Positions 1-64,000 of a stretch of DNA of 64,000 nucleotides are shown here, one piece after another. How positions within the stretch are numbered: position 1 is the first letter of the stretch; every line of letters starts with the position of its first letter. Origin of the DNA: Nannochloris sp. 'desiccata' (lineage: Eukaryota > Chlorophyta > Trebouxiophyceae > Chlorellales > Chlorellaceae); assembly GCA_019044685.2 (NCBI GenBank), contig JAGTXX020000012.1, forward strand, positions 1,116,001 to 1,180,000, given 5' to 3'. A program made the position numbers and the translations under genes. The notes under the pieces are model-generated. The model did not search any database, was not told the DNA's origin, and saw only the letters and a program-made list of their open reading frames with translations.

Positions 1-169
1 AAGTATGGTCCTTCAAGGCTTGCTACTATTTTCTATTTTCATAACTAAATTAGTTTAATAAAGAATTATAGGTCGAGTCGTCATTTTTGCTTTATCACTC
101 TGCTGGGAAAATAAGTAGGTCAGCAATGGATGCTGTACTATCATCATTATCAAGGGATTTATCGAGACA

Positions 170-1128
170 ATGTGGGATTTCAATGAGGCGCATTCGCTCT
201 TCCTCCAGGTAAATTTGGCCAAATTAATGGCATAATTTAAATAACAATATCTATATAGATAGATGGATAGCATTCTAACTTTCAATTGTCATTTGTGTAG
301 ACTTTACGGTCTCAAGCTCCCAAAAATATTTCCCGCCGCCTTGCCGCCGTCTCAGGGACTTTGCTTCGAGATATCTTAGCTGTAGCGTCGGGGCTACGCC
401 CATCGTTCCTACTAGACTATTTAGTAATAGATTCTGAGCGCCTGGTATCGATTATATCCACTGGATTAGATCTATTGCCTCAGCAACTTCTAGAAACACA
501 GCAGCTGTGCGTTTTGGCGCTTGACAACTGCTGCCTTGTTACGAATCTTAAAATCTTTCATGAAGGACAGAGCTTCCCTCTATTTATTGAGTTCGAGGAT
601 AATATTGGAGGAGGTGGGATGACTGTCCGATGGGCAAATAGCAGTGAGGAAGCTGCAATGCAGAATAACCTTTTTGCCTTGCGATATGCGGTGCTGGCTC
701 AACTACCTCCTTTATTAGCAACCCGTGTGCCAATAATAGACTTGGATGCAATATCTCGTACGCTAGAGGTGACTATGCCAACTTTAAATGGCTGGCTTTT
801 AGGCTATCCGGTATGCTATGCTGTGCATGATATGGCCAATGCTGAGTCAGCGTCAAGGTGCCTTTGTACCACGACGTTGAAATTATATAGTGTTTTCACT
901 AAATTAGAGAAAATCTTAGCCTCTAAAGAATCTAAAGACGCAGTGGTTTCGCCGCTATTCGCCTTCTCTGTGCCAATGCAGTTAGTTGAGAGCGATCGGT
1001 GGCAGGAGCGGAAACACCAATGGGAAGAAACCCTTCGAAAGCGACATAACAAAGCTATAGCAGTAGGAATTTTATTGAAAAACCTTATTATTGAGGAAAC
1101 GACATGTATGAGAGGAATAGCGCTGTAA
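170..1128 (+). CDS. UPF0739/C1orf74-like protein
   Basis: Two exons: 170..208 and 301..1128, giving 288 residues. The ATG at 170 is in frame with exon 2 across an intron bounded by CAG|GTAAAT and TGTGTAG. The ATG at 126 lies in another frame and would meet a stop soon after the junction. The early stretch LAVASGLRPSFLLDY and the later LLGYPVCY resemble conserved blocks I remember from the UPF0739 (C1orf74) family, whose biochemical role is unknown. No signal peptide or membrane span is visible. The window starts only 169 bases upstream, so an additional upstream exon cannot be excluded. The family call is recollection-based and moderate; the coding call is firmer. Confidence 0.6.
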
Positions 1129-1449
1129 AAAGTTAGTTGTCTATAGGGCTGCAGAATTTTTGCTCAGTCCAAATTTGCAGAGAATTGAAAGAAACGAGGA
1201 ACATGGGAATGAACGCCGCCATTGAATCACTTCGCTTTGAAGACGTTTAAAACGCCCTTGCCGGGGAATTTAGAAATAGCATATAATTTTTCAAAGTGGG
1301 AAAGCGCTCGTTTTGCCAAAATAGCTTGCGAGTCGCAGCAAATAATTAGATTTCGGCTTGAACTTTAAAAAAAGTCTCGACATCGTTTGAAATTCATATA
1401 TGTACCAGCTCTGTATTCATTTATATAGCTAGCTTACGGATAATAAATT
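1129..1449. other. Intergenic region upstream of RLP24
   Basis: About 320 bases between the stop of the UPF0739-like gene and the exon 1 splice boundary of RLP24. It must hold the 3' end of the first gene and the promoter and 5' leader of RLP24. It is AT-rich with several short A/T runs. I see no ORF, tRNA or repeat in it. Confidence 0.5.
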
Positions 1450-2075
1450 AGTGAGTCATGAATAAATCAGATATGCGCATGCATGCTGATTTCTAAACTG
1501 AAGCTTTATTTACTTCTTTGTTTATTTTAGTAGAAGCCCTCCCACCATTTCTCACAACATTATAACTTTCATCACATTTTTCAGTGCGTCTTGAAAAGTG
1601 CTGGTTCTGTTCCAGCACCGTCTATCCTGGTCATGGAATCACATTTGTTCGTAATGACGCCACCATCTTTAGATTCTGTCGCTCTAAATGCCACAAGAAC
1701 TTCAAAATGAAGCGTAACCCACGCAAGGTCAAATGGACAAAGGCATACAGAAAATTAGCTGGCAAGGAACTCGCAGAAGATGCTACTTTCGAGATGGAAC
1801 GCCGGCGCAACCGCCCTGAGAAATATGATAGAGAATTGGTGGCCAAGACTGTCAAGGCCATGAAGAAAATCAAGGATATTCGCGTTGCCAGACAGGACAG
1901 GTTCTACGAACAACGTATGTCCAAGGCAAGAGAGCAGCAAAAGGCAGCAGATCGCAAGCAACTCGAACAAGAGATTCATCTTGTCAAGGCACCGGCGGCG
2001 TTGGCCAGAGAGAGGGCTGCCAAGCTCAAGGTGGCTGTGGAACAGACCCAAGAGGACAACCAAATGCAAGAATAG
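1450..2075 (+). CDS. RLP24: Ribosome biogenesis protein RLP24 (RPL24-like)
   Basis: RLP24 (eL24-like) is a placeholder for eL24 on pre-60S particles and is stripped by the Drg1/CDC48-type ATPase in the cytoplasm. The protein of 163 residues opens [11 protein letters not shown] and continues with [22 protein letters not shown] and [11 protein letters not shown], the zinc-binding CxxC...CxxxC L24e domain, followed by a basic helical tail. The body starts at 1585 directly after an acceptor (TTTTTCAG), and the family start is exactly at this residue. The best upstream donor is A|GTGAGT at 1450/1451, which would supply the A of a start codon split A|TG by an intron at 1451..1584. The reading frame leading into 1450 has a TAA at 1444..1446, so no longer N-terminus fits this donor. 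Product call is firm; the split start is inference. Confidence 0.9.
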
Positions 2076-2454
2076 TGTATTCAATAGTTTTCTTGCATTA
2101 TCTCTTTCTAAACACCCTTACCTGTATTAATATTATATAGTCATTGCTAGTACTCCTTGTCCTATTCTTTCTTTTTTACTCAACGGTTCCTCTGACTTTC
2201 TTCCAATTAGTTCCTCCAACCTCACCCAGTTTAATTAGTCATCTTACATATCAAAGGAGGACCTAATAAAGTCAAAGCAGGTCGGTCATACTTTCTCGCA
2301 AGCACGCATTTCATTAAGTGAAGAGAAATTGTAGGAAACAAAATATATTTCAAGATTAAATTATTATTCAGCGCCCCTGTTTCGACAGAACACTCGTTAT
2401 TATTCTTTTTCTTTAGAGAGAAATAGAAGGGAGAAAGCACGAAAGCTGTGTTTT
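2076..2454. other. Convergent intergenic region RLP24/SMC3
   Basis: About 380 bases between two stop codons facing each other. It should contain both 3' UTRs and polyadenylation signals. It is AT-rich with T/C tracts; no ORF, RNA gene or repeat is recognised. Confidence 0.6.
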
Positions 2455-5400
2455 TTAATCCACTTCCATCTGCTCAGCTTCTTCCTGTACTTCCTCATCT
2501 GCACGCGGAGCAGCTACAGCCACTCCGCCAGCTGCACCGCCAGCACGAGCTACAGCAGTCGCCTTCTTTTCTTCTGCCTCTAAAAACTCCAGCGCATCTT
2601 CCTTCTCCACCATAACCACATTGGAAATACGATTACGATGCGACACCCCATAGATATTATCAGCGACAGCGACGATCTGGGGGTGGAAGGTAGTCACAAT
2701 AAACTGAGCAGGGTTGCGGTCATCGTGTGCCTGTTGTCTCAGCATCTGAGCTACTGTAGTACGAAATTGAGGATCTAAAGCAGCATCGATTTCATCAAAC
2801 AAGTAGAAAGGGGCAGGATCGCAGCGTTGAATAGCGAAAATTAGTGTCAATGCTACGAGAGTTTTCTGACCTCCACTGAGCTGTTTCATGGATAAGACAT
2901 CGCCGGCGCCAAAAGAGACCTTCACTTTAACGCCAGAATACTTTTCAAGAGTGCTAGCATCTTGTTTAGAAGCGCCTTCTACGTCAGGATCCTCGTTTTC
3001 TTCCCCGCCAGCTAAACCGGGAGCTGAAGGAGCGACAGCTTTTTGCATGACCAGCTCACCTTTGCCTCCGGGCACTAAAGAAGCGAAAATCTGCCTAAAA
3101 TGCAAAGCGACTTGTTTGAAAGTTCTTTCAATAGCTTCATCTTTACGCATATCTAGAGTGGAAATAAGCTGCCTAATCTTAGCTTCAGCGCCGTCGTTTT
3201 CTTTTTTACGACGGAGAAGTTCTTCCCTCTGATCGGCAAAAGACACATACTGGTCGAGGGCCTTTTTATTTACGTGAGCAAACTTCTTTAGCTCAGTATT
3301 TGCCTTTTGAAGACGAGAATGAAGTTCTTTAACAGGGCGAGAACGATGCGCTTCATACGCATCTGCAGGTAGAGTGCCAAGTTCGCGAACACGACGTTCC
3401 AAGTCAGATCTCTTCATAAGCAGCTGCGTACGGCGCTGAACCAAAGTTTCCACATTACGTGCAAAATCATCAGCAGTGCGTCCATCATTAGCAGTCTCTT
3501 CAGAAAATTTTTCCTTTTCTGCTTCCAATTCCCGAATTTTCTTGTCTAGAGCGGTGGCGCGTTTGTCAGCGCCAGCTTCTTCAGCAGCTGCTGCCTCACC
3601 TTCACGTGTAGCAGCTTCAAGCTCAGCACGACGGGCGGCAAGCTCGACTACATTACTACGAGACTCTCCAGGAGCAGTGGTTTCGCGCAGATCTTGAGCA
3701 CGTAGCATTAAATTTGTTGCCAGCAAAGCGTCCAAAGCGTCGACAGCTGCTTGAAGATCCATACGCTCAGCACGCTCAGCAGCGACTTCTTGCTGAAGCT
3801 TTTCGACTAAAGGTTGCAGACGAGCAAGCTCTTTGCGTTCACCTGCGGTGAGTTCGCTTTGGAGAGGAGTTCCCATTCGACCACGGCGAGCGACAATTTC
3901 TACCTCCAAATTAGCCAACCCAGCATCCAGCTCTGCAGCTTGTTTACGTTTAGCTTCTGCAGTCCTAACAAGCACATCATGGCGTGCTTGCTGGGTACGA
4001 AGCTCAGCGCGAGCAGGTCCAGCGCTGGTCAGTAAATGTTGCTGTTTAGCGGCAAGCTTCGTCAGTTCTGCAGTTGCTGCAGTCACTTCCTGCCCTACTT
4101 CTGCCAGCGCCTTTTCTACTTCCTGAATTTCCTTATCTGCGTTGCCAAGTATGGTAGTAAGGTTCTTGTATTCGCGCATAGCTTCGATTCTAGACTTTCT
4201 AGAGTCAAAGAAGCCGCCACGGAGAGCACCACGTCTTTCCACCTGATCACCTTCCATTGTAACACAGTTAACACCGCCATCTTCAGTAGCTACTTCAGTT
4301 GCCAACTGAAGAGTACGGCAAACAACCACTTTACCGAAGACTTGCTGGATAGCAGGAGCGTGCTTTGACGCAAATTTCAGTTTTTTAATAAGAGGTACCA
4401 CATCATTGCCCCATTTAGAAGGAAAACTGGCTTCAGAAGGGCGGAGACGGTTTAAGGGCATGAATGTAGCACGTCCGCTCTTCTCTTTAATCAGTAAATC
4501 AGTTAAACGAGTAGCGATCAAGTCATCTTCCACTACAATATGGAAAAGAGAATTTCCAGCCACCGTCTCCACAGCTGTATTGAGCGTAGGAGGGCAATCA
4601 AACAGCTCCATAAGAGTACCGTGAACACCCTCAATGTTGTGCTGAGCGACAAGACGTTTTACAGAGTTGAGACCACGGGTTACATCGCGAGGAGCAGCAG
4701 CTTCCATGATTTTGTCACGCTGCCGTTGTTCATCTTTTAGAGAGTCAAGTCCTCGTTTAAGTTCATCTTCACGGCGCCAGAAGGATTTTTGCTTGTTTTG
4801 GAGTTCATCACGGCGTGCATGAAGAGCGAGAGCTTCCGCTTGAGCGCTTTCTCCGCCAGTAAGGCAGTCTTTCAAGGCAGCTTGAGCTGCGGTGACAGCA
4901 TGCTCAGCAGCGCTGGCTTGAGCAGCAGCTTCAGATGCTTGGTTCTCGACCAGCTGTTTACTCTCGCGTTTCGTAGCAGCTGCTTCGTTAAGACGGGCTA
5001 TTTCTTGCTGTAAAGCGTTATCACGTTCTTTAATGCTCTTGTATTGGCCTTCGCCTCCTTGCTTGGCATACAGTGCGTGCAAGGCAGCAGAGTCTACAGC
5101 TAGGGAAGCAGCCACAGCAGATTCTTTCTCTTCTGCACGTTTCAAACGAGTAGCAGCAGTGGCAAGTTCACGTTCTTTGGCAGCGATTTCTTTCTCGACA
5201 GCTGCCAGCTCTCGGGCAGCCGAGCTCTGAGCACCAGTGCCAGCAGTGACACGCTGCTCAAGTTCTTGTACCTGCAGTTCAAGCTGTGCTTTACGACGTA
5301 AAGCAACCTCACGTTCAGCAGCAAGCTCTTGACGACGTTTCCCCAGCTCAACACGCTCAGCAACAGCAGTACGCAGCTCTTTGTCTGCAGTTTTCAGCTT

Positions 5401-6493
5401 TTGAGCGGCGTCTCTCCTTTCATCGGCAGCTGTTCCAGCCTTTGCGGCCGCATTCTCACGTTCCTTATCCACAGACACAAGCTTTTCTTTCACTCCAGAG
5501 ATTTCGCGATCTAGAATAGTATACTCAAGGCTACGGCGCTCACGATCTGCTTCTTGGTATGCATGCAGCTCTTCTTTTTCTTCACCTAATGCTTCCACTC
5601 TCAACTCTATCTGATCCAAAAAGTCCTGAATACCTCTTCTTTTACCTTCACACTCACGCATGACATCTAAAGAATCACGACGGCGTTCTTCGTACACTTT
5701 GGTACCACCGATCTCTTTTAATAATTCCAAACGCTTGGGGTCGGTCATGTTTGCCATCTCCGTAATTTTACCTTGCTGGACGATATAATAAGGATTTGCA
5801 CGACTGAAACCAGCGGTTTCGAGCATATTCATGATTTCTGCTTTGCTCATGTGCTTTTTGTCGAGGTAGAATTCATCTTTTTTGAGACCAATGGCGCGAC
5901 GAAGACGGACTTCATCACGATCGACGGGCAAGCGGCCATCTGAGTTGTCGATAACGAGCTCTACGTATGCAGACATGACGGCATGACCAGCTCCTTCCTG
6001 TTGATGTGGCATTATTATCGACATTTGGGTTAGAAATGGCTTAAAATTGTAAGTTAGCTAAAAAGAGGTTGAAAAAAAAATCTTACATGGAGCAAGTTTT
6101 GGCGATCAATCTGGCTAGTGGTTACAGCATCGTTGAGAACGAACCGGATGGCCTGGAAGAAGTTTGATTTACCGGATCCATTCGCACCGACTGTAAAGAA
6201 ACAAGAAACAGTTGAGTAAGGCCGCTAAAGTGATCCAGTTGAATTTGAATTTCAAAGAGAGGGATCTTCCTGAAAAATAGCTCACCGACAACATTAATCT
6301 TGCTAGAAAACGGCTCAGCAGCCGTCTGATCCTTGTAGGACTTGAATCCTTCAATGATAACCTGTATATCGGAGAAAATGTTAATATAAACAGACAATTC
6401 AAACACTTGATAATGGCGGGTGAGCAATACACTAGCTTTGGGACGAAAACCCGTGCATTAATTGCTAGAGTGCCTTACCTGTTTGATATGCAT
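2455..6493 (-). CDS. SMC3: Cohesin subunit SMC3
   Basis: Structural maintenance of chromosomes 3, an ATPase arm of the cohesin ring. Four exons on the minus strand: 6493..6479 (15 nt, MHIKQ), 6361..6286, 6190..6087 and 5997..2455, total 1245 residues. The Walker A motif GANGSGKS falls at about residues 32-39. The lysine pair of [10 protein letters not shown] (about 104-105) matches the Eco1/ESCO acetylation site. Two long coiled coils flank the hinge (about 520-680). The ABC signature LSGGQKT lies near residue 1105, followed by Walker B with [12 protein letters not shown] roughly 50-residue Ala/Gly/acidic tail follows the head and makes it slightly longer than usual. All three introns lie in the first 200 coding bases. 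It shares a 320-base divergent promoter region with the next gene. Confidence 0.97.
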
Positions 6494-6815
6494 GGTGTTT
6501 ATTTATAAGGAAATTGATCCAAATTCAAATCAGGGTGCTTTCAGCAAATCAAATCATTCTGAGAACTTGAAGAATCTCTATACTTTCTGCCGCTGATCAG
6601 GCTTTTCATAGACGTCAAGTACTTTTGTATGAATATCTTAAGGCCGCTTAACGGCTTACTAGCCTCTTATATGAGGTGGGTGCAGGTTTGAAAAGTATGA
6701 GCGAAGCACGAGTCGGAGCAAAGCAGGCAGTTTATCACTATTCTCTATCTTATGAAGATATTATCTTCAATTTTGCCATTTATAGTCAACACAGATATCA
6801 CATACTATAACCAAT
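6494..6815. promoter_or_regulatory. Divergent promoter region SMC3 / plastid hydrolase
   Basis: 322 bases between two divergent start codons; both promoters and 5' leaders must lie here. No particular element is recognised with confidence. Confidence 0.5.
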
Positions 6816-7916
6816 ATGGCATTTGCAGCTAGAGCGTGTCCTTTGGCTTCCCCTGGTGGCCACAATGTCTTCACCAATATGATTTCTCACCTTGGCCCTA
6901 GACGACTATCTTCGCCAGCAAAGCCAAATGGTTTGAGCCACCAGCCATCTACACGTTGTGCAGCTTTTCCTGACTTCATCCCGGCAGATCAAGCTCAGGA
7001 AATCCAGGAACCAGCGGCTGTCCAAATGCTTGAGAAGATGCAGCGGGCTGATTTAAATGTCCCCGGCCTTGGCCGCGTTCAGACCTCCTTCGTATCCCAC
7101 CCTGCTACCACTGAATTTTCATCAAACAATGATCTTCCTGCTTTTGTGTTACTCCACGGCTTTGATTCTTCGCTATTAGAATTCCGCCGTTTTGCTCCCG
7201 TCTTGTCTCAAGTAGGAGACGTCTTTGCAGTAGATCTAGCTGGCTGGGGATTCTCAGATTGTGGATTCTCTGAACGATCTGATATTGAATTAGGCCCTAC
7301 CCAGAAACGCGCCCATTTACGCGCGTTCTGCGAACAAGTCATCGGCCGCCCTGTAGTCCTTTTGGGGACCAGTCTAGGTGGCACCGTAGCCATCGATTTC
7401 ACCTTGAACAACCCAGAATTGGTCCAAAACCTCATTCTAGTAGATGCCCAAGGTTTTATTGATGGTATTGGCCCCTTAGCAAGCATGCCCCGCTTCCTGT
7501 CTGTCCTGGGTGTCCAGCTTTTACGCAGTGTTCCGTTACGACAGATGGCTAATCAAATGGCATACTGCGATAAGAAAAAATACGCTACGGACGATGCTAT
7601 GCGGATAGGAAGGTTGCATACTCATTTGCCAGGTTGGACGGACGCAAACGTAGCGTTTATGAGGAGCGGTGGGTACAGTGTAAGCACCAGGTTAAATGAA
7701 GTCAAGGTACCCACGCTGATCGTCTGGGGCAGGCAAGATGAGATATTGAGTCCAGATTACGCGCAGCAGTTTATTGATGCCTTGCCTGATGCACGGCTTG
7801 TGTGGGTAGATCAGTGTGGACATGTACCTGCGCTGGAGCAGCCGCAGGAGTTGCTAAAAGCTGTCCAGGAGTTTGTAGGCGCTGAGAAGGAGAAGAAGAT
7901 GGCGGTGTTGAACTAA
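6816..7916 (+). CDS. Alpha/beta hydrolase, probably plastid-targeted
   Basis: Single exon, 366 residues. The first 40 or so residues (MAFAARACPLASPGG, then S/R/P-rich) look like a plastid transit peptide. The fold follows: oxyanion-hole strand VLLHGFDSS, FAVDLAGWGFSD, nucleophile elbow GTSLGGT (serine near residue 188), acid strand VWGRQDE and catalytic histidine in DQCGHVPALEQP near residue 340. The Ser-Asp-His triad is intact, so an active esterase/lipase-like or dehalogenase-like hydrolase is expected. The substrate cannot be read from the sequence. Plant plastids contain many related enzymes, including chlorophyll-metabolism hydrolases, but nothing here singles one out. Confidence 0.88.
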   Translation: MAFAARACPLASPGGHNVFTNMISHLGPRRLSSPAKPNGLSHQPSTRCAAFPDFIPADQAQEIQEPAAVQMLEKMQRADLNVPGLGRVQTSFVSHPATTEFSSNNDLPAFVLLHGFDSSLLEFRRFAPVLSQVGDVFAVDLAGWGFSDCGFSERSDIELGPTQKRAHLRAFCEQVIGRPVVLLGTSLGGTVAIDFTLNNPELVQNLILVDAQGFIDGIGPLASMPRFLSVLGVQLLRSVPLRQMANQMAYCDKKKYATDDAMRIGRLHTHLPGWTDANVAFMRSGGYSVSTRLNEVKVPTLIVWGRQDEILSPDYAQQFIDALPDARLVWVDQCGHVPALEQPQELLKAVQEFVGAEKEKKMAVLN

Positions 7917-8116
7917 GTCTTAGTTTAAGTAGTTAGTAATTAGTATTTGGTATTTGAATTTTATTTATTGACTTGCTATTCATTAAATTACAGCGAATGC
8001 AATCGACTTTTTAATACCGTCACCACGACTTTTATTGCGAGTTACAAGTTATACTGCTTTCTAGAACGAAACACTGTAACAAATTGCAACGCAACGAAAG
8101 AATTTAATTAATTCTC

Positions 8117-8842
8117 TTATTTTTTAGCACCTCCGTCGGGGACCTTGGCCCGGTCTTCAGGCGGCAGCCTTCCTAGCGCAGCACTCTTTACAGCCTGCTG
8201 CTTTTCCTGCAATTCCACTTTTTGGGGTCCATCTGGCTGCCTATCAACATCCTTCATCATCGTGTCTAGCAAATTAAAGAAATAATAATTATTCATCGTC
8301 AAAGTCTCTCCCGCTTGCTTGGTATTTAAAACTTGTTTACGCTCTAACTCAGTTTCAGATCCTAACAATTTATTTAGAAGTTGAATTTCTGGTCGGAGAG
8401 TTGCGTTTTTAGCTTCCATTGCCGCTTTTATTGCTCTTTCTAGCCTGAACGCAACATTGTCGTCAGCATCTTTCTTTGCCATTTGCAAATAAGCAGAGCT
8501 GATGTGGAAGAACTCTTCTGTCAAGCTCCCTGTGAACTCAGTTGCTACTTCAAGAGCATTCTCCTCAGCGTGTAATAGCCTGGCCAAGATATCGGTGGCT
8601 GCTAATGCCACCGAGCGTTGATTTAAAATTTCGTCTTGATATTTGTGGTGGTCGTCTTTTGCTTCATTAGCTTTTTTACCAAAGCCCTGGCCAGAGTTTG
8701 CAGCTATACTTTTTTTCGGGTGTCGATGCATCGGACGACATGCTGAACGCATGAATTCATTGAGTTTTGCGGGATTGCGATTTTGATAAGAAGTGATCAT
8801 TTTAGAGTTGGTTAAGCAACCCGACCTTGAGAGGCCAATCAT
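8117..8842 (-). CDS. Uncharacterised, probably plastid protein
   Basis: Single exon of 241 residues if started at the methionine at 8842 (MIGLSRSGC). That start gives a Ser/Arg/Asn-rich, acid-poor N-terminus resembling a transit peptide; an in-frame ATG at 8956 would add 38 residues. The body is mostly helical and charged, with stretches such as EENALEVATEF, LTEEFFHISSAYLQMAKK and a tyrosine-rich NNYYFFNLLD segment. It ends in a Lys/Pro/Gly-rich tail. No catalytic motif, membrane span or known domain is recognised. Codon use and the long open frame argue that it is a real gene. It is head to head with the FIG4-like gene. Plastid location is inferred only from the N-terminus. Confidence 0.6.
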   Translation of the reverse strand: MIGLSRSGCLTNSKMITSYQNRNPAKLNEFMRSACRPMHRHPKKSIAANSGQGFGKKANEAKDDHHKYQDEILNQRSVALAATDILARLLHAEENALEVATEFTGSLTEEFFHISSAYLQMAKKDADDNVAFRLERAIKAAMEAKNATLRPEIQLLNKLLGSETELERKQVLNTKQAGETLTMNNYYFFNLLDTMMKDVDRQPDGPQKVELQEKQQAVKSAALGRLPPEDRAKVPDGGAKK

Positions 8843-9124
8843 GGCAGAGGTAATAGTATTGGATTTTTGGAATCGATATATGCAGATAATATGAGATATG
8901 GGCACCGAGGTAGCAGGAGAAATAGCGGCCAACTCGACGCCGACACAGAAACACACGACAAGGGTTTGGTAGTAAAACTCTAAACACGCTCAAATTTACA
9001 CATAAACAATTCCAATAAAATACCAAATTTAGGATTTTGAGGCCAGTTTGGCCAGGCACTGCCCTGCCTTGGGGCGTTAGTCCCTATTTAAAAATCTTGT
9101 TTTAATTTTTATTTTATTTCAATA

Positions 9125-12100
9125 ATGAGTCAACACCTTACCAACATATCAGTCTATGAAACTGCGCAGAAGGTCTATATCGTCGGCGAAGATACGGAGC
9201 AAGACGATTGCTGGCACTTAGTTAAGATTGATCGAACAAACTCTCCTGCTGCTGAAGATTTGTCAGTCGTTGAAGACCCTACGCTCTACTCCTGGCGCAA
9301 GCTGCAATCTGTGCTTCGTTGTCTTCACGATGGCAACCTATCTTCCGGAGGCTTGCGGAAGATTGTTGGGCCTTGTCCAGCCCTTGTTGGTGCTTGTTTT
9401 GCCTGGGGGGCTTGTCCGTACCTCCTCTTGGTCACGAAGACTCGCACTCTAGGCTACATCGGTGGGGACAACCCTATCTACGGCATTGATGCAACCTCCC
9501 TCATCCCTCTAGGCCCAGCTGGAGAGCCCCTACCTGAACCAATAGCAGCAGAAGAAGCACGAGCACGGAGATTACTCTCTCTGGTCGCTCTCACCAAAGA
9601 TTTCTTTTTTTCTTTTTCATGGCCTATTTGGAACACAGTTCAACGAACATTTGCATCAGCCACAGCTTCAACAGGACACCATCTAGACGAAGCTTTCTCT
9701 AGTGATCGAGTCTGGAATGAGCACCTCACTTCAAGACTCCACTCCTCTCTCGGCTGCAAGCATTCTCGATGGGTAGTCCCCCTTGTCCACGGCTTCTTCG
9801 AACAAAAACACCTGTCGTTACTAGGAAGACCCTTGCTTCTTACGCTTGTCGCTCGACGGTCGTGTCGTTTTGCTGGCACGAGATATAGAAAGAGAGGGGT
9901 CACCGACGAAGGGGAGGTTGCTAATGACGTAGAAATAGAGCAAATTTTGGAATTAAAAGACAGTTCTACTGGTAGCAGTAAAAGGACTCCTCTCATAAGT
10001 AGTGTAGTTCAAGTACGTGGATCTGTACCTCTGTTTTGGAGCCAAACGTGGGACACCTCAACAGCTGCAGCGACGGCAGCACTCCGTCCTTCAATTCGAA
10101 TGCTGCATCACTTGGATCCTTTATATACCGCAACGAGAAAGCATTTTGATGACCTTAGAAAACGATACGGAAACGGTACAATTCACTGTTTGGATCTGTT
10201 AAGGCATGGGGATAGTAAGCAACAGGAAAGCATGCTCAGCACAGAATACAAGAATGCAATTATGTTTTTAAATCGAAGAGCTTTTCCTGTGTCACAACGT
10301 GTTGGATATGTACACTGGGACTTGAGAAGACATGCAAAGAAGTTGTCAAGTAGTTTACTAGCTGATTTGCAGAAAGTACAAGCGCCGTTATTAGCTAGCA
10401 CAGGTATCTTTATTTCTGTTCCCCCGTTGCCTTTATCGTTTTCTTCGTCTTCAAGTCAACAACAACGCCACAACAGGCCACAACATCTGCAACATGGGAT
10501 TGTGCGTACTAATTGCGTCGACTGTTTAGACCGTACCAATGTCGCTCAATTCACGTTTGGTCTCCTTGCCATCGGCCAGCAGCTCCATGCTCTCGGTGTG
10601 GCGCCCTTTGCAACTGTTCCTATAGACCCAGGCAGCTCTCTTGCAGCTGAGTTAATGAGCGTCTATGAATCAATGGGGCATGCATTAGCCCATCAATACG
10701 GTGGAAGTGAAGCCCACACTGGATTCTTCAAGCAACAAACCGCACAGCTCACTGGCGGAGGCATCGGCGGTGATTGGCAAGCCAGTTTACACCTGCAAGG
10801 CAGAGACTTGTTAACAAGTATCAAACGGTTTTATTCGAATGCGGTGACTGATGAAGATAAACAAGCAGCAATTAATCTGTTTTTAGGCACGTTTTCACCT
10901 GCGATGGCTGCTGCAGAGACGGCGAAGTGGGGAGGGTGGTTACGAGGGCGTGCTGCTTCTGCTGCCGAGCTGAGCAGCGGTGGCGGTGGTGGTGGTTCAA
11001 TAGCAGGCAATAATCTGCTACTTGCACCGGAACCTTGCCTGGAAAACCCTGATACATTAACTGGTAACAAACACACTTCTGGTACTGAGTTATTATCTAG
11101 CTCTTCTTCTCTCTTTGAAAATGGTCCTAGTCCGCCAGAGGCACTGCTGCCGTCAAGTTTGAGTACAGCATCCTTAGCTTCTGAATTTGACGGCGATACT
11201 GATCTCTCTCTACCTGAAATTCTCTCTTCTGCGGTGGCTCCTGCGTGTGGTGCTAATTCTTCTGGTGATCGTGATACGAGAGCTGCTGGAGGAGGAGGTA
11301 AACAACAAACAGCCACCGTGTCGGAGCAACAGCAGAAAAAGCGTTGGCCTCCACGTCCTCCTGCAAAAGCTTATTCCAGACCATTATTAGCCCCTGTTTC
11401 TACTGGTAATACCAGTAGCCTTATCACCAAAGTCGGTGGTGGCTTGCAGTCCTTTGATACAATGTTGCCTCAAGATGTCCGGCACGTCAGGCTTTATTCA
11501 CAGCACCCTCCCGTGACCAGCAAAGCACGCTCAGCAGGAGGAACAACAGTTCAACCAGCTTTTGCTCGTGGTCCACCTATTTCTAGTACTCGTCTTGTAC
11601 GTAGCAACAGCGCTGGAAATGCTTCTCAGCTTGCACTTGAAGCAGCAAGGGGCAACACTGTACCACCACAGCAACCCCAACCGCAACAGTTGGTGGCAAC
11701 AGGCAACAAGGTTCGTAGTGCTCGAGATCTTCGTGGCGATTTAGTCATTCTAGAACCTGGAGATTCTTCCCAATATGGTTATAATATGTCTCGAAATGGG
11801 AGCCACGTCGTTTTGGATCTTCCAGTGCTTCCTCCAGGCACATCTGGGTATCACACGCTTGCTGGACTAAACCTGGAAGGTGCCCCAGAGCTCAGATCGA
11901 GTCTCCCTGCTCCATATCCAGCTAACGTTACCAGACCCTCTACAGCTGGGAATGATCCCATCGCTCGGGCCAAACGTGTCTCGTTTGCAAGTTTATCAGC
12001 ATTACGTAAGTTTGTCCAGGGCGGCGGGAGTGGTGGTGGTGGCGGTGGGAGCATTTTTAGTGAAAACGGAGCTGCTAGTGGTTATATTTCTAGGACTGGA

Positions 12101-12472
12101 TCTCGATCAGTCAGTGATTTGAATCTATACACACATCCTGATGCATATAATAATAATATGAACACGACAATGGTACTTGGAACAGCAGGAAGGACAGCGT
12201 CTGATCTTTCTTGGATGTTTACTCAGCACCAAGCTATAGCTCATGGACTTGACGACCTGGGCCTTCCCGCTCACGTCGCTCCATTCTATCTCCGTGGCTC
12301 AAACGTTGTTAGCTGCTTTGTTGAAATGGGGAGACAGGCAGCGGACCAGCAAGCTGCTGCAATAGCCAAGCTGGCGGTGATGGATCCAGCAGAGCATAGA
12401 GCAGCAGAAAGAGAAGTTGCAGCGCTTTTACGGCCTGAAGTCATAGTCACATTGCCTGAAAAGGCGTTTTAG
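9125..12472 (+). CDS. FIG4: SAC-domain phosphoinositide phosphatase (FIG4/SAC3-like)
   Basis: Single exon, 1115 residues. The N-terminal half matches FIG4/plant SAC1-type phosphatases, which act on PI(3,5)P2 at endosome or vacuole membranes. Recognisable blocks are ISVYETAQKVYIVG and LVKIDRT at the start, GTIHCLDLL and the catalytic RTNCVDCLDRTN with the CX5R cysteine near residue 463. After the SAC domain (about residue 590) comes a roughly 500-residue low-complexity region rich in Ser, Gly, Pro and Gln with several poly-Gly runs. A short ordered C-terminal segment follows, with LDDLGLPAHVAPFYLRG and helices. Absence of introns in a 3.3-kb gene fits the window's pattern of intron-poor gene bodies. 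FIG4 rather than the SAC1 ER form is judged from the N-terminal blocks. Confidence 0.88.
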   Translation: MSQHLTNISVYETAQKVYIVGEDTEQDDCWHLVKIDRTNSPAAEDLSVVEDPTLYSWRKLQSVLRCLHDGNLSSGGLRKIVGPCPALVGACFAWGACPYLLLVTKTRTLGYIGGDNPIYGIDATSLIPLGPAGEPLPEPIAAEEARARRLLSLVALTKDFFFSFSWPIWNTVQRTFASATASTGHHLDEAFSSDRVWNEHLTSRLHSSLGCKHSRWVVPLVHGFFEQKHLSLLGRPLLLTLVARRSCRFAGTRYRKRGVTDEGEVANDVEIEQILELKDSSTGSSKRTPLISSVVQVRGSVPLFWSQTWDTSTAAATAALRPSIRMLHHLDPLYTATRKHFDDLRKRYGNGTIHCLDLLRHGDSKQQESMLSTEYKNAIMFLNRRAFPVSQRVGYVHWDLRRHAKKLSSSLLADLQKVQAPLLASTGIFISVPPLPLSFSSSSSQQQRHNRPQHLQHGIVRTNCVDCLDRTNVAQFTFGLLAIGQQLHALGVAPFATVPIDPGSSLAAELMSVYESMGHALAHQYGGSEAHTGFFKQQTAQLTGGGIGGDWQASLHLQGRDLLTSIKRFYSNAVTDEDKQAAINLFLGTFSPAMAAAETAKWGGWLRGRAASAAELSSGGGGGGSIAGNNLLLAPEPCLENPDTLTGNKHTSGTELLSSSSSLFENGPSPPEALLPSSLSTASLASEFDGDTDLSLPEILSSAVAPACGANSSGDRDTRAAGGGGKQQTATVSEQQQKKRWPPRPPAKAYSRPLLAPVSTGNTSSLITKVGGGLQSFDTMLPQDVRHVRLYSQHPPVTSKARSAGGTTVQPAFARGPPISSTRLVRSNSAGNASQLALEAARGNTVPPQQPQPQQLVATGNKVRSARDLRGDLVILEPGDSSQYGYNMSRNGSHVVLDLPVLPPGTSGYHTLAGLNLEGAPELRSSLPAPYPANVTRPSTAGNDPIARAKRVSFASLSALRKFVQGGGSGGGGGGSIFSENGAASGYISRTGSRSVSDLNLYTHPDAYNNNMNTTMVLGTAGRTASDLSWMFTQHQAIAHGLDDLGLPAHVAPFYLRGSNVVSCFVEMGRQAADQQAAAIAKLAVMDPAEHRAAEREVAALLRPEVIVTLPEKAF

Positions 12473-12843
12473 AAGTTTTAAAATAGTTCGTCTTTTAATA
12501 GAGATTTAAGCATAGCGAATAAATTATAAAATAAAATAAAAAGTTGAAGTCACTTTTTTTTCCTTTTGTTTCCTTACTGCCTTTGTTTTATGTTAGAAAG
12601 CCCACGAGGCATTCGATAAGTGCAGCTCTTCCATATTGTTTATAGTCTTTACACCTTTAGTGCATAGTTAGTACTCATCTCTTTACTATTGTTTCTGTTT
12701 CGTTGTTGTATATGTTTTGTTTGTGCCGTCGGCAAGGCCGTGGTTACGGTTTCTTGTTTCATTTTCTTGATGTATCTACATGTTAAGCAAAGCCATCCAG
12801 AAAAGGCATTCAGCAATGGATTGATGAACAAAAGCGGCTGCTT
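12473..12843. other. Intergenic region before the LINE insertion
   Basis: About 370 bases between the FIG4-like stop and the left target-site duplication of the LINE. It holds the FIG4 3' UTR and an AT-rich spacer. Short open frames exist on both strands but none has family resemblance. Confidence 0.5.
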
Positions 12844-12856
12844 GGAAAAGTATCGC
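12844..12856. repeat. Left target-site duplication of LINE
   Basis: GGAAAAGTATCGC, identical to 14471..14483 on the far side of the LINE tail. An extra T before each copy also matches, but the right-hand T is part of the TG tail. Confidence 0.8.
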
Positions 12857-14470
12857 TTTCGACCGAGTTGACCGATCTGTGCTCGGTGATATCATGCGTA
12901 GCTATGGTTATGACGATACTACTATCGCCAAAGCTATGGACCTACATGATGGTACTACCGCAAAAGTGAAGTGGGGCGGCAAACGCTCCGAGCCTGTTCC
13001 GACGTCCTGGGGTGTAGAACAAGGTGCACCAGCGTCTAATCCATTATGGAACCCCTACGCTGATCTCATTTGTCGTCAAACCATTGCTGATTGTGGACCT
13101 AATGCTGGCATTCAGATCTACCACCAACCCACAACTCAACTCGGTGGCTTTCCAGACTTGCCGCCTGACCCGACGATTGTTTATCTACATAGTCTTCTCT
13201 TAGCTGATGATATTGTCGTACTCGCTGACTCTGCTGCTCAACTTCAAACGTTCTTACTACATTTGGAGAAGAATTGCAAACGATGGGGAATGAGAATTAG
13301 TAAAGAGAAGACCAAACTGATGACCTTTGGCGCTTCAGCAGCAACGCCCGCGGCATGGTCACCGATTTGTATTGATGGGTCTCCGTTGGAGGTAGTAGAT
13401 GCTTACAAGTACTTAGGATCCTGGTTTAGTGAAAGCTGTACTTTGGATAAAGAGTTGTCTGTGAGAATTGGACACGCTATTGCCGCCGCCGTCCGGCTTC
13501 GGAACATATGGCGCTGTAGGTCCATAGGTCTTGCAACCAAGATAAAGGTCTATAAAAGCTTAGTACTTACTATCCTTCTATCATGGAGCTGAATCTTGGC
13601 CATTGACTGAGGCTCAAACTGCTAAACTGGAGACTTTTCACCAGCGGCAGCTGCGAATCATTCTCAGAATCTCATGGTGGCAGCACATTAGTAATAATGA
13701 AGTGTTACAGCGTGCACAGATCTATTCGATTGGAGATAGAATACGCCAAGTGCGTATGCTTTGGTTGGGGCATGTGATGCGAATGGGGCCCTCCAGGATC
13801 CCCTACCAAACCTTGTTTGGCCAGCTCAGCGGGAGGCGCCGCGCTGGTCGCTCACTTTCCCTCACTAATGTGTATTCAAAAGACTTGGACGTCCTGCGGG
13901 GTGGTCTACCCAATGGTCTGCCTTGGATCCAAGCGACATTTGACAAGCGAGCTTGGAAAAACTTTGTGTTGGGAAATTTTGACACTTCACCTCAGGCGCC
14001 TGCACCTGCACCGCCCTTTCAGGGGCCCCCAGGGCTGCCTATTGCTGGCGACAGAACCCTTGTGCGAATGGGGCTTGCCCCAAATAACCTTCTTCTCCCT
14101 GGTGTTCCTGATAGAAGACCCTATACTCCCCCTTCTGGACCTTACACCGGTGCACCTCGTGGCCGGCCTCGAGGTTCAGGAAAACGGAGCCGCCGTGGAA
14201 GGCGACCAGGCTCTTCTGTGTCCAGAGCAGGAAGATCAGAAGATGAAGGTGTGGTTCCATCAGTTCACTCTGATGGATCTACTCTGTTCTTGAGCTGGCG
14301 GCGATATCGTCAGGTGTTGAGATTTCTCCTTGTTAGTTTTCTAACACTCTTTCTAACCTATCGATTCTCTGTTTATTTTTCTAAATAATTGTCTTTATTA
14401 GATGTCTAATATTACTGGCAGTAGGGCACATTTTCTGCGCCAGAGACTGTAATTGTGTGTGTGTGTGTGT
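12857..14470 (+). mobile_element. 5'-truncated non-LTR retrotransposon (LINE)
   Basis: A 1614-base insertion carrying the C-terminal part of a reverse transcriptase ORF, a short 3' UTR and a (TG)n tail at about 14453..14470. It is flanked by a 13-base direct repeat, GGAAAAGTATCGC, at 12844..12856 and 14471..14483. I interpret this as the target-site duplication of a target-primed insertion truncated at its 5' end. The RT frame begins in mid-domain immediately after the left duplication. A related 3' end, with a different dinucleotide tail, is seen at 17113..17181. Confidence 0.85.
12858..14388 (+). pseudogene. LINE reverse transcriptase, truncated and frameshifted
   Basis: Open frame with FDRVDRSVLGDIMRSYG, VEQGAPASNP, the catalytic-site block LLLADDIVVLAD and KTKLMTFG, typical of the LINE RT palm. 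It continues to the thumb with YKYLGSWFSE. At about 13575..13590 the frame shifts: the first frame ends at a TGA while the continuation YHGAESWPLTEAQ runs in another frame. This continues through the conserved GHVMRM block to a Pro/Gly/Arg-rich tail and a stop at 14388. The first parts of RT and any endonuclease domain are missing because of 5' truncation. It cannot be autonomous. Confidence 0.88.
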
Positions 14471-14483
14471 GGAAAAGTATCGC
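14471..14483. repeat. Right target-site duplication of LINE
   Basis: Second copy of GGAAAAGTATCGC, immediately after the (TG)n tail of the LINE. Confidence 0.8.
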
Positions 14484-14717
14484 AACTTTCTTTCGCGAAG
14501 GTAGTACCTGACAGGTACGCCAAAAATGCCGAAAAAATATGCCAGTCTAAGGCCCAAATCCTTAAAACACACTGGTTTGCCAACATCATTTTTTAAACCG
14601 TTTGGATATACACATCATAATGAGCCAGCAAAGAAAAGGCTGGACAGGCTCGTGTGTTGCCCTCTAATTCATTACAACCGTTTTCTGATTTATATTAATC
14701 TCAGTACACCTGTAGTC

Positions 14718-15494
14718 ATGGCCCATGCACGAGATATTCTTCAAGGTGTTGTCGACGGCCTTGGAGGGTTGGTGGCCGCATTGCCCCAGGGCGACTGGCA
14801 GCAAGTCGCTTCTCATCTTGCTGCGCCAGGACAGCAGCAGATTATCCAACAGCAGCAGCAGATCTTGAACCAGCAACAGCAAGTTTCTGAGCAACAGCGT
14901 CAAGCGATTCCACAGATGCAAGCGACGCTCCAGGCAGTGCAGCAGCAGCTCCAGCAAATGCAAGGGACGCTCCATCAAATGCAACAGCAAACGGAAGCGA
15001 AGTTCCAGGGAGTGCAGCAGCAAACGGAAGCGAAGTTCCAGGAAGTGCAACAGCAAATGGAAGCGAAGTTCCATCAAATGCAACAGCAAACGCAAGCGAT
15101 TCCACAGATGCAAGCGACGCTCCAGGAAGTGCTGCAGAAGCAGCAGCAAACGCAAACGACGCTCCAGGACGTGCTGCAGGAGCAGCAGCAAATGCAACAA
15201 GACTTGGCGGTGATTAGGTGGACCCAAGCAAACGCTGCAATTAGGTTCCAGAACAAAAGATGTCTGGAACACCTACATCCATTGTACAAGGAGCGCGAGG
15301 CCGGCAACAGACCTGCGGGCGACCTTCCCTCTGCTGATGTGCAATTCCCTGCAACCTACACGGCGGTCTTTGGTCTCTCTAATAGTGAGCTTACCAAGCT
15401 GGAGACCTTCTACCAAGTTCAATTTGCTGGAACCCTGGTCCAAGAACGCAGGCGTGCATTTTGGGAATATATTTCCGAACCCGCTGCCTCGTAG
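14718..15494 (+). CDS. Gln-rich coiled-coil protein with 11-residue repeats
   Basis: 258 residues from the ATG at 14718 (MAHARDILQGV). An in-frame ATG at 14526 would add 64 residues of unremarkable, S/K/Y-rich sequence and is less likely. Residues about 35-160 are a Gln-rich coiled coil built from 11-residue units of the type QQQTEAKFQEV, encoded by 33-base tandem repeats. The C-terminal 95 residues are not repetitive: NAAIRFQNKRCLEHLHPLY, then VQFPATYTAVFGLSNSEL and a final basic helix. This layout (variable coiled coil plus a small domain with an FPAT-like block) recalls lineage-expanded proteins I associate with fungi and algae whose function is unknown. It sits just downstream of the LINE. 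Expression is uncertain. Confidence 0.55.
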   Translation: MAHARDILQGVVDGLGGLVAALPQGDWQQVASHLAAPGQQQIIQQQQQILNQQQQVSEQQRQAIPQMQATLQAVQQQLQQMQGTLHQMQQQTEAKFQGVQQQTEAKFQEVQQQMEAKFHQMQQQTQAIPQMQATLQEVLQKQQQTQTTLQDVLQEQQQMQQDLAVIRWTQANAAIRFQNKRCLEHLHPLYKEREAGNRPAGDLPSADVQFPATYTAVFGLSNSELTKLETFYQVQFAGTLVQERRRAFWEYISEPAAS

Positions 15495-16411
15495 AAGAGC
15501 AGGGTTCATTTGACATCTTCCCCCTTCTTCTGAGTAGAGCTGAACTTGAACGTCGGGTTTAGAAAAAATAAGTAAATAATAAATTACACGTACTTTTATC
15601 CTTTGATTGATTGATTGATTGTTACAGCGTTTTTAAATCTCCCACAGTGGTTTCATCACTCAGAACCGCAGGGCGATCGGCCGCCCCCCCTCCAGAATAG
15701 CAATGTAAAGCAAAGCAAGAAGGAAAAGTAGTAAGCAACACAGCGACAGGGCAGAACAGCCACAGCCACAGCTCACAGCCACAGCACAGATGCAGAAAGG
15801 GGGGCAACCACACAGCTCACAGCAACCGCTGGATTCCATCCCAGCGGCCTTTGGGTAGTGATTTCAGATGGTTTTACCTTCCTGCAGGCTACGCAACCTA
15901 AAACCCTGTGGGAAAAATTAGGACGTAGTGGAATCCATTTGCAGGAGAGGTAACGTCAACATGGACTCTTCAGCATTCTTGGGGAGCAAAGGCAGCGGCG
16001 GGGGTCGAAGCGCTGAAGGTGGAGGACCAGAGTTTATGAGTTTAATGGTGCTGGGGGCAGGGAGAGCCGCCAGCGTGCCTAAAAGACCATGAGTTAGGAT
16101 CATATCTACTGCAAAAGAGGGGCGAGGTGAGCTGGTGTGGCGAAAATAAAATTCCGAAATTCTTGTTATTCTTCCTCATGTTTGCTTAAGAAATAATGTG
16201 TTACTTTGTAAAGTTCCTAATTTAATTTGCTTTGGAACATTCCTCAATGCATCTTGACTTGCAACTAAATTTTGATGTGAACACGCCGTAAAGTATTGAA
16301 ACGATGGCTATTGGCAGCAATGGTTAGTTTTTGTTCATTTTCCCGCCGCCCCATTTCAGAGATCACATCTCTGGTGAAAGACCACCGCCACGACTTTCAA
16401 ATTCATAGTAT
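15495..16411. other. Gene-poor accessory spacer
   Basis: About 920 bases with no convincing gene. It contains a (TTGA)n microsatellite at about 15603..15621, a run of C near 15684 and a degenerate CCACAG-rich stretch around 15760..15830. A 44-codon ORF at 15960..16094 has no family resemblance. The simple repeats and lack of genes fit the surrounding transposon-rich interval. Confidence 0.5.
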
Positions 16412-17065
16412 TTGCCATTTGCAGACCCGGCACATATTCAATTTGTCACATGGGTGCGGATTCTATTTGGCAAGGTACCAATAAAAGGCCTTGCGTTTGA
16501 GTTTAGCTACCTTGACCCCCCGTTGTGGTTCTTTCCAAACAAAACTACCGACGTGGATTGGAAGGAGATAATAGACACCTATTACAAACACTGAAAGACA
16601 CTCGTCGATGGAGCTGTGACTGTCAGAGAATACCTTAAAGTTCGACCCACTGATCAGGGTGAACATTGGTATGTGCGTCCTGAAGATTCCACCTGGTGGG
16701 AATTGGACTATTCGTACTCAGATTTACCAACAATTGAAGATGGGCCTTTAGAGAAACGCCGAGCAAGATGGCATATATTCTCCATTAAGCACCCGAAATG
16801 GAGTGTATTTAGCGATAGCTATATCCACAGATATGGATCTGGTCCAGGCTCTCGTACAAATCCATCTGCCGCCAGGATATACGTTGAGTACCTTTCACAA
16901 CATGCTGACTTTGTAACGCCTGGTACTGCCAAATCAGCAAAATGGTTTGCAAGTCACATTTGGGACCCAAACACACACGAGAGTGCTCTCCGATTTTTTC
17001 TTAGCCTGACTCCCATCAAGCCTGATCTAAAAATCCAGAAGTTCAGCCTTACAGTAAGACCTTAA
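16412..17065 (+). pseudogene. Broken ORF of unknown origin beside a LINE 3' end
   Basis: One reading frame is open from 16412 to 17065 except for a single TGA at 16592..16594. The part before the stop (VTWVRILFGKVPIKGLAFEF and on) and the 149-residue part after it (rich in Trp, Tyr, Pro) look like continuous protein sequence. About 50 bases after its stop begins a segment matching the 3' end of the LINE at 14405..14470. This suggests the ORF belongs to, or was carried by, a related element. I do not recognise the protein. Alternatively the TGA lies in an unrecognised intron. Confidence 0.45.
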
Positions 17066-17112
17066 ACTGTCCTTAACCGGTGGATTGTTTCTATGATTTT
17101 TATCACTTTCAT

Positions 17113-17181
17113 TAAGATTGTTGTTAATGGCAGCAGGGCTCATTTTCTATGCCAGAGGCTGTAAAAGAGAGAGAAAGAGAG
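17113..17181 (+). mobile_element. Second LINE 3' end with (GA)n tail
   Basis: About 58 bases here align by eye to 14405..14452, sharing GGCAGYAGGGC, CATTTTCT and GCCAGAGRCTGTAA. In both copies simple dinucleotide-rich sequence starts directly after, TG at the first and GA at the second. No target-site duplication was found for this copy. Confidence 0.65.
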
Positions 17182-17355
17182 TTATTTCCGATTTTCTCCA
17201 TTTCACCCTGCTTTGCCGCCACCGTGGACGCATTGCGTGACGCAATGCTCACGCAATGCCAGGTCACCAGCTTTCACCGAAACCGGTTCCTCTTCTTCCC
17301 TGACCTTTCCTTGCGAAATCCTGCATTCTAAAACTAACTATCATAACGATCAACA

Positions 17356-18892
17356 ATGTCAAGACCAACGGAACGTATCCTGATCCTTGGAGCAGCAGGT
17401 CTGTGTTTATCTATTAATCATTGCGATCAAATTTGCAGGTTACCCAATTTTCTCTTGCGCCTGTGTATTCTATCCTAACACAGCGCGTGCAGTATATTTG
17501 TTTCTTTTATACTAGCTCAATAATCCCCGTTTCATCCAAATACTCTCACTTGCACTCTCAACTGCAGGAAGAGATTTCCACAACTTTAACGTCTTGTACA
17601 GAGAATGCGAAACTTGCTATCAGGTAGTAGGATTCACAGCTACCCAGATCCCCAACATCGACGGACGCAGATATCCAACTGAGCTTGCTGGAGCTCGTTA
17701 CCCTAAAGGACTTCCAATCTGGCCTGAGGATGACCTTGATACCATTATCAAAGAGCAAAACGTCAATCGCTGTCTTCTTGCTTATTCTGACTTGCACTCT
17801 ACCAAAGTTTTAGAGCTTGGCAGTCGATGTCTTGCAGCGGGAGCTGAATTTTTCTTGGTTCCTCCTCGCCACACTATGCTTCCTAGCTCAAAACCAGTAA
17901 TTGCAGTGTGTGCAGTCCGTACGGGCTGCGGTAAGTCACAAGCAAGCCGCTACATTGTCCAAGTTTTGAAACAACACGGCCTCAAGTCGGTCGTTGTCAG
18001 GCATCCAATGCCGTATGGAAATTTAGCCGAGCAAGCTGTTCAGCGTTTTGAAAACTACGAAGACTTGGAAAAACACAAAGTCACTGTTGAGGAACGTGAA
18101 GAATATGAGCAGCATATCAAAGTTGGTACAATCGTGTATGCGGGTGTTGATTATGAAGCTATCTTACGCCAAGCAGAAAAGGAAGCTGACGTGGTTATTT
18201 GGGACGGAGGTAACAACGACACCCCTTTTTATAAACCAGATCTGTGGATATGTATTACAGATCCACACAGATCTGGTAATGAACTCACCTACCACCCAGG
18301 CGATGTGAACTTCCGCTGTGCTGATGCTCTGGTAATCAATAAGGCAAACACCGCCCCTCCTGGAAAGATTGAAGCTATTCTCCGTAATGCCGAAGCGATC
18401 AACCCAAAAGGACGAGTATACATAACAAATTCTGAAATTCAGGTCGATAGACCTGATTTGGTAGAAGGGAAGTCAGTTTTGTTGGTGGAAGATGGCCCAA
18501 CTTTGACTCATGGTGAAATGCCCTATGGTGCAGGCCGTTTTGCTGCGGAGAAATATGGTGCAGCTGAAATAGTGGACCCACGTCCCTATCTGCATGGCAG
18601 CTTAAATCTGGTCTTCAAAAAGTACCCTCACTTGGGGAAACTGATTCCGGCGATGGGTTATTGGCCCGAGCAGATCAAAGATTTGGAAGCTACAATCAAC
18701 GCTGTTCCCTGTGATACTGTTCTTATTGCTACTCCGATGGATTTAAGAAAGGTCGTCAATGTTGAAAAGCCGGCGGCGGTGTCTACTTATGGAGTTGAAG
18801 ATAGAGAGCACCCCTACTTGTCAGAAGAGATTGAAAAATTTGTAAAGGAGGTCGTGAAAGGAAGCAAAGCTGATGGTGGGATCTCAGCTTAA
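17356..18892 (+). CDS. Cyclic 2,3-diphosphoglycerate synthetase-like GTPase-fold protein
   Basis: Two exons, 17356..17398 and 17568..18892, 455 residues; the intron splits a Gly codon in AAGRDFHNFN. The protein is collinear over its whole length with the archaeal/bacterial cyclic 2,3-diphosphoglycerate synthetase-like family of about 450 residues. Blocks are GAAGRDFHNFN, VVGFTATQIP, GRRYPTELAG, RTGCGKSQASR (P-loop), VVRHPMPYGNL, WDGGNNDTPFY and VEDGPTLTHGEMPYGAG. In methanogens the named enzyme makes the thermoprotectant cyclic 2,3-bisphosphoglycerate; many homologues probably do something else, so the substrate is not assured. No transit peptide is seen. Such a gene in an alga suggests old transfer from a prokaryote; the intron shows it is resident, not contamination. 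Confidence 0.88.
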
Positions 18893-19159
18893 GAAAACAA
18901 CAAAGCAAATGTACCCTGGTTCTTGAAAGAAAAGACAATACGAATATTAAAAAAAGAAAAAAGCTTAAACGTCTTTCACAAAATATTAATAGATAATTGA
19001 AATCTATCTCTCGATTAGTATTACAATCAAAATGCCATACAACTTCATGCTAACAAAAGAACACCGCCACGTGTAAATACACCTCTACTAACTAACAACA
19101 CTACCACCCACTATTTTTCTACTACAGTACAGTACAAGTGTACATCACTACCCCTCTAT

Positions 19160-20513
19160 CTATTCTTTCCCTACCCAACCAAGGATACTAAATATTTCGA
19201 TCAGGCCGATAATGACTTCAACTAAAATCAACCAAATCACAATCATTTCTAATCTCGTACCTGCCGCGTTATTCTGATGATCTCGCAGCATGTCCAGCAT
19301 TTCATTCAACACTTGGAACCTAGAATTTAGTACTTCCACTCGGTTGTCGTATTCTAAGTATTCACAACAACGCTTGTACAAAGCTTGCATGGAATCAGGG
19401 GCGCTCCAAAAGAATTCGGGGGTGTCTAAGACCGTAGAAAGGAGATTTACAGCTGAGCGTTGCAAGAATACACGGCCAATGAGCTGTGCGATTTGTTTCC
19501 GTTCCAATTTTACTTCTCCTACAGTTGCCAAAATCTCAGGCAAGTCCCTGGTCTCTTCCACTATTTCAACAACTCGCTCCTCATAGACTGAAAGTTTTGT
19601 AGACTGCGCCAAAGCGTGGCTAATACTTAATTTGAGCAAATGATCACCTGCTAAACGGTAATTAATGGTAAATGTATCATTTTGAATATGTGGTTTCTCG
19701 CTGGCAGTGTAATGAAAGCTAAATTCGTCTCTCTCTATTTCTTCAAGCGGGTACGGGTCAACAAGGACAGGGGTTACGAGGCCTTTAATCACAGCACGTT
19801 CATCTTCAGGGGCTAGATTCCATAATACAATAACCCCGTAATCGAAGTAAAATACATCTCCACAGCTTATTTCTCCAGAAGGCTTTATGGATTCATATCG
19901 TCCATAGAGGACATCGGGAAAAGAATGAAGAGGGGCTGTAGAATTTCGTTCTCTAAGGCGGAGCTCTAGTTCTTTACGGTCGATACTTTCTGCGATACAA
20001 TAGGTGGTGATGCGACCGCGAGCCCCGGCGATATCGCTTTCTACAAGATCCTCAAAGATTGTTGGAACACCTGTAGCGGCTTCTTCTAATGGGATTGGGG
20101 CTGCGGCTGGGTGAAGCTCGTCAGGGAGAGAGATGAAACGATCTCTAGCACGATTAGGCGCCGCAGGCTATATTGGAAGATTTCAAGGGAATAGAAAAGG
20201 ATGATTAGTTGACTGTTAAAAGGGGAGAGGGTATGAAAAGTGAGAAGAGGCGTGGCCGTCATTGAATAAAACCTTGAATTACCTGTCCAGGAGCTAGAGG
20301 TTTCCCAGAAGGGCCAGTGCGCTGCCCCCTATTGCGAACATCATTGGGTATTGTTGCAGTAACTCTGCGGCCTATGAGAGCAGCAGGATTGAAACTAGGA
20401 CGGGTTGGAGCTTGCTCACTAGAACTGCCTCCACGCTCTAAATCTCTTCGGTCTAGGGTCGAACCGGAGCCCGCCGGGAGAGGTTGATATCCAGGATATT
20501 TTGATTTCTTCAT
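19160..20513 (-). CDS. DUF155/RMD1-family membrane protein
   Basis: Two exons, 20513..20283 and 20167..19160, 412 residues. The ATG at 20513 is preceded in frame by a stop, which fixes the start. The DUF155 hallmark DVFYFDYGVIVLWNL is followed by the helical region with LERKQIAQLIGRVF, LDTPEFFW, YLEYDNRVEVLNSR. A single C-terminal transmembrane segment (IVIWLILVEVIIGLIEIF) comes last, as in yeast RMD1 and RMD8 and in plant homologues. Family members act in mitochondria or at endomembranes, for example in mitochondrial translation and sporulation. No clear mitochondrial presequence is visible; the N-terminal 80 residues are Ser/Pro/Arg-rich and look disordered. It is divergent from KNL1 across about 370 bases. 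Confidence 0.88.
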
Positions 20514-20885
20514 ATGTTGAGAATTTTTAGCCAATCCAAAAGTAACTTTGCCAAAGAAATGTACCAAAGCCAGTATTTAACCGCTCAATCACAAAGAACC
20601 AATGACGGTAGCTCCTCTTCCTCGACTGCAAATAAATCAATAAGGTATATAATGCCAAATGTGCGGTTCACTTGAGCTGCTAATACATCAATGCCCAAAA
20701 TGGAGGAAACGCCGAATATGTTCAAAAAGCTGCAATTTCTGCGAATAAAAAAGCCGCATTTGCAATTTCAACTACTTCTTAAAATATTGCTAAAATTGAT
20801 CATCGGGAATTGATCAGCTGTGCTGATGACTTGCACTTGACAATAACTAACTTGATAAAAATTAATTGCAACTGTCAATTGTGGA
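20514..20885. promoter_or_regulatory. Divergent promoter region DUF155 / KNL1
   Basis: 372 bases between divergent start codons, so both promoters are expected here. The sequence is AT-rich; no specific element was recognised. Confidence 0.5.
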
Positions 20886-23800
20886 ATGAACTCCGCTGGC
20901 AAAGAGGGCAATGACCCTAATGTCGTGCCAAGCTCGGTAAGAATTAAATTAATTATCCGACACGAATGCAAGGTCTTGGCGTTTGCTAACTCTAACTTTT
21001 CCATGACCAACCACCTACAGGCATTGCGAAAAAGAGGAACTCCTGGGAGCTCCTCACCAGCTAAAAGGCTGGCCAAACGTAGACAGAGTATGCGAAATCG
21101 TAGAGTGAGCTTTGCTCCTGACCCAGAACTGACTATGGTGCATACTTTTGAGACGGTAAGCATTCTAGGGAAAATTGAGAAGATTTGTGATTTTTATCCC
21201 AGCAGAGCCAGTTGCGCGATATTAAAGCTCTCGTTAGGTGTTTAACACATATCAAGGAATAATCCGAGCTATCAACTAGACTCTATAACCTTCTTTACAG
21301 GATGATTATCACCCTGGAGCAATGTCTCCAGCCTTCCCACCTAAAATCAGCGAGGAAGAGCCTTCAGCAGCTCAAAAACCTCATAGCCCACAGGATATGG
21401 ATATCACCCAGCATTTGAAAGCTGTGCAAGAAGAGGAACCTGTGCAGCAAGAAGCAGATGCTGCCTGGAATGCCATGCTTGCCTCGGAGCCTGGTGATAT
21501 CACAGCTGCTGTTCCCAGCCTTGGTGCCCTTGCTGAGGCCGACGAACTTGAAGATCTCGTACGTACTGATGGTCCCGATATGCAACAGTTCGTTGCTGCT
21601 GATTATGACAACGTCACTGGTGCGGTGCCCAGACTTGGTGCGTTGTTGGAAGAAGACGAGGAGGACGAAGAAATCTTTTTAGGCCGTGCTGCTGCAGAAA
21701 CTGGAGTAGATATGGAAATGACTGTCGCTTTAGGTGCTGTATTGACAAAGAATGTCGATAACCAGGAGTATCCTTCCCCTATTTCCCAACAAGCAGCTGC
21801 CGACGGTAACAACACCGATAACATCACTACTGGTGGCTTACTTCGTTCCACCCCTAGTCCCACCAACGCCTCTGAGGTCCGTGAAGAAGGCCAAGCCAAC
21901 AAATGGGGATTTATTCCCGGTGATGATGATACCATGGAACTTGATCTGGAAGAACACGGTCGTATGATAATGGGTGATCGTACCTATGCTGGTATGTATG
22001 GAGATGGCTGTACTACTGGCGGTACAACTGCTCAGTTGCTTGGTGGTCGTGGCGGTGCTGGAGATACCCCTGATTCAGTCACTATTCACGGGGCTAATAA
22101 TACTAAAAATGGTAGAAACCCGAGTATCTCCTCTCCAGCTGCAAATGCTGAGAATGGCGCTCCTGGTCCTCGTACTATGATTGCTGATGCTGACGGTGGT
22201 GTGCCTGTAAACTGGACCATGCCTGCCTTTGTACCCCCGTACCTCGCTGCTGGTGATGAGAACAAAGCTGTAGATTCTGATCACCCTGCGCTTCACCAAA
22301 GCCCTGCTCTCACCAACAGTAGCTTAAATACAATGAGCACTCGTCGTATTAGTGTAGATGCTCGGCGGGCGAGTGTGACTTCCCGTCGAGCTTCTATGTT
22401 TACTGGTGGACAGGGTGATACTGGTGCCTTGCTGGCTGCCAGTATTGGTGCTCCTCCTGCTGGTGGTGGCGCAGGTGCTTCTCCTACGGGCAAATTATCT
22501 GATGTGACCGAAGATCTGTTGGCTGATGAAGATGAGGGCGAAGAAGTCGGCAATGGGGGCGGCATTAGTGTTGGAGGTTATGAGGGTGCTGGCGGTGCTG
22601 GAGATCTCTTGGCTGGTTTACAGCAACAAGTACGTATGCTCAGCAAAGGTTCCCCTGCTGCTTCAGGCTTCAGCCCTGCTTCTGCAGCATTTGGTGGTCC
22701 TAGTGCCAAGCCTACTGGCGCTGCCACCAAGACGCCCTTCTCAGTAGGTTATGCAGACAGCTCCTACAATCCTGCCACTGCTGGTCTTCTCCGCACTGGA
22801 GGTACTACTGGATTGCTGAACGACACTACCGGTGAAGCTGCTGATATTGGTGCTGGTATCCCAGTTGAAAATAATAACGAGCTCACCAGAGGTACTCACA
22901 ACACCCACGGAACAACTCGCTTACTCCGCATGGACGCAACTGCCTCTTCCGCTATTGCTGCTGGTGCCAAAGCGTTACTTAACAACAACAATAACGATGA
23001 TGATGATATCACTGCTCCATTGGTGTCTCCTACCATGCATGGACATCATAAAATGTCCCATTCTCCCCCAGCGTCTGCTTTAAGCGGTGGCTCAATGCCA
23101 CGGCACCAATATTACCAGCAACAGCAATACGGCCATGGTGGTTCTGTTCTTCGTAATGGTGGTGGTGCTGGTACTCCTCCTGGCATGCATAGCGTTCGCA
23201 GTAATCGCAGTGCCTCTAAGCTTGGCCGTACCCCCATTGGAAGTGTCATGAGAGGCCCAGGGGGCAGTATGATGATACCTTCTGCTGGAGGACCTGGTAC
23301 TCATGGCCCTTATGCCGCACCTCCCGGTTCCGCTATTGCAGCTCGTTATCCTGGATCTGCTGTCGCCCAAGGCCGTCTTAGCCAAGGTTTTACCCCCTCT
23401 TTGGCTCCCGCAATTACTTTCCAAGATTTTGCCAAAATTGTCGAGGTTCAATTTTTGGATAATTTGCGTCGTGGGTCTTCCATTAATTATGCTGACCTGG
23501 CGCCGAATCCTGTTCCTACTACGTTGGTTGAAGCATACAATTTGCTGTGCATTACTTCTCCCAATTTGGCTGAACTGGAGACCGCAGTACACACTCTGCG
23601 CTCTGAGGCGTCCCGCCTCCGCGCAAGTGCTTCCGAGTTGGAGATGATGTTGGGAGGTACCAACCCTCCCATCTTCCGTCACGTTCAGATTGCGTCTTTG
23701 GAACAGTTGGAGGCGTTCCGTTCCAACGTTGGATTGTTGAAGAGAGTGTGCCGTGCCAAGGCTGTGGTCTTGCTCAAGGATGTTCGTTGTCAAATGGAGG

Positions 23801-24987
23801 ATAGCAAGGCTGGTAGACTGGCTCGTGCTGCTGACGGTCTTCGCACTGATTTGGCATTCATCAACCAGCAGGCAAGTCACACCCGCGGTGTTGTTGCTGC
23901 TGCAGAAAAGTACGCTGAAGAGACGAGAGAGCGTTTGGCGATCGATGCTGAAGCCAGAGTTGTAGAAAGCGAGAGGAGAAAACGCGTTGCTGCTGCTCGT
24001 TCAGCTCTTGAAGAAGCTCGTACCGCAAATGCAGAAAGAGTGAGAAGGCTGGAAGAAGCTTCTGCTCGCGTTGTCGAGCTTCAGCGTGAGAGAGAAGCCT
24101 TGGCTGCTGACCATTCTGAAGTTCAAGTTGCTGCTGAAAATGCCCGTGCTGCTCTTTCAAGACTTACAGCTCTGGCTGTTGCTGCTGGAAAAGACCCTCG
24201 CAGTATTTTAACTCAAATCCGTGCTGTGGAGAGACTTGGTGCATGTTTAGGAATCAAAGTTGAGCAAACAAGCTTCCAGAATGGCTCAATGGTGGTCTCT
24301 CTTCGTGTTGGTCCTATTTTCAAGCTTGAATTGACCTCCACACCTGCCGGATTCCGCGGAACAGTGCACGTTGTTGCTGCTTCATCTATTCCTTCTCGTA
24401 GTAGCAATTCTTCTGGAAGGAGTTTCAACACGGTGCGTGGTCAGCCAACTGAAGCACAGCGTTCTTTGGCAGCAGCTGTCGCTGGATTTGGTCCTTCTGG
24501 TGGAGAAGCTTTCTTCGTGGACCCATCTGGTGCGCCTGCTGCAGTCCAAAGCACACTTGCCCGCCTCCAACGCTGTTCCGATCTTGTAGGAGAGCTGTGT
24601 TATGTGCGTGATTTGTATAGAAATATCTGTGAAGTCTCTGCTGCTCCTGGTGGCGCTGCTGGCCTTCGTCTTGTCTTTGTAGGGCGCCACGCTGATGTGC
24701 GCTTTGCGGTGACACTTACACCTGGTCCTGCGTATCCTCTTGGATCCCTGACCTGTGCTACTAAAATCTACTTTGATGGGGATGGTCAAGTAACTGCTGC
24801 TGATGTAACAGCTGCTGTGGCACGTGCGCCTGCTGGACCTGGTCGCATTCGTGCTGTGTGCGCTGAGCTGTCTGACATGGTGGTCAAATTGGCACCTAAA
24901 GCTGCAGGACAGACTGGTGCATTCTTGAGTGCGTTTGGAAATCCTTTGTTTGGTAGCAATATGGGAGCAGTGCAGCCAGTAGCTTGA
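20886..24987 (+). CDS. KNL1: Kinetochore scaffold KNL1/Spc105
   Basis: Three exons: 20886..20936, 21021..21155 and 21301..24987, 1290 residues. KNL1 links outer kinetochore to PP1 and to Bub1/Bub3 and the Mis12 complex. Residues 45-48 are RVSF in RRVSFAPD, the classic PP1-docking motif at the expected N-terminal position. Degenerate MELT-like motifs follow: MDIT (95-98), GDIT (127-130), DNVT (165-168), MEMT and TMELD. The middle 500 residues are low-complexity Gly/Ala/Ser/Asn. From about residue 770 comes the Spc7/KNL1 C-terminal region with ITFQDFAKIVEVQFLD, then coiled coil and a probable tandem RWD domain. A cluster of RRxS sites lies near residue 405. The two small 5' exons carry the PP1 site. 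Confidence 0.87.
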
Positions 24988-25351
24988 AAAAAATAAAAAA
25001 ATTGCAAGACCGACTTCTGACTATTTCTAATTTGACTTTTCGCTCTTTCATTTGAACAATTTTATCTGCTTGAAGTTTTTACGTTTCTCATCAACATGTT
25101 GCAATTTCCTTTTGTTTCGGCTGAGAGAACCATGTCCCAGTAGCAAATCTTTGTAAAAACTGTGAACATAGTTCCGGCGCCCTGGGAAGAACAACCAACT
25201 TTGACGAAACTCAAGTTGGTGATGCTAGCTTAGTCTCGAAATTGTTATAAACTTGGAAAATTAACCTTAGGTATTTTTCTCGCAGTCCTGGTAGGGCTTC
25301 TTTTAAGCTCTTGACATTTAGCTGGCTGCCCTTTACTAATCTTCAGCTAAG
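24988..25351. other. Intergenic region KNL1 / cysteine protease
   Basis: About 360 bases holding the KNL1 3' UTR, starting with an A-rich stretch, and the promoter of the next gene. No ORF, RNA gene or repeat is recognised. Confidence 0.5.
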
Positions 25352-26827
25352 ATGCTCCTCATTGGCAAGTTTGTACTGCTGGCAATTTTCGTCAACTCAT
25401 CATCCGCTATGATGCCACCATCTGCTACGGAATATTACGCAGAATCTTTGGTAAGTATTTCATATATTGTTTAAATCTTATTATGAATGTGAGTAAGATA
25501 CCGTATGTGATCTAACGATGATCTAACCTTGTGATCTCGAAAATTTTTTCCCTCATAGGTTGACGCCCATGCAGCTTTCTCCAAATGGATGAAAAATAAT
25601 GGCAAAACATACGCATCTGATATAGAAAAGTCATACCGTTTTCTAGTTTGGAGAAAGACGCTTAATGACGTTGTTAACTGGAACACCGACAGCCAGGTGG
25701 ATTTTAAATACTATAAAGGTATGACATGGTTTGCAGACTATACGCAAGAAGAGTTTCAAGCAAAGACCCTCTGTTCCTTCCCTTCCTTAAATGCCAGGGA
25801 CTCCTCATCAGAGAATTCAATACCTCTGGGGGCGTCAGGCGAAGGTGGCAACAGCACGGCAACAACAGCAACCCAAAGACCACCAACCTCTGTCGATTGG
25901 AGAGCAGCTGGAGTTGTTGGAAACATCAAAAATCAACAAAACTGCGGTTCATGTTGGGCGCATGGGCCTGTCTCTGCTGTGGAATCTGCCTTTGCGCTCG
26001 TCCCCCCTATCTCGGGGCCGCCTGACCTGTCTGAGCAAGAACTCATCGACTGCGCTCCTGGTAGTCGCAACGACAATGGCTGCGATGGAAACAACAAATT
26101 TAACGCGTACAATACTATTATCCGGCGGGGCGGCATCAGTCTTGAACAAGACTACTCTTTCGTCAGCGGGAACAGTGGAATTGATGGAGAGTGTCTGTCA
26201 ACAGCCCGGGAATTAGGCCGCCCCTACGTAAGCATCGATGGATTTGTTTACGATGAATCTGTTGATGAAGAAGTTATCCTGGCATGGGCTGCATTCCATC
26301 CAGTGACTGTGGCTGTTGACGCAACAGATTGGCGTTTATATAGAGGTGGAATATTTGACGGGCCCTGTGGGAGTAATATAAGCGACGTTAACCATGCTGT
26401 CGCTATTGTAGGCTACGGAGAAGAGGCTGGCGTTCCGTATTGGTTAGTCAGGAATAGTTGGGGTAAGACTTGGGGAGAAGAGGGGTATATGAGGCTGAGG
26501 AGAGGGGTAGGACGATGTGCTGTTGGCAGCCAGCTTTCGTTTCCACTTTATTGCGGCTGGAATGCTATTTGCAGACAGGATTCTGAGCAACGAGATGGAA
26601 CTGACCCCAATAGTAGATCCATCACTACAGATGGAACGCCTATCAGAGCAATCTTCCCTCCTAGATCCCACGGCACCCCTCTACCTATTGGCAGCCGCGG
26701 GAATATTCAAGAAGAGAAATCTGAAGGCTCTCCTGGCACAGTTGTGCTGGTAGAGTATGGCGAGTTTGAGAATGGCATTATCGCAGCATTTGATGCAGAG
26801 TATGGAGCGTATATGCCGGAGCAGTAA
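25352..26827 (+). CDS. Papain-family (C1A) cysteine protease with signal peptide and C-terminal extension
   Basis: Two exons, 25352..25450 and 25559..26827, 455 residues. Residues 1-20 (LLIGKFVLLAIFVNSSSA) are a signal peptide, so the enzyme enters the secretory pathway, probably the lysosome/vacuole. An I29-type inhibitory propeptide follows (FSKWMKNNGKTYAS). The mature domain has the oxyanion Gln and catalytic Cys in QNCGSCWAHG near residue 160, the His in VNHAVAIVGYG and the Asn in LVRNSWGKTWGEEGY, so the triad is complete. The usual GSCWAFS is GSCWAHG here. About 95 residues follow the protease domain with no granulin or membrane segment; this tail is unrecognised. Confidence 0.92.
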
Positions 26828-27069
26828 GCAACAATGTCTTTTGAAATATAATGTAATGACCGTCATTACAGCGTCGGACGCTGTCCATCACGGGCCTTTT
26901 TTTTTTATGACAGGTGCCACACCTCCTGCAGAAAACTAGTCTATATTAGTTATTCACTGCAATTGTTGAGATTAAGATTTAAGCTTGATACCTAGAATGT
27001 TCTAGAATGCTGCATTTCTAAAGCCTTTTTTTGAAAATCGCATGTGTGATCTACTAAAACATTTCCACA

Positions 27070-28437
27070 ATGGACAACGATTTGGATGAAGAGACGCAGC
27101 TAGCGCTTGCCCTAAGTATTTCAGAGGCAGAGACAGCTGGGAAACCATCCATTTCCCCTCTTAGTAATCCCAATCACCTCCCAAGGGGACAACGAAAATC
27201 TGACGCCGAGGTAGCTAGAGAACTGCAGCAGAAATTTGATCAAGAAGCAGCGTCTCTGCCTACAGACACTGGACCACCACACACCAATAATAACAAGACA
27301 TACATAGATCAAGGGATCTGTGCTGGATGTCACCAGCCTCTCGTTTATCCTCAAAAGCCGAAACCCTCCACCGGCGGCGGTGGTATTCTCAGCAGCCTTG
27401 CAGCGAGCCTTGCAGGCCCTAGGCAAACCCGTTACATCACTGCTCTAGGTAAAAATTGGCATCCAAAATGTCTCAAATGCTCTATTTGCCACCAAACCTT
27501 GTCTGCGCAGTTCACAGTCAGCGAAACAGGAGAGCCAATGCACCCTGCATGTCATCAGAATAGTTTCCACCCCCGTTGTACTGTCTGTTCTAACTTTCTT
27601 CCTCAAGAATCTGGGTCGAATCGAATTGTATGGCAAGTATCCCCCTTCTGGGGTGATAAAACCTGCCCATCACATACTACTGATGGTACCAAACGATGTA
27701 CCTCTTGTCTAAGACTGCAGCCACATAGCGAGCAGTGGGCAGATTTGGATGATGGCCGTGTGTTATGCCTGCTTTGCTTAGGGACAGTGATACCCAACAC
27801 TACCGCTGCTCAGCCACTGTATGATTCCATCTTGGATTTTTACCTACGCCAAGGTATGCAATTACCTGTGAAGCCGCCGCTGTCTATAGTCAACAACTCC
27901 GCTTTAAACACTGCGACCGATCAGCAAGGCGCAAACAGAACAGATGGTCCCATTTTTCACACCCGTGGGCTGTGTTTAACTGAATATTCCCAAACTATAC
28001 GTACTTCAGTATGGCTCGGTATTACTTCTGAAGTCAAAGGGCCTAAAAAGTGTACCGTGACGGCTATATTGGTACTATCAGGATTACCGAGGCTATTGAC
28101 GGGGTGTATTTTAGCACACGAGTTGATGCATGCGTGGCTAAGATTGAGTGGGTTTGAAGACTTGCCGTTGGAAGTAGAAGAAGGTCTGTGTCAGTTGATG
28201 GCGTTGTTGTGGTTGGAAGCACAGCCTGAATCTCAAGGCAGCAGAAGCAGTAGTGGCGGTAGTGGCAGCAGTAATAGAACCTATGATGAAAAGCTGGCTT
28301 CGTTTCTAGGCAATCAAATCCGCACAGATACCTCTATAGTCTACGGAGATGGTCTCCGAGCAGCGTTGGACGCATTTCAAAGGCATGGATTGGCAACTGT
28401 GCTGGCGCATGTACGTCACGCAAAGAGCATGCCTTGA
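27070..28437 (+). CDS. DA1: DA1-type ubiquitin-binding LIM peptidase
   Basis: Single exon, 455 residues. DA1 is a ubiquitin-activated peptidase that limits organ or cell growth in plants by cleaving growth regulators. Residues 4-20 are a ubiquitin-interacting motif (DEETQLALALSISEAE), with a second weaker one near 40 (SDAEVARELQQ). A LIM domain follows from about residue 83 (CAGCHQPL, then WHPKCLKCSICHQTL and HPACH), plus LIM-like cysteines. The C-terminal peptidase has HELMHAWLRL near residue 350, the gluzincin HExxH-like site in its DA1 form, and VEEGLCQL with the downstream Glu. A Gly/Ser insertion occurs near residue 395. The full plant-like domain order is the strongest single hint of a green-lineage host. 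Confidence 0.92.
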   Translation: MDNDLDEETQLALALSISEAETAGKPSISPLSNPNHLPRGQRKSDAEVARELQQKFDQEAASLPTDTGPPHTNNNKTYIDQGICAGCHQPLVYPQKPKPSTGGGGILSSLAASLAGPRQTRYITALGKNWHPKCLKCSICHQTLSAQFTVSETGEPMHPACHQNSFHPRCTVCSNFLPQESGSNRIVWQVSPFWGDKTCPSHTTDGTKRCTSCLRLQPHSEQWADLDDGRVLCLLCLGTVIPNTTAAQPLYDSILDFYLRQGMQLPVKPPLSIVNNSALNTATDQQGANRTDGPIFHTRGLCLTEYSQTIRTSVWLGITSEVKGPKKCTVTAILVLSGLPRLLTGCILAHELMHAWLRLSGFEDLPLEVEEGLCQLMALLWLEAQPESQGSRSSSGGSGSSNRTYDEKLASFLGNQIRTDTSIVYGDGLRAALDAFQRHGLATVLAHVRHAKSMP

Positions 28438-28624
28438 TGAATTAATTATATATATATTTTTAGTCTCCAACGACAAATTCTCTAGCTCGCCGGTGCAAGG
28501 AGTCTAGAAAATATAATACACGAATTACAGTTATTATGGTGATGTTTTTTACACTCCTCGTAAGCGCTAATTTCATTTCATGTGTATCTATTTAATATCT
28601 TAAACATATATAAAATCAAAGAAT

Positions 28625-29785
28625 CTATGCAATCTTCGCCCAGATAACAAGGCCAATAGCTCCAGCCAGCAATGCAATCACTCCCCACATGATAACTTTA
28701 TTTTGAATTATTCTTCTTGACATCACCGCCAGAATTTCTCGAGCTTTGCCTATATTTGCATCTACAGTGCCGAGGGTATCACGAGAGTGGAGAATAGACT
28801 CTCGTTGACGTTGGAGATCAGATAAAACAGAGATTCCAAGTTCCTGCATACCAGATAATTAGGTTGGGTTATTATTTTCTTAACTTTTTTTTCTTCAAAA
28901 TCGCCACCACCGCCCCATTTTTTTCAGGATCGAATCAGATTCAGTTATTGATGCATCTGTCTGCTGTAGCTGTTCACGAGATCGATCGATAGCTTGTCGC
29001 TGTCGTTGAAGATCTTCTAGAATAGCAGCACCAGTGGCCTGCCCGAAGAAGAGTAACGGAGGACGAATAAAATAGAGCTAAACCCTGAATCTTAGAAAAA
29101 GTTGCGGGTTTTTTTCGTCATGAAAAAATGTAGCTCACCTCTGTTTCTAATAGTTGTTGTCTTCCTTTTTGAATCCTGTCTGAAGTTTTCCCCAGCCTTT
29201 CAGTTGCAGATAATAGCCGTTCTCTCTGTCCAGCAGATGTCTGGTAGTAATCATCAGCAAGGCCAAGCTCTGCCCGAGCTAGACCACTGCTACCACCGGC
29301 AACACCCGAGGCAGCTTTTTTAACATCCTCTTTGAGTTTCTTCAAATCTGCTCTGTATTCCTTGATTTTTTGTAGATATGGTCGTGATTGTTCGGTAGAG
29401 AAACTGCGGGCTTCCATATCTAGTCGTTGCAACTGAGAGGAAAAGAGACAGACAATGGCGGTGAACAAAAGTCAAAGGAACGAGGTAAAATAAAACAGTG
29501 ATAACCACATGCTGAATCAGCAACCTTCGCTACGAACTTACAATCTGCTCTGCGTCTCTAACCTCTTTGTCTAGCTGTTTAGCCTTTGCCTGCCTTTGCT
29601 CTGTGAACAAAAAATAAATTTGGTTATGAATTTCAACATTGCTGGAGTTTTGAAAAGAGCGCGCAAGCACCTCAGGTACCTAATGGCATAGCAGATAATC
29701 CTGCTAAGGAATTTGACACAGAGGTCGCAGCTGAGCAATATGAGGCTTCATACGACTCAAAAAGGGTGCCTTGATTCTGAGCCAT
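28625..29785 (-). CDS. VTI1: VTI1-type Qb-SNARE
   Basis: Vesicle SNARE for trafficking between Golgi, endosome and vacuole. Four constitutive exons on the minus strand: 29785..29680, 29600..29542, 29432..29139 and 28843..28625, 225 residues, the usual length. The N-terminal Habc domain starts LFESYEASY; the SNARE motif reads LETE|ELGISVLSDLQRQRE...VDANIGKAREIL, and a single membrane anchor (WGVIALLAGAIGLVIWA) ends the protein. Joining exon 3 directly to the last exon keeps phase 0 and gives the conserved ETEELG block. A second SNARE-motif exon (29038..28895) lies inside the third intron; see separate entry. It is divergent from MED20. Confidence 0.92.
28895..29038 (-). other. Duplicated SNARE-motif exon in VTI1 intron 3
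   Basis: Preceded by a pyrimidine-rich stretch and acceptor GGGCAG, this frame encodes a second complete SNARE motif (GAAILEDLQRQRQ, then LQQTDASITESDSIL). It is clearly paralogous to the last exon (GISVLSDLQRQRE). It enters in the same phase 0 from exon 3. Its possible donors leave phase 2, while the last exon needs phase 0. Inclusion therefore gives either read-through to the TGA at 28897..28895 after a few residues (GRWWRF) or a frameshift. An isoform using it would have a SNARE helix but no membrane anchor. Confidence 0.7.
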
Positions 29786-30102
29786 GTTTGCAATTCCTAT
29801 AGGGTATATGAGCCAAAATGGCAGTAAATGTAGGATCTAATTAAATAAAAGTGTGCATGACTAGATGATAGGGTGCGTATGTCGAGTCGAAACACGTCGT
29901 CTCTTGCCAAGGTCGAAAGGATTTTCTCTCTTAAACTTTTGACCCTTGATAAAGCAGAAATTTGGACAATCCAGGCCGTACATTGTATTGATTCTAAAGA
30001 TTCCAAATACTGATCAAGCACATGCTCAGCGCAAATCGAATTTAAAGCTTGATCAATCAACTTTTTCTGAAAATTCCCTAACGAAATTGATCACATTGAA
30101 TT
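29786..30102. promoter_or_regulatory. Divergent promoter region VTI1 / MED20
   Basis: 317 bases between divergent starts. No specific element or RNA gene is recognised. Confidence 0.45.
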
Positions 30103-30968
30103 ATGGGAATTCACAGGTAATTCCGCGATGTTTCCGCCTTCCCTCAGGCTCATGGTCTTCGCAAGCATCATCATAATAATAATGAACACTCCATTTCTGC
30201 TCACAGGGTCTCATTCTGGTCTGTTGACAATGGTGCTGCTTCAACGTCTGCTTTTGCCGCTCTTGAAGACGCAGCAGCTGCAGCAGGTGGAAACGTCTCA
30301 GAGCCCTGGTCAGTGCAAGTATCTGTCCAACGGTCTGGTGCAAGCAATGATCCAAGTGATATCTTAGAAAGGCGCACAGGAGATGCGACAAAAGACCTCC
30401 ACGTAGTTAGCTTCAGAGACGACCCTTCCAAACTCATTCTAGTGCATAGGTAAGTAAGGTTACGTCTCCAAGATTATATATATTTTATTGTTGCATTTAC
30501 CCACATATGATGCAACTATCTTATGCATACACAACTCAACCTTCCCTTTCTCTTACTGCATACTGCAGGCACGGTAGGACTGTGCTTATGGCAGAAACCG
30601 GGGCCAAGTCGCTTCTCGACAATTACCTTAAATATAAAACACGAGCTACCCTCCACTTAGATGGCCTACTATACACTAATTGTGGTGGGGGATATAGAAT
30701 AGCATTATTAAGAGCTACACAGCGTCCTAGCAACCGTTTTATAGGCATCGTAGTAGATATAGAGGCGATAGGCCTAGCTACAGTGGAAGCTGCCGACGGG
30801 ATTTTAACAGAAATGACACAATTATTTCGCGAGGCTGCTCAATCGAATACTCCAAAGGCCAAATTGCAAGAGGTAGATAAAGAGATTAATTTTGATGAAT
30901 ATGGGGTAGCTGAGGATGCGTGGAAGGAGCAGTGGGCCTTGCAGTTGGTGCAGGTTTTTGGCGGTTGA
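30103..30968 (+). CDS. MED20: Mediator complex subunit 20
   Basis: Three exons: 30103..30116 (14 nt), 30207..30449 and 30569..30968, 218 residues, close to plant MED20. MED20 is a head-module subunit of Mediator, in the nucleus. The order of segments fits the family: MGIHRVSFWSVDN at the start, EPWSVQVSVQR, LILVHRHGRTVLMAETGAKS, then LLDNYLKYKTRATLHLDG, the beta-rich core with FIGIVVDIE and a final FDEYGVAEDAW. The first exon is only 14 nt and ends inside an Arg codon. The assignment rests on collinear resemblance to plant MED20 from memory rather than on a single diagnostic motif. Confidence 0.75.
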
Positions 30969-31116
30969 AAGAGTACAAAAAGTGCAGGCTAAATAACGAA
31001 CCATTACTGGTGCTATTCTTTTGTTGGACAAAATAATATATTTTGTATTTAATAATGTTACAATTACGAATCGTAGCTATGATTTAGAGGAATAAATATA
31101 ACTCCAATTCTTTCAA

Positions 31117-32759
31117 ATGATCAATTCAAGTTTCGGGAACCTCCCGTGGCATACTTACAAACCAACACTGTTTCCAGGTACTGATTATGCATCAGCATGT
31201 GAATTTAAATTTATAGTGCTAAACGCGCTTGAAATTTCTCGAACCTGGTATTTGGTTTATTTATTTTCACTGCCACCGTCGCTCATTTAATTTCATCACT
31301 GACTACAGGCGTTGTTGCAGACTGGCCTGCGTTAAAATTATGGAGTGGACCGTCTGGCATTATACGCTTAACAGAACTTGCAGGCGACATCCCTGTAGAA
31401 ATAATGGTTTCCCCAGCTTCAGCAAAGAGTTTCCGTGGCGACATGGAAAACCTCGTCTTGCTCCAAGAAAAGTTTTCAGCCTTTCTAAATGGCACTTTAA
31501 CTTCTTTTATAAAAGAAGAAAATTCTTCTTTTCTTGATGAGAAGAGAGATGTCGACCCAGCAGCTGCAATGCGATTCTATTTGGCACAGTGTCCAATATA
31601 CTCTATGGATTCTTTCTCTACCGAGCTTCTCCCTGGCCCGCTTTCTTCCTTACAACAAGATTTTAGCATCCCTTTCCCTCTAGTGAAGGGTAAAACAATA
31701 AATGCTCCGGAACTTCACCTCTCGCAAATCAATTTCTGGGCTAATATTCAATCTCCCGTAATATCTTCCCTTCATTATGACCTCTATAATAATTTACTCT
31801 GTGTGGTGACGGGACAGAAAACTGTACGACTACTGCCACCCTCAGCAACGACATACCTACACAAGGTAGCTCCAGTATATGCTGAATCTACAAATCATGC
31901 GGATGATGACCTATTCAATCCAATAAGAAAAGATGAAGTTGAGACTAAAACCAACGGCCAGTTGTTCGAATTTATTCTGAATCCTGGCGATGCTCTTTTC
32001 CTTCCTGAAGGGTGGTGGCATCAGATCTCAAGCACTGCTGGTACCATGGCAGTTAACTTCTGGTGGGGTCCTTCCAATATCCCCTGTCCCAATAACCAAA
32101 ATGAAGAAGAAGATTTAAAAATCATGTCTAGCTATTTTGGGCGTCGACAGGAACAACTACAGCTCGGATTAAAAAAAGATGATTTGCTTGTAACATCCTG
32201 TCGAGGAGCGTATGAGCGTCACCCCGTTAACTTTTACTACCATGGCAACATTGACTTGCAAACGCCCTTGAATCAAGACGAACGACAATATATATCGCAA
32301 TTAAAGCAATTTATCGAGGGTGAAGGCACCACCACAAAAGAGGCTATTGAAATAAAAATGCTGGCATTATTACAGTATGGAGCCTTGCCGTTTATGAGAA
32401 TTTTGATACATTTGAAGAAAGAGCATCCAGGGATGGTTGCCGTGTTGTTAATGGAGGTGGACTCACCCAAAATGTGGGAGGCCTTGACAACGGGGCTGGA
32501 GCAAGGTGTTACGGAAGACTACTTCGATCGTGATGGAGATACGCATGGCAGCTTTAGAAATTGGGTTTACAAGGCAGGTGGAATAGAAAAGACGTTGTCT
32601 AGCTTTTATGAGGATCTATATTCGGATGTAGGCTGTGATAGAAAAATTATTACGGGTAGAATGTTGAAATTGAAAGAAGAATTTGCAAAGGAAGCTTATG
32701 AAATACCAGTTTCACCTGCTTTGCTTGGACAGCCAGATCCACTGCCAGTTTCACAGTAG
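31117..32759 (+). CDS. JmjC/cupin_8 domain dioxygenase-like protein
   Basis: Two exons, 31117..31177 and 31309..32759, 503 residues; the join gives TLFPGVVADWPALKLW, the standard opening of cupin_8 JmjC proteins. The Fe(II)/2-oxoglutarate site is visible: HYD (about 176-178) as the HxD, and the distal His in EGWWHQISS (about 257), with GDALFLPEGWWHQ as the usual strand. FWWG follows, and the C-terminal 230 residues are helical. Relatives (HSPBAP1, JMJD4/5/7 types) hydroxylate protein side chains, so a protein hydroxylase is more likely than a histone demethylase. The start codon is the only ATG that keeps frame with exon 2. No targeting signal is evident. Confidence 0.85.
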
Positions 32760-32927
32760 AAAGACGAGAGTCAATTACACAGAGCTGTTTGATATATATA
32801 TAGGGATTAAATGAATCAAATGAATCAATTGGTTCTCACAAAAGAATGTCCAGATTTTATTCAGCGCCAAAAAACAGAAGAAATATGAAAAGAATAGGAA
32901 AGAAAGAATGAAAACAAAGCTTATTCA

Positions 32928-33613
32928 TCAGCAGCCCTTCATCCTTTCCATGAACTCTTTATTGATATCATAGCACATCTCCTCTTCACACCCAATATCT
33001 ACTTCTATTCCTGCCTTCTTCAGTGTAGCTACTCCACCGCCATCTACGAGCGGGTTGGGGTCCCCCACACCCACAACTACTCTAGCCACCCCTGCAGCAA
33101 CTAAGGCTTTACTACAAGGTGGTGTCCTACCGTAATGATCACATGGCTCTAAAGTGACGTATGCTGTGGCGCCTGCTGCGGCCCGACCCGCAGCACGCAG
33201 GGCATATACCTCAGCGTGAGGCAACCCGGCTTTTGGGTGGTAGCCTTCACCAATAATAACTCCATCTTTTACTATAACACAGCCTACAGCAGGATTTGGA
33301 AATGTTTGACCCAATGCTGTGCGGGCAAGGTCTAGAGCGTGCCGCATGTGGGCTTTATCAACGTCAGTGATTGCTGCTGCAAAGGGCCATGGCGGGAATC
33401 AGATTAATTATTGAGAAAATTTAAAATTCCCGGATTAAGGCGTGCATCGGCCAATACCCCGATATTATTTTAATTTAATTAAACATATCCAAGCAATAAA
33501 TGAGTGATTATTTGCAGAATATTTGGCTCACCTCGAACAATGCATGATCGCTTCCTGGCCGGCCTCGACACTATTCTTGGAGTATTTCCAGCTGGAAGCG
33601 TAGCTAGATACAT
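32928..33613 (-). CDS. Plastid riboflavin biosynthesis deaminase, stand-alone RibD deaminase domain
   Basis: Two exons, 33613..33532 and 33376..32928, 176 residues. This is the pyrimidine deaminase step of riboflavin synthesis, acting on diamino-hydroxy-ribosylaminopyrimidinone phosphate. The zinc site is intact: HAEVYAL (His and Glu) and PCDHYGRTPPC (two Cys); FPNPAVGCV and VGVGDPNP are further RibD blocks. The first 28 residues (MYLATLPAGNTPRIVSRP...) are a plausible plastid transit peptide. The C-terminal reductase domain found in bacterial RibD and, degenerate, in plant PyrD is absent: the protein ends about 25 residues after the deaminase fold. The reductase must be encoded elsewhere. 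Confidence 0.9.
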
Positions 33614-34555
33614 CGGAAGTAGATCTACGAAAGAATAAGAGACAGTGCATGCTCCTAAAAAGCCTTTGATATCCTAATGGCCCTAAGTAAAACATCAATT
33701 GACCAGCTCCTTCCCAATGTGGGCGCGTTTGATGGACCCTTAAGAAAGGTGTCTGCGTAATTGCATGACGTTAGCAAGGGTCCATTCTTCCAGGAGCTTC
33801 AATAAACCGCAGCCGCCCTCATTCTTCTCCACACTTCTTTAAAATTTACATACCTCTGAACTTTGCATTTCGTTCGACTTTACCCAAAGCTCAACTTACA
33901 ACATTGTGACGCGTCACCGAGTCAATTAAATCATTGCGAACTCAATTGTGAACTGAGCCCTGCAGGCATTCTGTGATAAACAGGTTAGTATAGGACCCAT
34001 GAACATTGCAAAGGTATAATTAAGCTTGGGGGCTCCGCTTAATGCCCTCCGACAACAGGGTTGGGCTTGATTTGTGGTCACGTTTATTGGCCACTTGCCC
34101 GTGGTAGTAACTACTCTCAAAACGTTTGCGGCCGTTTGCATATGGCTACGGTATCATAATATTGCCACCGGTTTCTGGGCCCAAGTGCATTTGGTCTCTA
34201 TGCCATATGTCACTTGGCCTTCATTTTGCATTTTAGTAATCTACGTGGCTTTTTGCAAACGGTGTCGTGTGGCTCCGCTTTTTTGGTTTTGTATTCACAG
34301 TGGTCTTCTAAACGCATTTCGGAGCCGGGGAACCTCTCCTATGGCCTTTGATGACTTCAACTGACACCTCATTCCTTGTCCTTCTGTTCTCCTCCGCAGG
34401 TCCCCTCCAGAACGTTCTATTTACTGCCCCTTTCATTCAACCCTTAATAAATCTACCGGTCGGATACGCCTTAGCTTTTCAAGGGAATGCATGCTGTTAC
34501 AGTAGGCCTTTCCCCTAATTTTACTGATTTCTCCTCCGATTACAACTCCAGTGCC
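33614..34555. other. Divergent intergenic region RibD / KH protein
   Basis: About 940 bases, containing both promoters and the long leader of the KH gene. A 96-codon ORF at 34074..34364 is open but has no family resemblance and low-quality composition. No RNA gene, terminal inverted repeat or tandem array was recognised. Confidence 0.45.
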
Positions 34556-35917
34556 ATGTCTGGCCCCTTGCCACCCAACATGGGTATGGACCCTCTCCAG
34601 CTCCAACAGCTGATGCAACTTCTAGCCAGTGGAAAACCTCAACCCCAAATATTTGTTCCTCCTACCCCTGCAGCAGCTGCTGCTGCTCCCAAACAAACCG
34701 CCGTAGTTGAATGTCCCAAGTCCATGGTCGGCCGAGTGATCGGCAAAGGTGGAGAAACAATCAAAGCTTTACAACAATACACTGGAGCAATGATTCAAAT
34801 CGATCAATCTACAGATCCTACCCGTGTCACCATTGCTGGCAGCGCACAATCTCTCCAATTGGCTGTTTCAATGGTGTCGGACATCGTCCGAGGCACTTTT
34901 AAAGGCTTTGCCATGCTCAGGCAAATTGCTATTGCCACTGGCCATGGTCCTTTTGCTCAGCCACAACCTGTATATGTGCAAGGATATGGCTTTGTGCCTC
35001 CTTCCCAGGTATTTGCACCAGGGGAAGAAGGCTTGGGCGGTGCTGGCGCCGGTCTAATGCTTCGAAGCCCTCCGAGCGGGCCCCTGACGCCCCCTATCAC
35101 CCCTTTGCGCGCTAACGACGCCAATAACTTGGCTGGAACGTTGCCACCTGAGACGCTTGCAGCGTTACTTGGTGGTTCTATGAATCAAAATATGAACCCT
35201 CCTGCCCCCCCAGCGCAGCCTGCCGGCACCTCGGCTCAAGATGCTTTGATCGCTCAATTGCTCAATCAGTTGGTCTTCAACAGCCAGCAGCAGCAGCAGC
35301 AGCAACAACAGCAGCAGTCTGCTTCTATGAGAATGGACGCACCTCGTATGGGTCAATCTGGAGTTGATCAAGGTGCTCTTCAGGCCTTTTTAGCTCATTC
35401 TGGCTTCATGAATAGCGGTGCTGGTGTCCACTTCTCTCAGGTGCCTTCTTCTTGCTCTTCTCTGCCTCCCTCTACGTCCTTGATGTTCTCTGCTCAAGGC
35501 CCCCCTGCTGTTTTTACACACAGCGGCGGTCAGTATGGCACTGATATGACCAATGCGCGAGGCTCCTTTGCCTCATCTGGTGGTGGCTCTGTTCCTCATA
35601 GCAGCGGCACAGCGAGTCCTAGCCACAGTCTCAACGAAGCCCCGTCTTTAGGAGCCCCACAGATTGGCAGCAGTTCTCCACCTAGATCTTCCCCAATCCT
35701 TGGAGGTGGATTCACCAGCTTGAGTTCTGCTATGGATCCTCATTTGGCACGTCGTCCTGCTTCTGGGGAGAGTTCCCCTTTAGGGAGGTACGGCGCCATT
35801 GGCTCCAAAATGGCGGCAGCTGGCGGTGGAGGAGGTAGTGCTCCTGGCTCTGTAGACGAGAACGCTGGTGCTAGGAGTATGGGATCTCCTATCATGTCTC
35901 CTAATCTTTGGGAATAA
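34556..35917 (+). CDS. Single KH-domain RNA-binding protein
   Basis: Single exon, 453 residues from the ATG at 34556 (MSGPLPPNMG). An in-frame ATG at 34487 would add 23 residues, and either may be used. One type I KH domain lies at about residues 50-115: VECPKSMVGRVIGKGGETIK with the GKGG loop, then TGAMIQIDQ and VTIAGSAQSLQLA, most like FUBP/KHSRP-type KH domains. The rest is low-complexity: Gln-run encoded by CAG/CAA repeats at about 35284..35315, and Ser/Gly/Pro-rich sequence, with ASPSHS-type and SPxL motifs. It likely binds single-stranded RNA or DNA in post-transcriptional control. The poly-Q tract may vary in length between strains. Confidence 0.8.
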   Translation: MSGPLPPNMGMDPLQLQQLMQLLASGKPQPQIFVPPTPAAAAAAPKQTAVVECPKSMVGRVIGKGGETIKALQQYTGAMIQIDQSTDPTRVTIAGSAQSLQLAVSMVSDIVRGTFKGFAMLRQIAIATGHGPFAQPQPVYVQGYGFVPPSQVFAPGEEGLGGAGAGLMLRSPPSGPLTPPITPLRANDANNLAGTLPPETLAALLGGSMNQNMNPPAPPAQPAGTSAQDALIAQLLNQLVFNSQQQQQQQQQQQSASMRMDAPRMGQSGVDQGALQAFLAHSGFMNSGAGVHFSQVPSSCSSLPPSTSLMFSAQGPPAVFTHSGGQYGTDMTNARGSFASSGGGSVPHSSGTASPSHSLNEAPSLGAPQIGSSSPPRSSPILGGGFTSLSSAMDPHLARRPASGESSPLGRYGAIGSKMAAAGGGGGSAPGSVDENAGARSMGSPIMSPNLWE

Positions 35918-37588
35918 GAACACTGGAAGTTCCTTTTACAGAAAGACCTACAATGCACCCCCCGACTCCTCAACCCCACATTGTCGTCTCTCCATGATGC
36001 AGTACTACATGATTTTATTATATACCTGTTCGTGTAGGAGTTAATATTGGATCTACTGGACTCTTTTTTGGTATCTTTTAGAAAAACAGCCCGCTCCCCT
36101 TTTCCTTCTTGCTTCTGCATTTTTTTTTCCCCCATCCTTCCCAAACATGAACATTTGATGAGCACCCTGCAAATATATAGTTGGATAAAAAAAAATTGCA
36201 GAACCTCTCTTGTATAATTTGCTTCGTGTCATTTCTCCTTATCTTCTCTAATGTTTGATTCTCTTTTTCTGTTTTACATTCTCCTTTCTCCCTACGTTTA
36301 TTCATATTCTCAAAACCTACCCACAAAAAACCTTTTTTTTGGTCATCGTCCTTGTCGTCTTTTCGTCAGGCAGCTTGTTCACTCACCCTTGACCGCACCG
36401 CCATTTATTTCTGTCTCTCTCTGCTTCTTTCTTGTCTATATAGTGAATAAATTTGCATTTTTTTGTTCCTGCCTCTTAAAACATAACGAGGCTCGATTTT
36501 GTAGCTCGTCTTGCGAACAGTTTTGTAGATCCTACCTTATCGTCATCATTTAAGAACTTTTTGAAAAGTTTTTGATAGTGCAACGATTTGCTGCACTTCT
36601 TAACGGATATTTTGAGTGAATGAGTTCGATTTTGAATGGCCTCTAAGCCAATAACGCAATATATTTCGGTTTAAATATTATAAAAAGGAAGGAATGATGA
36701 TACAATGGCTTTTTTTCTTTGTACCACCCCCTGCCGTCGTCGCCTTTGGCCTACTTGGCCTTTTCTTCCTTCTCATTTGATACATGATTTCTCTTATAAT
36801 ACCCACACTTACTCCTGCTGTATATCTTCTCATTAGCGATAACGCTAATATGATCTGTGTTGCAATATTAAATAGACGTTTATGCACGTTTCTATAAGAT
36901 CAATGAAGATTAAAAATAAATGTAGCGTCTTTGTTTCTCCCTTTTTTTTCCCCCAGTTTTCACCTTCTTTATGCCACCACCACCGATTGTCGCACTTGCT
37001 TTTTTCGTTTTTCTATATATAATGAACAACCTGAATGAAACTTTCTCAGCACACTGTCCTTTGTTGTGTTCTTAATATCATTCCCCTTCCCTATTACTTT
37101 GAAATATCATGATGATAATAATTTAGAACGCCGTGGTTCACACTTGAATATAAAAGAAAAACAGTTTTTTTCAAGTATAAATTTCGTGTTGTGCCCTTTT
37201 TAACCTTGCGTATCTCCCTCACTATGCACTATTATTCTTTTTCTGCTTCATTGAGCACTCCAAACGTTTTCCTTTTAGTATATTGAAGGTGGTTGGTGGC
37301 AGGTCGGTGAACTTCCACCCTCTTGTAGTCAGTTTTAGCGCTTTTCTGTGTAAAATTAAAAATTTCAGCTGAAAGACTGTACAGTATTACATACAGGGAA
37401 AAACAAACGAATTCCTTCTCGTCAGAAAATTAAAATCAAGTTCTTCTTTCTGAAAGCTTTTGTTGTGGAAGATCAGAAAAACAGGCGATGAAGACAGTCC
37501 AAGCAAATTACACCCAGTGCATCATCGCAAACTCTTTCCTAATCCACCGATCCTTCATTGTGCTTCAAAAAATTCTTATACTGATCGC
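35918..37588. other. Long convergent intergenic region KH protein / CP12
   Basis: About 1.67 kb between convergent stops, T-rich on the plus strand with many pyrimidine tracts. It should contain a long KH-gene 3' UTR. No tRNA, snoRNA, tandem array or terminal repeats were seen. A 28-codon hydrophobic ORF at 36694..36780 is noted separately. Confidence 0.5.
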
Positions 37589-38144
37589 TTAATCCTCATA
37601 AACACGGCACTCGTCAGCGTCGGGGTTACCTTCGCAGAACTGCTCGAGGGGGTCAAGCTTCTTGGCTTGCTCCTTGGCGTGGGACGCAGCAGCGCTAAGC
37701 TCCTCAACGGTGTCCCATGCGGTAGCGCTGCAAAGAAAATAGCAAGTAAAACAAGGTTAGTTACAGTGTTTACTACAAGATCATGTTTCATTCTTTGCTC
37801 AAGGCTTATCCAACATCCAAGTAGAAACCACCCATTAAGCAACGCATCCGAGGGCTGTTATCTGTGACAGATTCATATATATGCAATTTAGGCGTATCAC
37901 ACCGGTGTGATACAGCATATACACCCCTGAACACCTTATTTCGCAAATGGGGAGAATTGCCAACTACTCACCATTCGCCCTTGTCGCCTCCGGCGCAAGC
38001 TTCCTGGGCCTCCTTGACAGCATTGTCGATCTGAGCCTGTTCGGGAGCACTGCGAACGAGCATAGCTCTGCGGGGCTGGACAGAGGAGGTTCTTGCGACC
38101 ATGCCTGGCCTGACAAAGTTAACCTTAAGAGCGGCGACCTGCAT
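37589..38144 (-). CDS. CP12: Calvin-cycle regulator CP12
   Basis: Two exons, 38144..37972 and 37727..37589, 103 residues. CP12 is a small disordered plastid protein that, when oxidised, locks GAPDH and phosphoribulokinase into an inactive complex in the dark. The join restores the first redox cysteine pair: EACAGGDKGEC, the second Cys codon being split TG|C by the intron. AWDTVEELSAAASH and the second pair with the GAPDH-binding tail, FCEGNPDADECRVYED, follow. The first 33 or so residues (MQVAALKVNFVRPGMVARTSS) are the transit peptide. All four Cys are present. A hAT-type element has landed 64 bases upstream of the start codon, between CP12 and the divergent PYG7 gene. Confidence 0.95.
37894..37913. 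repeat. 20-bp perfect palindrome in CP12 intron
   Basis: GTATCACACCGGTGTGATAC equals its own reverse complement. It lies inside the 244-base CP12 intron. It could be a regulator binding site, an RNA hairpin or chance. Confidence 0.6.
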
Positions 38145-38242
38145 TTTGTTGCTGACTAGATTTAATTTGAGCAAGTTTAACAAAAGGTTTGCGACTAAAT
38201 TTGGGTTGCTGGTATTCAGTGCTTCGTTTAAGGATTTTGGCC

Positions 38243-38347
38243 TGGCATTTTTTCCCGGCATTTTTTCGTCCCTGGCCTGTTTTTCGGCATTCTGCCCCGG
38301 CATTTTTTCCATATTTGGATTCTGCCCCGGCATTTTTTCCATTTTTT
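38243..38347. repeat. Left subterminal repeat cluster of the hAT element
   Basis: About five copies of CCGGCATTTTTTCC or close variants, some with CTGCCCCGGCATT, in one orientation. Probable transposase-binding subterminal repeats. Confidence 0.65.
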
Positions 38348-38422
38348 TTCTTGACAGCATCAGGCACTATTTCTGAGCAGCGCAGATGCGCCTTATTGAA
38401 ACATGGCTGGAATTTCTTTAGA

Positions 38423-38726
38423 TTACATCTTTAAAAAAGCAAAACAAGGAACTACAAATGCGCTCCACGACGCTTTTTCTTCGCCTTCCATACCTTTTTT
38501 CCTCTTCTGCAACAAGGAAGAAAATTCAGATTTGAATTTGGGTGGCTTATTTTAAGAAATTAAGCATACAGATGACATCACATACCTTCAAAGCAGGTTC
38601 TTTGAACGGAGAAGAAGTCAAATCAATGGGTTGTTGCAAGTGCTGGACAGCCATGACTCGATCAAAGATCTGGGCAACCAAAGTTCGGACTAAGTCCTGA
38701 TCATTGGTCTGCCGAGTGGTATCCAT
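38423..38726 (-). CDS. Two-exon gene-like segment carried inside the hAT element
   Basis: Exon 38726..38586 (47 codons, MDTTRQTNDQDLVRTLV... ending PFKEPALK) is followed by a donor AAG|GTATGT and an acceptor TTGTTGCAG. A second exon 38506..38423 begins with KRKK and stops at TAA, for 74 residues in all. The first exon looks like real helical protein sequence. In the second exon, another frame reads KKVWKAKKKRRGAHL before a stop, which resembles a natural basic C-terminus. The ancestral splice phase may therefore have been different and the fragment decayed. I do not recognise the protein. Its intron shows it was acquired as genomic DNA, probably captured from a host gene. Confidence 0.45.
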
Positions 38727-38798
38727 AGTGATAATGAGAGAATAACCTCTTACAAATGAACTTTTGTTAATTTAGTACTCTAAAACTGGCCTAAATCT

Positions 38799-38962
38799 CC
38801 GGCATTTTTTCAAAATTTTCGAAAAAAACGGCATTTTCCCCCGGCATTTCTGGCCCGCCGGAGCTCCGCTCCGGCACTTTTTGCACGGCATTTTTTCCTG
38901 TTCCTGCGCCTGAAAATGCCGGAAAATTGGCATTTTCCGGCATTTTCGGCATATATGCCGGC
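38799..38962. repeat. Right subterminal repeat cluster of the hAT element
   Basis: At least seven copies of the GGCATTTT motif and its complement AAAATGCC, in both orientations, giving several nested hairpins near the right inverted repeat. Confidence 0.65.
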
Positions 38963-39200
38963 TAAACGAAGCACTGCTGGTATTTTATACTATGGCGAGA
39001 AGGCAGGTCTCATCCAAAAATGGCCCCTCTTCCTGGGTCTCAGGCTTGAAACAAATCGTTTAAAACCCGTAAATCGAAGAGGCTTCGTATAATAGTAAAA
39101 GTATCCAGTAGATAGAGGAACTAGCAGACCGGCTTGAACCGTCGATCGCTCTCCCATCGACCCCATCTTGTCTAAATATCATTTCAGTGCTGCATCTCAA

Positions 39201-40091
39201 ATGAACACTGCAATGCGGGCAATAGCCTCAGTTCAGACGTATCTGGTGTCACAGACGAAGGCCACTGCACCATCTGCGGCAAGATCAGCTAGAATGGCAA
39301 CTAGGCCAGTTTTCAGACCCGCCACCACCACCACCGCTCTAGCTGTCTTTAGAAAAGCCTGGCCTGTCACCTGCTCTAATTCAGCTCAGCCCCAGCAGCA
39401 AACTATCGCTTCTAGTCCCGAATTAGTTGTTGCTTCATCTACCCCAGCATCAGCAGCCACCACTCTCGCTGTGGTTCTTTCCCTCGGCGCTGGAGCCATC
39501 CTCCCCTTCCCCGCAGCTGCTGCTCTTGCTCAACCTCTTGCAGACCTTTCAGAAGGCCTTGAAACCCCAGTCCAACTTATTTATCTCGCTGCATTACTCG
39601 GGTTCCTTGTAGTAGGCGCCTTCTTGGTCGTTCGTCAGGTTCTCATCCGTAGAGAACTTGAGGAAGCCGCAAAAGTTCTCGGCGAACGAGTCCGCACTGG
39701 GGAGGCAACTTCTGAAGACTCTTTTGAGCTTGGCGTCATCTTACTACGCAAAAAATTGTTTACTCAAGCAACTAAAAATTTGGAAAAGGCCAAAAAGGGG
39801 TGGCAAGGTGAAGAAGAAGAGCTTGCGCAGGTCCATAATGCCTTGGGCTATGCATATTTCAACATGGAGCGGGTAGATAGTGCCGTTGAGGAATATAAAG
39901 CAGCTGTAGCTCTTCAGCCTGGGTATGTAACTGCATGGAATAATTTGGGAGATGCGTACGAGAGGTTGAAAGAGTATGGACCTGCTCTTGATGCCTATAG
40001 AGAGGCGTTGAGCTATGCTCCAGATAATAAAGTGGCACAGAGCAGAGCAGATTTTTGTAAAACTCGATTGGAACGGACTGGAAAACTATAG
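39201..40091 (+). CDS. PYG7: PYG7/Ycf37-like photosystem I assembly protein
   Basis: 296 residues from the ATG at 39201; the upstream TTTCAG may be the acceptor of a leader intron. PYG7/Ycf37 is a thylakoid TPR protein required to assemble or stabilise photosystem I. Residues 1 to about 75 are a Ser/Ala/Thr/Arg-rich transit region, followed by an Ala-rich hydrophobic stretch (about 85-115). One membrane span is IYLAALLGFLVVGAFLVV. The family block VRQVLIRRELEEAAKVLGE follows, then three TPR units containing AQVHNALGYAYFN, LQPGYVTAWNNLGDAYERL and YGPALDAYREAL. It is head to head with CP12, another plastid gene. The order TM-linker-TPR matches plant PYG7. Confidence 0.88.
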   Translation: MNTAMRAIASVQTYLVSQTKATAPSAARSARMATRPVFRPATTTTALAVFRKAWPVTCSNSAQPQQQTIASSPELVVASSTPASAATTLAVVLSLGAGAILPFPAAAALAQPLADLSEGLETPVQLIYLAALLGFLVVGAFLVVRQVLIRRELEEAAKVLGERVRTGEATSEDSFELGVILLRKKLFTQATKNLEKAKKGWQGEEEELAQVHNALGYAYFNMERVDSAVEEYKAAVALQPGYVTAWNNLGDAYERLKEYGPALDAYREALSYAPDNKVAQSRADFCKTRLERTGKL

Positions 40092-40578
40092 AGAAACAGA
40101 TTTTCTTTAAAGTTTTCTAACAATTTGTTGTTTTATTTAATTTTAATAGTGGTATTTTACCGTTGATGTGCTTATTTTGTTTGTAAACGAAATTTAGAAA
40201 ACGTAGTTTCCTTTCTTCACAGGCCGCCTGAGCAGCGGGGGGCGGATTGATTCTTTTTCTAAATTAATTGATTATTCAATCAACTTACAAGGCAAGGAGC
40301 AACTCATGGTACACGCAATATACTGATACTTTATTTAATTATTCAAAGGCTTAGACGAAACAAAAGACATGCACATGAAGAAATACGACTTGGAAAAGAA
40401 ACAACTACTTTAATCATTCCATCTATCATATTCAGTTGGAGAACTTGAAAAAAAACCTATTGAAAAACTTGATGCATTTATACAATAACCTGCATTTGCT
40501 AGAAGTGAAATCTATACAGAGATACATAGAATCTTTTTAAATAGATCTCATCTACGTCCTGATTTGTACCTGATCTGA
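40092..40578. other. Convergent intergenic region PYG7 / LamG protein
   Basis: About 490 AT-rich bases between convergent stops. It contains two 3' UTRs; no gene, repeat or RNA was seen. Confidence 0.5.
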
Positions 40579-41105
40579 CTATTCAGAAGGAAGGACGATC
40601 CGAGTTGCGGATTTTCCCCCTAAAATTTTTCTTTTGCCCGGTTCGATCTCCACCTCATCAGTCATCGTAGATCCCGAAGCGCCACTAAATTCAGTCCCAG
40701 CAGGACTTTGAGGGGTGGTAGGGACACCGAGAGAGGCAGAAGGAGACGCTGGAGGAGGGCCAAACGCAGCAGGAGCAGCGCCGCCGCCGCCATATGGGGT
40801 TCCGCCGGCACCACCACTTCCCATAGGGCTGCCTACTGCACCACCACCACCACCACCACCACCACCACCACCACCACCACCACCACCACCACCACCACTA
40901 TTTCCAGCAGTGCGTACGTGGACATGATGCAATCCAGGAGCTGAGGGAGACGGTTGCACGGGTAAACTGGCTTCAGACATTAAAATACCGCTGGGGCTGT
41001 GTTTTAACGGCCCTGAAGATGAAAGTTGAATGTTTGAAGGAGGAATGGTGTTGGTAGGCACCGAAGGATATTTAATGCTACCAGCTGGTGCATTGGTCGT
41101 GCCGC

Positions 41106-41136
<31 letters not shown>

Positions 41137-44100
41137 CATTGGAGAGGAGGGGTAGAAGCCATAGCCACGTTCAGCATACGAAGGAGACACAGGAGCAGCT
41201 GCGGTGAATGCATTCTCTTCAAATCTCTCAAATTTACCTTGTCCTCTACCGCCACCTCCACCACCACCGCCGCCACCCCTTTTATTGCGAAGCGCTCCCA
41301 CTGCAAGCATGCCAATAGCAATCAACGCTGCTGTCGCACCGATAGCTGCAAATACAATACCGGTAATCTCACCGCCACTTAACCCTCCAGAACCACCATC
41401 TGAACTACTAGCTCCACCCTCGCCAGCGTCTTTCGCCTCTAAAGCCTCGGCAGATTTTTCAGACGCCAAAACCACTTCCTCGCCCTCACCTCCAGAAAGA
41501 GTATATTTCCCAGGGTTGTAGGCATCATACAGTGCTTGTATCTGTTCTGCAGTAAGCGCGGCATCAAATAACATTAAATTGGCTAGAGAGCCGTCATAGT
41601 ATCTAGCTGCATCGATACTATTGCCCAAATCTGAGCGACTGCACAAGAAAATATCGTGCGACATTAACGCAGGGTCGCCACCAGTGGGCACAGCCATGGA
41701 TCCGTCAGCAAGAGGGGTGGGTTGTGAGATTTTCCCGCTTTCGATTCCGTCAACATAGAGCACATACCCTTCCGCACCACTACCCCCTTCCCCATTTCCT
41801 TCATTGTCAGGTAAAGTAGTGAGAGAAATCATATGCCAAGATCCATCGTTGATATCTCCATGTTCTGGAGCTGCTGTGCGTGCTTCGCTGGATTTAATCT
41901 GCCCATCAGAATCAAGGAAACCAAGATCCCAAGGATCGTCATTAGAATCTTTAACAATCGCTCTAACAGTGCCATGGGCTGGATGACTCTGCTCAGGGAT
42001 GTAAAGATGCACTTGATTTGGAGAATAACCGGCTGTAGAGCTCCATCCAGAGTGACTGTACAAGTATTGAAAGGTATCTCCTTGAAAATCTGAAGTGCCA
42101 GGAAGACGCCGCATCCACAGATTCACTGAAAATGGGCCAGAAGCACCATACGCTACGTTATCAAGCTGAATAGCATTCATGGCAGATCTATTGCATACTG
42201 GTACGGTATCAAACATCGTGTCACTGACCCAGGTGATATTTGAATTACCTAGTACAGTACCGGAATATTCTGGTAAAGTCAATGCGTTGAGCACCCCTCC
42301 AGTCAACGGGAAAAAAGCAACCGGCTGAGGTGCGTCGACTTTCTGTAAGACTGGGAAAATACCAAATGTGGTTCCAGCAGGACGGGTGGCACAGAAACCG
42401 GCATCATAAAGAGGATTATTCTCCGGAGCGGTGCTGTTGACGAGGCGGGGCATGGGGATGCAACTGAGACCTTGATCGCATTTTTTAGGTGTTGTAGAGG
42501 AACTCTCGCTAGATGCAGAGATAGAACAGAGCTGTCCGAGTTGACCAAGGACTGTGCGCTCTTTAAGCGCCGCAGGAATACTGTATAAGAAGGAAAAAAT
42601 TAGATAAGTTAAAGAAAGTTTCTGAGCGGCCAATTCAAATAAAATCGAAATTATAATAATGATAATGTTGAAAAGAAAATAGTTACTAAAAGTGCTCTTA
42701 AAAGACTTACTCTAGGGCTTTGGTGGTAAAGCCAGATGTATTTGCTGGCGCACACAGCTCCCAGGTCGCATCAGCCGTCGGGCACACACGTTGCTCACCA
42801 GAAGCAAAAGGTTCTATTCCTTCTTGCCCTGCAGATACCACTGCACAATCAAACCACACATACTCTCCAGCAGCAGCAGGGAAGATGCAGTTCTTTCCCG
42901 TAACTGTCGTACGTTCAGCAACGTACACAGGCCTAGTAGCACTGCCACCCCCTCCAGTGCTTGTAGTATATTCAGGAGATACGTTCTTTAAATTGCATGT
43001 CTTCCACTCTCCGCTAGAGCTCAAACACGACGGTTCACTACTACTACCGCCGACGCTTTCAGGAAGCTGAATACAATCATCATAAATATCTCCATTGACG
43101 ACCATAGGGAAATTACAGATCCCGCCATCTGTAGTGACCCTCGCAACTTTTTGAAGCTGTAAAACTGGGACAGTGGACGGTCCAACACCAAGAGTACCAG
43201 GCTCAGGAGGTTGAATCAAAGCTTCTGCAGCACAGGGAGCCCATTCACCACCTTGAATACTACTAGTACTACCAGTACCTCCAAAAACATCGCTGTACAC
43301 ACTATTATCAACAGCCCAACAGAACTGGTCTCCACCAAAACTAAGGCAATTGTTCACTGTGATATCGCCATAACGAAGAGGAAATTGGCATAATCGGCCA
43401 TCTGCAGAGTACATGGTACCTCGAGCAAAAGCTTGAGTCATATCAGTACCGCTTGCTCTACTTATTTCTTCATCAAAATTTGCCATTTCTTCGCTATATT
43501 CATCGTACATAGAAGGTGGAGATGGGTAAAATGTGATGCTACCAGCAGTAGGAACAGCTTTGCTAGCAAGTGGTTCACAGGTTTCCCATTCTCCATCAGC
43601 CACAGGGCAAATCTCGTCAGTCGGTCTGCTAGCATCACCGCTGCTCACACAATCAACAATACTTTGTCCTTTGTAGACTGTAGGAAATATACAAGGACGG
43701 CCAGTAATAGACATGCGTTGGATTTCTGGACGCCTTGTAGAAACTGCCTCAGTCCCAGATTCTGAGTCTCGGGGTGGCAAGGGCCCAACTTTTTCTATTT
43801 GTTGATTAACCACAGAAAACAGCGATTCTACCTGGGTAGCATTCAATGCCACGTCCCACATAGACAAATAGGCGATATCTGCGTCAACGTGACGTTCTTC
43901 AGGGTCATCTCCACGTGAGCAGAGAATAATATTTCCATCCAGTACCATTGGGTCCCCGCCATCGACATTCAATCCAGGAGGAACGTTTCCAGCATTCAAA
44001 TCTGCTGCGAGCTGTCCATCAACGTACATACGATACCCAGGCCCGCCTTGAGGCTGAGATGTCATCGACAACATATGCCAATTTCCATCCAGTAAAGGAA

Positions 44101-45990
44101 AAAGCGGCTCTCGAGGCCCAACATTACTAGCTATCTGACCATCAGAATCGATATAGCCAGTGGAGGCGGTTTCGTTATACACATCATCGCTATCGCGGAC
44201 ATACAGCCGAGCTACTCCAAAGGCAGGGTGGCTCGCTTGAGGGAAATACAACTGGACTTGATTTGGGCCCCAGCCGCTCTGGTCTGAATCAGCATCCGTA
44301 CCTCGGTGAGAGTAGACGTACATAAGAGAAGGTGAATCTACATCAGATCCTAATCTTACCCATAGATTAACCGTAAAGGCACCAGTGGTAGCACCGTAGC
44401 GAACGGGATCGAGGGCAACAATGTTAAAGTCGTCGGCAGTGCAACGGAGGGCACCTCCAAAAATTTGGTCGTAAGCAACAGTGGCGCCTTTATTGACGCC
44501 TTTGTGTTCGCGGAGAGGGAAAGATTCGAGTGCAGGGGTGTTCAATGGGAAGAATGCCCTGTATAGAAGGAAAAAGAGAAAACACGTTCGTATGAGAACT
44601 ACAGGTTTTTTTTATAGTTAGGGTTGAAAAAGATGACGGTGAAGTAAAATAAATAAACAAATAGAAAAGCTTCTTACATTGGAGCAGGGACTTCAGAGCT
44701 ACTAGGCAGCAATACCCCTTCGGGAGCAAAGGCACAGACTCCTAATTTCCCCGACCCAGCTTCAGCAGCATTCCCACCAAGAGCACTTTCTATTTGAACG
44801 TCACTGAGCGGGAAACAGACGTAGCCTTCACCAGAGCATTGTTGCACAGTTTCAACAGGTTCTGTAGCGCATAATGGCTGCCCTCCAATACGTGCAGCAG
44901 TTATGGAAGAAGTAGAATCAGAAAAGCTAGGTGGTGAAGGAGCGGTGAGGTTAACAACAGGCTGTGTTGTTTGGAAAGGGAGCAAGGACGGAGGTGAGTC
45001 TGAAAAACTCGAGTTATTTGCGACAAAGCCAGCAGCAGTATCTCCATCAAACAACGCTTTGACTTGTTCTGCTTCCAACGGAACGTTATAAACCCTCAAA
45101 TTTGCAAGATTTCCACTGAAAAATCGGTCAGAATCCAGGTCGGCGCGTGCACACAAGGTCAAGGTGCCATTTAAATTTAATGGACCACCGCCGGTGGCCG
45201 GGTGCAAGAAGCCAGAAATATCTTGATATTCCTCTGTACTACTTAATTGAGACACAAACACACCATCAACGTACAATCTAAGACCTTTACTCGTGCCATC
45301 TGGTTGCGTTGTCAACGTAATAAAATGCCAGGAGTCTTGATTTGCAACGTTGGCTGCAGCCGCCTGCGATTCAGAAGTGGTTGGTTTGCAAGCTCCATCA
45401 GCAACACAGCCCTGGGAATCAAGATAGGTAATGAACTGAGGGTCAGTAACGGCGCCATCTTCGTTGTCACGTACAATAGCACGGACAACACCACCGTCAG
45501 GGTGGTCTTGTTGCGGGTAGTAGAGATGAATCACATTAGGCTCATAGGCGATGCTGTCCCCCGATGCTGCTGCTTCTACAGACGAGTGAGAGAAAGCATA
45601 CTCCATTTGTTGACCTCCATCGAGCCTTGGCTTAACCCAAAATGACACCGTAAATGGCCCATTTTGGCCATACGTAACCCCTGGAATGGTGAGATAAGAC
45701 TCTCTAGAGCGATCGCAGTCAAGAACGGTGAAGCCCGTCGTAGGGTCAAAGATCCAGTCAACGCCGGAAGAAGGGATGGCCTGGTATTCTGCTGCTGGAG
45801 TGGTAGAGTAGAGACTATTATCGGTGAGTGGGAAATAGAAATCTGGGATAGGTACTTCTTGTAGAAGAGACCTTGCTCTGTGGCGCGAGGACAACGAGGC
45901 AGCAGTGGCGTGTGGTACAAGCGTGGAAAAAAGGCACGCTAAAAAGCACATGCAGGCTGCCGAGGTTTTGATTTGCGCATAGTAAGCCAT
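40579..45990 (-). CDS. Large secreted/transmembrane protein with three LamG-like and four FN2-like domains
   Basis: Three exons, 45990..44678, 44558..42711 and 42580..40579, giving 1720 residues; both junctions are in phase 2. A signal peptide (AACMCFLACLFSTLVPHATA) is followed by a concanavalin/LamG-like domain, one in each exon, each with a GPFTVSFWV-type strand, a DSxG loop and LYVDG. In exon 2 four cysteine modules (CIFPTVYKGQSIVDC, CQFPLRYGDITVNNC, CNFPMVVNGDIYDDC, CIFPAAAGEYVWFDC, each followed by C...W..C) resemble fibronectin type II/kringle-like folds. A single membrane helix (GIVFAAIGATAALIAIGML) precedes a 250-residue cytoplasmic tail with poly-Asn and poly-Gly runs. Probably a glycan-binding or adhesion surface protein. 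Confidence 0.82.
40840..40899. repeat. (CCA)n trinucleotide repeat
   Basis: About 20 CCA/ACC units in plus orientation, encoding poly-Gly in the cytoplasmic tail of the LamG protein on the minus strand. Length is likely to be polymorphic. Confidence 0.9.
41105..41136. repeat. (GTT)n trinucleotide repeat
   Basis: About ten GTT units, encoding a poly-Asn run in the LamG protein on the minus strand. Confidence 0.9.
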
Positions 45991-46436
45991 CTTGAAGTTG
46001 TTTTAAAGCAAATTTAGTTGCTATTTGTTCTGCAAGGTAGAGCAAAAGCAATATTATAATATTTTTGCCAGGTTTAGTGAAGTGCAAAACGCGTATCTAG
46101 AGGTGATTCGGTAGCACTTTGGAGCTTTTGGATTACCTTATATTAGTAAATAGTATTATAGAAAACGAACGAGAGAAGGCTAGGTTGGCATAAAGTATTA
46201 TTTTGTGTGGCTTTTTTAAAAACGTTCACTCGCGAGGTCATAAGATTCCCGCTCCAATATCCACCCTGATTGAGATAATCCACTAGTGCATGGAGAGGTT
46301 ATACTGTTATAAGACCACGCAGAGGCTGAACGCAAAGGGTTAAAAAGTTCCCTCAGCCCGACCAACATCAATTTCAGGTTTCGCGCCCGACGATGTGTTC
46401 TGAAATATCCTCGTTCATTTTTCTGGGAACGCCATG

Positions 46437-46438
<2 letters not shown>

Positions 46439-46475
<37 letters not shown>
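46439..46475. repeat. Poly(G) tract of 37 bases
   Basis: An uninterrupted run of 37 G on the plus strand. Such a run can fold into G-quadruplexes and is difficult to sequence, so the true length may differ. Confidence 0.9.
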
Positions 46476-47388
46476 CTTATAATCAGAACAATCTTAATTT
46501 CAAATTTATTTTACCTTGCTTTCGACATTTTGTTTATATTTACTTTATAGCTCTTCGCTTGGGCGCTTGAACTCGTCGTGCTCGCGGTTTCGCGGTAAAA
46601 ATGAAACGGAGTTTAATAAAATCGTTTTAACCCTTTCTTGAAGAGTGCATCCTCTCTGATTTCCTCGGAAATCATGGCATCTAGAAGCTGAGAGGTTGAC
46701 AGATTCTAGCTAGCGAACAAAAGTGCTCCTGGCGGTGTCTGATGATCAGCGCTCTTTCAGCCAGGAAATGTTTGCTGACACCGCTGTGGCTGCTTCATGC
46801 AATTACGGCTCTTGCAATGCCCTGGACTGCTATAACCCCTCTGAGATATTAAAAATGCCTGGCTGTGATTGTTGAATTCACCGGCAGGCTCGGCAGCGGT
46901 CTCTTTCTTGATGTACTATCTCTTTTTGAAGACGGCGAGGCGGATCACGTCGTATGTAGGCACTCTCTTCAATCCGTTGTTTGAAGCAGGACAAGATCTT
47001 GAGATCTTTAAGGAAATGATAGGATGAGCATCCAGAGATTATCATATCTTTGTGGATGTTATCCGCCTATAATGCGGGACTTCTCCTTTCTGGAATATCA
47101 ATCGGGTGTTTGTGCTACCGCTTGCCGTGCCAACTTGCAATTGTGCAAACATGTTTGGTTTGATGCTCGAATTAACTGTAAAAATTATCTGGGAAAGGCT
47201 ATTTCTAACAATTCTCTTTTAATTATAACTCTATCAGGCTTTGTTAGTAATCAATGACTTGGGAAATAGAAAAGGCGTCAATGGCTTGGGAAAAAAAAAA
47301 AAAAAAAAAAAAAAGTGGAATATACAATTATTTAACTACGATGTACTACTTTTTCTAGAAAGAAAGCATTGAGAAAATGAAAAGGCAC

Positions 47389-47503
47389 AACCCCCCAAGT
47401 TACCCCAGCCCTGTTAAGGCTTTTTTGTTTCTTAATGAGAACATTCTTACGAACCCCCAAGTTACCCTTAGACCTGTTACGTTTTTTTTTTTTTTTTTTT
47501 TTT
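47389..47503. repeat. Imperfect direct repeat ending in poly(T)
   Basis: Two units, each reading AACCCCCAAGTTACCC, then CCTGTTA and a T-run, start about 62 bases apart (near 47389 and 47451). The second ends in 22 T. The arrangement could be a local duplication with homopolymer growth. Confidence 0.6.
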
Positions 47504-47522
47504 AATTCCGTGTGTTTGGTTA

Positions 47523-49742
47523 TTATGCTTTATCAGCAACCTCATTTTCATCATCCAATCCAATGCTGCTTCCTTGTTGCTGTTTAGGGAGCAGTGGTGC
47601 GAAAACAGGCGAGCCACGCTTCTCGCGGGCAATGAGCACGGCGAGTGCAACAAGGGCAGCAAGTGCCAAACAGGAGGCAATCGCAATGCCAGCAATTGCG
47701 CCACCAGAAAGGCCGCTACTATTATTCTCATTATTTGTTGCAGACATTTGGCCAGCCAAACGTAACTTATGTGCTGGTATATCGAATTGAGACTTTCCAA
47801 ACTCGAAGCCATCAAGCCGGCGGTTGATGACAGCCGTGTTAGCAAGGTAGCTGATAGGAAGGTAAATAGCTTGTTCGTGGATAGCTGTAAGTATCTTCTT
47901 CCAGAGCTCTGTGCGTTCTTCAATATTTTCGGTCAATAACACTCGGCTGATGGTCTCATCCAGCTCCGTCTTATTCATAGGCTCAGCTAGGCCCTCGATG
48001 TCGTTACGCATCCCCTGCTGTGCTGCGAAAGATGCCTCGTCAGGTACACGCCAAGATGCTGCAAAAGAATGAGGATCATAAGGGGATCCCCAGGATTCGG
48101 AAAATGCCAATGAAAAGTCTCCATTTTGAGCTCTTGAGTTCCAATCATCTTTAGGTAATGGCACTGCCACCACATCAATTCCAAGCTCGGCAAGGTCTTT
48201 GCGCACGTCGTCTTCTAAAGCTTTTTGAACTGCATCATCTTTCACGTAGATAAACTCCAAAGAAAGTAATGTTCCATTTTTGCTTCGAATGCCGGTACCA
48301 TTGGCTGGCATAACCCATCCATCTGCATCCAAAAGTAATTTTGCCTTTTCAAAATCAAAATCCATCAGAGGGAACAGGTCCACATCGCAGTAGGGAAGAT
48401 TACGAGAAAACACGGAATGCGCTACTTCTTCAATGCCCCCAAGATCATTAGAGATCATTGATGCTTTGTTGATGCCATGAACGATTGCCTTGCGCACTGA
48501 CAGCGACGATGTCGGCCCGTTTGCCGAATTAATCACAACCAAGCGAGTGTTCAATGGCGGGGAGATGAAGGTCTCGAGATTACTGAGTTTGGTTGCTTCC
48601 TTAAAATCTCCCGCTGTCATGCTAGCAGTTCCGTAGGCTACATCGAGAGAACCGACTGAAAGAGCGTTTAACACGTCTTCATGTGTATTATAGCGACGGA
48701 CAATTAGACCAGCATGCTCAGGCTTTCCGCCCCAATAATGAGGGTTTGCATCAAAGTGTACCTCTTGAACAACTTCATCGTCCTCCAACTCTGCTATTGC
48801 GACTTCAGAGAGGCCAATAACGCGTTTATTAGTGATAGTTTGTACGAAAACATAAGGACCAGTACCGATGGGCGAAATGTGCCCTTCGCAAATAGCCTCA
48901 GCTGATCCATCGGCTGCCTCTACCGTGCCCCAGGTTCGAGGGCAAGTATTGCCGTTTTCAGGCATTTGGGCCTTGGAAAGCATACGAAGGGGGCGAATGT
49001 ACGTAAGCTCTTGTAGTGCAGGGTAGTAAGGGGAGTTAAAAACAAGGTCGAATGCGAATTCGTCCTTGACTTCCCAAGAGGTCAAACGGGAAGGCAAATC
49101 ATACCTGCAGTAATGCAATTATGGCAATGTTAGGCACCTTGAGCTCTAAATAGGGCGTTTTTTAATAATTTATAAGTTTGAATGCGACATTAAATGATCC
49201 GCAAACCTGGTGACGATTTACTTACCAGCCATGATAGTCTTCAGAAAGCAATGCTTTTGCAAGAACGTTGTCAAAGTTAGCGGCAGCAACTTCCGCGTTC
49301 CAAGGGGTGCCATCATGGAACTTGACATCTTTACGCAAGGTAAACGATATAATGTAAGTACCATTTGGGCCGTCGCGCTCTGTCCACGAGCTTGCCAAAG
49401 CAGGGAGGATCTCGCCGTTGCCTCCGTAGGAGGTCAGTCCTTCGTAAATCCAATTGTTTGAGAAGAATTCATTGGGTCTGTATCCTGCAAGCATTTTAAA
49501 TGTATTGAGGTGATTTTAGAGATGGCTAAATCTTGAAAATCTTGCAAAAGGGTTGACTTCCTATATTTCTTACCATGTGGAGACAGCGGGCCGACTGAAT
49601 TGAACAACCCCGTCTGAGCAGAAGGGGAGATACTTATCATTTCTGCACCTTGATCGGCAAATGAAGAAGAAATCATCAAAGTCACCGTAATGATAGCTGC
49701 CTTCGAGGCTGAAACAAGCGTGCGTGGCACCATCACCAACAT
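47523..49742 (-). CDS. NikA/SBP_bac_5-type solute-binding protein with C-terminal membrane anchor
   Basis: Three exons, 49742..49574, 49484..49226 and 49104..47523, 669 residues. It opens with a signal peptide (KAAIITVTLMISSSFA). Residues about 35-610 match bacterial family 5 extracellular solute-binding proteins, closest by eye to nickel-binding NikA: GYRPNEFFSNNWIYEGL, LRKDVKFHDGTPWNAE, IGTGPYVF, NPHYWGG, VVINSANG and SVRKAIVHGINK. A Ser/Gly linker, one membrane helix (GAIAGIAIASCLALAALVALAV) and a short Lys/Arg- then Gln/acid-rich cytoplasmic tail follow. Bacterial relatives are soluble or lipid-anchored and serve ABC importers. Here the two introns, the eukaryotic signal peptide and the type I anchor indicate transfer from bacteria followed by domestication. 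The ligand is unknown. Confidence 0.87.
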
Positions 49743-50357
49743 TTCGAAAAAACAAAGGTGGCAGAAGGGTAGAGCGATAATTTTTTTCGTCCGAACGCCC
49801 GAAGAGAGAGATACGGGGATATTTAGTAATGGATATATGAAGAATAGGCAGGGTTTCGCGTTTTAGTGACTGCAAACTACCACACCTGGATCAAAGATTC
49901 ACCTTCCTCAATCCCCAACTTTTCAAAAAACTTAAGGAGGGGCTGAAAGGGTGCAACGAGCTCTTCTATGGCCGACATTTGCTATATTCTGTTCAATATT
50001 TGAAGGCGCAGTTCATTATTTTGCAAACGGTTGTAACATCAAATCAAGAGATTTAGAGAATTCATAGAGGAAGAACTGACAAAGGAAGATGAACGCTCAG
50101 CTGTTTATTACTTGATTTGAGCTACTATAATACTGGACTAGAAGGATTTTCAGGCAATCTAAGCTCAAAGTAGGCCTCTCGCAACGAAAAGTTTGAAAAG
50201 ATTTGTAGCAGTTCCATTGTCACACCGTGTCTTTTCAACGAATCCATAGCTAGAAAGCGAAAGGTCGCTGAAAAGAAACAAGAACCCTATTCAGGTGTGC
50301 CCCATCCTAAGAAGACCCCAAGCCTTCACAGAGGAACGCTGTTTGGTCTCATATATA
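49743..50357. promoter_or_regulatory. Divergent promoter region solute-binding protein / STEAP-like
   Basis: About 615 bases between divergent starts. In-frame codons continue upstream of the STEAP-like ATG to 50295 but without family resemblance. No specific element was recognised. Confidence 0.45.
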
Positions 50358-51764
50358 ATGTCGGTGTCGACCCAACGTCGTATGAAAGTTGCAATAATTG
50401 GGACTGGGCGGATGGGACAGGCCTTGGCTATCCGGTGTGTTAATTTTGGAGGATGTAGTAAATATGATGTATCAGTTGGATCACGTCATCCAACTAGCAG
50501 TATTGAACACCCTGGTCTCTCTGTGCCGGTGCTGGAAAATGCCGCAGCTCTCTCAGGCGCCAACATAGTAGTCCTTGCAATCCCTGTATCTGCATTTCCA
50601 CACATCACATCTAAGTATTCTGAGCTTCTTCAAAATGTGATAGTTATAGATATTTCCAATGCCAGTGTAGCAGAGCGTGGTGAACTTTATGCCAGGTCAA
50701 CAACTGCAGTGGGAGAGGCGAACGACACGTCATCATTCAAGTCGTTAGATCCTCCGTCTTCAGCTGAATGGCTTCAAGAACGGCTAGGTTCTTCAGTTCA
50801 GGTAGTGAAAGCGTTCAATAATCTTGGCTCAAAAGCCATTCGAAGCGGTAATATGTATGCTCAATTGGAAACAGTGGCCATATCCAATTCGATGGAAGCC
50901 TTGAAGATTGTTCAAGATTTCGCAGCAGCATCTGGTATTACAGTCACACACAGTGTCGACGATTTACAATTTTCACGGCATTTGGAAAGAATACAGCAAG
51001 CTTCTGCTTTAAAAGAATGGCAAACTCCATTCTACTTGCTATTAGTGCTGGGTCTCGTCATGTTTATCTACTGTGCTGCCAGATCCATGGTGGTTGGGAA
51101 AAACCTCGTTCAAACGTGCAACAGTTCAATTGCTTGGTTATCTATTACTGGACTAAGCTTAACCTACCTTCCTGGAGCTATTGTGCGCGTGAGGAAAATA
51201 ATAGTCAATGCAGACCAGCCGCTGCTACCACTCTGGTTTGTGCAATGGCTAGAAGTACGCAAGGAATTAGGCACTCTGTCCTGGGCAGCCGCTTTTCTGC
51301 ACATGTATCTAACGGTTTTCCTACTCAATCCAGCATACTGCGATTACTTGTATGACTTGGATTCTCATGTATTGAATTTCAGAGGTAATTGGACAATACT
51401 GAGTGGAACAATTGCTTTTATCTTCATGACGCTTCCTGCTGTCGCCTCTCTGCCCGGGATCGGAAACAAACTCAACCACCGATCCTGGGTCTTTATGCAG
51501 TCTACTGGAGGCATTGCTGCCCTCATTCTGTCGTCTTTTCACACAATCACTCTAGGATCGGAGATATGGCTGCCAATCCGTTCATGGAAATTCTATATGC
51601 CGCCCGTCTCCTTGGCGGCTTTTGTACTGCCTTGTATTGTCGTTTTTATAACAGTTTTAGCCTTTGGTTGGAATTTTGTTTGTCGCAATCTAGGACGCAC
51701 TGTGCCGCGCTGCCATATTGTGCGAGATGGGTATGCTGAACTTGCTGTATATCAGCGGGTGTGA
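50358..51764 (+). CDS. STEAP-like metalloreductase
   Basis: Single exon, 468 residues from the ATG at 50358 (MSVSTQRRMKVAIIG); in-frame ATGs at 50295 and 50385 are alternatives. The N-terminal half is an F420/NADP-type oxidoreductase Rossmann domain with GTGRMGQAL, VSVGSRHP and VKAFNNLGSKA. The C-terminal half is a six-helix ferric-reductase-like domain with membrane spans beginning at FYLLLVLGLVMFIYCA. Candidate haem-ligating His occur in FLHMYLTVFLL and SSFHTITLG. This NADPH-domain plus FRD-TM arrangement is that of animal STEAP proteins, which reduce Fe3+ and Cu2+ at membranes. The order and length fit (human STEAPs about 450-490). A role in metal uptake at plasma membrane or endosome is inferred. 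Confidence 0.82.
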   Translation: MSVSTQRRMKVAIIGTGRMGQALAIRCVNFGGCSKYDVSVGSRHPTSSIEHPGLSVPVLENAAALSGANIVVLAIPVSAFPHITSKYSELLQNVIVIDISNASVAERGELYARSTTAVGEANDTSSFKSLDPPSSAEWLQERLGSSVQVVKAFNNLGSKAIRSGNMYAQLETVAISNSMEALKIVQDFAAASGITVTHSVDDLQFSRHLERIQQASALKEWQTPFYLLLVLGLVMFIYCAARSMVVGKNLVQTCNSSIAWLSITGLSLTYLPGAIVRVRKIIVNADQPLLPLWFVQWLEVRKELGTLSWAAAFLHMYLTVFLLNPAYCDYLYDLDSHVLNFRGNWTILSGTIAFIFMTLPAVASLPGIGNKLNHRSWVFMQSTGGIAALILSSFHTITLGSEIWLPIRSWKFYMPPVSLAAFVLPCIVVFITVLAFGWNFVCRNLGRTVPRCHIVRDGYAELAVYQRV

Positions 51765-52061
51765 TGTGTTGTAACAAATTATAATTAGAAAATGCGATGC
51801 TTATGGAAAAGAAATAAAATAGGTGCTCAAGTGTGGTGCGGTAGGTTGATTGATTCGTTTTTGAACCTGTGCTATGAGCTGCCATGGTGTGGATTATTTG
51901 AATTAAAAATCATCGTCCTCTTATGAAGAGACGTCAAATGCGGTATTGCAGCAGCAAATGCTCGAAATTAACAATTGGAAAACTCACGAGAAAACATGAA
52001 AATAGTGAAAAACGCTCTTGGACTTAATTTTTATTTTTATTATAAAACCGTACTTCTACAT

Positions 52062-53147
52062 TCAGTTCTCTTCTTCTTTCTTTAAGACAACCGCTTCGTG
52101 TACCTTTCTATCATTTTCTTCTTTAATATTATCGTTCTCTTGCTTTTTAATCTGAATTTCCACTTTTATTTTAGTTTTTGCCACCGGCACCGCCTGTACC
52201 TCCTCCGGAGGATCCTTGTGCCTTTTCTTTCCTGTTATTTCCCCACGAGCTTTCTCCTCCTCTCCTTTTGTAACCTTACTAGTAATACCCCCATGCAAAG
52301 TCTCCCCCTTTCTAAGTTTTCTAAACCCTAACAACGGGCATTCTTCTTTATTTTTGCTCCCTTTCCCACGTTTGCCACATGATGGGCATTGTTTTCCATG
52401 CTGTACTAGCAACACATGTAGCTCGTACTTAACCCCATCAGGAACCAATATATTCAAATGTTCATAACACTGTTCTCTAGAGCAAGTACTAGGGCACCAA
52501 TTAAGGAATTTTGAAATCTGATGCACGTGGGTATCAACTGGAAAATCGGATCTTCCAAGGCAAAATAATAAAACACAGGAGACGGTTTTAGGGCCAATCC
52601 CTTTAAAACGAGCTAAAAAAGTTTTTATAGCGTCTGTAGGTTCGTGGCGTAGCCATTCTAGACAGCATGCACCTTGTTCTTCTTTTAGAGTGGCTAAGAG
52701 AGTCTTCATTCTCTCGGTTTTTATAGCTGCAAGGCCCCCGACCCGAATCGCGTCTTCAATTTCTTGATTTGGAGCTTGGAGAACAGCTTCCCAGGTAGGG
52801 AATCGTTCTTTTAATGTCTTAAATGCTCGTATTGATGTGATGTCGGTCGTGTTTTGCGAAAGTAGTGTTCTTATCAAGCTATCCAGGACGAGCGTCTGCC
52901 CGCCGCAATGCTCTGCAAGAGGATCAATGGCACGCACAGGACGACCATGAAGACCAGCGAGCGCTTCTGTCACTTGCTGTATTTAGTTAAAGGAATCACA
53001 TGAATTAATTAAATTCAAAAATTGTTGATATTTGTTGATTGTGATCTTGCCAGACTAAGATCAAATCATCTAAAAAATACTTACCCTGCATTCATCTGCT
53101 GATGGGCGGCCAAATTTTGGAAATGGCCCATCGTAATCTACTTTCAT
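52062..53147 (-). CDS. HhH-GPD base-excision repair glycosylase (endonuclease III-like, plant type)
   Basis: Two exons, 53147..53085 and 52976..52062, 325 residues. The family removes damaged pyrimidines or adenines from DNA. Blocks include LIRTLLSQNTTD, the helix-hairpin-helix FKGIGPKTVSCVLLF with its catalytic Lys, and the catalytic Asp in DFPVDTHVHQISKFL. These match the plant nuclear HhH-GPD protein group related to endonuclease III. The iron-sulphur loop is altered: HGKQCPSCGKRGKG...EEC provides only three Cys with unusual spacing instead of C-x6-C-x2-C-x5-C. The C-terminal 110 residues are a Lys/Glu-rich tail with nuclear-localisation-like runs. It converges with the STEAP-like gene. 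Confidence 0.88.
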
Positions 53148-53324
53148 GGTTGTTTATGATGGGTTATTTAGCTCTTGAGACGTTTTAACTATTTTGTGGA
53201 GCACTACAACTTGTAGTTGAACTGATTCGACTGAAGGTGCTGTCTTTTTCTTCAAACAACTCCGTTGTGATTATTTGTGAACCAGTACACCCAATTTGAA
53301 TATTATTAATCATGGCCACATGAA

Positions 53325-54802
53325 ATGTATCCGATCCAGCAACGGGTCGAAGCATTGCATATTGCAAATTTTGATATTGATCATACTGTCAATTTAAATC
53401 CTGCGCGTATTACAGAAGCCAAGTAAGTACAATTGGACTGCGCAGATCCATTTAACTATACCCTAGAAACTAATCTGTGCAATCCGGTCCCCTTTTGAGC
53501 AGGACTCGTGAAGACCTTTTGAAGGTTATTCAAAAAGGCCACCCAATTGAAACGTCGACACCTGCTGGTTGCAAGTTTGTTGCAGGAATGACTTTTCACC
53601 TACCTCCACAGTTTCCCAACACAATTCCAGGCTTACCTGATACTGGAACCTTATGGTGCATGCTTCAGCATCAAGCAAACACCGTTTTAGGCCCAAACAA
53701 CCCGCTAAATAACTTCACCAATCTAGCCAATGGCCTCTCATCTCTACCTTCTTTACCTGATCTGAGCATTAATTCTGCACTAACTGCCGTTCAAGGCAAA
53801 TTCCAAGGCTTCAATACTGAGGGATATCTCGATATAAGTAAAGATCTAGGCCTTGATTACAGCCTCCACGCCGCCGCTGATGGCACCCTGTCGGCGGAGG
53901 TAGAAGCAGAAGCAACCCTCCCATTATTTCCAAGCAACAATAGTACTACTGCTATACCCCGGCTTGCAGTAGGTCATCAAGTACGCATGTGCCACCGGCA
54001 TCCTGATTTCACAGCTCTACATTCACTTAAAATGAGTATGCCGGTTGCCAAAGGCAACGGAACTGCAAAGCTAAGGGTGAAACAGAGTCCTGTTGGCGGC
54101 AACCCAGGGCTTAGTCTTGAACTAGGAGGTGGAAGAAAACACCTAGCAAAACTTGGCATAGTGAATAGTAGAAAAGATAGTACGAATAATACCAGTGACG
54201 ATGAAGAGGACACAATACATGACGGTACTAACAATAATGCTGATAACAAGAAAACCGAAACGAATTCAATTTTGCAACAGAAAAATAATAATACTCAACG
54301 GCCTGTTCTCTGTCGAATCCCTCAACTCAAACTCGACATAGACCCATTAATTCCGATACCTTCACACGTGTCTGTACTTTCCAGTACTGTGCCTCGTCAT
54401 ATAGGCTTTCATTGGCATCAAACGTGGTCTTCAACTGTTCGTACAGCCGCTGTGTACAGGAGCCGATCTCGAAAACTGCAAGTTGATGCGAGAGCTAAAA
54501 TTATACCCACAATGCTGGTTTCTGCTGGCGCTGTGGTAGACTCAACACACCGTACAGTGCATAAAGCTGTTGCGAAGCTGCTGTGGAAACCGGGCAGGAG
54601 TATTGGTAGTGGTGCTGGTGGTGCTCGACATGCGGTGCAGCTAGAAAGTAAATATTCAAAAGAAGGTGGAGTACATCATGTAGTTAAAGTACGACGACGA
54701 CCGAAAGCGAGTGTAGGGTTGGAAGCGAGTGTATCAGTTAATTTTACGCAGGAGAATATTACAAGGCCAGTATTTCAATTCGATTTTTATTCGCCAATTT
54801 AG
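53325..54802 (+). CDS. Unrecognised protein, possible organelle outer-membrane beta-barrel
   Basis: Two exons, 53325..53422 and 53503..54802, 465 residues; joining them gives ITEAKTREDLLKVIQKG. No signal or transit peptide and no hydrophobic helix are present. Much of the protein consists of short alternating polar/hydrophobic strands (LDYSLHAAADGTLSAEVEAEA, HQVRMCHRHPDF, ASVGLEASVSVNF) ending in PVFQFDFYSPI. That resembles the last strand of a beta-barrel with a terminal aromatic-rich signal. An Asn/Asp/Thr-rich loop separates the two halves (about residues 265-310). This layout is compatible with a plastid or mitochondrial outer-membrane barrel, but I recognise no family. The open frame and clean splice sites make it a real gene. 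Confidence 0.6.
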
Positions 54803-55102
54803 GGGAAATAAAAAATCTGCGACTGAACCAGTGGCGGCTATATTTTTTCTTTTGCTTGACAACCAGTTTTTAAGAATTAAAATTTTTAGAAGAATGAATT
54901 TTGTATTAATGTATCCTACTTAACATAGCTTAATTGTCTGTACACTGTAAATTGCAAATTAGGAACCCAATTTGGTGAAGTGAAACTGTCCGCAGCGGGA
55001 GGAAGCGCCAGCAAAAAGCAGGGCAAAATTGGTTGTTGGGCAGAAAAATTTCATCATAATCGTTGCCAATTTCTATATATATTTTTTCCAGCTACCAGTA
55101 AA

Positions 55103-56328
55103 ATGGACAGGTACGCGCTATCCATGTTTGACAAAGCAACAGTGGCGACTCGCAGCGTCGTTGGCATCATCTCCAATGAAGCCAATGCTGCTACAAAGTC
55201 CCTTTATGAAGACCAAGTAGGACGCGTAGCAATCTTAGTTGCCTTGATCTACCTTGGTGTCAGTCTCTTGCGTGCTGTATTTGGTGTTGTCAGCTTCATC
55301 TTCATCTATTTCTTACGCCCAGCTAAGAATCTTAAATTTTACGGCTCTTGGGCTGTTGTCACCGGCGCCACTGATGGAATCGGTAGAGCATACTGTGCTG
55401 AGCTTGCCAAAAAAGGTAAGAATGTTTAGTAGCACCGTTTTTGACTCCTTCTTTTCCTTTCGACGTTTGATCAGCATCACCGCCGCACGCCACCCAATAA
55501 ATACAATCAAAATTTGCTTCGCTATGCCTAAAGTATCTGCCTCTCTTCTCAGGCCTCAATCTTATTGTCATCTCCCGCACTCAATCCCGCTTAGATGAAC
55601 TCGCAACTGAGCTCGGATCTAAATACAACATCCAAGTCACCACCTGCGCTGCTGATCTCACCTCCCTTGACGAGACCACAATCGCCCGCTTGGGAGCTTC
55701 AATCACCAACTTGGACGTAGGCATCCTTATCAACAATGCCGGCATGTCATACGACCACCCAGAATATCTTGAACAAACCAGCTTAGCTACAAGCTCAAGT
55801 TTAATCACTATCAACACCACAGCTCCCACCCTTTTAGCTCAACTTGTACTATTAGGAATGAAGGAACGGGGCCGTGGGGTGATTGTCAACATCGGTTCTG
55901 CAAACGGACTGCTTCCGGCAGTTCCTCTATTATCTGTCTACGCAGGCACAAAAGCCTTTATTAATCAATTTACCCGGTCACTTGATGTTGAGGCCCGTCC
56001 TTTTGGAATCCGTGTTCAAGATCAATGCCCTATGTTTGTAGCAACTAAAATGTCTAAAATTAGACGTGCACGATTGGACGCACCGGCACCAGAAGTATGG
56101 GCGAAAGCGGCGGTACGACAGATAGGGTATGAAACGGTACTTACACCGTATTGGTATCATGGGGTGATGACGGCGGTGGTAGACACATTCGCACCTAGTT
56201 TTATTGTGAAGAAATATGTACATGATTTGCATAAAGCGTTCAGAAGTGCTTATTATAGACGTCAAGCAAGGAAACAAGCTGCTGCGGCAACTGGTGGCGC
56301 ACCAGTAGAGGCAAAAAAATCCCGTTGA
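55103..56328 (+). CDS. KCR1: Very-long-chain 3-ketoacyl-CoA reductase (KCR/HSD17B12-type SDR)
   Basis: Two exons, 55103..55415 and 55553..56328, 362 residues. KCR performs the second step of microsomal fatty-acid elongation, reducing 3-ketoacyl-CoA with NADPH. An N-terminal membrane segment ([27 protein letters not shown] region) precedes the SDR fold: cofactor loop [17 protein letters not shown], catalytic Ser in NIGSANG and YAGTKAF with the YxxxK pair. The C-terminus is KKSR, a KKxx-type ER-retrieval signal. The frame is open further upstream to 54980, but a polypyrimidine tract and CAG lie just before the chosen ATG. The N-terminal domain is longer than in many homologues. Confidence 0.9.
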
Positions 56329-56471
56329 AGTTAGAAAGCTATTTACATCTTTTTTTCATTTCTCCTGTACTGGCTGCCAAAGACCACCGCTAAAATTTGT
56401 AAAACCCCTAAATACACTGAATGTTTCTTACTAAACAGGACAGCTTCTATATCTTAAATATATACATAAAT

Positions 56472-59400
56472 CTAAATTATGGAGGTAAATCCACCGCCCC
56501 AAGCTTCCCTGCACAATGCTGCAGCCCCTCTGACACTCCTCTTGCCGTCATCTGCAGCTGCCGACGCCACCGGCAGCACTTGCTTCTTATACGGATGCAA
56601 CACCGCATAGGGTAACATCATCAACATAGTTAGGCATCTAAGGGACATTTCTCGTACTGCCATAGCTGGTCTGTATTGCCCTAGGCGCATTAAAGCAGGG
56701 ATAAGGGTCGGTAGGGAGCCTTCTGCCTGCTTTCTTCCTGTCTCGGTAGAAAGCAAATCAATTGTCGATTTGAGCAATGTCTGCAATACTGTTTTTGTAG
56801 TAGTGTTAGTATTACTCTCTAAAGGCTCGATGATTGCTTGCTGTTGTGGTTCTTGCTTTGATAATTCAGACAGGCAGCGGGTAAGCCACGGCAAGGTCCT
56901 TCCTAAATCAGCTCGAAGCACAGCAGGCGGAGCAGCACCTAATAGGCTACCCATTGCACAGGCCAATACCTTTACACTAGAGTCTTCATGCTGTACCTGC
57001 ATATCTTTAGAAGCTTTATCCAGAGCAGCAGCAGCGACATTGAAAGTTCGTTGTTTCCATAATGGTCTGACCACAGCATGGGCGCCATGAGTCAAAGCAG
57101 ACGAAGCATTGACAACCCCATCATCATCCTCGTCTTCACTGTATAATATACGTTTGAAAAAGGATGCTGCTGCTAACAAACACGTACTCGATTTCAAATG
57201 CGAGGCTACCTGTCTAGTTAAATTGTCGGCGGGTGCAGTAGCCCCTCTCATTGCCAAACCACGAGTCACCTCTGCTACCATAGAGAACTGAACCTCCACT
57301 AGAGCTTCAGAAGCGTCTGGGATTTGGAGTAAGAGGTCATCGGTCAAGGTGGCAAGTACGCTCGTACTCTCTGCAGAAGTGAGGAGAGAGGCATCGATTT
57401 TGTTGAAGAACGATGCCAATGCCACAGCTCCAAACGACGGGAAAGCACATGTACTATATTTAAAGGCTTTCTCAACCAGTAGAGGGAGAATACTAGGGTG
57501 CTCTTCAACTGTTACTGAGGTTATTTCTCTACGGAGAGCTATAAACGCAGCACAGCCAGCATCAAAAGCTAGAAAGCTGTTCTCAATGTTCTCACTTGAT
57601 AGTGAGACGGCCTCAACAGCTGCAGTACAAATTTTCCTTTGCGCCTCAACAGACGCTGATCTGGTCCCTAAAAACACAATTCGTGCTATCTTTAGGGCTA
57701 CAGCGACACTGTCTTTAGTTCCATCGTCATCATTAGGATGAGCTATTTGTTCTGTTTCTCGAATAAGCAACAAGACTTCATCCAAAAGATGCTCTGCAAA
57801 GGTAGCAAAGCACGCAGCATGCACAGCAGCCTGATCAGTACCAGTACCACTTTCAGATACTTCAAGAATAACCTCGCTCACTGTCGATAGGATGTCAATC
57901 ACAAATGTCTGCTGGCGCTTCTGCACCGTCGCTTGTTGCATGGCCGGGTGAAGAGCTGCTTCTAGGCCCACCATACTTGGCTGCAACAAAGCACTTGGAT
58001 TAGAAACACAAAGAGATTTCAATGAACCTAATGCGGCACTCCTACTCCGGGTTTCAACACCAGAAGGACTGTGACCTTCTTCCTCTACATTTTGTGTGCT
58101 TGCCTCGATCAACGGAGTGAATGCATATTTGATGACTACTTCAGGGTCAAGTATCCTAGCTGCAGCACACAGCGCTGCTGCGGCAGCAGCAGATGCTGAC
58201 GACGACTGCCCTCTTTCAGTTTCTTCTTTGCCGCCATTTCCCTTGATGTCAATTGCAGCCTTCACTAAAAACTCAAGAATCTCTCGCCCATTATTTTCCG
58301 ATAGTAACATAGTTAAATTACTGCAACTTAATACAGCCTGGAGAACTGTTAATTTTAGCCATTGAATTCTACCAAGGGATGTTTCTGTAAGATCCCATAG
58401 CCATAGCTTACTGCTGTTTGTAGACGTAATTGCAGCAGCAGAAGGTACATTGGCTTCACTTTCGTCCATAGGCTCGGCGACAGCAGCAGCAGTATCCTTC
58501 TCCTCCTCCTCCTCCTCATCATCAATATTTTGTAGAGAGCTCCTCTTCATGTCCATCGCTGCGTTGAGTAGCCTTCCTAGAAGCGCCTCATCCATCACTG
58601 GCACACACTTATTGTTGCTGTTGATGCTATGAGTATGATCGTTACTGGCAGTATTCATTGCTCTTAACAAAGACGCTAATGCTGCCCAGGCTAGGTCTAG
58701 AGATTGCAGACTCGTATAACCATTAGTACTGTTTTCAGAAGCAATACTAATTGCATTCAACAGCTTAGGAATAATTTTCGAAACCATTTCAACAGCTGCC
58801 TGCCCTCCTGCTGACCCCAGCGTGCCCAGCGCAAGACTCATAGATTTGACCAGGGCTACACTCCTTCTTAGAGAAGCCCTATCCATACCAGGAGAAGCGA
58901 TACAAGTAAACATATCTTCAACTCCAGTATCATTTAATACTAAAGAAGGCAAAGATGAAGACGACTCTGTAATTTCTTTTTCTGTGTCCCCACCAATGCC
59001 ATCGGCATTTTTTGAAAATGCAATGACACATGCTCTTAAACAAGCAGCAGCTGCAGTTGCTACATCCTCCACTTTCACAAGCTCAGGTTCCACCAGCCCT
59101 TCAGTCGTTGGTGCCATAATCTCTTTCTTTAAAGCTGCCCATATTGCAGGACTGTGTTCTCGCATTGATGGTGATTTCTCAACACCACCGCCCCTGCCAA
59201 AAGCCGCTGCTGCAGATTGTAACAGATGCAATGCATCCATTTTGGCATGGAGTAAAGTGGACCCCAGCTTCTCAGATACTAAGTCCATTATAAACGGAGC
59301 AAATGCAGGGTAAACAATCAACGCACTTTCTAATTCACTAGCGATTTGACCCCGTGTAATGCCATGGGGGTCGTTTGGTGGTGGGGTGAAGGCTACGGGA

Positions 59401-60359
59401 AAATAACAAGACAGGACATCAAATAATTCTTCTGTGCTTTCTTCCAACCTTCCAGAAGCTAGAGTAGTGTCATCTTGGGCTATGTACAGTTGCATGACGC
59501 ATCGCATGGCTTGGAAACCTTGAATTAAACAGCGAGGATCTTTTTCACCATCTACTGAAGAGATAGAGAATTCTAAAACGTCGATACCATCATCAAGTGC
59601 AGCTTGACCGAATTTCTTTACAGCGAGACGGAGAGTTGTGAGAGCTGTGGCACGGTCAAAAGCGGATAAAGAGCGGACGTAGACATTTTTAAAAAAGGAG
59701 GAAAGGATGGAAAGCGCATCAGCTGCAGAGAGCTCAGCTATGGAGCAGGTGGAGCTCTTCAATTGAGTGCGTTCAAAGAGAGCAAGACACCCTAATAGAG
59801 CTCCCCGAAGAGCAGGCCTGCGACAAAAAATATTCGCAAAATAAAGGTATCCATTTGCCATTAAGAAAACAAAATAAAAGGAAAATAACAAAGAAATAGA
59901 AGAAAAGAAAAATATCTAGTGTATTCTTACCAGTCTTTAAGCCGGGCGGTGAAAAATTCTGCCAAGTGATGGACCTCTTCAGGAGTTCGTACGGCCTCAG
60001 GAATATCTCCAACGACCTGCATTTGATCCAAAACGGAAATGGACAGAGTCATTGTTAGCTCTATAATTGAATAAATAAAGGTAGTTAAAACTACAGAAAT
60101 AGAGGCGGCGGCAAGTTGGCAGTGGTTTGAATTGTTTTACCTTTGCTAGGAGGCTTGCTGCCTTGGAACGGGGGGTGTCGTTCTCAGTGGTGAGATAGTG
60201 ACCTAATGGCTGCAATATCTGCAGTATAGTCTCCCCGCTAGAGCGAATTGCGGATATAAGAGCTTCTTCTTTTGCTGCATATTCGTCCGATGGTAGCTCT
60301 GGACCGGTGATAAGCTCTGGGAGCTGGAGTACCCAGCTTGATCCACTGCTTACATCCAT
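56472..60359 (-). CDS. MMS19: MMS19, cytosolic iron-sulphur cluster targeting HEAT-repeat protein
   Basis: Three exons: 60359..60141, 60016..59931 and 59817..56472, 1216 residues. MMS19 with CIAO1 and CIAO2B delivers Fe-S clusters to DNA-repair and replication enzymes such as XPD, and so supports NER and transcription. The N-terminal segment fits: ETILQILQPLGHYLTTENDTPR then SLLAKVVGDIP, HHLAEFFTARLKDWPALRGAL, NVYVRSLSAFDR and DGEKDPRCLIQGF. The remainder is HEAT-type helical repeats to the end (YRPAMAVREMSLRCLTML near the C-terminus). Joining the exons restores the invariant KDWPALRG block across the TG|G intron. Length exceeds human MMS19 (about 1030) because of acidic insertions in the middle. 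Confidence 0.9.
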
Positions 60360-60769
60360 CGGAGGCAGGTGGTAGATCTTTTAGGAGGATTTTTTTTCCT
60401 GATCTAAATTTCAAATGTGATCAATGCATCTAGCTTCTCTCTGAGAATAGACTGCTTTAGGTGCTCTTCGTCCCCATCAAAACCATTTACAGTAAATGAT
60501 ATTATGTATCTTGATGGGCTAATGCTCCTACAAGTAGAGCTGCTGCGTTCAGTTGTGGCCTGCTTCGAACTTCGGAATGCTGCTGGCCAGCGGCGGAATA
60601 ATAAATTGAAGTACGTATGTTGATTCATTAACAACATTCACATACTCATTAGTAACGTTTCTCTGAAATTAGCACAGCGGCGCTGATTTGATTTTTGCGC
60701 CGCAGATTAGTGGCTATTTTTGAAATCAATTATCGAGGCCTTGCTTCAGTCACCTTCTGCCTCTAGGTG

Positions 60770-61130
60770 ATGGTTTTTGCTTCACGAGTAAGTTTATCCA
60801 TTGATATTGTATATGCAATGCGCGCGCAAAGACGTTCTTTCTGGTTATCTCGACCGTTTAGAATTTCATGATTGCCTGGCCCTGGGCATTTAAACTTCTT
60901 GATTAACTGACTCGCTATTCCTTGCTGTACAGATTTTATTTATTGTTAAGAAAACCACAGGGGGTAAAGCCTGGCTCCCTAAGTGGGGTCTCACTGGTCT
61001 GACGAGGACCCAGAAAGCAAACCGACGCAAGGCAAGAGACGACGAGCACACAGTTCTTAACACTCTTAAAGAGGCGGCCAGGCGCCAGCCTGTTCAGCCC
61101 AATGCCACCACTCCCACTGGCACCCACTAA
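60770..61130 (+). CDS. Small basic protein, two exons, function unknown
   Basis: Exon 60770..60787 (18 nt, MVFASR) has donor CGA|GTAAGT. Exon 60933..61130 follows acceptor TGTACAG; together they encode 71 residues. The body is basic and Trp-containing: GGKAWLPKWGLTGLTRTQKA, then NRRKARDDEHTVLNTLKEAA and a Pro/Thr-rich tail. No family is recognised; a small mitochondrial or ribosome-associated protein would fit the composition but nothing proves it. Clean splice sites and an unbroken, protein-like frame support reality. It ends only 34 bases before the ATG of the next gene on the same strand. Confidence 0.5.
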
Positions 61131-61164
61131 AATACCCCATTCGTGCTGCGTAACGCCATCAACA

Positions 61165-62343
61165 ATGGGTAGGGGGTCTTTAGTACTTGCGACAGGAAGA
61201 TCGCCGTTCAACACAACAACAATATTGTTCCATAAAAGCCATCTTAATAGATCTAGAAAGCGTAGACATGTCTATATACTAGCTCAGGGAATGCCAGATA
61301 CATCGTCAACAACGGCAGTTGTATCGGCAGCAACAGAGTTAGTTTCAATGCCAGCTTCAAACTCAGTTTCAACAACGCCAGACATTGCTGACCAACTTCC
61401 AACAAGTTCAACTACACAATCAAGTTCTACAACATATCCCGTGAAAGATTTGAGTGGTACTGGTACTGCGGCTACTGCGGATAATGGAGATGGCGATAAC
61501 GGAGCAGCACTGCCACCTGACGGCCCTGGCGATGACAATGACGGGAATCATGGTGATGACGAGGATGACCCAAAGCCGTCGTCATCTCATCCATTAAGCC
61601 TCCTTTTACGTGGCCTTCGTGGTAGACTGGCTGCAGATCCGTTCTTTACACAGAAACTTCTCGTTGAATGCGGTCTCGATGCTGCAATCATTGTCAGTGT
61701 GAACATTGCCGCTCGACAAGAACGGTTTCTACCTGAAATTGAGTTTACATTCTGCCAGCTTGCAGTGTCTTTATTAAGCGATTTCGCACTAGTCTACCTT
61801 TTAGCGCCTTCCATCTACCGCTCTGCAGCAGCTCCTGGTAGCTTGCGATATAAATTGGAATTCTTACCTTCCCATGTTTTCCAAAAATCTCCCTCTGCAG
61901 TTACACCTTTCACCAAAACAAGCCGTTTTACTACCTTTTTAATGAAGGGTGTCCAGTATAGCGCTGTAGGGTATGCTATGGGGTGTCTTGGTGCAGCCAG
62001 CGTTCAAGGGTTAATCTGGATACGGGAACGGTTTGATCCTATTTTCGTACCACCGCCAACAGTACAAAGTATTACTGGGACTGGATTTGCTTGGAGTACT
62101 TTTATGGGCACTTCCAGCAATGTTCGGTACAATTTAGTGCACGGTCTTGAAGATTATTTATATAGGAAAAGTGCAAAAGCTGGTACCCTCGGTTCAGTTG
62201 TATTGAGATTACTAAATAATTATGCAGGAGCAGCACAGTGGGTGTACGTATGTGATAAGATCGATTTAGATGTACCATGGGTGCCTATGCGTCCTGCAAA
62301 GGACGGAAAGGGGAGGAAAGCAAGGCGACGAAATGGAAAGTAA
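61165..62343 (+). CDS. RETICULATA-related (DUF3411) plastid membrane protein
   Basis: Single exon, 392 residues from the ATG at 61165 (MGRGSLVLATGRSP). The in-frame ATG at 61102 lies within the preceding small gene. RETICULATA and RER proteins are plastid envelope/thylakoid membrane proteins affecting leaf mesophyll and plastid metabolism; molecular activity is unknown. The N-terminal 130 residues are Ser/Thr-rich transit sequence, then an acidic Gly/Asp stretch. The DUF3411 core follows: LAADPFFTQKLLVECGLDAA, then TFCQLAVSLLSDFALVYLLAP, LPSHVFQKS, FLMKGVQYSAVGYAMGCLGA and a C-terminal SNVRYNLVHGLEDYLY with LRLLNNYAGAAQWVY. The order agrees with plant family members. Confidence 0.88.
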   Translation: MGRGSLVLATGRSPFNTTTILFHKSHLNRSRKRRHVYILAQGMPDTSSTTAVVSAATELVSMPASNSVSTTPDIADQLPTSSTTQSSSTTYPVKDLSGTGTAATADNGDGDNGAALPPDGPGDDNDGNHGDDEDDPKPSSSHPLSLLLRGLRGRLAADPFFTQKLLVECGLDAAIIVSVNIAARQERFLPEIEFTFCQLAVSLLSDFALVYLLAPSIYRSAAAPGSLRYKLEFLPSHVFQKSPSAVTPFTKTSRFTTFLMKGVQYSAVGYAMGCLGAASVQGLIWIRERFDPIFVPPPTVQSITGTGFAWSTFMGTSSNVRYNLVHGLEDYLYRKSAKAGTLGSVVLRLLNNYAGAAQWVYVCDKIDLDVPWVPMRPAKDGKGRKARRRNGK

Positions 62344-62631
62344 AAAAAAAACAGTGTTGGAAATATAATAATCGATAGTTTTCTTTTCTTTTTTCTTTTA
62401 AGATTTTCCCCTAATTCACCGAGCTAATATCTTAATATCATGCTAATTTTCCTGATTGCTCTTATTTCTGCTCAATATTCATTTCTTTTCTTCTTCTGTA
62501 AACCCATTGTTAGGTAGTCCTGCACCCCCGCTGGCGTGATCGGCGCCTAAAAGAAAGAGTCTATATTTTCAGATTAAAACCCCCAAGGCCGCATGGAATT
62601 GCTGAATTGTATTTATTTGTAAGTTGTTAAT

Positions 62632-64000
62632 ATGGATGACGAGAGCGTGTATAAAATTAAACGCGTTAAGTGGCCTCCAGGGGCCAGCAACCCTAGCTTG
62701 ATTCCCATCTTGCTACAAGACGTCAATGGTCCATGCCCTCTACTGGCAATTATGAACGTGTTGCTATTAAGGCAGTCAATTGACCTGCCGGCAGGGGCTG
62801 GAGAAGTCACACAGGTGAGTAAAATTTTCTTGATCAAAACGATCAGCTTAAAAACTTTGCGCATCCAAAGGCATAGTTAGTGTTTGGTGCTAACATTAAA
62901 TTCATCTTCAACCCCATGCAGTCTCGTGCTGTGCAAATTCTCGCAGAGCATCTCCTTGACACCAATTTCTCCCGATCAGAAGGCGGATCGAATGCGGAGT
63001 TCCGCGCCAATTTACAACACAACTTATCAGACGCGATTGCGTTGCTTCCCAAGCTGTGCTCTGGATTAGACGTCAACGTCCGGTTTGATGGGGTCCGCAG
63101 CATAGAGTTCACTGGAGAGACAGCTGTATTCGACCTCTTGGGAATAGACTTGTGCCACGGATGGTTGGTAGATCCGCAAGATGTTGCAACGGCTGCTGCC
63201 ATTGGGCAACGTAGCTATAACGATGTAGTCCTCCAAATAGTAGCTGCTTTAGGAAGAGATGCAACTCCTGCGTCTCTCTCCCGACGCTCGACTGCTGTTT
63301 CTCTCGGTGGAGCTGGGGGGAGTAGTTCAATTGCTCGGGGGAGCAGTGCTCCTCCACACAACCCCGCCTCCACATCTACAGCCACAACAACCTCCCCTGG
63401 AGAGCCAGGTAAAATCGATGCCGCCACTTTATCTGCAGCACTGCAATCTACTCTACGAGTTACCATCCCTGAAGACCAGCCCATTGGAGGGGCTTTACGA
63501 TCTCGCTCTCTCGAGAGCTGTCGGAGTCAAGATAGCGTCACCTCAGCAATTAACAAAATGCTTGGCGAGACTGTAAAGGAGGCTTTTAAGACACCCACGG
63601 TTTCTTTAAATGCTCGATCTTCTATAAAATCGATTGGTGGTGAGAGTATTGTTGTGGAAGAAGAAGAGGAAAAAACAGTTGAAGATTTGAAGGAGGAGAA
63701 AAAAGAAGATAAAGCAGGGACTGAAGTGGCGACGGTTGTTAACTCTCTCTCTGCGGAAGAAAGTAAAGAAGAAAGTAAAGAAGATGCGCCAAAGACGCCT
63801 TCCCCAGCAAAAATAGATTCTAATGCTCCAGATTTAATCGATCTGGGAGAGACGCCGACACCAACAGCGCCAGCAGCAGCAGCTCTGTCTCCTTCCACGA
63901 CCACCCCTACTGCAACTGCCACCACCACCAAGGAGGGAGAAGGCGCCGAAGCTGCCCGGGAGGCTGCCGTACGAGAAGCCCTCCTTTCCCAAGAATTCTT
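62632..64000 (+). CDS. MINDY-type (DUF544) deubiquitinase, cut by window end
   Basis: Exon 1 62632..62814 and exon 2 62922 to beyond 64000. MINDY enzymes trim K48-linked ubiquitin chains. The start MDDESVYKIKRVKW is followed by the catalytic-site block LLQDVNGPCPLLAIMNVLLL (Cys near residue 35). Across the intron come LPKLCSGLDVNVRFDGV, VFDLLGIDLCHGWLVDPQD and SYNDVV, all family blocks. Then about 230 residues of Ser/Thr/Glu/Pro-rich insertion separate these from EAAVREALLSQEF, where the second half of the catalytic domain begins. The catalytic His lies beyond the window. The long insertion within the catalytic domain is a notable departure from animal MINDY1/2. Confidence 0.88.

Follow-up and report, generated by a model that had tools for sequence, protein, structure and literature searches.

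The stretch of DNA analysed here (the window) comprises 64,000 nucleotides of Nannochloris sp. 'desiccata' (C12:1116001-1180000) with a GC content of 45.6%. Ndes2526A_g07811, a protein recorded for this species, aligns to contig C14 with all 600 residues identical and a single gap of 45 residues, apparently an annotated intron. It carries, in divergent orientation, a gene for CP12, whose hand-spliced product contains the CP12 domain (PF02672, 1.9e-22), and a gene for a PYG7-like TPR protein. The intergenic region between them measures 1,055 bp, or 287 bp when 760 bp and one 8-bp duplication are subtracted. A non-autonomous hAT element is located in this region and spans 760 bp, the target duplications not included (Table 1). 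The left target duplication begins at 38209 and the CP12 ATG lies at 38145, both as read by hand, and the gap of 64 bases to the start codon given in the original prediction is about right.

Table 1. Coordinates of the element, its parts and its neighbours in the window, and of the transposase exons in the full-length copy on contig C10
Feature	Position	Strand	Remark
CP12 exon 1 (start codon side), left neighbour	37972-38145	-	splice site read by hand
Left target-site duplication CTGGTATT	38209-38216	.	direct repeat
Non-autonomous hAT element, 760 bp, type A variant	38217-38976	.	7 other copies identical
Left terminal inverted repeat CAGTGCTTCGTTTA	38217-38230	+	perfect, 14 bp
Left subterminal array, 4 GGCATTTT units	38244-38336	+	function inferred
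Predicted 74-aa truncated product	38423-38726	-	spliced model, exon 1 plus remainder 38423-38506; identical to annotated protein NADE_002141
Transposase exon 3 tail with its own stop codon, out of frame	38452-38494	-	coordinates hand-converted
Internal-deletion junction; the full-length copy has ATACC on either side of the lost part	38490-38494	.	about 2,484 bp gone (subtraction)
Transposase exon 2, first 17 bases (KRKKG + two bases)	38490-38506	-	last 5 common to exon 3 side
Transposase intron 1 (79 bp, GT-AG)	38507-38585	-	spliced model
Transposase exon 1 (47 aa, MDTTRQ...EPALK)	38586-38726	-	spliced model
Right subterminal array, 6 GGCATTTT units (5 on +, 1 on -)	38801-38946	.	function inferred
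Right terminal inverted repeat	38963-38976	-	perfect, 14 bp
Right target-site duplication CTGGTATT	38977-38984	.	direct repeat
PYG7-like TPR protein gene, right neighbour	39201-40091	+	ATG at 39201
Full-length copy, exon 1	C10:468898-469038	-	79-bp intron next
Full-length copy, exon 2	C10:467475-468818	-	115-bp intron next
Full-length copy, exon 3	C10:466280-467359	-	carries PF05699

The original prediction had placed a hAT-type element of 760 bp between CP12 and PYG7, with perfect 14-bp inverted ends, an 8-bp target duplication and subterminal repeats, and in all these respects it is supported. Short terminal inverted repeats, a hallmark of hAT elements, are present, and exact 8-bp target duplications, as for the hAT superfamily, flank every one of the 28 insertions examined, which comprise 23 single short copies, two composites, the full-length copy, a 382-bp copy and one nested self-insertion. 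The motif GGCATTTT occurs four times in element bases 1-150, six times in bases 571-760 and not at all in between, against means of 0.004, 0.004 and 0.012 for the same three zones, in the order reported, in mononucleotide shuffles; elsewhere in the window it is found eight times. By analogy with Ac, the units of the left array are putative transposase-binding sites. The 760-bp element is real far beyond chance, with 27 genome copies at 99-100% identity, that of the window included.

In a search of the genome (21.55 Mb, 18 contigs) with the 760-bp sequence, at least 76 matches were obtained, many of them to a 36-base internal palindrome and others shorter or diverged. They include at least 27 near-complete copies and, on C10, the two halves of a 28th. 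A search for further copies with the same ends, as proposed in the original prediction, returned 59 exact occurrences of the 14-base end among the matches listed and 11 more with one mismatch, compared with 12 occurrences of the reversed control pattern at the same tolerance. One exact end, at C10:101533, was rejected as a copy, as none of the element's sequence lies behind it.

The interruption of the 28th copy by about 2.5 kb proved to be a full-length element, not a foreign insertion. This copy (C10:466044-469288, 3,245 bp) has the same ends as the short element and is flanked on both sides by the target duplication CTCAGGAA. On its minus strand it encodes, after splicing, an uninterrupted three-exon hAT transposase of 854 aa, the introns being predictions with GT-AG ends. 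The C-terminal dimerisation domain that marks an autonomous hAT member is present in exon 3 (Dimer_Tnp_hAT, PF05699; 24.6 bits vs a cut-off of 21.4; one of nine matches in the genome), and a zinc-finger-like stretch gives a weak Pfam match, below the cut-off. Besides this zinc finger, two further Pfam matches of the exon-2 protein (E 0.03 and 0.09) were taken as chance. The conserved blocks VTVDAS, IGSDGC and SVENERQFS are shared with relatives, the third being reached by three of the six; acidic residues within them, chosen by hAT motifs, are candidates for the DDE catalytic triad of an RNase H fold. A sequence search of solved structures in the PDB returned no credible relative, a beta-lactamase match (E 4.6) being taken as chance. 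The C10 copy is the sole locus at 100% identity among five genome matches of exon 2 and eleven of exon 3, and no other candidate source of this transposase was seen in the assembly. A viral origin was considered and rejected: the exon-2 protein found no relative in viral_contigs, where two stretches matched a word and neither was confirmed. The 17-base end matched six viral contigs, a number that we presume to be near chance from the size assumed for that collection.

Further hAT transposase loci, with approximately 37-44% identity to the C10 transposase, are found at C14:524505-526907 and C14:543360-545030 and are possibly other autonomous families. One of them is an uninterrupted frame of 824 aa, and its alignment spans the exon 2/exon 3 boundary of the C10 gene. 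At C11:1851080-1852182 (L088), two transposase-like fragments lie in inverted orientation, facing each other. Exon 1 is unrecognisable in more distant transposases, and the autonomous element itself may have acquired it anciently. A diverged element at C10:220804 likewise has exon 1 next to an exon-3 fragment.

By subtraction of lengths, the short element corresponds to the full-length C10 copy minus approximately 2,484 bp. The left part of the window element is identical to that copy at 278 of 279 positions and the right part at 489 of 494, with one gap in each. In the full-length copy ATACC stands on both flanks of the missing part, while at the join of the short element these 5 bp occur once. 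Besides the deletion, the window element differs by one missing A, two substitutions to the right of the join and a G-to-A change at column 345. Because the two junction-adjacent substitutions are common to all 27 short copies, a founder-like one included, and are absent from the C10 copy, the latter is a near relative of the parent but not demonstrably the parent itself.

This comparison also accounts for the interior. The intron-containing open segment that had been noticed there is real, in the form of a spliced 74-aa model on the minus strand. It was also rightly said that there is no transposase, as only exon 1 and fragments of exons 2 and 3 remain. On the predicted splicing, what looks like a two-exon gene consists of the first exon and first intron of the transposase gene that belongs to the element itself, followed by the start of exon 2, and does not derive from a captured host gene. 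Of exon 3 the last 43 bases persist, five of them shared at the join, in a different frame. The 74-aa product ends ahead of the zinc-finger-like stretch and of all catalytic and dimerisation parts, and its one Pfam match, below the cut-off (RYDR_ITPR, E 0.032), was taken as chance.

All 27 short copies were read and aligned; they are 746-761 bp long and fall into eight distinct sequences. Thirteen, among them that of the window, are of type A, with a 6-base CATATT, no A at column 226 and an A at column 345, and thirteen are of type B, with the opposite state at all three sites; the typing disregarded an A run at column 608, 7 or 8 bases long and variable in A and B alike, and a T that one copy has in addition at column 32. 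The remaining copy, C15:27733, combines CATATT, the extra A and G, which are the states of the full-length copy at the three sites separating A from B, and carries them as a founder would. From the near-identity of the short copies we infer that their burst was recent.

Together, these data lead us to regard the 760-bp segment, with a probability of about 0.96, as Ds-like, a hAT derivative shortened by internal deletion that has a recognisable full-length partner, and not as a Pack-type element. Its ends and subterminal parts are colinear with the autonomous element and the interior is gone. The ends, target duplications, copy number, full-length relative, deletion and transposase reading frame can be read from the assembly itself. 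We propose that a full-length element like C10:466044-469288 lost about 2.48 kb in a single internal deletion, with 5 bp common to the two breakpoints, and that this left a short element with both ends and the subterminal repeats. Because these are retained, the transposase of the full-length copy presumably cuts and pastes the short element in trans. The short element would then have spread very recently to its 27 copies, one of which landed in the short divergent promoter region of CP12 and PYG7, where any effect on either gene would be a further supposition.

In the original prediction the segment was a Pack-type hAT element, its two-exon interior having been taken from a host gene with no relation to the transposon. 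The ends, the target duplication, the want of a complete transposase and the intron-containing open segment would all suit such a capture; however, the transposase gene, complete in the full-length copy at C10:466044-469288, opens with a colinear stretch of exon 1, intron 1 and exon 2 start, and the segment is the 5' part of that gene. A search of the genome with the exon 1 protein (E up to 1) gave 29 matches, all inside the transposon family: one in each of the 27 short copies, one in the full-length copy and one in the diverged element at C10:220801-220905. The host donor for which the original prediction had proposed to look was not among them. In a set of 5.8 billion proteins, searched by shared 5-residue words such that distant relatives could be missed, the 74-aa product had two candidates and two matches; each match is annotated in Nannochloris sp. 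'desiccata', and each includes exon 1. In being without a complete transposase the short element resembles Pack-TYPE elements, whereas host gene sequence with a donor elsewhere, the other mark of that class, was not found in this genome. Capture is therefore rejected for the short element in this genome, where no host donor came to light and the interior is part of the element's own transposase gene, and we hold it to be extremely improbable. An intron-bearing segment within a transposon can be the stump of the transposon's own gene, a tempting misreading that is hereby corrected; the public annotation lists such a transposase stump as the hypothetical protein NADE_002141. This annotation of the two-exon model, together with an exon 1 protein that is 100% identical at 28 of the 29 genome matches, would also agree with the short element being a functional gene of two exons, its small product controlling transposition in the manner of a truncated-transposase repressor. 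Yet that product stops before the zinc-finger-like, catalytic and dimerisation parts and its final third is out of frame. Moreover, the extra A at column 226, present in 14 of the 27 short copies, hits the last codons and alters the end of the product (read by hand). Recency alone accounts for the identity, as the copies vary at only five places over their whole length, two truncated ends set aside, and a repressor is in our estimation very unlikely.

The stretching of the divergent CP12-PYG7 region from 287 to 1,055 bp could mean that the insertion has become fixed as a promoter module driving or insulating both genes, but 24 other sites hold 26 further short copies, and landing or surviving in non-coding DNA is a habit of the family. 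With flanks of 450 bp, 25 sites could be compared, and an open stretch of at least 150 codons runs across the empty site in only two of them, C6:2758405 and C9:839878, the latter holding the 382-bp copy. The other 23 are without one, compared with 69% of 2,000 random positions that have one when the window alone serves as background. The pair C6:2294871/2295811 (shorter flanks) and the C7 self-insertion (no host site) were left out of the 25. This distribution fits a family that inserts into, or survives in, non-coding DNA, and we regard a promoter module as very improbable. A search of viral_contigs with PYG7, seeking an empty orthologous site in relatives, returned no relative; nine word matches were obtained and none was confirmed.

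The Ds-like element also occurs in pairs. At C7:459639-461161 (L062), a type B copy is interrupted in its right end by an inserted type A copy, with GGCTAAAC as the inner and CTCTGAAT as the outer duplication. The same unit, B(1-751)+A, is found at C9:479267-480774 (L063) with a flanking duplication of its own, CCCCAATG. The 17 bases following the inner copy on C7 are missing from the fused pair on C9; otherwise the two pairs are identical save for the length of one A run in each half. These sequences are most simply read as the result of a transposition in which the transposase acted on the left end of the outer copy and the right end of the inner one and carried both copies along as a single unit. 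In the accessible part of PMC8903248, re-mobilisation of neighbouring insertions is the proposed route of Pack-TYPE growth. The annotated protein NADE_006724 (100 aa), one of the two matches of the 74-aa product, holds transposase exon 1 nearly twice in a row and is probably a spurious gene model drawn across the C9 tandem pair. A more far-reaching possibility, of which we are doubtful, is that this trebouxiophyte harbours an active Ac/Ds-like system of two components, with one autonomous copy, a fresh burst of short copies, the C7 pair as intermediate and the C9 pair as product, and a retuned CP12-PYG7 promoter; current activity would have to be assumed. If true, the two pairs would show both stages in the growth of composite and Pack-type elements by nested insertion. 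With a probable autonomous partner and a well-marked set of near-identical short copies in a genome this small, hAT activity, excision and composite formation would become easily testable in a trebouxiophyte.

Comparison with known systems relies on the accessible portions of the cited papers. As there described, the Ds-del class of the maize Ac/Ds system (PMC3260210) likewise consists of simple internal-deletion derivatives of an autonomous hAT element that keep the inverted ends and subterminal repeats, make 8-bp duplications and hold a transposase fragment inside. The algal element differs in its host lineage, in having 14-bp instead of 11-bp ends and in its 27 near-identical copies; the likeness rests on element structure, with transposase sequences set aside. 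With Pack-TYPE hAT elements (PMC8903248) it shares its non-autonomous nature and the superfamily hallmarks, and the nested C7 and fused C9 pairs fit the model of tandem insertion followed by re-mobilisation set out in that part of the text; in contrast, the interior here is the transposon's own gene and no host gene sequence was found. Like hAT MITEs such as mar in Drosophila (PMC3517528, in part), it is a short non-autonomous element of the same superfamily, and like MITEs in general it is short and derived from an autonomous element, yet its coding remnants are still recognisable and a 74-aa open gene model remains where a MITE is non-coding. In Auxenochlorella, according to excerpts of PMC12636532, many insertions of potentially active families, hAT among them, segregate between the two haplotypes; by description only, this is likewise a cut-and-paste hAT in a compact, diploid trebouxiophyte genome. 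The same excerpts give 21.6 Mb and 45.0% GC for N. desiccata UTEX 2526 and speak of Nannochloris genomes as diploid. Among the listed titles and abstract openings on green-algal hAT, Pack-TYPE, MITE and nested hAT elements, none names the family; most subscription papers and Sanders et al. 2022 lie outside this survey.

Other members and relatives of the family were observed. A second deletion derivative of 382 bp, with its own 8-bp duplication, lies at C9:839878-840259 (L049, 1379-1760), and its two end parts are approximately 94-95% identical to the full-length copy. Two diverged relatives on C15 (L051, 1029-1934, 906 bp; L052, 1019-1940, 922 bp) have the ends CAGTGTTTCGTTTA. Of their target duplications, CCAAAGAG is the reverse complement of CTCTTTGG, a pattern that an inverted duplication of a single site would produce. 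At the diverged loci L050, L053, L054 and L056-L061, no pair of ends was detected by the patterns used.

Elsewhere in the window, a reverse transcriptase fragment at 12879-13592 (PF00078, 1.4e-10; DUF6451 below the cut-off) is perhaps a decayed non-LTR retrotransposon. An open frame at 47523-49118 encodes a bacterial extracellular solute-binding protein family 5 domain (PF00496, 1.9e-36) and is a possible old transfer from bacteria. At 50295-51764, F420_oxidored and ferric reductase-like domains are combined in one open frame, an arrangement that we take to be that of STEAP metalloreductases.
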